DNA of 64,000 bases from Methylobacterium sp. GTDB lineage: Bacteria > Pseudomonadota > Alphaproteobacteria > Rhizobiales > Beijerinckiaceae. How positions within the stretch are numbered: position 1 is the stretch's first letter; every line of letters begins with the position of its first letter. The DNA lies in NCBI RefSeq assembly GCF_019745455.1, contig NZ_JAIETD010000013.1, forward strand, positions 62,001 through 126,000, read 5' to 3'. Positions 1-64,000 of this stretch are shown here, one piece after another. A program made the translations under genes and the position numbers. The notes beneath the pieces were generated by a model. The model had not been told where the DNA came from. It made no database searches and worked only from the letters and a program-made list of their open reading frames with translations.

Positions 1-3000
1 GCGATAACGGGAGGTGCGGAGCCGACCTTCCAACTTCCGCCCCTCACTCCTGGGTATCATCGCCTGACCGCCAGTCTAGGCGACAAACGTGCCGAAGCCT
101 GGGTGATCGCAGCGCCCAAGCGCTGCTGGCGCCCGCGAGCGTATGCCGACGATGGAGCTCGCGACTGGGGTCTGGCGGCGCAACTTTATGGCCTTCGTTC
201 TCCGGAGAACCTCGGCATCGGCTCCTACGCTGATGCGGGCCGTGCTGCACGGGATGCGGGATTGCGGGGAGCTTCGTTCCTGGGCCTCAGCCCGGTCCAC
301 GCCCTCTTCGAGTCCGATCGAACGAAAATCTCGCCCTACTCGCCTTCGTCGCGGTTGTTCCTTGAAACCCTGTTCATCGAACCTGCCTCGCTTCCTGGCT
401 TCAGGGGATCGCGGGCAGCCACGCTGCTAGGCGAGATGGCGGGACGGGTCGAGGCGTTGCAGGAATCGGCACTCGTCGACCATGCGGGCGTCTGGGCCGT
501 GCTCTCGCCTGTGCTGCGGGCGTTCTGGGAGGATTCCGCCGCCCGCACCGACCGCGACCCGGCTTTCCGGGCGTTTCGCGAGGCGGGAGGGGCAGATCTC
601 GAAGCGCATGGCCGCTTCGAGGCTTTGTCGGAGCATTTCCAGGCGCGCGGCGCGCATTGGGTCGGCGACTGGCCAGAAGAGATGCGCGCGGCCGGCTCGC
701 AGGCGGTGGCCGATTTTGCCCGCGAGCACGCCGAGGCGGTCAGCTACCATGTCTGGCTGCAATACCTCGCCGACCTTCAGCTCGGTGCGGCCTCGGAGGC
801 CGCCCTCGGCACCGGCATGCGACTCGGTCTTTATCGCGACCTCGCGGTCGGGGCCGATCGCGGTGGTTCCGAGGTGTGGTCCCATTCCGAGCGCTTCGCT
901 CTCGGCGTATCCATCGGCGCGCCGCCCGATCTCCTCGCCCCGAAAGGCCAAGATTGGGGCCTGCCCGCCTTCGATCCACTCGAGATGGAGAAGGACGGCC
1001 TCGCCGCCTTCAGGGCGCTGGTGCAGGCGAACATGCGCCATGCCGGCGCGATCCGCATCGATCACGCCTTCCAGCTCGCCCGCCTGTTCCTCATCCCGTC
1101 GAACGGTTCTGCCAAGGACGGCGCCTACGTGGCGATGCCGTTCGAGGCGATGCTGGCGGTCCTGCGCCTCGAGAGCCACCGCTCCAAGTGCCTCGTCATC
1201 GCCGAGGACCTCGGCACCGCGCCCGAGGGTTTCTCCGACGCGCTGATGCAGGCCGGAATCCTGAGCTACCGCATCCTCGCCTTCGAGCGCGAGCATGACG
1301 GCCGCTTCAAGCCGCCCTCGGCCTACCCGCGCGATGCGCTCACCGCCATCACGACCCACGACCTGCCGACCTTCGTCGGATGGTGGCGGGTGGTCGATAC
1401 CGATACGCGCCAGGCCCTGGGGCTCTACGACGCCGAGCGCGCAGAGGCCGAGCGGGTCGGCCGCGTCACCGAGCGTCAGCGCCTGACCGATGCGCTTGCG
1501 GCCGACCAGCTCCTGCCGAGCTACGATCCCCCGGAGGCGGCGCCCTTCGAGGCAGCCGCCCGCTATCTCGCCCGCGCGCCCTCGATGCTGACGGCGGTCC
1601 AGTACGAGGATGTCGTCTCCGAACTGAGCCAGGCCAACGTACCGGGCTCGACCGAGGGCTATCCGAACTGGCGGAGGAAGCTCGACCGGAGCCTCGAAGC
1701 CATCGCGGCGCCGGGTGGTCCCCTGGCGAAGCTTGCCGCCGCGCTCTCGGCCGAGTTCCGAGGGCCGCGTTCCGGCGCCGCGCGCCTGTCTTCGCCGCCG
1801 CCGCGGGCGACCTACCGGCTCCAGTTCCACAAGGGCTTCACCTTCGCGGACGCTGAGGCGATCGTCCCGTATCTCGCCAAGCTCGGGATCAGCCACGTCT
1901 ACGCCTCGCCGATCCAGAAGGCGCGGCCGGGCTCGACCCACGGCTACGACATCGCCGACCACTCGACGATCAACCCCGAGCTCGGCGGCGAGGAAGGCTT
2001 CGTCCGCTTCTCGGAAGCCTTACGCGAGCACGGCCTCAAGCTTCTCCTCGACATCATGCCCAACCACATGGGCGTCGGCGGGGCCGACAATCCGTGGTGG
2101 CTCTCGGTGCTCGAATGGGGAGGGCTTTCGCCCTACGCCCACGCCTTCGACATCGACTGGTCGCGGCTCGGCGCCAACAACAAGCTCGTGGTGCCCTTCC
2201 TCGGCGACCGCTACGGCGAGGCGCTGGAAAGCGGCAAGCTCGACCTGAAGTTCGATGCCGAGCAGGGGGCCTTCAGCGTCTGGCACTACGAGCACGCCTT
2301 CCCGATCTGCCCGCTTCAATACCCCTCGATCCTCAACCGCGCTCTGGCCGCCCTCGAGGATGTCGGCGACGCCGCGGCGTACGAGGTGCTCAGCATCTCC
2401 GAGCAGCTTCGGCTGATGGGTGAGGAGACCAAGCTCGACCGCCGCCGTGGTTTTCCCGAGGAGGCCGACGAGCTGAAGCAGCGCCTCTCAGAGGCCGTGG
2501 CCGCATCGCCGGCGCTCCAGGCCGCGATCGAGCGGACGCTTCGGCTGTTCAACGGCGTCGAGGGCTACCCGGACAGCTTCGGTCCCCTGCACCGGCTGCT
2601 CGAACTGCAATCCTACCGCCTCGCCCATTGGCGGGTGGCGGCGAGCGACATCAATTACCGGCGCTTCTTCGATGTGAACTCCCTCGCCGGTCTTCGGGTC
2701 GAGAAGTCCGACATCTTCCAGAAGTCGCACGAGACGATCTTCCGCCACGTTCGCGAAGGCCGGATCGACGGTCTGCGCATCGACCATATCGACGGCCTTG
2801 CCGATCCGCTCGGCTATGCTCGCGCCCTGCAGGCGGAGGTCGGGCCGGGCTTCTACGTCGTGGTCGAGAAGATCCTGGAGCCGGGCGAGAAGCTGCGGCC
2901 CTGGCCTGTCGCCGGCACCACCGGCTACGACGTCCTCAATCAGCTCGACGGCATCCTGGTCGATCAGGAGCGCCACAGCCGCGTTACCCAATTCTATCGC

Positions 3001-4593
3001 TGGGCCACCGGCGACGACGAGCCCTACGGCTTCCAGCTCCGCGCCGCCAAGGCCGAGATCATCGAGATCAGCTTCGCCAGCGAGCTCGAAGTCATGACGG
3101 CGGATCTCAAGCAGATCGCGGACGCCGACCGGCGCACACGCGACTTCTCCGTCAACGCGATCCGCCGAGCCTTGATCGAGATCATCGCCCGCTTCCCGAC
3201 CTATCGCTCCTACCTGCCCGGCGATCTCGACGAGAGCGATGTCGAGGACGACGACGTGCAACTCATCGAAGGCGCCGTCGCCAAGGCCAAGCGCTGGAGT
3301 TCGTTGCCGGATCGATCGGTCCACGACTTCGCGGCCGACGCGCTGCTCGGACGCATCGAAACCGACGGACCGGGGCGCCCGGAACCCGCCGTGATCCTTC
3401 GTTTCCGCCGCCGCTTCCAGCAGCTCACCGGCCCGGTCATGGCCAAGAGCCTCGAAGACACCTTGTTCTATCGCTTCAGCGAGTTGCTGGCGCTCAACGA
3501 GGTCGGCGGCGACCCCGGCGAGTATGGCATCGACGCCATACATTTCCACGCGCTGCAGGCGGCGCGGGCCCGCGACTGGCCGAACGCCATGATCACGACG
3601 GCGACCCACGACACCAAGCGCGGGGAGGATGCCCGCACCCGGCTGCTGGCGCTTTCCGAGCTCCCGGAGGTCTGGGCGGAAGCCTGGACGATCCTCGGCC
3701 AGACGGCCCGCGCCCATCTTCATAAGGGCGATGACGGTCTCGAGCCGGATGCCAAGGATCAGTGGATGTTCCTCCAGGCGATCCTCGGCGCCTGGCCGAT
3801 CGAGCTCCTCGACCACGACGACGAAGCCGTGATCGAGGATTTCCGTAAGCGCCTCGACGCCTATTCGGAGAAGGCTCTTCGCGAGGGCAAGCGCCGGTCG
3901 AGCTGGGTCAATGTCGACGAGGGCTACGAGAACGCCGTCAAGGCGCTCTTTGCCGGGCTGATCGCGCCTGGCGCCAAGTTCCTCCAGCTGACGCGGCCGA
4001 TCGCGCGGCGCCTCGCCCATCTCGGGATGATCGCGAGCCTCGGGCGCACCGTCCTGAAATGCACGTTGCCCGGCCTGCCCGACACCTATCAGGGCACCGA
4101 GGCCTGGGATTTCTCCTTCGTCGATCCCGACAACCGCCGGCCGGTGGATTATGCGCGCCTTGCCGGCGCCCTTGAGGAGGCCGGCGATCCCCGCTCGCTG
4201 ATCGGCAGCTGGCGCGACGGACGGGTCAAGCAGGCGACCTTGGCGCGGCTCCTGGCGGATCGTGCCGCGCGGCCCTCGTTCTATGCCGACGCGGATTACA
4301 TCGCCGTTCCGGCCAAGGGCGAGAAGGCCGACCACGTGCTCGCCTTCACCCGCTCCGACAGCACGAGCGGGGAGGGCGACCTCCTCGTCGCCGTGCCTCG
4401 GCTAGTCGCCGATCTCGTCGGCGGCGAAGGCTGGTCGGGCGCGGGCTTTTCCGGAACGGTGCTGCCGGTGCCGGAGGCGAGCCGATGGGTCGATCTCGTG
4501 ACCGGCGAGGAACGGATGGCAGGCGAGGGGCGTATCGATCTCACGACGCTGTTCGCGCAACTGCCATATGCGGTGCTTAAGCGAGTGGTCTGA
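1..4593 (+). CDS. malQ-treY: Bifunctional 4-alpha-glucanotransferase (MalQ) - maltooligosyl trehalose synthase (TreY) fusion, 5'-truncated by window edge
   Basis: Frame stays open upstream of the listed GTG at 103 to base 1 (AITGGAEPTFQLPPLTPGYHRLTASLGDKRAEAW-VIAAPKRCW). MalQ motifs IRIDHAFQLARLF, IAEDLGT and ITTHDLPTFVGWW are followed by TreY motifs ATYRLQFHKGFTF, LLLDIMPNHMG, GLRIDHIDGL, VVVEKILEPGE and TATHDTKRGEDARTRL, with no stop between. Confidence 0.92.
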   Translation, partial: AITGGAEPTFQLPPLTPGYHRLTASLGDKRAEAWVIAAPKRCWRPRAYADDGARDWGLAAQLYGLRSPENLGIGSYADAGRAARDAGLRGASFLGLSPVHALFESDRTKISPYSPSSRLFLETLFIEPASLPGFRGSRAATLLGEMAGRVEALQESALVDHAGVWAVLSPVLRAFWEDSAARTDRDPAFRAFREAGGADLEAHGRFEALSEHFQARGAHWVGDWPEEMRAAGSQAVADFAREHAEAVSYHVWLQYLADLQLGAASEAALGTGMRLGLYRDLAVGADRGGSEVWSHSERFALGVSIGAPPDLLAPKGQDWGLPAFDPLEMEKDGLAAFRALVQANMRHAGAIRIDHAFQLARLFLIPSNGSAKDGAYVAMPFEAMLAVLRLESHRSKCLVIAEDLGTAPEGFSDALMQAGILSYRILAFEREHDGRFKPPSAYPRDALTAITTHDLPTFVGWWRVVDTDTRQALGLYDAERAEAERVGRVTERQRLTDALAADQLLPSYDPPEAAPFEAAARYLARAPSMLTAVQYEDVVSELSQANVPGSTEGYPNWRRKLDRSLEAIAAPGGPLAKLAAALSAEFRGPRSGAARLSSPPPRATYRLQFHKGFTFADAEAIVPYLAKLGISHVYASPIQKARPGSTHGYDIADHSTINPELGGEEGFVRFSEALREHGLKLLLDIMPNHMGVGGADNPWWLSVLEWGGLSPYAHAFDIDWSRLGANNKLVVPFLGDRYGEALESGKLDLKFDAEQGAFSVWHYEHAFPICPLQYPSILNRALAALEDVGDAAAYEVLSISEQLRLMGEETKLDRRRGFPEEADELKQRLSEAVAASPALQAAIERTLRLFNGVEGYPDSFGPLHRLLELQSYRLAHWRVAASDINYRRFFDVNSLAGLRVEKSDIFQKSHETIFRHVREGRIDGLRIDHIDGLADPLGYARALQAEVGPGFYVVVEKILEPGEKLRPWPVAGTTGYDVLNQLDGILVDQERHSRVTQFYRWATGDDEPYGFQLRAAKAEIIEISFASELEVMTADLKQIADADRRTRDFSVNAIRRALIEIIARFPTYRSYLPGDLDESDVEDDDVQLIEGAVAKAKRWSSLPDRSVHDFAADALLGRIETDGPGRPEPAVILRFRRRFQQLTGPVMAKSLEDTLFYRFSELLALNEVGGDPGEYGIDAIHFHALQAARARDWPNAMITTATHDTKRGEDARTRLLALSELPEVWAEAWTILGQTARAHLHKGDDGLEPDAKDQWMFLQAILGAWPIELLDHDDEAVIEDFRKRLDAYSEKALREGKRRSSWVNVDEGYENAVKALFAGLIAPGAKFLQLTRPIARRLAHLGMIASLGRTVLKCTLPGLPDTYQGTEAWDFSFVDPDNRRPVDYARLAGALEEAGDPRSLIGSWRDGRVKQATLARLLADRAARPSFYADADYIAVPAKGEKADHVLAFTRSDSTSGEGDLLVAVPRLVADLVGGEGWSGAGFSGTVLPVPEASRWVDLVTGEERMAGEGRIDLTTLFAQLPYAVLKRVV

Positions 4594-4597
4594 GACG

Positions 4598-4745
4598 GGA
4601 CGAACCCTCCCCCCTCCGTGGGGGGCGGGTGCCTCGTGGATGCGAGACGGGAGAGGGGACGACCTCTCCGGATAAGGCGCTCCCCTCTCCCGACCCGCTT
4701 CGCGGGCCACCCTCTCCCGCAGAGGGGAGAGGGATTGGTGGCAAG
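4598..4745. repeat. Intergenic palindromic repeat element (REP/ERIC-like, CCCTCTCCC...GGGAGAGGG type)
   Basis: Nested inverted repeats: CCCTCTCCC-GCAGAG-GGGAGAGGG (4710-4733) and CCCGC-TTC-GCGGG (about 4695-4707), plus related CTCTCC/GGAGAGG segments. Translated, it gives the low-complexity SPLPTRFAGHPLPQRGEG string typical of dispersed intergenic repeats. Confidence 0.7.
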
Positions 4746-4761
4746 AATGACGAGGGACAGG

Positions 4762-7700
4762 ATGAACGCACAGCCACCCGCCACGACCTCCGTGCAGCAG
4801 GCCAAGGCCGGAAGCGTCGCCCTTCCGGCGACCCTGGCGCCACGGGCCGAGGGGCCGCGGATCTACAACCTGTTCCCGCTCCTCGTCGGCCGCGTCTCGG
4901 CCTGGACTGCAGAGCTGCCCCGCATCGCCGCCCTCGGGTTCGACTGGATCTACCTCAACCCCTTCCACCAGACCGGCGGCTCGCGCAGCCTCTACGCCGT
5001 CTCGGATATCGAGCGCCTCGACGAGCGCTTCCGCGATCATGACGGCACCTCGGACGACGAGCAGATCCGCCGCTTCTGCGCCGCCGCCGAGGCGCATGGC
5101 CTCTCGGTGATGACCGACCTCGTCGTCAACCACACCGCCAAGGACGGCCCGCTGGCGCGGGAGCGGCCGGACCTCTTCGTCCTCGACGAACACGGCCAGC
5201 CCGAGAGCCCCTATGCCGTCGATCCCGACGACCCGTCGATCCGTACGGTCTGGGGCGATCTCGCCGAGCTCAACTACCATTCCGAGGCCGCCGCTCAGGA
5301 ACTCACGAAGATCTGGGCAGCCTATATCAACCGCCTGCAGGACCTCGGCGTGCGCGGCTTTCGCTGCGATGCCGCCTACAAGGTGCCGCCCGAGGTCTGG
5401 CGCGTGCTGATCCAGTCGGCGAAAGCGCTGGAGCCGGATTGCCTCTTCGCCGCCGAGACGCTGGGCTGCACCTTCGAGGAGGCCCAGGCGACTGCCGGAG
5501 CCGGCTTCGATTACCTGTTCAATTCCTTCGCCTGGTGGGACCTGAAGGCACCCTGGGCCCTGGAGCAGTACGAGCGGCTTCGCATCATCGCGCCCTCGAT
5601 CGCCTTTCCCGAGAACCACGACATGCCGCGGCTCGCGGCGGAGGCCGAGGGGGATGCCGGCGAGATCGCCCGCCACCTGAAGGCCCGCTACGCACTCGCT
5701 GCGTTCTTCTCAGCCGGCGTGCTGATGCCGATCGGCTACGAATGGGGCTATTCCCGCGCCCTGCACGTCGTCGAGACGACGCCCGAAAGCCGCGAATCCG
5801 AGACCGGTATCGACATCTCCGCCTTCGTTGCAGCGGTCAACGCTCTGCGCGCCGAGCTTCCGGCCGCCAATGTCGAGGGCGCCCAGGCACGCATCTCGGC
5901 GCCGGATGCCGACGTCGTGGCGTTGATCCGCTTCGATACCGGCCACGCGGCCTCGGCCCGCCACGCCGTGCTCGTGCTCCACAACCCGACGGCGGCGCCG
6001 ATCCCCGTCGATGCTACCGCGATCCTTGCCCGTACCGGCGGCATGATCGGCACCTTCATCGACCGCACGCCGGACGCCTCGCCGATCGCCTTCCGCGTCG
6101 GCGATGCCGTCACCCTGCAGCCCGGCGAGGTCCGCATCCTCGCCGCCGACCAGCCGAAGGTGACGCGCTGGCCGCGGCCCACCAACCCGGATGGCCGCGG
6201 CCGCGTCGTCATCGAGGCGGTCTCGCCGGAGATCGACGGCGGCCGTTCGGCGGTGAAACGCGTGGTCGGCGAGCAGGTCGAGGTGACGGCCGATATCTTC
6301 AGCGACGGCCATGACATCATCGACGCCGAGATCCTATCGCGTGCTGCTGGCGAGACCGAGTGGCGCCGCGACCCGATGGTCTTCGTCGACAATGATCGCT
6401 GGCGCGGGCATTTCCCGCTGGAGCGCAACGCCCGCCACGTCTTCACCATCGAGGCCTGGCGCGATGCCTTCTCGTCCTGGGTCCGCGACACCCTGAAGAA
6501 GCGCGATGCCGGCGTTGATGTCCGTCTCGAGACGATCGAGGGCGTCGCCCTCGTGAAGGCCGCCGCCGGCCTTGCCACGGGCCCCGACGCTACCGCCCTG
6601 GCCGACCTCGTCGCTGCACTCGAAGCCGACGAGGCCGGATCGGCGTCGCAGCTCGACCGCATCCTCGCGCCGACGGCTGCCTCCCTGATCCGCCGCAATG
6701 CCGAGCGGGTGAACCTGTCGCGCTATCCGGTCGAGATCCCGGTCATCGCCGACCGCCTCGCGGCCCGGTTCTCGGCCTGGTACGAGATCTTCCCGCGCTC
6801 GCAATCGGGCGATCCGAACCGCCACGGCACCTTCGACGACGTCATCCGCCGCCTGCCCGAGATCCGCGAGCTCGGCTTCGACGTGCTCTATTTCACGCCG
6901 ATCCACCCGATCGGGAAGACCAATCGGAAGGGCAAGAACAACACCCTCAAGGCCCAGCCCGGCGATGTCGGCTCGGTCTACGCCGTCGGCTCCGAGGAGG
7001 GCGGCCACGAGGCGGTGCATCCCGAACTCGGCACCCTCGACGACTTCTCGCGCCTGGTGGCGGCGAGCCATGCCTACGGCATGGAGATCGCCCTCGATTT
7101 CGCGATCCAGTGCTCGCCGGACCACCCCTGGATCAAGAACCACCCGGAATGGTTCGAATGGCGGCCCGACGGGACGTTGAGGTTCGCCGAGAACCCGCCC
7201 AAGAAATACGAGGACATCTCCAACGTCCATTTCTACGGCGGCGCGCTGCCCTCGCTCTGGATCGAGCTGCGCGACATCGTGATGGGATGGGCGGAGCGCG
7301 GGGTGCGCATCTTCCGCGTCGACAACCCGCACACCAAGCCGATCCCGTTCTGGGAATGGATGATCGCCGCGGTCAACGAGCGCTATCCCGACGTCATCTT
7401 CCTCGCCGAGGCTTTCACCAGGCCGAAGATGATGAAGAAGCTCGCCAAGGCCGGCTACCAGCAGAGCTACACCTACTTCACTTGGCGCAACACGAAGCAG
7501 GAGCTGATCGAGTACTCGACCGAACTCGCGGGAGAGATGGGGGAGTATTACCGGCCGAATTTCTTCGCCAACACGCCGGATATCAATCCAGTCTATCTTC
7601 AGACGAGCGGTCGCGCCGGCTTCATCGTCCGCGCGACGCTGGCGGCGACGCTCTCATCGGTCTACGGCATCTATAACGGCTTCGAACTCTGCGAGGCCGA

Positions 7701-8142
7701 ACCCTATCCGGGCAAGGAAGAGTACCTCAACTCGGAGAAGTACGAGCTCAAGGCCTGGGATTATCACAAGCCCGGCAACATCCGCGAGCACATCATCAAG
7801 CTCAACCGCATCCGCCGCGAGAATCCGGCCCTGTGGGACTTCCGGAACGTCGTCTTCACCGGCGCTTACAACGAACAGATCTTGGCCTACGCCAAGGTGA
7901 CGCCCGAGCGCGACAACTGCGTCTTCGTCCTCGTGAACCTCGATCCGCGCAGCCGCCAGGAATGCACCTACGAGGTACCTCTCTGGCTGCTAGGCCAGCC
8001 CGAAGACGGGGCGGTTGAGGTCGAGGACCTGCTTCAGGGCTACAAGTTCGAGCTTCGCGGCAAGTCGCACCGGATCGCCCTCGATCCGGCCGAGCGTTCG
8101 ACGATCATCTGGCGCTTGCGGGTGCCGCGCCGGGTTGCGTGA
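4762..8142 (+). CDS. glgE: Two-domain GH13 protein: N-terminal alpha-amylase-like GH13 + C-terminal alpha-1,4-glucan:maltose-1-phosphate maltosyltransferase (GlgE)
   Basis: C-terminal GlgE motifs IFRVDNPHTKPIPFWEW, IFLAEAFTRPKMM and FFANTPDINP. N-terminal GH13 motifs DLVVNHT, GFRCDAAYKVP, LFAAETLG and FPENHD. The start at 4618 in the ORF track reads through a repeat; ATG 4747 or 4762 is more plausible. Confidence 0.9.
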   Translation: MNAQPPATTSVQQAKAGSVALPATLAPRAEGPRIYNLFPLLVGRVSAWTAELPRIAALGFDWIYLNPFHQTGGSRSLYAVSDIERLDERFRDHDGTSDDEQIRRFCAAAEAHGLSVMTDLVVNHTAKDGPLARERPDLFVLDEHGQPESPYAVDPDDPSIRTVWGDLAELNYHSEAAAQELTKIWAAYINRLQDLGVRGFRCDAAYKVPPEVWRVLIQSAKALEPDCLFAAETLGCTFEEAQATAGAGFDYLFNSFAWWDLKAPWALEQYERLRIIAPSIAFPENHDMPRLAAEAEGDAGEIARHLKARYALAAFFSAGVLMPIGYEWGYSRALHVVETTPESRESETGIDISAFVAAVNALRAELPAANVEGAQARISAPDADVVALIRFDTGHAASARHAVLVLHNPTAAPIPVDATAILARTGGMIGTFIDRTPDASPIAFRVGDAVTLQPGEVRILAADQPKVTRWPRPTNPDGRGRVVIEAVSPEIDGGRSAVKRVVGEQVEVTADIFSDGHDIIDAEILSRAAGETEWRRDPMVFVDNDRWRGHFPLERNARHVFTIEAWRDAFSSWVRDTLKKRDAGVDVRLETIEGVALVKAAAGLATGPDATALADLVAALEADEAGSASQLDRILAPTAASLIRRNAERVNLSRYPVEIPVIADRLAARFSAWYEIFPRSQSGDPNRHGTFDDVIRRLPEIRELGFDVLYFTPIHPIGKTNRKGKNNTLKAQPGDVGSVYAVGSEEGGHEAVHPELGTLDDFSRLVAASHAYGMEIALDFAIQCSPDHPWIKNHPEWFEWRPDGTLRFAENPPKKYEDISNVHFYGGALPSLWIELRDIVMGWAERGVRIFRVDNPHTKPIPFWEWMIAAVNERYPDVIFLAEAFTRPKMMKKLAKAGYQQSYTYFTWRNTKQELIEYSTELAGEMGEYYRPNFFANTPDINPVYLQTSGRAGFIVRATLAATLSSVYGIYNGFELCEAEPYPGKEEYLNSEKYELKAWDYHKPGNIREHIIKLNRIRRENPALWDFRNVVFTGAYNEQILAYAKVTPERDNCVFVLVNLDPRSRQECTYEVPLWLLGQPEDGAVEVEDLLQGYKFELRGKSHRIALDPAERSTIIWRLRVPRRVA

Positions 8143-8314
8143 TGAGGGCGGGCGTGTCAGCAAAAAACATCACGGCCGGGCTGACCGTCGTGTTGTCGCC
8201 CAGAAGTTGGAGCCAAAGCTCCGGCCGACGCCCAGCCTCAGCCAAGCCTTTCCCGGCCGCCGGTGCGGATTCGTCCTATCCACCCTTGAACTCGACGCAT
8301 GAGGCAACGACGCG

Positions 8315-11300
8315 ATGATCGATCGCAGCGATCCGCAATGGTACCGGGACGCCATCATCTACCAGATCCACGTCAAGTCGTTCTTCGACTCGAACAATGA
8401 CGGGATCGGTGATTTCGAGGGGCTGACGCAGAAGCTCGATTATGTTCGGGACCTCGGCGTCACGGCGATCTGGCTGATGCCGTTCTATCCGTCGCCGCTG
8501 CGCGACGATGGCTACGATATCGGCGATTATCGCGAGGTGAACCCGTCCTACGGGACGATGGAGGAGTTCAGGCGGTTCGTCGACGCCGCGCACGAACGCG
8601 GACTCCGCGTCATCACCGAACTCGTCATCAATCACACCTCCGACCAGCATCCCTGGTTCCAGGCCGCCCGCGAGGCGCCTCCGGGATCGCCGGAACGAGA
8701 TTTCTACGTCTGGTCGGATACCGACACGCCCTATTCCGACACGCGCATCATCTTCCTCGACACCGAAGTTTCGAACTGGACCTGGGATCCGGTCGCCAAG
8801 CAGTATTTCTGGCACCGCTTCTACAGCCATCAGCCAGACCTGAACTTCGACAACCCGGCCGTGCTCGAGGCCGTCATCGAGGTGATGCGCTACTGGCTCG
8901 ACATGGGAGTCGACGGCCTGCGTCTCGACGCGATCCCCTACCTGATCGAGCGTGACGGCACGAATTGCGAGAATCTGCCGGAGACCCACACGGTCATCAA
9001 GGCGATCCGCGCCGCCCTCGACGTCAGCTATCCTGACCGGATGCTCCTCGCCGAAGCCAACCAATGGCCGGAGGAGACGGCGCAGTATTTCGGCGACGGC
9101 GACGAATGCCACATGGCGTTCCACTTCCCGCTGATGCCGCGGATGTACATGGCGATCGCCCGCGAGGACCGGCACCCGATCACCGACATCATGCGCCAGA
9201 CGCCGGAGATCCCTGAGGGATGCCAGTGGGCGATCTTCCTGCGTAACCACGACGAACTGACGCTCGAGATGGTGACCGCGGAAGAGCGCGATTACCTCTG
9301 GTCGTTCTATGCCGCCGAGCGCCGCGCCCGCATCAATCTCGGCATCCGCCGCCGCCTCGCGCCGCTCTTGGAGAACGACCGGCGCAAGATCGAGCTGATG
9401 AAGTCCCTCGTCCTGTCGATGCCTGGTACGCCGGTGCTCTACTATGGCGACGAGATCGGCATGGGTGACAACATCTATCTCGGCGACCGCGACGGCGTGC
9501 GTACGCCGATGCAATGGACCCCCGACCGGAACGGCGGTTTCTCGCGTGCGAACCCTCAGAGGCTGTTCCTGCCATCGGTGCAGGACCCGATCTACGGCTT
9601 CGACGCGATCAACGTCGAGGCACAGACCCAGTCGCAGACGAGCCTTTTGAACTGGACGCGTCGCATGATCGCGATCCGCAACAACAGCGTCGCGCTGGGT
9701 CGCGGCGGGATCCAGTTCCTCTATCCGTCGAACCGCAAGGTCCTTGCCTGGATCCGTGAGTTCGAGGGCGAGCGGGTGCTCTGCGTCGCCAACCTGTCGC
9801 GGGCACCCCAGGCGGTTCAGCTCGACCTCTCCGAGCTTCGCAGCGCCGTCCCGATCGAACTGACCGGCGGTTCGGAATTCCCACCGATCGGCGACCTGCC
9901 GTATCTGCTGACGCTGCCATCCTATGGCTTCTATTGGTTCTCCCTTAGCGCCGCCAATGCGGGCGAGGTCGGTCCGCAGCCGGAGGCTCCCGAGCTCTTC
10001 ACACTCGTCCTCACCGGCGGGATCGAGACGCTGATGGCAGGGCGCGAGCGGATCGCGTTCGAGCGCACCGTGGCGCCACGTTTCATCAGTACGCGCCGCT
10101 GGTTCGGTGCCAAGGGCTCGCGCATCAAGTCCGTGCAGGTGATCGACAGCGTCACGCTGAAGGACGGTGGCGGAGAGGCGAAGTTCCTCCTACCTCGCGT
10201 CGCCGTCCATCTCGCCACGGGGGAACGGCAGGATTACTTCGTGCCGGTCGCGGTCGACGAGGGCCGCGAGGACGAGACACTGATGCCCTTCGCCGTGGCG
10301 CGCGTCCGGCGCGGTCCGCGCACCGGGCTGCTCTACGGCGCGGCCGCCTCGTCGTCTTTCGCCGTGGCAATCATCGAGGGGATGCGCGCCGGGCTCTCGG
10401 TTCCGAGCGAATCGGGGCGGCTTGAGTTCTCGACGACCTCTGCCTTCGACCGCGACGTCGTCGTGGAGGCCGGAGAGGTGCGCCGGCTTTCGGCCGAGCA
10501 GAGCAATACCTCCATCGCCATCGGCTCGAAGATGATGCTGAAGCTGCTGCGGCGGCTGCAGACCGGCATCCATCCCGAGATCGAGATCGGCCGCTTCCTG
10601 ACCGAGACGGCGGGTTTCTCGAACACGCCTGCGCTCCTTGGGATACTCGAGCATGTGGACGCATCCGGCTCCCGCACGGCACTGGCCGTTCTCCAGAGGT
10701 TCGTCCCCAATCAGGGTGATGCCTGGACCCTGATGCTGGAGGGCTTGCGGCGCGACTTCGACACGGTGGTGCTCGCCCCCGAGAGCGAAGCGCCGACCGC
10801 CGAAGAGGCTTTCGGAGATCATCTGCGCTGGGCCGAGTTGCTCGGACGCCGCACGGCCGAGATGCACAAGGCGTTCGCGATCGAGACGGAGGATGCGGCC
10901 TTCGCCGCAGAGCCCTTCACTCATGACGACCTGCGGGCGCTCGGCGACGACACACGTCTCCAGGGCGAGCGCGCCTTCCGTGGGCTGGAAGCCCTGGCGG
11001 GGCGCCAGTCGAATGCTGCGAGCACGGAGCTGTTCGGCCGCCGTCGCGAGGTCGAGGATGCGATCGAGACACTGGTCGCGACGGTACCCAAGGGTGCGAT
11101 GAAGACCCGTATCCATGGGGATTACCATCTCGGCCAGGTGCTGGCTTCGGAAGGCGATCTCGTCATCGTCGATTTCGAGGGCGAGCCGTCGCGGCCGGCC
11201 GACGAGCGGAGAGCGAAGGCGACGCCCCTGCGCGACGTCGCCGGCATGCTGCGGTCCTTCGCCTACGGGGCAGAAACGGTCACCCGCGAGATCACCGGAC

Positions 11301-11572
11301 GCTTCGCGGATTCGCATTCACGTGCGCGCCGTGCCGCTTCGGATTGGCGCGGCATGATCGATGCTGCGTTCCTGGAGGGATATCGGGCGGCAGTCTCGGA
11401 GAGCCGGGCCGCCGTGACCGATGAGGGGACTGAAGGTCGGCTGCTGAAGCTCTGTCTGCTGACCAAGGCCCTCTACGAGGTCGATTACGAAGCCAACAAC
11501 CGTCCCGACTGGATCGAAATCCCCGCCCGGGGGGTTCTGACCATTCTGGACGACATCAAGAGAGGCATATGA
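8315..11572 (+). CDS. treS: Trehalose synthase - maltokinase fusion (TreS-Mak)
   Basis: TreS motifs WYRDAIIYQIHVKSFFDSNNDGIGDF, GLRLDAIPYL, LLAEANQWPEE and FLRNHDELTLEM. C-terminal maltokinase motifs HGDYHLGQVL and IVDFEGEPSRPADERRAK. Confidence 0.95.
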   Translation: MIDRSDPQWYRDAIIYQIHVKSFFDSNNDGIGDFEGLTQKLDYVRDLGVTAIWLMPFYPSPLRDDGYDIGDYREVNPSYGTMEEFRRFVDAAHERGLRVITELVINHTSDQHPWFQAAREAPPGSPERDFYVWSDTDTPYSDTRIIFLDTEVSNWTWDPVAKQYFWHRFYSHQPDLNFDNPAVLEAVIEVMRYWLDMGVDGLRLDAIPYLIERDGTNCENLPETHTVIKAIRAALDVSYPDRMLLAEANQWPEETAQYFGDGDECHMAFHFPLMPRMYMAIAREDRHPITDIMRQTPEIPEGCQWAIFLRNHDELTLEMVTAEERDYLWSFYAAERRARINLGIRRRLAPLLENDRRKIELMKSLVLSMPGTPVLYYGDEIGMGDNIYLGDRDGVRTPMQWTPDRNGGFSRANPQRLFLPSVQDPIYGFDAINVEAQTQSQTSLLNWTRRMIAIRNNSVALGRGGIQFLYPSNRKVLAWIREFEGERVLCVANLSRAPQAVQLDLSELRSAVPIELTGGSEFPPIGDLPYLLTLPSYGFYWFSLSAANAGEVGPQPEAPELFTLVLTGGIETLMAGRERIAFERTVAPRFISTRRWFGAKGSRIKSVQVIDSVTLKDGGGEAKFLLPRVAVHLATGERQDYFVPVAVDEGREDETLMPFAVARVRRGPRTGLLYGAAASSSFAVAIIEGMRAGLSVPSESGRLEFSTTSAFDRDVVVEAGEVRRLSAEQSNTSIAIGSKMMLKLLRRLQTGIHPEIEIGRFLTETAGFSNTPALLGILEHVDASGSRTALAVLQRFVPNQGDAWTLMLEGLRRDFDTVVLAPESEAPTAEEAFGDHLRWAELLGRRTAEMHKAFAIETEDAAFAAEPFTHDDLRALGDDTRLQGERAFRGLEALAGRQSNAASTELFGRRREVEDAIETLVATVPKGAMKTRIHGDYHLGQVLASEGDLVIVDFEGEPSRPADERRAKATPLRDVAGMLRSFAYGAETVTREITGRFADSHSRARRAASDWRGMIDAAFLEGYRAAVSESRAAVTDEGTEGRLLKLCLLTKALYEVDYEANNRPDWIEIPARGVLTILDDIKRGI

Positions 11573-13864
11573 ATGACGGTGGCCGACGAGACGTTTGCGA
11601 ATCAGACGGGGCATTCTTCCCATACAGATGGGGCCTCGGACGTAACGCCTGTCGGCACGTCGTCGGCGCCTGTTCCTAAGACCGTGGGTCCCGATGCGAT
11701 CGCGGCGATCATGTCAGCCAGTCACGGCGATCCCTTCGCCGTGCTGGGCCCGCACGAGGTCGGCTCCGGCATCTGGGAGGTTCGAGCCGTACTGCCCGAG
11801 GCGAAATCGGCGACCCTCCTCGTCGGTGGTGGACGCGTGCCGTTCGAGCGGCGCCACGCCGATGGATTCTACGTCGCGCGCGTCGAGAGTCAGGGGCGGC
11901 CACTCTATGAGATCGCCTACCAGACCTGGGACGGTACTGAGCATCATCGGCACGATCCCTACGGCTTCGGCTCGTCCCTGAACCAGACCGATGTCGACGC
12001 CCTGCGCGAGGTCGGCACCAATGTCACCTATCGCCTCCTTGGCGCTCAGGCGAAGACCGTCGACGGCATCGACGGATTCCGCTTCGCCGTCTGGGCGCCC
12101 AATGCCCGCCGGGTCAGCATCGTCGGCGACTTCAACGAATGGGATGGCCGCCGTCATCCCATGCGCCTCTGGCAGAATGGCGGGATCTGGGAGCTGTTCG
12201 TTCCCGGCCTGAAGGCCGGAGTTCATTACAAGTACGAACTGACCGGGCCCGACGGCACGTTGCTTCCGTTGAAGGCGGATCCTGTCGCTTTTGCCGCACA
12301 GCAGCCGCCGGAGACCGCCTCTGTCCTTCAGGGCACCAACGATCCTGCCTGGAGCGACGATAAATGGATGGCGACGCGTGGGGCCAAGGACCCTCGCCAC
12401 ATCCCGATCTCGATCTACGAGGTTCATCTCGGCTCCTGGGCTCGCGTAGCCGAAGAGGGCAATCGCTACCTCACCTATCGAGAGCTCGGCGAACGCCTTA
12501 TTCCTTACGTCAAGGAGATGGGCTTCACCCATATCGAGATGCTGCCGATCACGGAGTTCCCGTTCGACGGCTCATGGGGTTATCAGCCCGTCTCGCTGTT
12601 CGCCCCGACGAGCCGCTTCGGCACGCCGGACGATTTCGCCGCCTTCGTCGATGAAGCCCACAAGGCCGGCATCGGCGTGATGCTCGATTGGGTGCCCGGC
12701 CACTTTCCCCTCGATGCCCATGGCCTTGGCCAGTTCGACGGGACGCATCTTTATGAACATGCCGACCCTCGCCAGGGCTTCCACCAGGATTGGGGAACCT
12801 ACATCTATAATTTCGGGCGCACGGAAGTAGCGACCTTCCTCGCCGCCAATGCCCGGTTCTGGCTCGAACACTATCACCTCGACGGCCTGCGCGTGGATGC
12901 GGTGGCATCGATGCTCTACCTTGACTACTCGCGCCGACAGGGCGAGTGGATCCCGAACCAGTACGGCGGCAACGAGAATCTCGACGCGATCAATTTCCTG
13001 CGCAAGACCAACGAGGCGACATACACCCACGCGCCCGGCACGATCACGGTCGCGGAGGAGTCGACCTCATGGCCGGGCGTCTCGCACCCGACTTATACGG
13101 GCGGCCTCGGCTTCGGCTTCAAGTGGAACATGGGGTGGATGCACGACACCCTGAACTTCGTCTCGAAGGAGACGATCCACCGCCGCTACCACCACCACGA
13201 CCTCACCTTCGGCCTGCTCTACGCCTTCTCGGAGAACTTCATCCTGCCGCTCTCACACGATGAGGTCGTACACGGGAAAGGCTCGCTCCTCGGCAAGATG
13301 CCGGGCGACCGCTGGCAGAAATTCGCAAACCTGCGGGCCTATTTCGGTTTCATGTGGGGGCATCCGGGCAAGAAGCTGCTCTTCATGGGTGGCGAGTTCG
13401 GACAGGAGCGGGAGTGGAACCACAACCAGAGTCTCGACTGGCATCTGCTCGGCGACGGCCTCCATGCCGGCGTGAAGGATCTGGTACGGGACCTCAACCA
13501 CCTCTACCTCTCGACTCCGGCTCTCCATGCTCGAGATACGGAAGCGGCCGGTTTCCAGTGGCTCGTCGCCGACGACCAGGACAACAGCGTCATTGCCTGG
13601 GCGCGCAAGGGCCGCGAGTCGGGCGAGGTGGCGGTGGTCGTGTCGAACTTCACGCCGGTGCCGCGGCATGGCTACCGTATCGGGGTTCCCGAAGGTGGGT
13701 TCTACCGCGAGGCGATAAATAGTGATGCCGAACGTTACGGCGGTTCCAACGTCGGCAACTTGGGCGGCCTGCATGCAGAGCCTGTCGAGAGTCACGGGCA
13801 GCCCTATTCGGTGGTGCTGACCGCGCCGCCGCTCGCGACGACGATCTTCGTTCGCGAGGGGTAA
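11573..13864 (+). CDS. glgB: 1,4-alpha-glucan branching enzyme
   Basis: [45 protein letters not shown] and the N-terminal CBM48 region. Its ATG immediately follows the treS stop. Confidence 0.96.
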
Positions 13865-13905
13865 AAATCCGGGATCGCTGACGAGCGTGATGCTTGAGAG
13901 TTCGA

Positions 13906-13927
13906 GAAGGGCCGCATTCGGCCCTTC
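13906..13927. terminator. Hairpin between convergent glgB and glgA, overlapping the glgA stop
   Basis: GAAGGGCCG-CATT-CGGCCCTTC perfect 9-bp stem. Confidence 0.5.
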
Positions 13928-15584
13928 ATCTGACTAGCTGAGTCCGGAATGGTGTGCCGTTGCCGATGGTCCGGCCGTAGAGATCCGAATAATTCGCTGC
14001 AGAGCCATCCCAGCCGAAGCTACGGGACATGGCCTTGCGTCGCATTGCGTTGAGCCGCTTCTTCTGGCCGAAGGTCTCGAAAGCACGGCGGATCGCATTG
14101 CCAAAGCCACGCGGCGAGGCTTCGCTGAAGGTGAAGCCCGTCACGCCATCCTCGACCGTATCGGCGAGGCCACCTGTACGACGGACGATGGGGAGCGAGC
14201 CGAAGCGCTGGGCGTACATTTGGGCAAGGCCACAGGGTTCGAAGCGCGAAGGCATCAGCAGGAAGTCGCTGCCAGCGAACATGCGCCGTGCCTCCTTCTC
14301 CTCGAACCCCACATGGACGCCGACGGCGGAGGGGTGGCGTCTGGCGAGGTCGCGCAAGGCTCCCTCGAACCGGGTCTCGCCCTGACCGATCACTACGAGC
14401 TGGCCGCCCTGAGCGACAATGGTCTCGGCAGCGGCGATGCTGAGGTCGATTCCCTTCTGGTGGACGAGACGCGAGACGATGGCGAAGAGCGGCCCCCGCG
14501 AGACGGCGAGCCCGAACTGACGCCGGACCATCTCTGCATTGGCGCGCTTGCCCTTCCAATCATCCGGCTCGAAGCGGGTCGCGAGGTGCGGATCGGTACG
14601 CGGATCCCAAGTCTCGTCGATGCCGTTGAGGATACCGGCAAGCCTACCCTGGCTCGCGCGCGTGCGCAGCAGCCCGTCGAGGCCGCAGCCGTGCTCGGCC
14701 GTCATGATCTCGCTAGCGTAGGTCTCGCTCACCGTGGTGACGTGGGAAGCGTAGAAAATGCCGGCCTTGAGAAAGGACAGTTTCCCGTAGAACTCCACGC
14801 CGTCCATCTGGAAGGCATCGTCTGGCACGCCGAGACGGCCGAGGGCTTCTGCCGAGAACAGGCCTTGGTAGGCGAGGTTGTGGATCGTCAGCACGGTCGG
14901 GATGCGCTGACCAGTCCAGGCCAGGTAGGCCGGCGCAAGTGCTGTCTGCCAGTCGTTGAGGTGCAGCAAGTCCGCCGACCAGGATGGGTCGAGCCCGCGG
15001 GCGATCTCAGCCGCGGCGAGGCTCATTCTGGCGAAGCGCAGATCGTTGTCGGCGAAATCGCCAGCAGCGTCGCCATATGGGCTGCCGTCGCGCTGATAGA
15101 GATCGGTACTGAGGAGGACGTAGACCGACAGGCCATCGCTGGTCTCGACGAGGCCGAGCTCACAGGGCGGAAGGCCGGCATGACCGGGAATCTGGGCGAC
15201 CACCGGGATATGGTCGAAGTGCTCGACGACTTGGCGATAGCCAGGGATCAGGACGCGAACGTCGTAGTGGCGCCGCAAGGCCCGTGGAAGCGAACCCGCG
15301 ACCTCACCGAGGCCGCCGGTCTTCACGAAATCCGCCATCTCGGGCGTGACGTAGAGGATGCGCGTGCGAAATGATCTCGAGGGCGAGGTGTCGGCCATCG
15401 CCGGATGAGGCAGACTCGCCGAAGCATGACTGCGGCTGGCCACGGACTGAGACGGCTCGGCGCGATCCATCGACGGTGTCCCGCTTCCATCGTCCAGATG
15501 AGGCTCGTCGGTGCCGGCTGACACCACTTCCATCATCGGGGCCGAACCGGGGGTTCGCCCGGCCCGCTGCAATGCACAATCCAA
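13926..15584 (-). CDS. glgA: Glycogen synthase (GT5, ADP-glucose type)
   Basis: RILYVTPEMADFVKTGGLGEVAGSLPRAL, LTIHNLAYQGLF and PSRFEPCGLAQMYAQRFG. The N-terminal start is uncertain. Confidence 0.93.
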   Translation of the reverse strand: MDCALQRAGRTPGSAPMMEVVSAGTDEPHLDDGSGTPSMDRAEPSQSVASRSHASASLPHPAMADTSPSRSFRTRILYVTPEMADFVKTGGLGEVAGSLPRALRRHYDVRVLIPGYRQVVEHFDHIPVVAQIPGHAGLPPCELGLVETSDGLSVYVLLSTDLYQRDGSPYGDAAGDFADNDLRFARMSLAAAEIARGLDPSWSADLLHLNDWQTALAPAYLAWTGQRIPTVLTIHNLAYQGLFSAEALGRLGVPDDAFQMDGVEFYGKLSFLKAGIFYASHVTTVSETYASEIMTAEHGCGLDGLLRTRASQGRLAGILNGIDETWDPRTDPHLATRFEPDDWKGKRANAEMVRRQFGLAVSRGPLFAIVSRLVHQKGIDLSIAAAETIVAQGGQLVVIGQGETRFEGALRDLARRHPSAVGVHVGFEEKEARRMFAGSDFLLMPSRFEPCGLAQMYAQRFGSLPIVRRTGGLADTVEDGVTGFTFSEASPRGFGNAIRRAFETFGQKKRLNAMRRKAMSRSFGWDGSAANYSDLYGRTIGNGTPFRTQLVR

Positions 15585-15821
15585 GCCATGACCCTGGTAA
15601 ATGGCCAGTTAATTTGCTGCGCTGCGATGCCGGTACGGACTGATCCGGACCGTAGAGTCTTTCCCGCCGCCTCCGGCAACTGAGGCGGGCATGGTCATAG
15701 TTCGGTCAGCGTCCTCGCCAATAACCTGTGTTGTCGGGACGTTGTCCATGGAAGGCATGGTGTTTGCAGCGAGGGAACCGAGGCCGCCGTCATCCCGACA
15801 CGGCGATCACCCGGACCCACC

Positions 15822-18458
<2,637 letters not shown>

Positions 18459-18483
18459 AGCCGAAGAGACCGGTACGAGAAAA

Positions 18484-18513
18484 AATCCCCGGCGCAGCGA
18501 TGCGCCGGGGATT
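18484..18513. terminator. Bidirectional Rho-independent-type terminator between glgP and the convergent reductase gene
   Basis: AATCCCCGGCGCA-GCGA-TGCGCCGGGGATT perfect 13-bp stem flanked by an A tract and T-rich sequence. Confidence 0.8.
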
Positions 18514-18533
18514 CTTCTGTTCTGGGTCGCCGA

Positions 18534-19481
18534 TCAGCCGGCCGGATCGAGAAGGGCGGGATAACAGCGGGCGCCGGCCGAGGCGGCGAGGACCTCCACG
18601 GCGCCCACTGTGGACGCATCGCCGACGACATGGACCACGTCGGTGGTCCGGAGAGAGGGAAGGTGGGCCGTCAGCGGTCCGGGCCTCACATCAGGCGGCC
18701 TCTGTCGCGAGCGATCCGCCACGAGGACGATCCGATTGATGCCTGTCGCGCGCAGCCAATCGAGGGACGGGCGCATGTAGAGATCGAGGGGATCGCGTGC
18801 CCCCGCGATCAGGACCACCTCACGGGCCGGCTCGATGTAACGAGCGGCCCGTGCGATCGCCCAGATCGGTGCGAAGCCGGTCTCGGCCGCGACGAGGACA
18901 AGGCGGCCGCCGCCGGGGCGATAGAAGCCGCGTCCGATCGGTCCCTTGACCTTGACTTCCGTCCCGAGCGCGACGGTCTCACCCAAGGCGCCGGCAAGAA
19001 CGGTCCGGTCGTTCTTCAAAGGCAGATGAAACACGAGCTCGTTCAGTTCCGCGGCGCCGTCGATCCGGAGGGTCGGGCTCAGCGTCAGCGGCTCGTAGCC
19101 GTCGACCGTCACCACGACCTGATGGCCCGGCTCGAACGCGAGTCGCCGCGAGACGGTCACCACCATCTCGATGACGTGAGGGCCGAGGGCTCGAATGTCG
19201 GTGATCGTGCCGGTTCGGCGCGTGGGCAGAGACGCTTTGGCCGCTTCTGAGGGAACGAGAGCGAGAGGCTGCGGCAGGAGCGGCGCCAGTGCCTCGGACC
19301 TGAACCTCCGTGCCTGCGGACGGCGCGAGAGCGGGGCGAGGGCCTGCCCGAACGATGCGACGCCTTGAAGCCCATTCCCGGAGCCGATCATGCCTTCGGC
19401 CATCGCTGCCTCGACCGGCGTATCGCCGGTCGAGATACGGACGGCCTTGCCGTTGACGACGAGCGAACAGCGGGCGCTCAT
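18534..19481 (-). CDS. FNR-like FAD/NAD(P)-binding oxidoreductase with degenerate N-terminal ferredoxin-like segment
   Basis: FEPGHQVVVTVDGYEPLTLSP, GPIGRGFYRPGGGRLVLVAAETGFAPIWAIAR and VVHVVGDASTVG. The N-terminus VNGKAVRISTGDTPVEAA resembles a 2Fe-2S ferredoxin start but lacks the cysteines. Confidence 0.7.
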   Translation of the reverse strand: MSARCSLVVNGKAVRISTGDTPVEAAMAEGMIGSGNGLQGVASFGQALAPLSRRPQARRFRSEALAPLLPQPLALVPSEAAKASLPTRRTGTITDIRALGPHVIEMVVTVSRRLAFEPGHQVVVTVDGYEPLTLSPTLRIDGAAELNELVFHLPLKNDRTVLAGALGETVALGTEVKVKGPIGRGFYRPGGGRLVLVAAETGFAPIWAIARAARYIEPAREVVLIAGARDPLDLYMRPSLDWLRATGINRIVLVADRSRQRPPDVRPGPLTAHLPSLRTTDVVHVVGDASTVGAVEVLAASAGARCYPALLDPAG

Positions 19482-19539
19482 GGTCTGCTCCCAGGCAAGT
19501 GGATGGAGGAGAGATCCGGCCGGTCAGGCGCGGACGGGC

Positions 19540-19932
19540 TCAACGCGGCTGACGAAGCAGTTGATCGACGAGGATCGCCCAACGGTCGCGCACCTGCCTG
19601 ACGTCTTCGACGGTGCCGTGCCCGGCCTGACCGAGCTGTGAGCGAAGCTCGGCATTCTCGCTGCGCTGGGCCTTCAGCACGGCCTTCATCAACGTCATCT
19701 CGGTCTTGAGGCGCAGAAGGTCCGGCGAAGGCTCCTCGTCAGCGTCGATCGGGTCCAGCTCCGAAGGGGAGGGCGGAACGAGGGTGAGCCTGGCGGCTGG
19801 CGGCTGGTCGTGGGCCCTGCGCAGCGGGCTCGCCACCAGCCGCCGAACGATGTCGGATTCGGTGTCCGCCTGCTTCTGCCACGCCACCTGCGCCATCGCC
19901 TTCGTCCCTTGTCCAACATCCCTCGGCATCAC
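19540..19932 (-). CDS. Hypothetical small protein with C-terminal coiled coil
   Basis: ORF of 130 aa (alternative ATG at 19896, MAQVAWQKQADTESDIVRRLVAS). Heptad-like LLRLKTEMTLMKAVLKAQRSENAELRSQL. Confidence 0.6.
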   Translation of the reverse strand: MMPRDVGQGTKAMAQVAWQKQADTESDIVRRLVASPLRRAHDQPPAARLTLVPPSPSELDPIDADEEPSPDLLRLKTEMTLMKAVLKAQRSENAELRSQLGQAGHGTVEDVRQVRDRWAILVDQLLRQPR

Positions 19933-19968
19933 GCCGCCGCTCGGATCACGGGGCTACGATGCAAGATC

Positions 19969-19987
19969 ATGGTTAAGGGAAGTTTAA
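19969..19987 (-). promoter_or_regulatory. Candidate CtrA-binding box
   Basis: Minus strand reads TTAA-ACTTCCC-TTAACCAT, matching both the TTAA-N7-TTAA and TTAACCAT consensus forms. It lies 37-55 nt upstream of the ATG at 19932. Confidence 0.6.
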
Positions 19988-20012
19988 ATACATCCAACGG
20001 TTTGCGGATGTC

Positions 20013-23000
20013 TTACGCCGCCTCCGGCGCTGCTCCGACGAGTTGGCGCGCCTGAAGCATCGACATCGGCTCGCCGAATGCGAAGCCCTGCGCGTACTCG
20101 CAGCCCAGATCGGCCAGAGCCTGGGCATCGGCCTCGGATTCCGCGCCTTCCGCCACAATGGCGAGTCCGAGTTCCTGGGCCATCTTCACGATCGACCGCA
20201 GGATGACGGTCTGACCCGTGGCGATCTGGCGGACGAAGGACTGATCGATCTTGATCGTGTCGAAGGGGAAGCGCTGGAGGTAGGAGAGTGCCGAGTAACC
20301 GGTCCCGAAATCGTCGAGGGACAGGCCGGCGCCGAGATCGTGGATCCGCGTCAGCATCTGCGCGGCATATTCGGGGTTCTCCATCACCAGGCTCTCGGTG
20401 AGTTCAAGCTTGAGCGAGCCCGGCAGGACGCCGGAGCGCGCCAGAACCGTCTTCACGTCATGCAGCAGATCGTGGCGCAGGAGCTGACGTGAGGACACGT
20501 TGACGGAGGCGAAGATCGGCGGCTCGACATCGAGGGATCGCTGCCAGGCGGCGAGCTCGATCGCGGTTCGCTCCAGCACGAAGATGCCGAGATTGACGAT
20601 GAACCCGGTCTCCTCGGCAATGGGAATGAACTTGACCGGGGGGATGCGCCCGAGCTTCGGGTGGTCCCACCGCAGCAGGGCCTCGAAACCGGCCACAGTC
20701 CGGTCCTCCAGCCGTACGATCGGCTGGAACAGCACCTTCATCTCGTTGCGTTCGAGGGAACGGCGCAGGTCGCTTTCCAGCATCAGGCGGTCGCTGCGCT
20801 CGTTGCGCATGTTGGCACGGAACACCTCCGAGCGGTCACCGCCCTGGCGCTTGGCCTGGATCATCGCGATCTCGGCGTTCTTGAAGACCTCCTCGCGCTT
20901 AAGGTTCGCGCCGGATTCGTGCAGCGCGATGCCGACGGAGACCGTCAGGAACAGTTCGCGCTCGGCATAGGTGATCGGCGTTGCAATCGCTTTCCGGATC
21001 ATCTCGGCGAAGGCGATGATCCTGTCGGGCTCACGTTCGGAGAGCAGGATCAGGCCGAACTCGTCTCCGGCGATGCGGGCGAGGGTGTCCTGCGGTCGCA
21101 GAAGACGGCCGAGGCGGCGCGACAGGGTCAGGAGAATCGAGTCGCCGGCCGACAGGCCGATGGCATCGTTGACGGTCTTGAACCGATCGAGGTCGAGGAC
21201 GATCGTCGTCGGCTTGAGGCGCGGGTCCTGGCTGGCGAAGGCGAGGGCCGCATCGAGACGATCGTAGAAGAGCTCGCGGTTCGGCAAGCCGGTCAGGCTG
21301 TCGTGGACCGCATCGTGGAGCAGACGCTCCTCGGCGGATTTGACCTCGGTGACGTCGGCGATCGTGCCGACGATCCTGGCCACCTCGCCATCGATGCCGA
21401 TGACCGGCCGGGCCTTGAGGCGATACCAGTGATAGGCGCCGACCTGCGAGCGGAGGCGGAAATCGTGGAGGATGCGGCCGCGCCGTTCCTCGATCACGGT
21501 GTCCAGGGCGGCGGAATACCGCTCCACGTCGAACGGGTGGAGGAGGGCGAGCCAGTTCGCGGCCGGTCCTTCGAGAGCGCCGCGCTTGAGACCGAGTTGG
21601 CCTTCGATCTCCTGTCCGGCAAAGACACGGTCTCCCGGCACATCCCAATCGAAGACGACGTCGCCCGACCCGGTCAGCGCCAGCGCCCGGCGCTCGGTAT
21701 CGGAGACGAGGGCATGGGTGAGGCCGCCGCCCGCGAAGGCGTGCTGCATCACCGTGAAGCCGATCAGCATGACGATGAGGACGAGGCCGCCGATCAGGGC
21801 GGGCTGGACCAGATCGCTTCCGATCTGACCGGTGATGGCGAAGCCCGCAGCCACCACCCACACCATCAGGAGGGCCCAGGTCGGCACCAGCAGGATGGCC
21901 CGGTCGTAGCCGTTATGTGCCGCCAGATAGACGATCAGCAGGAGCCCGACGGCGGCGACCGCGGCGATCGAGATCCGCGCGACTCCCGCAGCCACCGGCG
22001 GGTCGAACACGGCAAGTCCGACGAGGCCGGCCAGAAAGGCGAGCCAGAAGAACGCGACGTGGCTGTAGCGAACGTGCCACCGGCTGAGGTTGAGATAGGC
22101 GAACAGGAAGACGAGGAGCGTCGCCCCCAGGATCGCTTCGGCAGAGGCGCGATAGACCCTTTCGGCTACCTCGGTGAGCGGGAAGATCCGCTGCAGGAAG
22201 CCGAAATCGATGCAGGCATAGGCGAGCACCGACCAGGCGAGCGCCGCAGAGGCGGGGAAGATGATTGCTCCCTTCACCACGAAGATGATGGTGAGGAACA
22301 GGGCCAGGAGCCCGGCGATTCCGATAATGATGCCCTTGTAGAGCGTCAGGCCGGTGGACTTCTTGCGATAGGCCTCCTGGTCCCAGAGGTAGACCTGGGG
22401 AATGTTGGGGCCACGCAACTCAGCCACGAAGGTTACGGTCGCGCCGGGGTCGACGGTGATCATGAACTGATCGGCTTCGGGATTGTCCTCGCGCTCAGGG
22501 CGGATGCCCTGGCTCGCCGTGATAGCGGCGATGCGAGATCCACCGAGATCCGGCCAGACCACCCCGGAGCCGACGAGCCGGAAATGCGGCGCGACCAGGA
22601 GCCGGTCGATCTGTTCGTCGGTATCGTTTGTGAGAGCGAACACCATCCAGTCGGGGCGGGCGCCGGTGTCGCGCGCCTTCACCACGATGCGGCGGACGAT
22701 GCCGTCCTTGCCCGGAGCGGTCGAGATCTGGATGAGGTCGCCGTCCGAGCGGTAACGCTCGATCATCGACGTCAGGTCGATGGCCGGCGCATCGAGGGTA
22801 AGACGCACGGCTTCCACGGCCCAGGTATCCCGGCTCGTCGCCAGGACAGAGAGGATGGCCGTTACGAGCACGGCCAGGGCGAGGAAGGCTTTACGCAACG
22901 GGCGGGTTTTCCGGCCGGAGTGGGTGTCCCGGCATCTACGGCTTAGGTTGCCCCGAGTCGTATCGATGGGGCGTTGGGCGAGCAAGGCGCAGTGCAGCGT

Positions 23001-23126
23001 CCAGTCCGACCACCCACCGTTTCGTGAGCGCCCGACACGGTTCGATCGCGCTCCTTTGCGGCTAAAACAAGCCGCGTCGGCCTCGCCTGACTCGGTCATC
23101 GTTGACGATGCCGTTGGATCGCTCAA
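20013..23126 (-). CDS. Membrane 7TM-PAS-GGDEF-EAL cyclic-di-GMP signalling protein
   Basis: DSLTGLPNRELFYDRLD, RPQDTLARIAGDEF (I-site RxxD + AGDEF), GFEALLRWDHP, ELTES, DDFGTGYSALSYL and IVAEGAESEAD; multiple N-terminal hydrophobic helices. The listed start is a TTG; a start near 22.9 kb (LRKAFLALAVL) is also plausible. Confidence 0.88.
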   Translation of the reverse strand: MSDPTASSTMTESGEADAACFSRKGARSNRVGRSRNGGWSDWTLHCALLAQRPIDTTRGNLSRRCRDTHSGRKTRPLRKAFLALAVLVTAILSVLATSRDTWAVEAVRLTLDAPAIDLTSMIERYRSDGDLIQISTAPGKDGIVRRIVVKARDTGARPDWMVFALTNDTDEQIDRLLVAPHFRLVGSGVVWPDLGGSRIAAITASQGIRPEREDNPEADQFMITVDPGATVTFVAELRGPNIPQVYLWDQEAYRKKSTGLTLYKGIIIGIAGLLALFLTIIFVVKGAIIFPASAALAWSVLAYACIDFGFLQRIFPLTEVAERVYRASAEAILGATLLVFLFAYLNLSRWHVRYSHVAFFWLAFLAGLVGLAVFDPPVAAGVARISIAAVAAVGLLLIVYLAAHNGYDRAILLVPTWALLMVWVVAAGFAITGQIGSDLVQPALIGGLVLIVMLIGFTVMQHAFAGGGLTHALVSDTERRALALTGSGDVVFDWDVPGDRVFAGQEIEGQLGLKRGALEGPAANWLALLHPFDVERYSAALDTVIEERRGRILHDFRLRSQVGAYHWYRLKARPVIGIDGEVARIVGTIADVTEVKSAEERLLHDAVHDSLTGLPNRELFYDRLDAALAFASQDPRLKPTTIVLDLDRFKTVNDAIGLSAGDSILLTLSRRLGRLLRPQDTLARIAGDEFGLILLSEREPDRIIAFAEMIRKAIATPITYAERELFLTVSVGIALHESGANLKREEVFKNAEIAMIQAKRQGGDRSEVFRANMRNERSDRLMLESDLRRSLERNEMKVLFQPIVRLEDRTVAGFEALLRWDHPKLGRIPPVKFIPIAEETGFIVNLGIFVLERTAIELAAWQRSLDVEPPIFASVNVSSRQLLRHDLLHDVKTVLARSGVLPGSLKLELTESLVMENPEYAAQMLTRIHDLGAGLSLDDFGTGYSALSYLQRFPFDTIKIDQSFVRQIATGQTVILRSIVKMAQELGLAIVAEGAESEADAQALADLGCEYAQGFAFGEPMSMLQARQLVGAAPEAA

Positions 23127-24430
23127 GCGGCCTGAAGGGCCTGCCTCACATGCTCCAACGTGGGGAGTTTCTTGATGGGTCCGATCGCCGAAAGCGTCGG
23201 TGCGCCCTGAAGGAGCCGCCGCCCGGCCGCGCGCACATCCTCGACGGTGATCGCGTCGACCTTGGCGATGACATCCGCTGCCGGAATAACCTTACCCCAG
23301 GCCAGAAGCTGACGGGCATTGCGTTCGATGCGGCCGCCCGGCGTCTCCAACGCTGAGAGGAGCGAGACCTTGAGCTGTGCCTTTGCGCGGACGATCTCGA
23401 CCGTGTCGATATCGGATACGGCCTTCACTGTCTCCGACAGGGTGACATCGACGAGTTGCGCGAGGTCGGCGCCGGATGTGCCCGCCCCGATTCCGAACAG
23501 GCCGCAATCCGAGAACGGCCAGTGGAAGGACTGGATCTCGTAGGCCAGCCCACGGGTCTCGCGGACCTCGTGCCAGAGCCGTGAAGTCAATCCCCCTCCG
23601 AGGATTTGCGCGAACATGTGGAGGGCGTAGTAGCCGTCGTCGCGGAATGACAGACCGGGCAGGCCGATGACGACGTTGGCCTGTTCGAGCTTCTTCGAGA
23701 GGCGTCGCTCGCCGCCGCGATAGATTCCCGGCACGGCCTCCGGTGCCTTGGCTGCCTTCATGCTCCCGAAGTGGCGCTCGGCCGCCTCGACGATCGCGTC
23801 GTGGGCAACGGCGCCCGCCGCCGCGACGACGATCCGTTCAGGCGTGTATTCGCGCTCGAGATAGGCCGAGATGGCGTTCCGGTCGAAGCTCTTGATGGTG
23901 GCTGGGGTGCCGATGATCGGACGGCCGATCGGCTGCTCCGGGAAGGCGGCCTCGGTGAAGGCTTCGTAGACGACGTCGTCGGGCGTATCCTCGATTGCTG
24001 CGTATTCCTGCAGAATGACGCCCTTCTCGCGGGCGAGCTCGCCCGGATCGAACAGCGAGTTCGTCAGGATGTCGCCGAGGACGTCGAAGGCGACGCCGAC
24101 ATCCTCGCCGAGGACGCGGGCACTGTAGCTGGTGCCTTCCGCGCTCGTGGCCGCGTTGATGTCGCCACCGACATCCTCGATCTCCTCGGCGATGCGGCGG
24201 GCCGAACGGGTCGCGGTGCCTTTGAACGCCATGTGCTCGATGAGGTGGCTAAGGCCGTGCTCGTCCGAGCGTTCATGGCGAGAGCCGGCTCCGACCCAGA
24301 CGCCGAGCGTCGCCGTCGCAACCCCCGGCATCGCCTCGGTGACTACCGTCAGGCCGTTGTCGAGCCGTGTCACCTTGAGATCGGGTGAGGCACCGTGCGT
24401 GGCGAAATGCTGGTTCATACGGTTGAACAT
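23123..24430 (-). CDS. M16 family zinc metallopeptidase (mitochondrial processing peptidase-like)
   Basis: HxxEH in GLSHLIEHMAFKGT, GGDINAATSAEGTSY and GGGLTSRLWHEVRETRGLAYEI. Confidence 0.9.
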   Translation of the reverse strand: MFNRMNQHFATHGASPDLKVTRLDNGLTVVTEAMPGVATATLGVWVGAGSRHERSDEHGLSHLIEHMAFKGTATRSARRIAEEIEDVGGDINAATSAEGTSYSARVLGEDVGVAFDVLGDILTNSLFDPGELAREKGVILQEYAAIEDTPDDVVYEAFTEAAFPEQPIGRPIIGTPATIKSFDRNAISAYLEREYTPERIVVAAAGAVAHDAIVEAAERHFGSMKAAKAPEAVPGIYRGGERRLSKKLEQANVVIGLPGLSFRDDGYYALHMFAQILGGGLTSRLWHEVRETRGLAYEIQSFHWPFSDCGLFGIGAGTSGADLAQLVDVTLSETVKAVSDIDTVEIVRAKAQLKVSLLSALETPGGRIERNARQLLAWGKVIPAADVIAKVDAITVEDVRAAGRRLLQGAPTLSAIGPIKKLPTLEHVRQALQAA

Positions 24431-24497
24431 TCCTCATCGAAGAGGTGGTCACAGGCTGCGGACACACTGGCGGTGCGTCGGCTCGGAGCGGGGAAGG

Positions 24498-25904
24498 TCA
24501 GTTGGTGATCCGAGCGCGCTCACGGATGAACCGCTCCACCGCCGCCTGATCATTTGGCAAGCGCGAAAACAGTTCCTTGCGGTCCATCAGGTCGGCGAGG
24601 TGGGGCGGAAGGGACGGGCGCGGGCCCTTAATCGCTTGCGAGACCGCATCCGGGAACTTCGCCGGGTGAGCAGTGGCGAGGGCGACCACAGGCGTATGCG
24701 GATCACGCTCCAGCAGACGCCGGGCGGCATTGACGCCGATCGCGGTGTGAGGATCGAGGACATGTCCCGTCTGAGCATGGGTCTGGGCGATCTCGGCCAT
24801 CACGGCTTCTTCGGGAACGGCCGTGGCGTCGAACTCATCGCGAACGCTAGCAAGGACCGAGGGATCGAGGCTGAAGCCGCCCGATTGCTTGAGGCCGGCC
24901 ATGAGGCGACCGAGGCTCGATGAATCCCGGCCCAGGGCCTCGAACAGCAGCCGCTCGAAGTTCGACGAGATCTGGATGTCCATCGACGGCGACGTCGTCG
25001 GCTGGACGCCGCGGACCTCGTAGGCACCGTGTTCGAGGGTGCGGGCAAGGATGTCGTTGGCATTGGTGCCGATCATCAGCCGATCGATCGGCAGGCCCAT
25101 GCGCTTGGCGACCCAGCCAGCGAGAATGTCGCCGAAATTGCCGGTGGGAACCGCGAAGGAGACTGGGCGATGGGGACTGCCGAGTGCCACCGCGCTGGTG
25201 AAGTAATAGACCGACTGCGCGGCCACGCGCGCCCAGTTGATGGAATTCACGCCCGACAGGCGGACCTCGTCGGCAAAATCGCCGTGCTGGAACAGGGCTT
25301 TGACGATGTTCTGGCAATCGTCGAAATTGCCGTCGATGGCGATGGCATGGACGTTCGCGGCACCCACAGTCGTCATCTGCCTGCGCTGCACGTCGGACAC
25401 GCGGCCTTGCGGGTAGAGGATGAAGATGTCGACCTGGTCGAGCCCGCGGAAAGCCTCAACGGCAGCGCTGCCGGTATCGCCCGAGGTCGCGCCGACGATG
25501 GTCGCGCGGGAGCCACGAGTGCGCAGGACATGGTCCATCAGCCGCCCGAGAAGCTGCATCGCCACGTCCTTGAACGCGAGCGTCGGGCCATGGAAGAGTT
25601 CGAGCAGGAAGAGGTTGTCGTCGAGCTGCACCAGGGGGCAGACCGCCGGGTGGCGGAAGGTGGCGTAGGATTCCTCGATCATCCCGTCGAGCGCCACCTC
25701 CGCGATCTCGCCGTCGATCAGGGGGCGCAGAACGAGTTTTGCGGCGTCGGCGTAGCGGACGCCCGCCAATCCGGCGATGGCCTCGAGCGAGATCTGCGGC
25801 CAGGATTCCGGCACGTAGAGGCCGCCGTCGCGGGCAAGGCCCGCGAGCAAAGCATCGGAAAAGTTGAGTGGCGCCGCAGCGCCGCGGGTCGAGACGTGTA
25901 GCAA
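24498..25904 (-). CDS. thrC: Threonine synthase
   Basis: LFHGPTLAFKDVAMQLLG, ATSGDTGSAAVEAFRG and SFAVPTGNFGDILAGWVAKRMG. Confidence 0.95.
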   Translation of the reverse strand: MLHVSTRGAAAPLNFSDALLAGLARDGGLYVPESWPQISLEAIAGLAGVRYADAAKLVLRPLIDGEIAEVALDGMIEESYATFRHPAVCPLVQLDDNLFLLELFHGPTLAFKDVAMQLLGRLMDHVLRTRGSRATIVGATSGDTGSAAVEAFRGLDQVDIFILYPQGRVSDVQRRQMTTVGAANVHAIAIDGNFDDCQNIVKALFQHGDFADEVRLSGVNSINWARVAAQSVYYFTSAVALGSPHRPVSFAVPTGNFGDILAGWVAKRMGLPIDRLMIGTNANDILARTLEHGAYEVRGVQPTTSPSMDIQISSNFERLLFEALGRDSSSLGRLMAGLKQSGGFSLDPSVLASVRDEFDATAVPEEAVMAEIAQTHAQTGHVLDPHTAIGVNAARRLLERDPHTPVVALATAHPAKFPDAVSQAIKGPRPSLPPHLADLMDRKELFSRLPNDQAAVERFIRERARITN

Positions 25905-26003
25905 AGGGGCCTCCGGGAAGGGGCTCCGTCTACACGATGTCAGCGGGCGTGTCGAAAAGCTGAATGGCTTGAACGCCAGAAAGGTACATCGCCCTATCGC
26001 CAG

Positions 26004-26420
26004 TCACGCCGCGCTGCCAGGCGCCTTCACCAGCTTGCAGCCGTTGATCCGCCACGCTCCGTCTGACTGCTTCTCCAGGCTGTAGAGCGCCATCCAATCG
26101 ACGCCCTCCTCGTCCTGAAGGGACACGCCGAGTGCCATGCCGTCTTCGCCTGCAGGCTCGATACGATCGACGCTGAAGCGGCGCGCCCGATAGACTGGCT
26201 TATAGCCGCTCCGCACCATGGCGATGAAGCTGTCGGGCGAGGGAAACATGCTTTGAATCGCGGGAGCGGCCTGAGCGTAAGCGGTGGCCGCATCGTCCTT
26301 GCGGAATGCCTCGATTTGGCGTTCCACGGTAGCCCGAGCCTGGGACTGGGCAGCTTCGTCGGCGGCGAATGTCGGCCCGCTCAGGAAGGCGAGCACGAAT
26401 AAAGCGAGAACGGCGCGCAT
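26004..26420 (-). CDS. DUF4864-like secreted protein
   Basis: Signal peptide MRAVLALFVLAFLSGPTFAA, then a NTF2/DUF4864-like fold region ending WRINGCKLVKAPG. ATG at 26420. Confidence 0.65.
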   Translation of the reverse strand: MRAVLALFVLAFLSGPTFAADEAAQSQARATVERQIEAFRKDDAATAYAQAAPAIQSMFPSPDSFIAMVRSGYKPVYRARRFSVDRIEPAGEDGMALGVSLQDEEGVDWMALYSLEKQSDGAWRINGCKLVKAPGSAA

Positions 26421-26526
26421 GACACCCTCCGCGTGAAAGTCGGCAACCGATGACGAGAGTAGAGCGGCAGGCCGCCTTGGCAACGAAGAACTGGCCAGCA
26501 AGAGGCTTGCCAATACAGGCGTTATG

Positions 26527-27285
26527 TCACGCCGGGGCCGCCTCCTTCAACCGAAGCCAGGCAAAGACGCCGAAGACGCCGATAAGGCAGCCGGCGATAC
26601 CAAACCAGGTGAAGGCGTATTGCAGGTGATTGTTGGGCAGGTCGACCCGCAATTGGCCGCCCTTCGGCCAGCCGCCGGGATTGGAGGTCGCATCCGCTTC
26701 GATGAGGAAGGGCGGAACATCGGCGATCCCCTTCGCGGCGGCGATGCCGGCGATATCGCGGTTGTACCATTCGCCGCGAGCCGGGTCCGGAGCTGGGACG
26801 AACATCGTCCGCGGCTCGGAACCACGCAGGATGCCGGTGACCGTGACTTCGCCTGAGACCTGGCCGGCCGAGCGCCGGGCCGGATCCTTCAACTCAGTCC
26901 GGATGAATCCACGGTTGACCAGTACCGTGCCGCCGTCGTCGCGAACGAGGGGCGTCACGACGTAGAAACCCTGCTGCGCGCGTCCGGGCGTCGAACCTGC
27001 AGCGAGGCCGTGGACGAGGGTCTCCTTGTCATGGAAGAAGCTTCCGGTGACGCGGACACGCCGGAACTCATCGGAAGCGGGGTTCCAATCCCGCGGCGCG
27101 GGGAGGCTTGCCGGCGGCTCGACGCGGGACCGCGCGATGATCTGGGCGATCAGCGCCTCTTTCTCCGCCTTGCGCTGAAGCTGCCAAGTCCCGAGACCGA
27201 GCAGGATCGCCAGCACGATGCCGGCCGCGAGCGCTGGGATCGTAAGGCTGGCCAGGGGGTTCTGCCGCCCGGTCGCCTCGTTCAC
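26527..27285 (-). CDS. surf1: SURF1 family cytochrome oxidase biogenesis protein
   Basis: LGTWQLQRKAEKEALI, VLVNRGFI and NNHLQYAFTWFGIA; lies within the cta cluster. Confidence 0.9.
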   Translation of the reverse strand: MNEATGRQNPLASLTIPALAAGIVLAILLGLGTWQLQRKAEKEALIAQIIARSRVEPPASLPAPRDWNPASDEFRRVRVTGSFFHDKETLVHGLAAGSTPGRAQQGFYVVTPLVRDDGGTVLVNRGFIRTELKDPARRSAGQVSGEVTVTGILRGSEPRTMFVPAPDPARGEWYNRDIAGIAAAKGIADVPPFLIEADATSNPGGWPKGGQLRVDLPNNHLQYAFTWFGIAGCLIGVFGVFAWLRLKEAAPA

Positions 27286-27647
27286 CGGAAGCGTCCCTGC
27301 TCGGCCTTGTTGGCGAACTGCAACGCTGCCAGCACACCCTTGAGCGGGCGGACCAGCAGCAGGCTAAGGCCGACCGATAGTCCACCGCCGACGAGCGCAT
27401 GGACCCACATCGGCGGCTCGTAGGTGATCTCCAGCCAGAGCGCGATGCCTACCACCACCACGCCCACGATCGACATGACGAAGAAGGCCGGCCCATCTCC
27501 CGAGTTGAAGCCGGAATAGTCCAGGCCGCAGGCCTCGCACGAGGGGCGGAAGGTCAGGAATCCATCGAACATGTGTCCGCGGCCGCAGCGTGGGCAGCTT
27601 CCGCGCAGGCCGGCTGAAACCGGGGAGGGGGTCTGGCTTTCGTTCAA
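27282..27647 (-). CDS. DUF983 family zinc-ribbon membrane protein
   Basis: LRGSCPRCGRGHMFDGFLTFRPSCEACGLDYSGFNSGDGPAFFVM. Probable TTG start at 27647. Confidence 0.85.
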   Translation of the reverse strand: MNESQTPSPVSAGLRGSCPRCGRGHMFDGFLTFRPSCEACGLDYSGFNSGDGPAFFVMSIVGVVVVGIALWLEITYEPPMWVHALVGGGLSVGLSLLLVRPLKGVLAALQFANKAEQGRFR

Positions 27648-27729
27648 GGCGTCATGCTCCTCGGCCCGGCTGCACGCGCAGAGTCCGGGCCATGTCGTTG
27701 GATATGGGACGTCAACGACGCCACCACGC

Positions 27730-27757
27730 GAAAAGGGCGGCTCACGCCGCCCTTTTC
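27730..27757. terminator. Hairpin downstream of ctaE
   Basis: GAAAAGGGCGGC-TCAC-GCCGCCCTTTTC perfect 12-bp stem with A/T-rich base, in the ctaE-DUF983 gap. Confidence 0.75.
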
Positions 27758-27796
27758 CTGAAATTCCGACGATGACCTCGCGCGTCGCGAGACCGC

Positions 27797-28648
27797 TCAG
27801 TGAGCCGAGGGCCCGGCGCCCCAGACGTAGATCGAGGCGAACAGGAACAGCCAGACCACGTCGACGAAGTGCCAATACCAGGCAGCGAACTCGAAGCCGA
27901 GATGCTGCTGGGTGGTCATCTGGCCGAGGTAGATCCGATAGAGGCAAACGGCCAGGAAGATGGTCCCGATGATGACGTGCGCGCCATGAAAGCCCGTCGC
28001 CATGAAGAAGGTCGACGAGTAGATGCTGCCCGAGAAGCCGAAATGGGCGTGGCTGTACTCGTAAGCCTGGCAGGCGGTGAACAGCACGCCGAGGATGATC
28101 GTCAGCCACAGGCCGTATTTCAGGCCCTTCCGGTCGCCATGCAGAAGTGCATGGTGCGCCCAGGTGATGGTGGTGCCGGAGGTGAGCAGGATCAGGGTGT
28201 TGAGGAGCGGCAGATGCCAGGGATCGAAGGCCTCGATACCCTTTGGTGGCCATGTGCCGCCGGTGAAGGCGAGACGGGAGGCCTGGATCGGGTCGGCCGT
28301 GTAGAGCGCGGCCTCGAAATAGGCCCAGAACCACGCGGCGAAGAACATCACCTCGGAGGCGATGAACATGATCATGCCATAGCGGTGATGGAGCTGGACG
28401 ACGCGGGTATGGTCGCCGCTATTGGCCTCGTGGACGACGTCCTTCCACCATGCCAGCATGGTGTAGAGCACCCCGAGGGTGCCGGCGCCGAACACGTAGG
28501 GACCGATCGCCAGATTGCCGATGGTAAGGCTCTTCATCCAGAAAACGGCACCGAACGCCATCAGGAAGCCGGAAAAGGCGCCGATGAGCGGCCAAGGGCT
28601 CGGGTTCAGGATGTGGTAGTCGTGATTCTTGGCGTGCGCCTCGGCCAT
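27797..28648 (-). CDS. ctaE: Cytochrome c oxidase subunit III
   Basis: [34 protein letters not shown] and [24 protein letters not shown] at 28648. Confidence 0.97.
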
Positions 28649-28785
28649 CGAAACTGCTCTCCTCGCCCCTGCCCTTGAGCCGCTTGCGGCAACGGGCCTT
28701 TCATCCATCCAGAGGATCGCGCGATGCCCGATCCCTCTCCCCGAACCCATAATGCGACGAGCGTGACCTTGTCACGCCGACGGCA

Positions 28786-29397
28786 TCAGAAATTCGACTT
28801 CGTCCCCGTGCCGCTTGGTGTCGCAAGCGCGGCCGTGGGCTGGCCGTTCTTCGACGCGAAGTATGTGTAGGACAAGGTCATCTCGCTCCACTGCGCCGTA
28901 TTCGAGTCTTTGCGGACATCCGGGTCGATGTAAAACACCACCGGAAATTCCATGGTCTCGCCAGGCTGCAGGGTCTGCTCGTTAAAGCAGAAGCATTGAA
29001 TCTTGAAGAAATATCCGCCCATCAGGGCCGGCTGGACGTTGAACGTTGCGATGCCGGTGGTGGGTGTCGTCCCGACGTTCTTGACCCGGAAGAATACGGT
29101 CTTGGTCTCACCCAGCTTCGCGGTGACCTCGCGTACCTCGGATTGGAAACGCCAAGGGAGCGACGGAGCGACGTTCGTATCGAAGCGGACGACCATGCTG
29201 TCGTCGCTTGCAACCGCGCTTGAAGCATCCGCGCGGCGGGGTGTGCCATCGAAACCGGTGGCCTTGCAGAACAGGTCATAGAGTGGCGACGAAGCGAACG
29301 CCAAGCCGCCCATCGTCAAGACGAGGGCGACGCAGGCGAAAGCCGTGCGTGCCGCCGGGGTATTTCCAGCCGATCCGGACCTCGAGCTCTCCGACAT
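28786..29397 (-). CDS. ctaG: Cytochrome c oxidase assembly protein CtaG/Cox11
   Basis: PLYDLFCKATGFDGTPRR, KIQCFCFNEQTLQPGE and FYIDPDV. Confidence 0.95.
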   Translation of the reverse strand: MSESSRSGSAGNTPAARTAFACVALVLTMGGLAFASSPLYDLFCKATGFDGTPRRADASSAVASDDSMVVRFDTNVAPSLPWRFQSEVREVTAKLGETKTVFFRVKNVGTTPTTGIATFNVQPALMGGYFFKIQCFCFNEQTLQPGETMEFPVVFYIDPDVRKDSNTAQWSEMTLSYTYFASKNGQPTAALATPSGTGTKSNF

Positions 29398-29407
29398 CCT
29401 ATTTTCC

Positions 29408-29584
29408 TCAGAGCGGACGGTTGAGGACTTGCGGCCCCAACTTGGCGATCGTCAGGACGTAGAAGATAAGCACCAGGGTACCGAGCACGACGGCGATGGC
29501 GAGCGAGCGCTTGCGCCTTCGCTCAGCCTGAACCGCGTCCAACGACTTCGGCGCGACCTCGTTTCCCTTGGGTCCGCGGCTCAT
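29408..29584 (-). CDS. Small single-TM CoxF-like protein (58 aa)
   Basis: [58 protein letters not shown]; overlaps the ctaB stop and lies between ctaB and ctaG as in typical alphaproteobacterial cta clusters. Confidence 0.8.
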
Positions 29585-30546
29585 GCCAAGACCCCGCGGA
29601 AAAGGCCGAGGCCGTGCTCGGCGAGGAGCGCTGAGAACAGCAGGAACAGATAGAGGATCGAGAAACCGAACATCCCCAACGCCGCCCGCTTCTCCGCCTC
29701 GCCCTCGCGGTTGCGCATCACATGCACGCTGAAGGCGATCATGCCGAGTCCGCCGAGGAGACCGGTGATGCCATAGAGTAGGCCTCCGAAGCCGAGCGCC
29801 ACCGGTGCGAGTCCGATGGGAAACAGCAGCAGCGAGTAGCCGAGGATCTGACGGCGTGTCGAAACCGGGCCGGCCACGTTCGGCATCATCGGTATGCCGG
29901 CCTTCGCGTATTCGCCCGCCTTGATAAGGGCCAGCGCCCAGAAATGCGGCGGTGTCCAGATGAAGATGATCAGGAACAGGACGATCGATTCGATGCCGAC
30001 GGTACCGCTCACCGCGGCCTGTCCGATGATCGGGGGGAGGGCGCCGGCAGCGCCTCCGATGACGATGTTCTGCGGCGTCGCCCGCTTCAGCCACATCGAA
30101 TAGATCACCGCGTAGAATACGATGGTGAAGGCGAGGAGCCCAGCCGCGAGCCAGTTGGCTGCGAGCCCCAGGATCATCACTGACCCCGCCGACAGGACGA
30201 GGCCGAAGGCGAGCGCTTCGCCGGGCTGGATGCGGCCATCCGGAATCGGGCGCTTGGCAGTGCGGGTCATCACCGCGTCGATATCAGCATCCCACCACAT
30301 GTTGAGGCAGCCAGACGCACCGGCGCCGACCGCGATCATCAGGAGAGAGATCGTCGCCACGACTGGCTGGACGTGGACATGGGAGACCACCATGCCGACC
30401 AGCGCCGTGAAGATGACGAGCACCATCACGCGCGGCTTGAGCAGGGCGAAGAAATCCGAGACCTCGCCTTGTCCGGGAGATGCTGCGAAGGTCTGAGGCT
30501 CGACGTCAGCGGAAAAGCTGTTCGACAGGCTCGTCATGGGCACCAT
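29581..30546 (-). CDS. ctaB: Protoheme IX farnesyltransferase
   Basis: [39 protein letters not shown] and [26 protein letters not shown]. Confidence 0.96.
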
Positions 30547-30640
30547 GGCTCAACGTTCGATCTTGGAAGTGTCGGGAGTCGCCACCTCGCGACATCCGTT
30601 CACGGACCAGCGGGCTTGGCCGTACGATCCGTCTTAAAGA

Positions 30641-30666
30641 GCGAGGACCGCCTGGGCGGTCCTCGC
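30641..30666. terminator. Strong hairpin between ctaD and ctaB
   Basis: GCGAGGACCGC-CTGG-GCGGTCCTCGC perfect 11-bp stem; on the minus strand it is followed by TCTTTAAG. Confidence 0.65.
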
Positions 30667-30698
30667 GATCGTCAGGATTGTCTCGGTTGCCTTGCCCG

Positions 30699-33231
<2,533 letters not shown>

Positions 33232-33563
33232 CTGCCTCTCGCGGCTCCGCTCGAAAATCATGTTCGGTCGCGCCCGCTTTACCGTTTGGCGCGCGTTGCG
33301 CAATCCAAACCTCGCGGATGCTGTGTGGACCGCGCTTCGCTGCGGCCCTGGTCTCGTGAAAGGTGTCAGACCACAACGAACATGGACACGCAACCGCAAC
33401 AGCGTCGCACTGGCGCCATGATTGCCGTCTCGCAAACGGCGCTCTCCTTACTTCTCGCCAGGCCGCTTCATGCATGCGCAGCGATCGTTTTCGTGCATAC
33501 GAAACGAAGGACGGGACAGGAGCGCGTCCCTAGCGCGGCCTTGCCGTCGAGCGGGATGAAACC

Positions 33564-34472
33564 GTGATCGAAAGATTGGAATTCATGCTGGCCTTGGCGC
33601 GCGAACGCCATTTCGGCCGAGCCGCTCAGTTCTGCAACGTCTCGCAGCAGACCCTCTCGGCCGGAGTCAAGCAGCTTGAGGAGCGGCTCGGCGTCATGCT
33701 GGTCGAACGAGGGTCACGCTTCCAGGGGTTCACACCGGAAGGTGAGCGTGTCCTCGAATGGGCGCGGCGCATTGTCGGCGATACCCGTGCCATGCGCCAG
33801 GAAGTCGCAAGCCTGCGCCGCGGTCTCACCGGCATGCTGCGTCTCGCGGCGATTCCCACCGCGACGCCCGTAGTCGCGCTGCTGACGACGCCGTTTCGTG
33901 CTCGGCACCCTGACGTCTCCTTTTCCGTCCAGTCCACGACGTCCAGCGAGATCGGGCGCTTGATCGCCGACCGCGAGATCGATGCGGGTGTCACCTACCT
34001 GGAGAACGAGCCGCTCGGACGAGTCACGACTGTCCCGCTGTACCGGGAACGCTACAAGCTCCTCACCGCGATCGACGGTGCATACGGCGCCAGGGATGCT
34101 GTGAGTTGGGAGGATGTCAGACGCCTTCTGCTCTGCCTCCTGACCCCGGACATGCAGAACCGCCGCATCATCGACGCGCAGCTCAGCCCGGACGGACGGC
34201 CGACATCGCCCCTCCTCGAATCGAACTCGATGATCGTACTGCTCAGCCACGTTCGAACCGCGAAATGGGCGAGCGTGATGCCGGCGGTCCTTGCCGACAG
34301 CTTCAGGCTTGGAGAAAGGGTGCGCGCCGTTCCTATCGTCGAGCCGGATGTGAGTCACGTGGTGGGGCTTGTCGTACCGGAACGCGAACCGATGACTCCG
34401 CTCTGCGCGGCTCTGCTCATCGAAACCAGGGCGTCGGCGCCGAGCATCGCGGACACCATCGCGTCGCTCTGA
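33564..34472 (+). CDS. LysR family transcriptional regulator adjacent to the fds operon
   Basis: N-terminal HTH IERLEFMLALARERHFGRAAQFCNVSQQTLSAGVKQLEERLGVMLVERG; GTG start. Confidence 0.92.
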   Translation: MIERLEFMLALARERHFGRAAQFCNVSQQTLSAGVKQLEERLGVMLVERGSRFQGFTPEGERVLEWARRIVGDTRAMRQEVASLRRGLTGMLRLAAIPTATPVVALLTTPFRARHPDVSFSVQSTTSSEIGRLIADREIDAGVTYLENEPLGRVTTVPLYRERYKLLTAIDGAYGARDAVSWEDVRRLLLCLLTPDMQNRRIIDAQLSPDGRPTSPLLESNSMIVLLSHVRTAKWASVMPAVLADSFRLGERVRAVPIVEPDVSHVVGLVVPEREPMTPLCAALLIETRASAPSIADTIASL

Positions 34473-34594
34473 TTTTTTGCAGTGCAGCAATGTATTTTGA
34501 CAAAAATTCCTTGTCGTTCCACCGAACCGCATGATTGATCCAGGGGTGGCGATGGACGACTTAGAGCAGGAATAAACTGCGATGAGTTGGAACA

Positions 34595-35068
34595 ATGGTG
34601 CCGTACGAGCCGTGGAGCGCAACGCGCGCCGCCGGGATCATCGCCGAACACTCCCATCTCGAAGGCGCCACCTTGCCGATCCTGCACGCCCTGCAGGAGG
34701 CCTTCGGTTACGTCGATGAAGGCGCGGTTCCGCTCATCGCCGATGCGCTGAACCTTTCGCGCGCCGAAATCCACGGCTGCATCACCTTTTACCACGACTT
34801 TCGCCGGGAGCCTGCCGGGCGCCATCAGGTGAAGCTGTGCCGCGCCGAGGCGTGCCAGGCGATGGGCTCGGACGCGCTTCATGCGGAGATCCTCGGGCGT
34901 CTCGGCGTCGATTGGCATGGCACCACCTCCGACGGACGCATCACCGTGGAGCCCGTCTATTGCCTCGGCCTCTGCGCCAACGGCCCAGGGGCGCTCGTGG
35001 ACGACATGCCGGTGGCGCGTCTCACGACCGACGGCCTCGAATCAGCCCTGACGGAGGCCGTCTCGTGA
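34595..35068 (+). CDS. fdsG: NAD-dependent formate dehydrogenase gamma subunit (NuoE-like 2Fe-2S)
   Basis: ITFYHDFRREPAGRHQVKLCRAEACQAMG and PVYCLGLCANGPGALV. Confidence 0.93.
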   Translation: MVPYEPWSATRAAGIIAEHSHLEGATLPILHALQEAFGYVDEGAVPLIADALNLSRAEIHGCITFYHDFRREPAGRHQVKLCRAEACQAMGSDALHAEILGRLGVDWHGTTSDGRITVEPVYCLGLCANGPGALVDDMPVARLTTDGLESALTEAVS

Positions 35069-36624
35069 GCGTCACCATCTACGTCCCGCGCGACGCCGTC
35101 GCCATCGGGCTCGGCGCCAACCGTGTTGCCAAAGCCATCGCAGCCGGCGCTAAAAGGCGCGGCCTTGAGGTCGATATCATCCGCACGGGCTCGCGCGGGA
35201 TGCTCTGGCTTGAGCCGATGGTCGAGGTGTCCACCCCGGAGGGCCGCATTGCCTACGGTCCGGTGACGCCTGGCGACGTCGAGGCTTTGCTCGATGCCGG
35301 CCTGGCGGAGGGCGGCGCCCACCCCCTGCGCCTCGGCAAGCCCGAGAAGATCCCCTATCTTGCGCGCCAGCACCGGCTCACCTTTCAGCGCTGCGGTGTG
35401 GTCGATCCCGTCTCGGTGCTCGATTACCGCGAGCATGGCGGCTATCGCGGCCTAGAGGCGGCCCTGAAGCTCGACGCCGAGGGTATCGTCGCCCAGGTGC
35501 GGGATTCAGGTCTGCGCGGCCGCGGCGGCGCCGGCTTCCCGGCCGGCATCAAGTGGAACACGGTGATGCTCGCCAAGGCCGAGCAGAAATACGTGGTCTG
35601 CAACGCCGACGAGGGCGATTCCGGCACCTTCGCCGACCGGATGATGATGGAGGGCGACCCCTTCAACCTCATCGAGGGCATGACTATCGCCGGCATCGCG
35701 ACGGGCGCGACGCGAGGCTACATCTACCTTCGCTCGGAGTACCCGCAGGCTTTCGCGACCCTCAAGGAAGCCATCGCCAACGGCCTGAAGGCCGGTGTCC
35801 TCGGCGACAACGTCCTCGGGTCCGGCAAGGCGTTCCATCTCGAAGTCCGGCTCGGGGCCGGCGCCTATATCTGCGGCGAGGAGACGTCGCTGCTTGAGAG
35901 CTTGGAGGGCCGCCGCGGCATCGTCCGGGCCAAGCCCCCGATCCCGGCGCTCAAGGGCTTCCTCGGCCAGCCGACGCTCGTCAACAACGTCATGACCTTC
36001 ACGGCCGTGCCTTACATCCTGGAGCACGGCGCCAAGTCTTATGCCGATTACGGCATGGGCCGTTCGCTCGGAACCCTCGCGATCCAGCTCGCCGGCAACA
36101 TCAAGCATGGCGGCCTCATCGAGTACGCTTTCGGCATCACCCTCCGCGAGATCATCGAGGATTTCGGCGGCGGCACGGCCTCCGGGCGTCCGGTGCGCGC
36201 TGTACAGGTCGGCGGTCCGCTCGGCGCCTATTTCCCAGACGAGCTTCTCGATACGCCCCTCGATTATGAAGCCATGGCAGCCAAGAAGGGCCTCGTCGGT
36301 CACGGCGGCATCGTGGTGTTCGACGACACCGTCGACATGGCCAAGCAGGCACGCTTCGCATTCGAGTTCTGCGCGGTGGAATCCTGCGGCAAGTGCACGC
36401 CCTGCCGGATCGGCGCGACGCGCGGCGTCGAGACCATGGACAAGGTTATCGCCGGCATCCGGCCGGCCGAGAACCTCGCCGTCGTGGCCGACCTCTGCGA
36501 GGTCATGACCGACGGTTCGCTCTGCGCCATGGGCGGGCTCACGCCGATGCCCGTCATGAGCGCGATCACCCATTTCCCGGAAGATTTCCGTGAGCGCGGA
36601 CCGATGTCCGTTGCCGCCGAGTGA
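35065..36624 (+). CDS. fdsB: NAD-dependent formate dehydrogenase beta subunit (NuoF-like, FMN/NAD/4Fe-4S)
   Basis: GRGGAGFPAGIKWNTV, CNADEGDSGTFADR, YICGEETSLLESLEG and ESCGKCTPCRIGATRG. The start is corrected to GTG 35065, overlapping the fdsG stop; the ORF-track start at 34837 lies inside fdsG. Confidence 0.95.
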   Translation: MSVTIYVPRDAVAIGLGANRVAKAIAAGAKRRGLEVDIIRTGSRGMLWLEPMVEVSTPEGRIAYGPVTPGDVEALLDAGLAEGGAHPLRLGKPEKIPYLARQHRLTFQRCGVVDPVSVLDYREHGGYRGLEAALKLDAEGIVAQVRDSGLRGRGGAGFPAGIKWNTVMLAKAEQKYVVCNADEGDSGTFADRMMMEGDPFNLIEGMTIAGIATGATRGYIYLRSEYPQAFATLKEAIANGLKAGVLGDNVLGSGKAFHLEVRLGAGAYICGEETSLLESLEGRRGIVRAKPPIPALKGFLGQPTLVNNVMTFTAVPYILEHGAKSYADYGMGRSLGTLAIQLAGNIKHGGLIEYAFGITLREIIEDFGGGTASGRPVRAVQVGGPLGAYFPDELLDTPLDYEAMAAKKGLVGHGGIVVFDDTVDMAKQARFAFEFCAVESCGKCTPCRIGATRGVETMDKVIAGIRPAENLAVVADLCEVMTDGSLCAMGGLTPMPVMSAITHFPEDFRERGPMSVAAE

Positions 36625-36638
36625 GAAGGCTCTAACCC

Positions 36639-39500
36639 ATGGCCCTCATCAAAGAGATCGATTACGGCACGCCGATCCGCGTCTCGGAGCAGACCGTCAC
36701 GCTCACCATCGACGGAATGAGCGTCACGGTTCCGGCCGGAACCTCGGTGATGGCAGCCGCGATGCATGTCGGCACGCAGATCCCCAAGCTCTGTGCGACG
36801 GATTCGCTCGAAGCCTTCGGCTCGTGCCGCCTCTGCCTCGTCGAGATCGAAGGACGGCGCGGAACGCCCGCCTCCTGCACGACGCCGGCCGAGAACGGCA
36901 TGGTTGTCTCGACGCAGACCGACAAGCTCGCCAAGCTCCGCAGGGGCGTGATGGAGCTCTACATCTCCGACCACCCGCTCGACTGCCTGACCTGCGCCGC
37001 CAACGGCGATTGCGAATTGCAGGACATGGCGGGCGCGGTGGGCCTGCGCGACGTCCGCTACGGCTATGACGGGGCCAACCACGTCAAGCCGAGCTCCGAC
37101 CAATACCTGCCGAAGGACGAGTCTAACCCGTACTTCGCCTACGATCCGTCGAAGTGCATCGTCTGCAATCGCTGCGTCCGCGCCTGCGAGGAGGTGCAGG
37201 GCACCTTCGCGTTGACCATCTCCGGCCGCGGCTTCGACAGCCGCGTCGCCGCCGGCCCAACCGACTTCTTCAACTCCGAATGCGTCTCCTGCGGCGCCTG
37301 CGTCCAGGCCTGCCCGACCGCGACTCTGACGGAGAAGTCGATCATCGAGCACGGCCAGCCCGACCATTCCGAGGTGACGACCTGCGCCTATTGCGGGGTC
37401 GGCTGCTCGTTCAAGGCGGAGATGCAGGGCACACGCATCGTCCGCATGGTGCCCTACAAGGGCGGCAAGGCGAATGAGGGCCATTCCTGCGTCAAGGGCC
37501 GCTTCGCCTACGGCTACGCCACCCACAAGGACCGCATCACCAAGCCGATGATCCGCGAGAAGATCACCGATCCTTGGCGTGAGGTGACCTGGGACGAGGC
37601 GATCGGCCGTGCGGCCTCCGAGTTCAAGCGCATCCAGGCCAAATACGGCAAGGATTCGGTAGGCGGCATCACGTCGTCGCGCTGCACCAACGAGGAGGCC
37701 TACCTCGTCCAGAAGCTGGTGCGCGCCGCCTTCGGCAACAACAACGTCGACACCTGCGCCCGCGTCTGCCACTCGCCGACCGGCTACGGCCTGATGTCGA
37801 CGCTCGGCACCTCGGCGGGCACGCAGGACTTCGCCTCCGTGGCCCATTCCGACGTGATCCTCGTGATCGGTGCCAACCCGACCGACGGTCACCCGGTCTT
37901 CGCCTCGCGGATGAAGAAGCGCCTGCGTGAGGGCGCCAGGCTCATCGTCGCCGATCCGCGCAAGATCGACCTCGTGAAGTCGCCGCATATCAAGGCCGAC
38001 TTCCACCTGCCGCTGAAGCCCGGCTCCAACGTCGCCTTCATCAACGCGATGGCGCATGTCATCGTCACCGAAGGCCTCGTCGATGAAGGCTATGTCCGCG
38101 ACCGCTGCGACCTAAACGACTTCGAGGCCTGGGCTCGCTTCGTCGCCGACGAGCGTCACTCGCCAGAGGCTCAGCAGCCATTCACCGGGATCGACCCGGA
38201 CGAGCTCCGCGGCGCGGCGCGACTCTACGCGAAGGGTGGCGCGGCGGGCATCTATTACGGCCTCGGCGTCACCGAGCACAGCCAAGGCTCCACCATGGTG
38301 ATGGGCATGGCGAACCTCGCCATGGCCACCGGCAATATCGGCATGCTGGGTGCGGGCGTGAACCCGCTGCGCGGGCAGAACAACGTCCAGGGCTCCTGCG
38401 ACATGGGCTCGTTCCCGCACGAGCTGCCAGGCTATCGCCACGTCTCCGACGACGCCACCCGCGAGACCTTCGAGTCCCTCTGGGGCGTGTCGCTCGACAA
38501 GGACCCCGGCCTGCGCATCACCAACATGCTGGACGAGGCCGTCGACGGCTCGTTCAAGGGGATGTACATCCAGGGCGAGGACATCGCCCAGTCCGATCCC
38601 GACACGCACCACGTCACCGCCGGCCTGATGGCGATGGAATGCATCGTCATCCAGGACATCTTCCTGAACGAGACGGCGAAATACGCCCATGTCTTCCTAC
38701 CGGGCGCCTCTTTCCTCGAGAAGGACGGTACCTTCACCAATGCCGAGCGCCGCATCTCCCGCGTCCGCAAGGTCATGCCGCCGCTCGCCGGCATCGGCGA
38801 CTGGGAGGGTACGATGCTACTCTCGAATGCGCTGGGCTACCCGATGAACTACTCGCATCCGAGCGAGATCATGGACGAGATCGCAGCGCTGACGCCGAGC
38901 TTCAAGGGCGTCAATTTCGCCAAGCTCGACGAGCTCGGCTCGATCCAATGGCCGTGCAACGACGATGCGCCGCGCGGCACGCCGATGATGCATGTCGACC
39001 GCTTCGTGCGCGGCCTCGGCAAGTTCATGATCACCGAGTACGTGCCGACCGAGGAGCGGACCGGTCCGCGCTTCCCGCTGATTCTCACCACGGGACGCAT
39101 CCTCTCTCAGTACAATGTGGGCGCGCAGACGCGGCGTACCGAGAACTCGCGCTGGCATGAGGAGGACGTGCTGGAGATCCACCCGTTCGACGCCGAGGTC
39201 CGCGGCATCGTCGACGGCGACCTCGTCGCCCTGGAGAGCCGGTCCGGCGACATCGCCCTGAAGGCGATCGTCTCCGAGCGGATGCAGCCTGGCGTCGTGT
39301 ACACGACCTTCCACCATGCCAAGACCGGCGCCAACGTCATCACCACCGACTACTCGGACTGGGCCACGAACTGCCCCGAATACAAGGTGACGGCGGTGCA
39401 GGTGCGTCGAACCAACCGTCCGTCGGACTGGCAGGCGCGATTCTTCGAGGAGGATTTCTCGCTGACCCGTATCGCGACGCAGTTGAATGCGGCCGAGTAG
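36639..39500 (+). CDS. fdsA: NAD-dependent formate dehydrogenase alpha (catalytic, molybdopterin) subunit
   Basis: FGSCRLCLVEIEGRRGTPASCTTP, CIVCNRCVRACEEVQG, TCAYCGVGCSFKAEM and RVCHSPTGYGL (Cys TGC, not Sec). Confidence 0.96.
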   Translation: MALIKEIDYGTPIRVSEQTVTLTIDGMSVTVPAGTSVMAAAMHVGTQIPKLCATDSLEAFGSCRLCLVEIEGRRGTPASCTTPAENGMVVSTQTDKLAKLRRGVMELYISDHPLDCLTCAANGDCELQDMAGAVGLRDVRYGYDGANHVKPSSDQYLPKDESNPYFAYDPSKCIVCNRCVRACEEVQGTFALTISGRGFDSRVAAGPTDFFNSECVSCGACVQACPTATLTEKSIIEHGQPDHSEVTTCAYCGVGCSFKAEMQGTRIVRMVPYKGGKANEGHSCVKGRFAYGYATHKDRITKPMIREKITDPWREVTWDEAIGRAASEFKRIQAKYGKDSVGGITSSRCTNEEAYLVQKLVRAAFGNNNVDTCARVCHSPTGYGLMSTLGTSAGTQDFASVAHSDVILVIGANPTDGHPVFASRMKKRLREGARLIVADPRKIDLVKSPHIKADFHLPLKPGSNVAFINAMAHVIVTEGLVDEGYVRDRCDLNDFEAWARFVADERHSPEAQQPFTGIDPDELRGAARLYAKGGAAGIYYGLGVTEHSQGSTMVMGMANLAMATGNIGMLGAGVNPLRGQNNVQGSCDMGSFPHELPGYRHVSDDATRETFESLWGVSLDKDPGLRITNMLDEAVDGSFKGMYIQGEDIAQSDPDTHHVTAGLMAMECIVIQDIFLNETAKYAHVFLPGASFLEKDGTFTNAERRISRVRKVMPPLAGIGDWEGTMLLSNALGYPMNYSHPSEIMDEIAALTPSFKGVNFAKLDELGSIQWPCNDDAPRGTPMMHVDRFVRGLGKFMITEYVPTEERTGPRFPLILTTGRILSQYNVGAQTRRTENSRWHEEDVLEIHPFDAEVRGIVDGDLVALESRSGDIALKAIVSERMQPGVVYTTFHHAKTGANVITTDYSDWATNCPEYKVTAVQVRRTNRPSDWQARFFEEDFSLTRIATQLNAAE

Positions 39501-40380
39501 CGAGATCGCGGGCGAGGCGAGCGCGGCGGCCGTCACGGTCCGCCGCGTTCCCACTCTCGTCGTCGCCTATGACGATCCGGCTCCGCGGCCCGGCGACCGG
39601 CCGCTCGCCGTCGAGATGCCGGTCAACCTCGTCTATGGGAGCGTCCCCTACGCCGTCATGATGACGACGCCGGCCGATCTCGAGGATTTCGCCTACGGGT
39701 TCAGCCTCACGGAAGGCATCATCGAGACTGCCGAAGAAATCCGCGGCGTCTCGGTGGAGCAGGCCGAGGACGGCATGCGCCTCCTCGTCGACCTCGTGCC
39801 CGGCAGGCTACGCGAGCATCTCGCCCGCAAGCGCGCCATCAGCGGCCGTACCGGGTGCGGCGTGTGCGGGATCGACGATCTCTCGGCCCTGCCGAAGGCC
39901 GCTCCCCGCACGGGCAATGATCGGGACGTCTCGATCGACGCCGTCCAGCGGGCGCTCACGGCGTTGGGCGACGCGCAGATGCTGAACCGCGAGACCCGCG
40001 CGGTCCATGCCGCCGCCTGGGCCGACCTCACCGGGAACCTCGTCGCCGTCCGCGAGGATGTCGGCCGACACAACGGCCTCGACAAGCTGATCGGCGCCTT
40101 GATCCGCCGCGGCACCGACCCGGCAGACGGCTTCGTCGTCATCACGAGTCGATGCTCGTTCGAGATGGTCGAGAAGACCGCTTCGTTCGGGGCAGCGGTG
40201 CTGGTGGCGATTTCGGCGCCCACATCCCTCGCCATCGATCGTGCCGGCCTTCACGGCATGACGCTCTGCGCCATCGCTCGGTCCGACACGCTCACGGTCT
40301 TCACCGGCCGCGAGCGCCTGATCCTCGAGTCCGTCAGCATGAGCGGCAACGCCACCACCGTCACAGAGCCAGAGTCATGA
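39487..40380 (+). CDS. fdhD: Formate dehydrogenase accessory sulfurtransferase FdhD
   Basis: EDFAYGFSLTEGII, SGRTGCGVCGIDDLS and VREDVGRHNGLDKLIGA. Confidence 0.94.
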   Translation: MRPSSEIAGEASAAAVTVRRVPTLVVAYDDPAPRPGDRPLAVEMPVNLVYGSVPYAVMMTTPADLEDFAYGFSLTEGIIETAEEIRGVSVEQAEDGMRLLVDLVPGRLREHLARKRAISGRTGCGVCGIDDLSALPKAAPRTGNDRDVSIDAVQRALTALGDAQMLNRETRAVHAAAWADLTGNLVAVREDVGRHNGLDKLIGALIRRGTDPADGFVVITSRCSFEMVEKTASFGAAVLVAISAPTSLAIDRAGLHGMTLCAIARSDTLTVFTGRERLILESVSMSGNATTVTEPES

Positions 40381-40667
40381 GCGCCCTCACCACCGACCAG
40401 AAGCTCGTCAGGATGGCGAACCAAATCGCCGGCTTCTTCCGGTCCTATCCGGACGACGAGGCCGTCGCCGGCATCCACAAGCACATCGTGGCGTTCTGGA
40501 CACCCAAGATGCGACACGCCTTGCGTGCCTACGGTCCGAAGGAGGAGAGCGGTCTCGATCCGCTAGCCCTCAGGGCGATCCTCGAGGCGCCGGCCGCAGA
40601 GGGCCCGGTGCGTGCCGCCACGCGCGATCCGCAACTGATCGGCGCCGGCGCGAGCGATGCCGGATAG
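40377..40667 (+). CDS. fdsD: Formate dehydrogenase delta subunit
   Basis: KLVRMANQIAGFFRSYPDDEAVAGIHKHIVAFWTPKMR; ATGA overlap with fdhD. Confidence 0.9.
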   Translation: MSALTTDQKLVRMANQIAGFFRSYPDDEAVAGIHKHIVAFWTPKMRHALRAYGPKEESGLDPLALRAILEAPAAEGPVRAATRDPQLIGAGASDAG

Positions 40668-40672
40668 GCGGC

Positions 40673-41536
40673 TTACTCGGCGCCGCCCTTCTCAGCGGTC
40701 CCCGGCACGACGGTCGCGCCGTCGATGACGCGAACCGGGCGCTTGGCATCGGCCGGAGGATCCTTCCAGGCCTGGGCCTGCGGTGCCTTCGAGGCCATGC
40801 CGTCCGCCTTGGGAGCCTCCACCGGGTTGGGTTCGGCAGCCTTTGGCTCGGCGGGCTGAGGCGCAGCCGCCGGGGCCACAGCCGGAGCGGCCTTGGGCGG
40901 CTCGATCGCGGCCGTCGGTGCTTCCGGCTTCGCAGGCGCAGGCGTTGCGGCCTTGGGTGCATCGGGCGTGATGCGGGGAGCCGCCGGCTTTGCGGGTGGG
41001 TTCAGCCTGACGACCTTCTTGGGAGTCTCGGGGCGCGCGGCGCCCGCATCGGGATTCAGGCCGGACGGATTGCGATCCAGGGGTTCGGTGCGCTGGAGGC
41101 GGGCGAGAGGAGGCGCGGAGGGGATGTTGGCCGGCGGGACCATCCTTTCGGCTTCGTACATCGGCCGGCGCTGGGCGACATCGTCCTCGGTCCATCCGAA
41201 TCCTGGCGCGGTCGGGCGGCTGACCCTGATTGGTGGGGCCGAAAGCCGCCGACGGCCGAGCACGGCGCCATCCTCGGCGTCGATGAAGAGGCGGATGCGA
41301 TCACCGTAAGGGTTGGTGGCTTCGACCACGTAGGCACGGCCGTCGAAGCGAGGCCGGTCGATCTGCGTGAACCCGCGGTCGCTCAGGCGCGCCACGACGG
41401 CGCGCGGCGGCAGCAGATCGTCGAATCGATCGAAGTATTGCGCTTGGGCCGGGATCGCGGCGAGGGCCGCCGAACCGATCAGGACATACCAGAGGGCTTT
41501 CAAGGAGCGCACAGGCGCCTTGCGGCTCGAAACCAT
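40673..41536 (-). CDS. Secreted hypothetical protein with long Pro/Ala-rich C-terminal region
   Basis: Signal peptide ending AIPAQAQ, a PepSY-like region (VVARLSDRGFTQIDRPRFDGRAYVVEATNPYGDRIRLFIDAEDGAVLG), then AAPxPAKPEAP low complexity. Confidence 0.7.
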   Translation of the reverse strand: MVSSRKAPVRSLKALWYVLIGSAALAAIPAQAQYFDRFDDLLPPRAVVARLSDRGFTQIDRPRFDGRAYVVEATNPYGDRIRLFIDAEDGAVLGRRRLSAPPIRVSRPTAPGFGWTEDDVAQRRPMYEAERMVPPANIPSAPPLARLQRTEPLDRNPSGLNPDAGAARPETPKKVVRLNPPAKPAAPRITPDAPKAATPAPAKPEAPTAAIEPPKAAPAVAPAAAPQPAEPKAAEPNPVEAPKADGMASKAPQAQAWKDPPADAKRPVRVIDGATVVPGTAEKGGAE

Positions 41537-42168
41537 GGGACCTCGTCACTCAGATTGATGGCCCCGCCCGAACCTGAGCGCGGACGAGGCCGTCGTAATT
41601 TGGAAAGCCCGCTTTTGCCGCGGGTCTCGCCGATCGTGGCCGGGGTTGTCCCCGCATCCGCCTCGTGCTTGGCAAGCCTTTGTTAAGCGGGGGATTGGGG
41701 CGAGATTGCGAGGTGATCCGGGCGGCATCGCGCCGTTCGGTGTCGGATCGTTTCGCAGGCCCTCATCCCTGGGGTGAAGACCTGCCACCACGCCGCAGGC
41801 ACAGGCGCTTCGAAAACTGAAGCGATGCGTCCTCCACCACTTGCTGGAGACGTTAAAATCTGTAATGTGCAGTCGTTAGGACAGTATGACTGTCCCATTT
41901 TCGATCCCCTGCGACTCCGACGATTCGCTATGCAGGGATGGGTGGGGATCTCGGCGCGTGACGGTGCTGGCGACCAAACGAGATTCGAAACCGGTCGCCA
42001 CCACGGCGACGCGGTCTCGTACGGCTTGACCCGAGCCGCTCCGGGTCCGCGTCTGGCGGTCCCGTATTGACCGAAACCCCGTAGCGGACCTGCGACAGCG
42101 ACGAGAACGGCACCACGGTGCCGAGGCACGAAACATGCTCGCCCGCGAGCCTGAGCGGAAGATGAGGG

Positions 42169-46884
<4,716 letters not shown>

Positions 46885-46892
46885 GGTCGGGC

Positions 46893-47492
46893 ATGCGGAT
46901 CTACGGCGATCCCGTCTCCGGCAACTGCCTCAAGGTGAAGATCGTCGCCGATTTCGTTGGGCTCACCTACGACTGGGCTCCGGTCGACATCCTGAAGGGC
47001 GATAGCCGAACACCCGATTACCTCTCCCGCTTTCCGGCGGGGCAGGTTCCGGGCCTGCAACTCGACGACGGGCGCTGCCTGGCGCAATCTAACGCGATCA
47101 TGCGGTACCTGGCGCGCGGCAGCGCCCTCGTCCCGCAGGAGAGCTTTCTGCAGGCCAAGATGGACGAATGGCTGTTCTGGGAGCAGTACAGCCACGAGCC
47201 AAACATCGCGGTCTGCAGGTTCGAGATGCGCTATCTCGGCAAGCCTGCATCGGCGCGCGACCCCAATCGGGTCGCCCGCGGCGAGGCGGCCCTCGACCTG
47301 ATGGAGCTGCATCTCGGTGCTGCAGATTGGTTCGTCGGCGACGACGCGACCATCGCGGATGTCGCCCTTTACGCCTATACGCACTGGGCCGACGAAGGTG
47401 GATTCGATCTGGGGCCGAGGCCGGCGATCCGGGCTTGGCTCGGCCGTTGCACCGAAGCTTTCGGGGCAGGAACAGAGACGGCAAAGAGGTAA
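46893..47492 (+). CDS. Glutathione S-transferase family protein
   Basis: MRIYGDPVSGNCLKVKIVADFVGLTYDW, QVPGLQLDDGRCLAQSNAIMRYLA and ATIADVALYAYTHWADEGGF. Confidence 0.88.
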   Translation: MRIYGDPVSGNCLKVKIVADFVGLTYDWAPVDILKGDSRTPDYLSRFPAGQVPGLQLDDGRCLAQSNAIMRYLARGSALVPQESFLQAKMDEWLFWEQYSHEPNIAVCRFEMRYLGKPASARDPNRVARGEAALDLMELHLGAADWFVGDDATIADVALYAYTHWADEGGFDLGPRPAIRAWLGRCTEAFGAGTETAKR

Positions 47493-47603
47493 GGGCCGGT
47501 CGGCGTCACGCCGGATCGGTAAGAACAAGACACCAGCGCGGAACGAGCCGACCCGGCCGATTTCTGCGCGGCGGATCAGACAGACGCGCGAAAGACGGGC
47601 ACG

Positions 47604-49034
47604 ATGGGCAAGGTCACGGGTTTTCTCGAGTTCGATCGGCAAGAGCAGAAGTATCAGCTCGCGGCAGACCGCGTGCGGCATTTCCGTGAATTTACCCTGC
47701 CACTGGACGAGCACGACCTAAAGAAGCAGGCAGCCCGCTGCATGGATTGCGGCATCCCGTTCTGTCACGGCGATACCGGCTGTCCGGTTCACAACCAGAT
47801 CCCCGACTGGAACGAGCTCGTCTATCAGTCGGACTGGGAGGAGGCGCACAGAAACCTCCACTCCACGAACAACTTCCCCGAATTCACCGGGCGCATCTGC
47901 CCAGCGCCCTGCGAAGAGGCCTGCACCCTCAACCTCGAGAACCAGCCGGTCGCGATCAAGACGATCGAGCAGGCGATTGCCGACCGCGCCTGGAACATGG
48001 GTTGGGTCAAGCCGGAGCCCGCCGAGACTCGCACGGGCAAGAAGGTCGCGGTGATCGGTTCAGGCCCTGCCGGAATGGCCGCAGCGCAGCAACTCGCGAG
48101 GGTTGGTCATGAAGTCCACGTGTTCGAGCGCGAGCCGAAGGCCGGTGGCCTGCTCCGCTACGGTATTCCCGACTTCAAGATGGAGAAGCGCCACATCGAC
48201 CGGCGCGTGACGCAGATGGAAGCCGAAGGCGTGCGCTTCCACTACGGCGTCAATGTCGGCCTCAACAAGCAGATCGATGAGCTGACCTCGGAGTTCGACG
48301 CCGTGCTCTTCGCCGGCGGTGCCGAAGACCCGCGCAACCCGCAGCTTCCCGGCCAGGACCTCGCCGGCGTCCATTATGCGATGCCGTTCCTGGTTCAGTC
48401 GAACCGGCGTGTGGGCGCCGAGCCGATGCCAGGCAACGGCGAGCCGCCGATCCTTGCCACCGCCAAGAACGTCGTCGTCATCGGCGGCGGCGACACCGCA
48501 TCGGATTGCGTCGGGACTTCGTTCAGGCAGGGCGCGCTTTCTGTGACCCAACTCGACATCCGTCCGCGCCCACCCGAGCGCGAGGACAAGCTCAGCGTCT
48601 GGCCCTACTGGCCGACCAAGATGCGGACTTCGTCGAGTCAGGCGGAGGGCGCCGAGCGTGAATTCCAGGCGGCGACCCTCAGGCTCGAGGGCAAGAAGGG
48701 CAAGCTCACCGGCGTCGTGTGCACCCGCGTCGACGAGAAGCGTCAGCCTATTCCCGGTGGCGAGTTCGTCCTGCCGGCCGACCTCGTCTTCCTGGCCATC
48801 GGATTCGCCGGTTCCGTCCGCAAGGGCCTGCTGGAGGAGTCCGGCGTCGCCATGGACAAGCGCGGCAACGTAACGGCCAACGACCGTGATTATCGGACCT
48901 CACACGAGAAGATCTTCACGGCAGGCGACATGCGCCGTGGCCAGTCCCTCGTTGTCTGGGCCATCCGCGAGGGCCGCCAGGCCGCCCGTTCGATCGACGA
49001 AGCCCTGATGGGTGCCAGCGTCCTGCCGCGCTGA
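47604..49034 (+). CDS. gltD: Glutamate synthase small subunit
   Basis: [59 protein letters not shown] and [23 protein letters not shown]. Confidence 0.96.
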
Positions 49035-49039
49035 TCTCC

Positions 49040-50413
49040 CTAGCGCGGCGACCATCGGAAATCATCGGCCCGTCCGGGTTGAGGCGCCGGAGCGGCACCC
49101 TGGACCATGGTTCTTTCCAGGGCGGCTGACGTTTCGCTCTCGCGTGGGCGACCACTCATCAGCGTTCCTCCCGGCGAAACTTCGGCCCTGCTGAGAGGCA
49201 CCACCGGCCCGGCAGCGGGCTTGACCGGCAGGGCCGGTATTCCGGGCGGTTCGGGCAAACTCGGCAGCATCGCCGTGATCAGCTTATCGATGGCTGCGGT
49301 ATCGTCGAGCCGCGGCAAGTCCGCGCCGAGGCTGGATCCAGATGGCGTAGCCGCAACAGTGGCTGCCGGCTCCGCCGAATTCGGCGTATCGGCGCCCATA
49401 AGGCGCTTGAGTTCGACATCGGCGAAATGCGCGACCTTGCGGGAACCCGCGCCGGTGAAGTGAACGCCGTCCGAGGTTCTCAGCTTGGCCATCTGGCCAT
49501 CGAGATCCGGACCCGTCACCGTATAGCGGTTGCGGTCATCCACGAAGGCCGGCCAAATGTCGACATAGGTGCCCCCCGACTTCGTGACCCTCTCCCGGTA
49601 GATGTCGTTCATCGCGGCAAGATCCTTCGATAGATTCTCGCTGCGCATCGGAGGCGTGCCGACCCAGATCAGCGGCACCTTGCGGTCTGTGAACACCTTG
49701 ACGAGGGCATCGACCCGATTGCGGTAGATCTCGCGCCAACGCTCGCTTAGCGGTTCGAAGGCCTGGTCGCCCTCACGGATCGGCTGGCGATCGTTCGCGC
49801 CGAGCATGACGAGGGCATAGGTGGTCTTCTGTCCAGCCTTCAGCGCCTCCTCGGCGGACTTCGGCCAGTCCACGACATCCTTGCGGACGAGCCCGCTATC
49901 CGCCCGGGAACGGTCCAAGACCTCCACATCGGCATTGTCCTCGAACACATCGTCGAGGCCGCGGCCGAGATAGCTCGCCAGGGAATCCCCGAGGACGAGC
50001 AGGCGCCTCGTGGGCTCCACCTTCGGTGCCACCGGCTTCGGTTGCGCGACGGCTGGAGGTGTCTGTCGCGGCCGGCGCGGTGCCGGCCGGCGCTCGTCGG
50101 CATAGGAAGGCGGGGCATAGCCGCGCTGCCGAACGGACGGCACGGGAGCCGGCTGTGTCTGCTGCGGACGGTCCTCCCAAGGCCAGAAGAACTGGCGCGG
50201 TGCTTCCTGTGGCGGTGCCTGGTAGCGGCGCGCACTCGGCCGCGCGCCATAACCGTCGTCACGGTAATAGTCCGGGGGGCGGCGGCGCGGGACGTCGTCG
50301 TAACCGCTCCATTGCGCCAGAACCGGTGCCGCATCGGTGAGGCAGAACAGGGCGAACGCCAGAATCTGCACCGTGAGGATGCGCCCGGCTGCCAGATGAC
50401 ACCGAGCAGGCAT
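49040..50413 (-). CDS. SGNH-type hydrolase (DUF459-like), secreted or anchored
   Basis: [57 protein letters not shown] and [16 protein letters not shown]. Confidence 0.82.
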
Positions 50414-50528
50414 CGCCCTCCAAAAATTCGTCGGTTCCATGCAGATGGACCTTGTCGTCACCGGCCCGGTACGCGAGGGCCTCGCAGCCTGAGAACATAT
50501 AGGGCGAACCGAGCCCGGCGCCGAATCG

Positions 50529-51752
50529 TCAGCGGTACGTCTGCACATGTGCGAGGAGCTCGGGGGTCGCATAGCCGTCTGCCACGAGGCCGGCGCCGAT
50601 CTGATAGCGCCGGACCGCTTCCCGGAGTTTCGGCCCGGCGCGGCCGTCGGTCTCCCCCTGGTAGAAGCCCGCAGCGGCGAGACCCTTCTGAAGGGCCTGC
50701 AGGCCGGCCCTGTCGAGGCGCGAAACGGCACTAGGCCATGGCACGGCGAGGGGTGGCCCACCGGCCAGGCGGTCCGCGAGGTGTCCGATGGCGAGGGCAT
50801 AAGAATCGGAGGTATTATAGCCGCGGATCACCTCGAAGTTATCGGTGATGAGGAAGACAGGGCCGCTCGCGCCGCCGGGCAGGAAAAGGCTCGCATTTCC
50901 GGAAGCGGGCAGTGCCTTGCCATCGATCCGGCGTACGCCTCGTCCGGCGAAATCGGAGAGATCCCCGCGATAGCGCGTAAGGTCGAATCCGGGCGGCAGC
51001 GTCACGGCGTATCCCCACGACAGGCTCGCATTCCAGCCGAGGCTTCGCAGGAAGGCGGCGATGGAGGCAAGGGCGTCTGGACGCGAGGTCCAGATGTCGC
51101 GGCGCTTGTCGCCATCGTAATCGACGGCATGCTTGAGGTAGTTCGAGGGCAGGAACTGGACCTGCCCCATGGCGCCGGCCCAGGACCCCTTCATGGTGCC
51201 GGCAGAAACGTCGCCCTGTTCGAGGATGGTGAGCGCCGCCAGGAGCTCGTCGCGAAAAAGTGTGCCGCGGTATCGGACCTGCGAGAGGGTCGCCAGTGAG
51301 CGGATGACCGACGTGGTCCCGCCGCTGGCGCCGAAATCGGATTCAACTCCCCAGATCGCCACTAGGACCGCGCGGGGAACGCCGTAGCTCGCCTCGATCC
51401 GTGACAGGGTCGCATCAAGACGAGCAGCTTCTGCTTTCCCCCTATCGATCCGCCCCGACGATACTGCGCCCACGAGGTAGTCCCAAACCGGTCGCGAGAA
51501 CTCCCCTTGCGCGCGGGTCCGGCTAATGACGGCAGGGTCTGGTGCGGTGACATCCTTGAACGCGGCAACGAAAGTGGCATCCGAGATCCCCAGCGCACGT
51601 GCATCGGGTTTCAGGGCCGCGACGAAAGCCTGGAATTCCCGGACAGTCGCCGCCTCGGCAGGTTGCTGGCGCTGCGCTGGTGCCGCAATCGCCCAGGGTG
51701 ACACCATCGGAGCCAGAAGGGCAACCAGCGAGATGGCGGTGAAGCGCGTCAC
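50529..51752 (-). CDS. Lytic murein transglycosylase (MltB-type) with peptidoglycan-binding domain
   Basis: AIWGVESDFGASGGTTSVIRSLATL, WAGAMGQVQFLPSNYLKHAVDYDGD and a C-terminal LQKGLAAAGFYQGETDGRAGPKLREAVRRYQ PG_binding_1-like repeat. Confidence 0.92.
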   Translation of the reverse strand: MTRFTAISLVALLAPMVSPWAIAAPAQRQQPAEAATVREFQAFVAALKPDARALGISDATFVAAFKDVTAPDPAVISRTRAQGEFSRPVWDYLVGAVSSGRIDRGKAEAARLDATLSRIEASYGVPRAVLVAIWGVESDFGASGGTTSVIRSLATLSQVRYRGTLFRDELLAALTILEQGDVSAGTMKGSWAGAMGQVQFLPSNYLKHAVDYDGDKRRDIWTSRPDALASIAAFLRSLGWNASLSWGYAVTLPPGFDLTRYRGDLSDFAGRGVRRIDGKALPASGNASLFLPGGASGPVFLITDNFEVIRGYNTSDSYALAIGHLADRLAGGPPLAVPWPSAVSRLDRAGLQALQKGLAAAGFYQGETDGRAGPKLREAVRRYQIGAGLVADGYATPELLAHVQTYR

Positions 51753-52741
51753 GTCCGGTTGCGGCGGGTGAGGGCTTCCTCCCAGGCAAGCGCCTGAGTG
51801 ACGATGCCCTGAAGGTCGTCATTCTGCGGGCGCCAGCCGAGACGCTCGCGGATCCGGTCCGCCTTGGCGACGATCCGGGCTGGATCGCCGGCACGACGGG
51901 GGGAAAGCTTGACGGCAAAATCGACGCCTGAGACGCGTTTGACGACCTCGATCACTTCCAGCACCGAGTAGCCCCGGCCATAGCCGCAATTCAATGTCAG
52001 GCTCTCGCCGCCGCCGCGCAGGTGTTCGAGCGCGAGGCGATGTGCTTCGGCAAGGTCCGAGACTTGGATGTAGTCACGCAGGCACGAGCCGTCCGGCGTA
52101 GGGTAATCGGTGCCGAAGACCTCTAGATGCCGCCGCTGCCCGAGCGCCGCCTGGGTCGCGACCTTGATGAGGTGGGTGGCGTTCGGAGTGGATTGCCCGC
52201 TCCTGCCCCTGGGGTCGGCTCCGGCAACGTTGAAATAGCGCAGGATCACGTAATTGAAGCCGTGAGCTTCGGCGGCATCGGCGATCATCCACTCGCTCAT
52301 CAGCTTCGAGCGGCCGTAGGGATTGATCGGCGAAGCAACGAGGTCCTCGGGAACGGGAACTACCTTGGGCTCGCCGTAGACCGCAGCGGTCGAGGAGAAG
52401 ATGACGTGCTTCACGCCTTCCTTGACGGCAGTCTCGATGAGGGCGCGGGTCTTGACCGTATTGGCGAGATAGTATCCGAGCGGGTCGGCCACCGAGTCCG
52501 GAACGACGATACGGGCCGCAAAATGCGCGAGGGCGTCGATGCCGTGGCGGCGGATGACGTCGGCGACAAGGGTTTGGTCGCTGACGTCGCCGACGACGAG
52601 AGTGACCTCCGGCGGCAAAGCCCAATCGAAACCGGTGGAGAGATCATCGATGACGATGACGTCGTCGTGCCCGGCGTCGATCAGCGCAAGCACCATGTGG
52701 CTGCCGATGTAACCCGCGCCACCCGTTACAAGAACCGCCAT
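51749..52741 (-). CDS. galE: UDP-glucose 4-epimerase
   Basis: [41 protein letters not shown] and [19 protein letters not shown]-like motif ([19 protein letters not shown]). Confidence 0.94.
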
Positions 52742-52970
52742 TTCTTATTCCCTTGCCGTGATCCTGCGGGGCAGCCGAAGACCTGATCGTGGACGGACGA
52801 GGACCGGATCGAAGGCTCTCCTCTTGCCGGCGACGTTATATCGGAAAGGTATCACATCGTTTATGCCACGAGAGCGCGGTGGATGTCAGGGATTATGCGC
52901 CGGTCGATGGGGGCTGGTCGTCCTGACGGTCATCGCGACCGTGTGTCTTTCCGTAGCCGGGTTCCGATTG

Positions 52971-53837
52971 ATGAAACCGATTCGCAAGGCCGTCCTTCCT
53001 GTCGCGGGCCTCGGCACCCGCTTTCTCCCGGCGACGAAGGCGGTCCCGAAGGAGATGTTGACGGTCGTTGACCGGCCCGTGGTGCAGCACGTCGTCGATG
53101 AGGCCCGCGAGGCTGGCATCGAGCATTTCATCTTCGTCACCGGCCGGGGCAAAGCGGTCATCGAGGATCATTTCGATATCGCGTTCGAACTCGACCACAT
53201 GCTTCGGGAGCGCGGCAAGGAAGCCGCCTACGAGGAACTCAAGCGCGACCTGCCGAAGGCCGGCCAGACGAGCTTCACCCGCCAGCAGGCGCCGCTCGGT
53301 CTCGGCCATGCCGTCTGGTGCGCCCGCGAGATCGTCGGCGACGAGCCCTTCGCGGTGCTCCTGCCGGACATGCTCAGCCGCGGCTGCATGGGCCAGATGC
53401 TGGCCGCCTACGAGCGCCATGGCGGCAACGTCATCGCCGTCGAAGAGGTCAAGCCCGAGGAGACGCACCAGTACGGCATTGTCGGCGTCGGTCAGACCTT
53501 CGGGCAGACCTTCGAGATCGACGGAATGGTCGAAAAGCCGAAGCAAGGAACGGCGCCCTCCAACTTCATCATCTCGGGGCGCTACATTCTTCAACCGGAG
53601 ATCTTCTCGATCCTCGAACGCGGCGAGAAGGGAGCGGGCGGTGAGATTCAGCTCACCGACGCGATGATCGCGCTCGCCAAGCAGCAGGCCTTCTTCGGGA
53701 TGCGCTATGAGGGCCGGACATACGATACCGGTTCGAAGCTCGGCTTTCTCACAGCGAACCTCGCCTATGCCCTGGAGCGCAAGGAATTGGCCGAACCGCT
53801 CAAGGCCGAGATCGAACGCCTGCTCCGTGGTTCGTGA
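52971..53837 (+). CDS. galU: UTP-glucose-1-phosphate uridylyltransferase
   Basis: [41 protein letters not shown] and [13 protein letters not shown] 52971. Confidence 0.96.
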
Positions 53838-53954
53838 GAGCGCGTAGGCGGATTGCTTAGCTGGTGCGTGCAGCGCGGCGCGGGCATGCATGCAACGCAG
53901 CCATTCAGACGAGAACGTCCTTGCTTTTTGTGCGTCGCACTTTAATTATTGCGT

Positions 53955-54043
53955 TGCGGGATCGCGATGGCGTCGCGGTCCGGCAGCCCTTCTTGGGCGT
54001 TTCCTCCCTAGACTTCGGGCCGCTCTTCGGAGCGGCCTTTTTT
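53955..54043 (+). ncRNA. Candidate trans-acting sRNA (three hairpins, single-stranded UUUCCUCCCU, intrinsic terminator)
   Basis: TTGCTT-N16-TAATTA promoter-like elements (53921-53948). Hairpins GGATCGCG/CGCGGTCC (53959-53981), GCCC-TTCTT-GGGC (53986-53998) and the terminator GGCCGCTC-TTCG-GAGCGGCC-TTTTTT. No convincing ORF. Confidence 0.5.
54018..54043 (+). terminator. Rho-independent terminator with UUCG tetraloop
   Basis: GGCCGCTC-TTCG-GAGCGGCC followed by TTTTTTC. Confidence 0.9.
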
Positions 54044-54120
54044 CTTGGGCCATGCATTTCTTCTGGTGTCAGGCATCGTCGGAGCTGACAGCTCAAGTCG
54101 TCCGGCAAGACTGGTTGAGG

Positions 54121-55026
54121 CTATTCGGCGGCGATGCGCCGGGGCGTGAGATCGACGATCTCCGCTGCGACCGCAACGACCATCTCTCGCAGGTGCCATA
54201 TCAGACCGGAGAATCCGTCCGTCACGGCGAGCGACGTCTCGTTCATGTAGAGGCCGCGGTTGATCTCGATCTGCAAGGCATGGCGCCCGATCCCCGGCTC
54301 ACCGTAATGCTCGGTGATGAAGCCGCCGGCATAAGGCTTGTTGCGCAGGACCTTGAAGCCGCGGGACCTGAGGTGCTGTTCGACGAGACCGGTCAGGAGT
54401 GGCGCGCAGCTCGTCCCGAAGCGGTCGCCCAGGATGATGTCGGCCTTCGTTCCCTCGTCGCGTCCGAGGCTCGATGACGGCATCGAGTGGCAGTCGATCA
54501 GGATCGCATAGCCGAACTGCCTGGCCGTCCGCTGGATCAGGGCGCGTAGGGTGCGGTGATAGGGCTTGTAGAGTGCCTCGATACGCTCGACAGCGTCTTC
54601 GACCGGCAGGCGTCCGCGGTAAATCTCCTGCCCGTCCGCCACGACGCGCGGTACGGTGCCAAGTCCGCCCGCGACCCGCATTGAGCGGGTATTGGCGAAG
54701 GGCGGCAGGCGCCCGTCGAACATCCGTGGGTCGAGTTCGTAAGGTTCGCGATTGAGATCGAGATAGGCGCGAGGGAAATGCGCCCGCATCAAAGGTGCCC
54801 CGAGATCGACCACCGGGGCGAACAGCCGGTCCACATGTGCATCCTCCGATCGCCGGAGCGCAAGGGCGTCGAGGCGTGAGGATGCGAGGAACGAGCGAGG
54901 ATAGACCGAACCGGAATGCGGCGTGTTGAAGACGAACGGAAGAGAATGGACCTCCGGCTCGTCGACCACGAAGGGCGGATCGAAGGCGGCGGAGGCGGAA
55001 ATCTGGTTCGTGAACGGTTCTGTCAT
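54121..55026 (-). CDS. N-formylglutamate amidohydrolase
   Basis: FNTPHSGSVYPRSFL, YAILIDCHSMPS, GGFITEHYGEPGIGRHALQIEINRGLYMNE. ATG 55026. Confidence 0.92.
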   Translation of the reverse strand: MTEPFTNQISASAAFDPPFVVDEPEVHSLPFVFNTPHSGSVYPRSFLASSRLDALALRRSEDAHVDRLFAPVVDLGAPLMRAHFPRAYLDLNREPYELDPRMFDGRLPPFANTRSMRVAGGLGTVPRVVADGQEIYRGRLPVEDAVERIEALYKPYHRTLRALIQRTARQFGYAILIDCHSMPSSSLGRDEGTKADIILGDRFGTSCAPLLTGLVEQHLRSRGFKVLRNKPYAGGFITEHYGEPGIGRHALQIEINRGLYMNETSLAVTDGFSGLIWHLREMVVAVAAEIVDLTPRRIAAE

Positions 55027-55221
55027 CGCAGCCAGGACGGGGGAACGCGCGCCGTTACTTTGCTGGCTCGCACCCTGGCTGTCCACTCCGATCGTGCGCC
55101 CGCGAGCATGGCCCGCGTGCCGGGAGGCACGGGCCGGGCCCGCGACTGTCAACACCTTGTTTACCAAGCGGACGCTTTATGGGAGGAACACACCGAATCG
55201 AAGGGTATGGGACGCCGCACG

Positions 55222-55578
55222 ATGAAGATCCTCCTGGCGGAAGACGACAACGACATGCGGCGCTTCCTGGCCAAGGCGCTCCAGAACGCCGGCTACGATG
55301 TGCTGTCCTTCGATAACGGTCTTTCGGCCTATAACCGGCTGCGCGAAGAGCCATTCGAACTCCTCCTGACCGACATCGTCATGCCGGAGATGGACGGCAT
55401 CGAGCTCGCACGCCGCGCCACCGAGCTCGACCCCGACATCAAGGTCATGTTCATCACGGGCTTTGCGGCCGTGGCGCTCAACCCCGACTCGAAGGCTCCC
55501 AAGGACGCAAAGGTCCTCTCCAAGCCGTTTCATCTCCGCGACCTCGTCAACGAGGTGGAGAAGCTGCTCGCCGCCTGA
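55222..55578 (+). CDS. cpdR: Single-domain response regulator CpdR
   Basis: MKILLAEDDNDMRRFLAKALQNAGYDVLSFDNGLSAYNRLREEPFELLLTDIVMPEMDGIELARRA...LSKPFHLRDLVNEVEKLLAA (118 aa). Confidence 0.93.
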   Translation: MKILLAEDDNDMRRFLAKALQNAGYDVLSFDNGLSAYNRLREEPFELLLTDIVMPEMDGIELARRATELDPDIKVMFITGFAAVALNPDSKAPKDAKVLSKPFHLRDLVNEVEKLLAA

Positions 55579-55693
55579 GTCTCTGACCGGGCTAGCCGAA
55601 AAACAGGTGCTTCCGGGGGCTGCGATAGCCCTGTACAAGGACGGATCGAGGCGGCGCCGTTCCGGTGCCACGCCCTGGAACCCGTTCAGCCTC

Positions 55694-55957
55694 ATGTCGC
55701 AGCCGGTGACCCTCTATACCACCTCCTGGTGCCCATATTGCGCGGCGGCAAAGTCTCTGCTGCGGGAGAAGGGCGTCGCATTCACCGAGATCGACGTCGA
55801 GAAGACCCCAGGGTCGAGGGCGGCGATGGTCCAGCGGGCGGGCGGGCGCACGAGCGTGCCGCAAATCTTCATCGGCGAAACTCACATCGGTGGCTGCGAC
55901 GACCTGCACGCGCTCGATCGGGCCGGCAAGCTCGACCCGCTCCTGCTCGCCGCATGA
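55694..55957 (+). CDS. grxC: Glutaredoxin 3
   Basis: VTLYTTSWCPYCAAAKSLL and RTSVPQIFIGETHIGGCDDLHALD. Confidence 0.94.
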   Translation: MSQPVTLYTTSWCPYCAAAKSLLREKGVAFTEIDVEKTPGSRAAMVQRAGGRTSVPQIFIGETHIGGCDDLHALDRAGKLDPLLLAA

Positions 55958-56811
55958 GTGCCACCGAACCGACATCCCGCTTTGTCGCCGCCTGCATCCA
56001 GATGCGATCGGGCCGCGAGATCGCCCCGAACCGCGATGCCGCGGTGGCAGGGCTGCGCGAAGCCGCTGCCGCGGGCGCCCACTACGTTCAAACCCCGGAG
56101 ATGACCTCTCTGGTCGAACGAGAGCGAGCGCGGCTGCTCGAGCGGGTGAGGGTTCAAGGCGAAGACGAGACCCTGGCGGCCTGCCGCCAGGCGGCGCGCG
56201 ATCTCGGCATTACGGTCCAGATCGGCTCGCTTCCGATCCTGAACGGCGACAAGGTCGCCAACCGAGCCTTCCTCATCGACGGCAAGGGCGACATCGTCGC
56301 GTCCTACGACAAGCTCCACCTCTACGATGTCGACCTTCCCAACGGCGAGCGCTGGCGGGAATCGGCGCTGTATACTGGCGGGGCCTGCGCTGTCGTCGCC
56401 GATACGGCCTGGGCGCCGATCGGCCTCGGCATCTGCTACGACCTTCGTTTCTCCGCCCTCTACCGGGCCTTGGCCGAAGCGGGAGCGTCGATTCTGACGG
56501 CGCCCGCCTGCTTCACGCGCCAGACCGGCGAGGCGCATTGGCACGTCCTGCACCGTGCGCGTGCCATCGAGACGGGATCCTTCATGATCTCGGCGGCGCA
56601 GGGCGGCCGCCACGAGGACGGCCGCGAGACCTACGGTCATTCTCTCATCGTCGATCCCTGGGGCCGTATCCTGGCCGAAGCGGATGGGGATGCTCCCGGT
56701 GTCATCCTCGCCGAGATCGACCTCGCCCGCGTCGCCGATGCGCGCGCTCGAATCCCGACGCTGGAGCATTCGCGGCCCTTCACCGTCGAGAGGATCGGGC
56801 GTCCTGCCTGA
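55954..56811 (+). CDS. Carbon-nitrogen hydrolase (nitrilase superfamily, Nit-like)
   Basis: Catalytic Glu in QTPEMTSLVER, Lys in YDKLHLYDVDLPNG, Cys in IGLGICYDLRF; ATGA overlap with grxC. Confidence 0.93.
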   Translation: MSATEPTSRFVAACIQMRSGREIAPNRDAAVAGLREAAAAGAHYVQTPEMTSLVERERARLLERVRVQGEDETLAACRQAARDLGITVQIGSLPILNGDKVANRAFLIDGKGDIVASYDKLHLYDVDLPNGERWRESALYTGGACAVVADTAWAPIGLGICYDLRFSALYRALAEAGASILTAPACFTRQTGEAHWHVLHRARAIETGSFMISAAQGGRHEDGRETYGHSLIVDPWGRILAEADGDAPGVILAEIDLARVADARARIPTLEHSRPFTVERIGRPA

Positions 56812-56832
56812 CCTCGAGGACGACATTGCATC

Positions 56833-57303
56833 ATGATCCGCTACACTCTCGCCTGCGAGGCCGGGCACGGTTTCGAGAGCTGGTTTCCGTCGAGCGAATC
56901 CTACGACGATCAGGCGGCACGCGGCTTCATCAGCTGCCCGATCTGCGGCTCGGCCAAGGTCGCCAAGACCATGATGGCGCCCGCGATCGGGCGGGCAAGC
57001 CGTGCGGCCGAGCCGTCGGCCGCGGCTAACCTTCCTGTGGCCGTGCCCGCGCCCGAGCCGGCCACCCTGATGGCGGAGCCCGAGCAGCGCCTGCGCGCCA
57101 TGGTCAGGGCGCTTCGCGAGCATGTCGTCAAGACCGCAGACGATGTCGGCCCGCGCTTCCCCGACGAGGCGCGGCGCATCCATTACGGCGAGGTCGAGGA
57201 ACGGGCGATCTACGGCGAGGCGAGTCCGGAGGAGGCCCGCGCCCTCGTCGAGGAAGGGATCGCCGTGGCGCCGCTTCCGATCCTGCCCGAGGATCGGAAC
57301 TGA
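56833..57303 (+). CDS. DUF1178 family protein
   Basis: MIRYTLACEAGHGFESWFPSSESYDDQAARGFISCPICGSAKVAKTMMAP...VGPRFPDEARRIHYGE. Confidence 0.9.
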   Translation: MIRYTLACEAGHGFESWFPSSESYDDQAARGFISCPICGSAKVAKTMMAPAIGRASRAAEPSAAANLPVAVPAPEPATLMAEPEQRLRAMVRALREHVVKTADDVGPRFPDEARRIHYGEVEERAIYGEASPEEARALVEEGIAVAPLPILPEDRN

Positions 57304-57792
57304 TCAGCGGCGCGCCGCGGCCGTCCCTGCCACCGAAGCGAGGATTGCGGCGATGACTGCGTTCCAGCCCGCGAGGGACACGCCGAGGAAACGCCAGGCG
57401 GCGGTCGAACAATCCGCGACCCTGGTCTTGGCAAGCGCGTCGAGGAAGTCGCCGATCGCCGCCGGGGCCTGTCCCGTGCCGCCGCCGCAATCGGTCGGGC
57501 CGGACCAGAGGGCCCATTCCGCGCCTGCGTGATAGATGCTGAGGCCCGCGCCGTAGAGCAACCCCAGGGCGGCGACGCCGAGGAGCAGCCGAGTCAGCCG
57601 TTCGGGCGCGAACAGGCTCAGGAGCCCGAGCGGGATCGCCGCGTAATAGGGCAGCCGCTCGGTGAGGCAGAGCTTGCACGGCGCATAGCCGAGGACGAGC
57701 TCGAAATAGAAGGCTCCCGCCAGGGTGAGGACGGAGCCCACCACGACGGCGAGGGCGGCGCGGCGCAGCCGCAGCAGGGCGCGTTCATTCAT
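57304..57792 (-). CDS. dsbB: Disulfide bond formation protein B
   Basis: GYAPCKLCLTERLPYY, and the second cysteine pair in PTDCGGG...VADCSTAAWRFLG. ATG 57792. Confidence 0.88.
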   Translation of the reverse strand: MNERALLRLRRAALAVVVGSVLTLAGAFYFELVLGYAPCKLCLTERLPYYAAIPLGLLSLFAPERLTRLLLGVAALGLLYGAGLSIYHAGAEWALWSGPTDCGGGTGQAPAAIGDFLDALAKTRVADCSTAAWRFLGVSLAGWNAVIAAILASVAGTAAARR

Positions 57793-57825
57793 CCTGTAAG
57801 ACCTCGCATCGTCTAGCACCTTGCA

Positions 57826-58407
57826 TCACAGGAGCACCTTGAACAGCATGAAGCCGAGGATGATGACGGCGACTGCGATCGCCGCGACGAGGTTGAGATG
57901 CCGGTCCATCACGCCGCGGATCTGGACCCCATAACGGCCGAGGAGGCCGGCAAGGAGGAAGAAGCGCGCGCCGCGGGTAATCAGCGACAGCACGATAAAC
58001 CAGAAGAGGTCGTAATGGGCAAAGCCCGACGTGATGGTCACGAGCTTATAGGGGATCGGAGTGAGGCCCTTGAGCAGGATCACCCAGTGACCGTACTCGG
58101 CATAGGAGGCCTGGAACGTGGCCGCTTTGTCCGAGAGTCCGTAGACCTTGAACAGCCAGACCCCAATCGAGTCGAACAGCAGCGCACCGATCGCGTAGCC
58201 GACGAGGCCGCCCGTCACCGAGCCTATGGTGGTGATGAGCGCGTAGAACCAGACCCGATCGGGGCGGCTCACCGCCATTGGCACCAGCATCACGTCCGGC
58301 GGCACGGGAAAGAACGAACTCTCCGCGAAGGCGACGGCACCGAGCGCCCAGGGCGCGGATCGCTTGCCCGCCAGCGCGAGGATCCATTCATAGAGACGAC
58401 GGATCAT
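57826..58407 (-). CDS. YqaA/DedA family membrane protein
   Basis: AVAFAESSFFPVPPDVMLVPMAVSRP, GLVGYAIG, LLKGLTPIPYKLVTITSGFA. Confidence 0.88.
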   Translation of the reverse strand: MIRRLYEWILALAGKRSAPWALGAVAFAESSFFPVPPDVMLVPMAVSRPDRVWFYALITTIGSVTGGLVGYAIGALLFDSIGVWLFKVYGLSDKAATFQASYAEYGHWVILLKGLTPIPYKLVTITSGFAHYDLFWFIVLSLITRGARFFLLAGLLGRYGVQIRGVMDRHLNLVAAIAVAVIILGFMLFKVLL

Positions 58408-58533
58408 GGGGGGGCGTGTCCGGGATTGGCGATGGGCGCCCTTTGAGCATGGCCAACCGGACAGGGCGAGACCCCCGGCGCAGCGCGCCGGAGGTTTCTA
58501 CAAGAGCTGCTCTGGAAGCAGGGTTCCTGTCGC

Positions 58534-58806
58534 TCAGTCCTTCCCGACCGACATCAGCAGACGCTCGGTCTTGGCATCCTCGATGCGGTTGACCATGCGC
58601 CGGCCCTCGTGGACGTCGCGGATGGTCTTGGTGGCGGTGATGCAGGACTGGACCAGCATGACGACACCCATGGTGAGGTAACCCTTCACCCAGATGTCCA
58701 TCGGCATGAACAGGATGCCGAGGGCGACCATGGCGGCCGAGCCGATGAAGGAGGCGTAGGTGAAGGCGACCCAGGCGCCGGAATGCTGCGTGGTCTCGTT
58801 GGTCAT
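58534..58806 (-). CDS. YiaA/YiaB two-helix inner membrane protein
   Basis: GAWVAFTYASFIGSAAMVALGILFMPMDIWVKGYLTMGVVMLVQSCITATKTIRDVHE. Confidence 0.85.
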   Translation of the reverse strand: MTNETTQHSGAWVAFTYASFIGSAAMVALGILFMPMDIWVKGYLTMGVVMLVQSCITATKTIRDVHEGRRMVNRIEDAKTERLLMSVGKD

Positions 58807-58853
58807 GACATCTCTCCTGAAATTGGGGATGAAGGGGCGATTGTGGTTGACGG

Positions 58854-59534
58854 TCAGGCGGTGGCAGTCGCGACTTTGCTTTTGAGCCGCGCGAGGATGT
58901 CGGCGGCGTTGGGCCGGCTTTTGGCGCCGAAGCCCTCGCGTTCGAGCCTGTCCTTGATGTCCTGGCCCGGTTCGATCTCGGTGCGAGCTTCTTCGAGGTC
59001 GGCGGCCTCGGACTGATTGCGGCGCAGCCGCTCCAGGGTCGCCTCGGCCTCGCGGAGCGTGGCGCGGTCGCTCGTCGGCGCCGCCGCCCCGAGCCGCCGG
59101 ACCGCCTCGGCCGCGGCGGCGATTCGGCGCCCGCGCTCGAGCTCGGCCTGCCGCCGCGTCGCATCCGCCACTACGTGGCGCAGGCGTCCGATCTCCGTCC
59201 CGAAGCGAAGGCGTGCGGCCCGGATCGATTCGGCTTCGCTTTCCAACTCCGCAATGGCGTCGGCGGCCTCGGTCGCGAGATCCTCGCGGCCGCCGCTCAA
59301 AGCGGCCACGGCGCGATCCTCGAGGTCGGATCCTCGGGCGGTGACCTCGGCGAGGCGCCGCGCCTCGGCACGGTCGCCGGCGATGGCGGTGGCGAGCGCG
59401 AGCTTGCTGCGCTCCAGTGAGGCCCGCGTCTCGCGGATCTGCTGGTCGAGCACGAGCAGGGCGTGGCGGTCGAACAACTCCTCCTCGGCCTGGGCGGCTG
59501 CGCCGCGAGCCAGGATCTTGAACAGCTTGAACAT
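58854..59534 (-). CDS. PspA/IM30 family protein
   Basis: N-terminal MFKLFKILARGAAAQAEEELFDRHALLVLDQQIRETRASLERSKLALA and a long coiled coil. ATG 59534. Confidence 0.8.
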   Translation of the reverse strand: MFKLFKILARGAAAQAEEELFDRHALLVLDQQIRETRASLERSKLALATAIAGDRAEARRLAEVTARGSDLEDRAVAALSGGREDLATEAADAIAELESEAESIRAARLRFGTEIGRLRHVVADATRRQAELERGRRIAAAAEAVRRLGAAAPTSDRATLREAEATLERLRRNQSEAADLEEARTEIEPGQDIKDRLEREGFGAKSRPNAADILARLKSKVATATA

Positions 59535-59584
59535 CGTGGACCTCCGAACCCCAGAAGCGGTGTTCACGAGTCCGGTTTGCCGCT

Positions 59585-59626
59585 ATTTGAACGCTGTGTA
59601 AGTGCGTTTCTGCACGCCGTTCAAAT
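59585..59626. repeat. Large dyad between pspA and tRNA-Leu
   Basis: ATTTGAACG ... CGTTCAAAT perfect 9-bp arms, enclosing GTGC-gtttct-GCAC. Confidence 0.6.
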
Positions 59627-59706
59627 TATCGGACGATGAGTTTGCGGCGGGGCAAATCCGTTGCCCTCTGGTCCGGGAAGAAAAGGTGTGCCATGAGGCT
59701 GACGTC

Positions 59707-59791
59707 GCGGGCGTGGTGGAACTGGTAGACGCGCCGGACTCAAAATCCGGTTCCGCAAGGAGTGTCGGTTCGATTCCGACCGCCCGCACCA
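59707..59791 (+). tRNA. tRNA-Leu (anticodon CAA), CCA encoded
   Basis: Acceptor GCGGGCG/CGCCCGC, anticodon arm CCGGA-CUCAAAA-UCCGG, variable arm CUUGCGG-type region, T arm GUCGG-UUCGAUU-CCGAC, ACCA 3' end. Confidence 0.97.
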
Positions 59792-59890
59792 TCTTCCCAG
59801 CCGCGACGAGCTTCTCCTCGATCCTTAGAGCCGATCCCGGCGATCCGCCCTGACGGTCGCTCAGGTGGGGCATGTCCGGCGGGAAGCGGT

Positions 59891-61262
59891 TCAGATCGCT
59901 GGGTCGAGTGCAGGGACCGGGACAGCCGCCTTGCCCAGAAACCGCGACGCGATCACGGCGATCGCCATCAAGCTGGCGAAGACCGCGAAGATGACGGGAT
60001 TGTAGACGACGAGGGCGACGAAGCAGACCCCGGCCATTGCCAGGGCGAAGGCGGGCGCGACCGGATAGAAGGGCGCCAGATATGGCCTTGCCAGATTCGG
60101 CTCCGTTCGGCGCAGCTTGAACAGGCTGGCCATGCTCATGGCGTACATCACCAGCGCGCCGAACACCGCCATGGTGACGATGCTGGCGGTCAGGGACTGA
60201 CCGGCGATCTGGATGAGGTTGTCGCTGAAGATCGCCGCAATGCCCACGGCGCCGCCGAGAAGCGTGGCGATATGCGGCGTGCGGAAACGCGGGTGGACCG
60301 TGGCGAGGACCTTGGGCAGGTAGCCCGCGCGGGCGAGGGCGAAGATCTGGCGCGAATAGCCCATGATGATGCCGTGGAAGGAGGCGACGAGGCCGAACAG
60401 GCCGAGCCAGACCAGCATGTGCAGCCAGCCGCTCGATTCGCCGACTACGGTCTTCATCGCCCGGGGGCAGGGGATCGTTGAGGTTGCTCAGCGTTTTCCA
60501 GTCGCCGACGCCGCCCGCGAAGATCATCACGCCGAAGGCAAGGACCGTCAGCGTGAGGACACCGGTGATGTAGGCGATGGGAATCGTGCGCTTGGGGTCC
60601 TTCGCCTCCTCGGCCGCCATGGCGACGCCCTCGATGGCGAGGAAGAACCAGATCGCGAAGGGAATCGCCGCGAACATCCCGCCGATGGCGGGGAGGCCGA
60701 AGCTGGATTCTCCGGCCCAGCCATTGGCGGCGAAGTTCGACCAGCTGAAGGCCGGCGCCACGACGCCCATGAAGACGAGGAGTTCGCCCACGGCCAGGAT
60801 GGTGACGAGCAATTCGAACGTCGCCGCGATCTGCACGCCGACGATGTTGAGCAGCATGAACACGAGATAGGCGCCGAGCGCGGCGTGCTTCGGGTCGAGG
60901 CTCGGGAACTGGACGTTGAGGTAGGCCCCGATGGCAAGGGCGATGGCCGGAGGGGCGAAGACGAACTCGATCAGCGTCGCGAAGCCGGCGATGCACCCGC
61001 CCGTCGGCCCGAAGGCACGGTAGCTGTATGCGAAGGGGCCGCCAGCCTGAGGGATGGCCGTGGTGAGTTCGGTGAAGCTGAAGATGAAGGCGACGTACAT
61101 CGCCGCGATCAGCGTCGTGGTGACGAGGAAGCCGAGGGTGCCGGCACTCGCCCATCCATAGCTCCAGCCGAAATACTCGCCGGAAATGACGAGGCCGACC
61201 GCGATGCCCCAGAGGTGAAACGCATTGAGGCGCTTATCGAGTCCCGGTCCCGTGCCTGCCAT
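59891..61262 (-). pseudogene. APC-family (ethanolamine permease-like) gene with a +1 nt frameshift
   Basis: The first frame (MAGTGPGLDKRLNAFHLWGIAVGLVISGEYFGWSYGWASAG...TLSNLNDPLP) runs into the second frame (MKTVVGESSGWLHMLVWLGLFGLVASFHGIIMGYSRQIFALARAGYLPKVLA...). Removing one G from the GGGGG at 60463-60467 restores one 456-aa frame. Confidence 0.85.
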
Positions 61263-61333
61263 CTCACCGCTCCTGGTCGCCGAACCACGTTCGATCAAGG
61301 GCGGAGCAAGATCGTTGCCGTGTCAACGAAGGT

Positions 61334-62494
61334 TCAGGCTGCACTCGCGCGGGGCCGCAGGCGACCGGTTTCCTTGGGGCGGATCTCCATGGCGTTCCCG
61401 CGCCAGACGATGGCGCTCTGCATCCAGGCGCTGGCCCAGATCGCCGGGAACAGAGCGTCCCTCACCAGGAAGGCGAGGAAGAGGCGCGGCCCGCGGTGCC
61501 AGCCGATACGGGCGGCCAGCATGTACTCGCCGGCGTACCAGAGGGTCGTCAGTACCGCGAGGCCGCCGGCCAGGATCGCGCTCGGCGCCGCCGCGAGGGC
61601 GATCGCGAAGGGCAGGAGCGGCCCGGTCCCGATCTCGGGGGCGAAGAACAGCGGAAAGGTCACGCGGCGCAGCCGGGCCCAGCGCTGCTGACGCGACCAG
61701 ATCTCCTTGAGGCTGCGCCGCCCGAGCGGCTGCTCGAAGGGGGAGGCGACGAGGTGGACGCGGCGTCCCGCCGCCCGCACCAGCTTCGTCGCGGCCGCAT
61801 CCTCGGCGATCTCGGCGGCAAGGGCACGGATCCCGCCTCGCTCGTCGAGGAACGGCTTGTGCCAGAGCATGCTCTTGCCTTGAGCAAAGCCGAGTCCCAC
61901 GCTCTCGCCGGCATATTGCCAGCGTGCCTGAAGGGTATTGAGGAAGGCGCATTCGAGTTCGGCGAAGAACCCGTCCGGGCGGGCGCCCACGGGGGTCGAG
62001 CAGACGAGGCCGGTATCTGCCCGCCACGAAGCCTGGAGGCGCTGCAGATAGTCCGGCGGCATCAGGACGTTGGAATCGGCGAGGACGACCCAATCGTGGC
62101 GGGCCGCCTCCCAGCCGCGCACGCAGTTGTTGAGCTTCGGGTTGTCGCTCACGCGCTCGTCCCCGAGGATCAGCCGCGACGGCACCCGAGGATGCGCGGC
62201 CATGAGGCGATGCAGAAGCGGAACGACGGGGTCGTCGGCATCCGCCACGCAGAAGATCAGCTCGTATTCGGGATAATCGAGAAGGAAGCCGCGGGTCAGC
62301 ATCTCCTCGCTGAAGGCCTCTATGCCGCAACACGGCCGCACCAGGGAAACCGGTGCTCCTGTCGGGAAGCTCGATGAGCCGCGGTCGCGCCCCAGGCGGC
62401 GGCCCGCGAGGACGAGGCTCGTCAGGTTGACGAGAGTCAGGAGGGCGCAGAGCGATAGGGCCAGCACCAGGCCGGTCCCGACGTTGCCCGTCAT
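61334..62494 (-). CDS. GT21/ceramide glucosyltransferase-like (HpnI-like) membrane glycosyltransferase
   Basis: VSLVRPCCGIE, CVADADDPVVPLL, VLADSNVLMPPDYL, AEIAEDAAATK and (Q/R)xxRW motif SRQQRWARLRR; C-terminal TM helices. Confidence 0.82.
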   Translation of the reverse strand: MTGNVGTGLVLALSLCALLTLVNLTSLVLAGRRLGRDRGSSSFPTGAPVSLVRPCCGIEAFSEEMLTRGFLLDYPEYELIFCVADADDPVVPLLHRLMAAHPRVPSRLILGDERVSDNPKLNNCVRGWEAARHDWVVLADSNVLMPPDYLQRLQASWRADTGLVCSTPVGARPDGFFAELECAFLNTLQARWQYAGESVGLGFAQGKSMLWHKPFLDERGGIRALAAEIAEDAAATKLVRAAGRRVHLVASPFEQPLGRRSLKEIWSRQQRWARLRRVTFPLFFAPEIGTGPLLPFAIALAAAPSAILAGGLAVLTTLWYAGEYMLAARIGWHRGPRLFLAFLVRDALFPAIWASAWMQSAIVWRGNAMEIRPKETGRLRPRASAA

Positions 62495-62610
62495 TGCCGT
62501 TTCCTCCGCGGGTCGAGCCTTGCTGGGGCGCCACACCACATCGATCGGCCCTAACAGCCGTCCTGTTTCAGCCGTATGACAGTCACCGGACTGCGAAGCG
62601 GGAGGATTGC

Positions 62611-63552
62611 ATGACGGATCCGCGGCGTGTCGCGGTGCTCGGGGCGGGCCTGGCAGGCGCCACGGCCGCCCGGCGGCTGGCGCAGGCGGGCCTGGAGGTC
62701 GTCGTCCTCGACAAGGGCCGTGGCGTCGGCGGCCGCATGGCGATCCGCCGGGTCGGGGAGGGAGTGTCCTTCGATCACGGCGCGCAGTTCATACACCCTC
62801 GCGGACAGGCATTCCTCGATCAGATCGCCGACTGGCGGAGTCGCGGGATTGTCGCGCCCTGGGGCGGCCACGGGCGCTTCGTCGGCACGCCGTCGATGAC
62901 GGCGCCTGTTCGCGATTTGCTCGCCGGGCTCGATGTCCGCACCGGGACGACGGTGACGTCCCTGACCCGTGAGGCGCAGGGCTGGCGCATCGTCACTGGG
63001 GAGGGCCGGGTGCCGGAACTCTTCTCGGCCGTGGTGATCGGTTTCCCGTCCATCCAGGCCAAACACCTCGTCGAGGCATCCGGCCTGGAACTCACCGGCG
63101 TCGATACGGCGGCCTACGCGCCGTGCTGGTCGCTGCTGCTCGCCACCGATGGACCGGCGCCCTTCGCGCAGACCGATCGCCGGGGAATCGGCGGCGCCAT
63201 CGCCACCATCGTGCGCGACGATACTCGTCCCGGGCGCCCTCCCGGCACGCGGCTGACGGTCCATGCGGGGCCGGACTGGTCGCGACGTCACCTTGAGGAA
63301 ACCAAGGAGGTCGTAGCCGAACGTCTCCTCGGAGAAGCCGAGGCCTGTCTCGGCAGGCCGATCGTGCCGACCTACGCCGCCGCCCATCGCTGGCGCTACG
63401 CCCTCGTCGAGACCGCCCTTGGCCGCGACTGCCTCTACGATCCGGGGCTCAGGATCGGCGCCTGCGGCGACTGGTGCCTCGGGCCGCGCATCGAGGCCGC
63501 TTTCGACAGCGGCTCCGCCCTGGCGGCCCGCGTGCTCGCCGATCTCGGCTGA
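62611..63552 (+). CDS. Renalase-like FAD/NAD(P)-dependent oxidoreductase
   Basis: VAVLGAGLAGATAARRLAQAGLEVVVLDKGRGVGGRMAIRR, FDHGAQFIHPRG and GACGDWCLGPRIEAAFDSGSALAARVL. Confidence 0.9.
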   Translation: MTDPRRVAVLGAGLAGATAARRLAQAGLEVVVLDKGRGVGGRMAIRRVGEGVSFDHGAQFIHPRGQAFLDQIADWRSRGIVAPWGGHGRFVGTPSMTAPVRDLLAGLDVRTGTTVTSLTREAQGWRIVTGEGRVPELFSAVVIGFPSIQAKHLVEASGLELTGVDTAAYAPCWSLLLATDGPAPFAQTDRRGIGGAIATIVRDDTRPGRPPGTRLTVHAGPDWSRRHLEETKEVVAERLLGEAEACLGRPIVPTYAAAHRWRYALVETALGRDCLYDPGLRIGACGDWCLGPRIEAAFDSGSALAARVLADLG

Positions 63553-63557
63553 TCTCG

Positions 63558-64000
63558 ATGGTGCCGCCGATCGTGTTCCATCCCGCCTACGAGGCGGCTC
63601 TGCCCGACGGCCATCGCTTTCCGATGCGCAAATACGGGCGCCTCGCGGAGGTGCTGGTTGCGCGAGGCCTCGCGCCGGATAGATTCATGACGCCCGAGCC
63701 GGCTTCGGCCGCGATCCTCGCCCATGCTCACCATCCTGATTACGTCGAGGCAGTCCTGGCATTGGCAGTTGCGCCCGCCATCGTGCGCGAGATCGGCTTG
63801 CCGGTGGATCACGGCGTCGTCGCCCGCGCCTGCGCCTCGGCCGGAGGAACGCTCGCCGCCGCACGGCTCGCCCTCGCCCATGGTCTCGCCGGCAGCGCGG
63901 CCGGCGGCAGCCATCATGCCCGGCGCGACAGCGGCGCCGGGTTCTGCGTGTTCAACGACGTCGCCATTGCCGCGCTCACCCTGCAGGCGGAGGGTGCGAT
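63558..64000 (+). CDS. Histone deacetylase-like family protein (3'-truncated by window end)
   Basis: Own translation from ATG 63558: MVPPIVFHPAYEAALPDGHRFPMRKYGRLAEVL...LAHAHHPDYVEAVL...AGGSHHARRDSGAGFCVFNDVAIAALTLQAEGA. Absent from the ORF track because there is no stop in the window. Confidence 0.9.
   Translation, partial: MVPPIVFHPAYEAALPDGHRFPMRKYGRLAEVLVARGLAPDRFMTPEPASAAILAHAHHPDYVEAVLALAVAPAIVREIGLPVDHGVVARACASAGGTLAAARLALAHGLAGSAAGGSHHARRDSGAGFCVFNDVAIAALTLQAEGA

Follow-up and report, generated by a model that had tools for sequence, protein, structure and literature searches.

What kind of element is the cluster of hairpins that lies between two convergent genes of Methylobacterium sp., and what controls it? 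In the 64,000-nucleotide stretch of contig NZ_JAIETD010000013.1 that was analysed as a whole (the window), the cluster is located downstream of a galU gene of the UTP-glucose-1-phosphate uridylyltransferase type (52974..53837, + strand; PF00483, 2.7e-24). On its other side sits the convergent gene for an N-formylglutamate amidohydrolase (FGase; 54121..55026, − strand; PF05013 at 54124-55026, 5.2e-78), whose closest named relatives come from Methylobacterium (up to 87% identity). An earlier sequence-only reading had taken the cluster for a small RNA (sRNA) but did not recognize that it belongs to a named and partly characterized family, MmgR/SisA, and overlooked the operators of the PhaR type described below. 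A covariance-model scan against all Rfam families revealed a match to RF00519 (suhB/MmgR, alphaR8 family) at 53979-54053 on the + strand, with a score of 74.6 bits against a cut-off of 41. The match spans the whole model (model positions 1-77) and is the sole sRNA match above cut-off in the window. The gene order galU, sRNA, FGase is that of the canonical alphaR8 locus, and most species have their alphaR8 RNA adjoining an FGase gene (PMC12559287). On account of the score and the canonical locus, the sRNA between galU and FGase is, with virtual certainty, a member of the alphaR8/MmgR family. This kind of sRNA is already known, and the family is linked to bacterial carbon-storage granules. The other identities considered, SorY (RF02651; 28.3 bits against a cut-off of 111), anti-hemB (RF02837; 23.7 bits against 49.5), the Betaproteobacteria toxic sRNA and ryfA, all scored below the Rfam cut-off.

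The predicted transcript of about 88-91 nt (53953..54043, + strand) is bounded by the promoter and terminator positions, its 5' end being deduced from the position of the −10 element. The elements listed in the sequence-only reading, namely the promoter-like hexamers, the three hairpins, the unpaired UUUCCUCCCU and the terminator with its UUCG loop and six Us, match the sequence base for base, and the arms of its first hairpin are found inside 53959-53968 and 53972-53981. Hairpin 1, the 5' stem-loop (53956..53984, + strand), has 13 pair positions and a GGC loop, and lies outside the Rfam model. Hairpin 2 (GCCC-TTCTT-GGGC; 53986..53998, + strand), with arms at 53986-53989 and 53995-53998, is invariant in 30 orthologues and provides the short helix that precedes the seed in alphaR8 RNAs. 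The unpaired and nearly invariant seed GTTTCCTCCCTAGACTTC (53999..54016, + strand) contains the anti-Shine-Dalgarno 10-mer of the family, TTTCCTCCCT (54000-54009, + strand), which does not vary across the aligned orthologues; the corresponding part of SisA is a proven pairing site (PMC12559287). After the seed comes the terminator stem that is likewise typical of alphaR8, part of a Rho-independent terminator (54017..54043, + strand) within the RF00519 match. It comprises a stem at 54017-54038 with a TTCG loop and a T6 tract at 54038-54043, and was detected independently by a consensus scan. The 123-nt strand folds at −53.6 kcal/mol, compared to a mean of −41.2 kcal/mol for dinucleotide shuffles (z −3.4). 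In the lowest-energy fold of the window sequence hairpin 2 is opened and hairpin 1 is longer; a slightly longer stretch folds into all three hairpins. The open reading frames that overlap the region look spurious, as had been claimed, because the length differences among orthologues there are not multiples of three, and they were rejected as coding.

The promoter (53921..53948, + strand) consists of a −35 element TTGCTT (53921-53926) and a −10 element TAATTA (53943-53948) separated by a 16-nt spacer, and harbors two predicted operators of the PhaR type. In S. meliloti the PhaR (AniA) motif has the core YGCRNYGCR, and EMSA showed PhaR bound to a site of this type at mmgR (PMC12542648). Both the conserved O1 TGCGTCGCA (53931..53939), between the −35 and −10 elements, and O2 TGCGTTGCG (53950..53958), over the transcription start, match this core and stand 19 bp apart; by sequence only, they match twice over the PhaR (AniA) site known from the S. 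meliloti mmgR promoter. At least two YGCRNYGCR motifs are present in 71 of 76 distinct related upstream regions. The motif occurs 48 times in the window, below the 88 expected from shuffles, and five of the occurrences fall within 53869-53958. Besides O1 and O2, this 90-bp segment holds three sites between galU and the promoter, at 53869, 53874 and 53891. PhaR and Hfq are encoded in the genome, and its three phasin genes are each preceded by YGCRNYGCR sites, a pattern to be expected if this motif serves PhaR here.

We consider it likely that PhaR controls this sRNA gene, and the two conserved PhaR-type operators predicted in its promoter are a new detail. The dyads might instead serve another regulator, or simply result from the base composition of promoter and stem, with no PhaR control at this locus. 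Such a reading would fit an assignment made from motif matches, and in S. meliloti the same promoter also responds to NtrC (PMC7143759). Moreover, the hairpin 1 stem starts with the last three bases of O2, so that the conservation of O2 has two possible causes and part of it may be that of the RNA. However, O1 is not part of the RNA, the core is identical to the PhaR motif already published (PMC12542648), the genome has both a PhaR gene and the same motif ahead of its phasin genes, and in M. extorquens phasin gene expression went up in a phaR mutant (PMC6520949), all of which makes control by PhaR the better reading and its absence unlikely.

Comparison of orthologous loci from Methylobacterium, Microvirga, Chelatococcus, Xanthobacter and others revealed that hairpin 1 keeps its fold while its sequence changes, and it folds in 20/20 orthologues examined. 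Tandem alphaR8 pairs beside FGase were seen at one Microvirga locus, two Xanthobacter loci and one uncultured Rhizobiales locus. In the 30 sequences that aligned cleanly, 95.7% of the hairpin 1 cells are paired and 35 cells are changed on both sides. The covariation score is 0.219, whereas slid controls did not exceed 0.057 and shuffles averaged 0.103. The number of hairpin 1 pairs with any double change in these 30 sequences (4) was not above that in shuffles (3.3). RNAalifold on a wider set (n = 36) recovered the 5' stem, with double changes in 7/15 predicted pairs, whereas hairpin 2 is uninformative on covariation because it is invariant. Compensatory changes in relatives, to which the earlier reading had looked as a check, are hence present in hairpin 1, which the Rfam model omits. 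These results support hairpin 1 as a conserved RNA stem kept by compensatory changes, new relative to that model. The sRNA might also start further down, leaving hairpin 1 as a feature of the DNA only or outside the RNA, given that the Rfam model begins at 53979 and that MmgR of S. meliloti is 77 nt long (PMC7143759). A later start is nevertheless quite improbable, as hairpin 1 covaries as an RNA stem, folds in every orthologue examined and is preceded by the sole conserved promoter.

The positions given for the promoter in the earlier reading are exact, and its hexamers and spacing are conserved in relatives, where the −35 TTGC and a spacing of 16-17 nt are kept; the hexamers are too weak for the promoter to reach the threshold of a sigma-70 consensus scan. 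It lies about 80 nt past the galU stop codon, and the promoter-plus-sRNA cassette recurs at other loci of the genus and on plasmids. Altogether, the RF00519 match, the conserved promoter of its own and the compensatory changes in hairpin 1 bear out the independent sRNA of about 85-90 nt that had been suggested, and we predict with little doubt an independent three-hairpin transcript of about 90 nt. The other origin offered at the time, an RNA cut out of the galU mRNA whose conserved stem-loop is mainly the galU terminator, would suit an RNA that follows galU closely and on its strand, no terminator having been found in the interval, yet it is disfavored and hardly credible because conserved −35 and −10 elements and operators precede the RNA at this distance from galU, whole cassettes exist elsewhere in the genus and on plasmids, and the seed and 5' hairpin are conserved besides the terminator.

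The independent alphaR8 gene has numerous siblings. Seven RF00519 matches were found in this genome, six of them above the cut-off, and one search gave 4-16 matches per genome in 36 other genomes of the genus, whereas 24 genomes from other families in the order had 0-4. Three matches in this genome are weak or divergent (42.7, 42.5 and 29.3 bits) and have no PhaR-type site near the core; they may be decayed or differently controlled copies. Of the 43 mostly paralogous copies that we examined, three belong to this genome and 40 to others of the genus, with the syntenic copy represented at least once among the 40. At least one YGCRNYGCR is present in 38/43 copies, nearly all in two narrow position ranges, a count that is inflated because the copies share descent; the control rates are 11/201 for 70-mers from the same loci and 20.7% for resampled promoter sequences. 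The 5' stem is possible in 43/43 copies by a simple pair count. In addition, alphaR8 copies with varied neighborhoods occur in 38 PLSDB plasmid records, and the PhaR-type site and 5' hairpin are kept in 5/5 plasmid copies looked at. Many Methylobacterium and Microvirga plasmids, some of 33-66 kb, carry alphaR8 copies in unrelated neighborhoods.

Copies are also found in phages of alphaproteobacteria. The Bradyrhizobium phage record OP596613.1 contains a full RF00519 match of 62.8 bits (positions 6010-6090), and an exact 21-base core, in two variants, is present in 117 IMG/VR stretches; 11/12 phage loci scanned score above the Rfam cut-off. The 114 readable IMG/VR loci comprise 106 distinct 80-base versions, only 7 with a PhaR-type site. 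The phage copies combine an exact seed with divergent stems, mostly without a PhaR-type site. Their neighbors include terminases, portals and a tail protein, and a terminase is often located 0.9-1.4 kb downstream. A terminase or portal lies within 6 kb downstream on the same strand in 36/118 loci (the 117 stretches and the phage record), a share that is rough because the loci are unequal in length and some contigs may be proviruses with host flanks. A CATAGGGTGTGCGGTAG stretch upstream of the sRNA is common to several phage loci, including the phage record (positions 5983-5999) and four IMG/VR stretches, and may represent a phage promoter or belong to the 5' stem. Given the expansion of alphaR8 in Methylobacterium to 4-16 chromosomal and plasmid copies per genome, most of which keep operators, we see an even chance that one granule-sensing repressor switches the sibling set together, in contrast to the siblings of Caulobacter with their separate control, and that the phage copies, with the same seed and mostly operator-less, could impose the same mRNA repression on the host.

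Among the known systems closest to it, the sRNA can be set beside MmgR of S. meliloti, with which it shares the family by covariance model, the anti-Shine-Dalgarno 10-mer and a PhaR (AniA) dyad between the −35 and −10 elements (PMC12542648). The two differ in that MmgR is 77 nt long (PMC7143759) with one PhaR site listed (PMC12542648), whereas the present RNA is predicted at about 90 nt with two sites, in a genome with six copies above cut-off. SisA-D of Caulobacter crescentus belong to the same family and share the seed; they too are several siblings per genome, and SisA has an FGase neighbor as here (PMC12559287). However, the SisA-D promoters have no common motif (PMC12559287), whereas most Methylobacterium copies share PhaR-type sites. 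A further difference from SisA-D concerns the antisense sponge CrfA; our search for a CrfA-like sponge, as a long antisense of the seed, found none beyond the copies themselves and one chance-level match, and a shorter or degenerate sponge could escape such a search. RF00519 was first described as the suhB element of Agrobacterium (Corbino et al. 2005), likewise an sRNA that is present several times per genome and has a promoter, a short helix at its 5' end and a terminator; the passage describing it mentions neither a longer 5' hairpin nor operators. AbcR1/2 (alphar15) and NfeR1 (alphar14) are similar alphaproteobacterial sRNAs with three stem-loops and exposed CU-rich anti-Shine-Dalgarno motifs (PMC7143759), but they are different families, and only suhB scores above the Rfam cut-off here.

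We propose that this locus encodes a canonical MmgR/alphaR8 trans-acting sRNA, an independent gene of about 90 nt that is controlled by PhaR and acts through its anti-Shine-Dalgarno seed, which as a whole is highly likely. The wiring is predicted from relatives: control by PhaR is proven only in Sinorhizobium, where PhaR represses mmgR (PMC12542648) and phasin protein is reduced by MmgR; for target pairing the proof comes only from Caulobacter, where SisA, with Hfq, represses mRNAs by pairing of its anti-Shine-Dalgarno 10-mer (PMC12559287). In the proposed circuit, PhaR bound to the operators would block transcription of the sRNA while PHB is scarce; once PHB granules form, they would titrate PhaR and so allow the sRNA to be made. 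The CCUCC seed of the sRNA would then pair, with the help of Hfq, with the Shine-Dalgarno regions of phasin, transport or metabolic mRNAs and lower their translation, keeping the growth of granules in check. Since the phasin genes have PhaR-type sites in front of them as well, this wiring would amount to an incoherent feed-forward loop, in which PhaR blocks phasin directly and also blocks the RNA that blocks phasin. Anti-Shine-Dalgarno repression of mRNAs in general is probable, and phasin mRNA as a direct target here is a tentative proposal that we hold somewhat doubtful. When seed pairing was ranked, one of the three phasins fell in the top 2.6% of a background of 235 starts, taken from about 460 kb in which ORFs had been called in a simple way, and in orthologues of this top-ranked phasin the conserved part of the pairing is mostly the Shine-Dalgarno itself, so direct pairing is suggestive only.

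Beyond the known family, three additions are provisionally novel: the 5' hairpin that covaries, the pair of operators and the sharing of operators among siblings; no report of these for Methylobacterium turned up among the openly accessible papers searched. An anonymous intergenic cluster of hairpins can now be named as a gene, together with a circuit that can be tested, in a genus that is studied for methanol-based PHB metabolism. RNA-seq of an M. extorquens phaR mutant has been published with its sRNAs left unexamined (PMC6520949), so the PhaR prediction may be checkable there, provided that the library retained short transcripts. The sharing of operators also poses the question of why many sibling copies are placed under one regulator.
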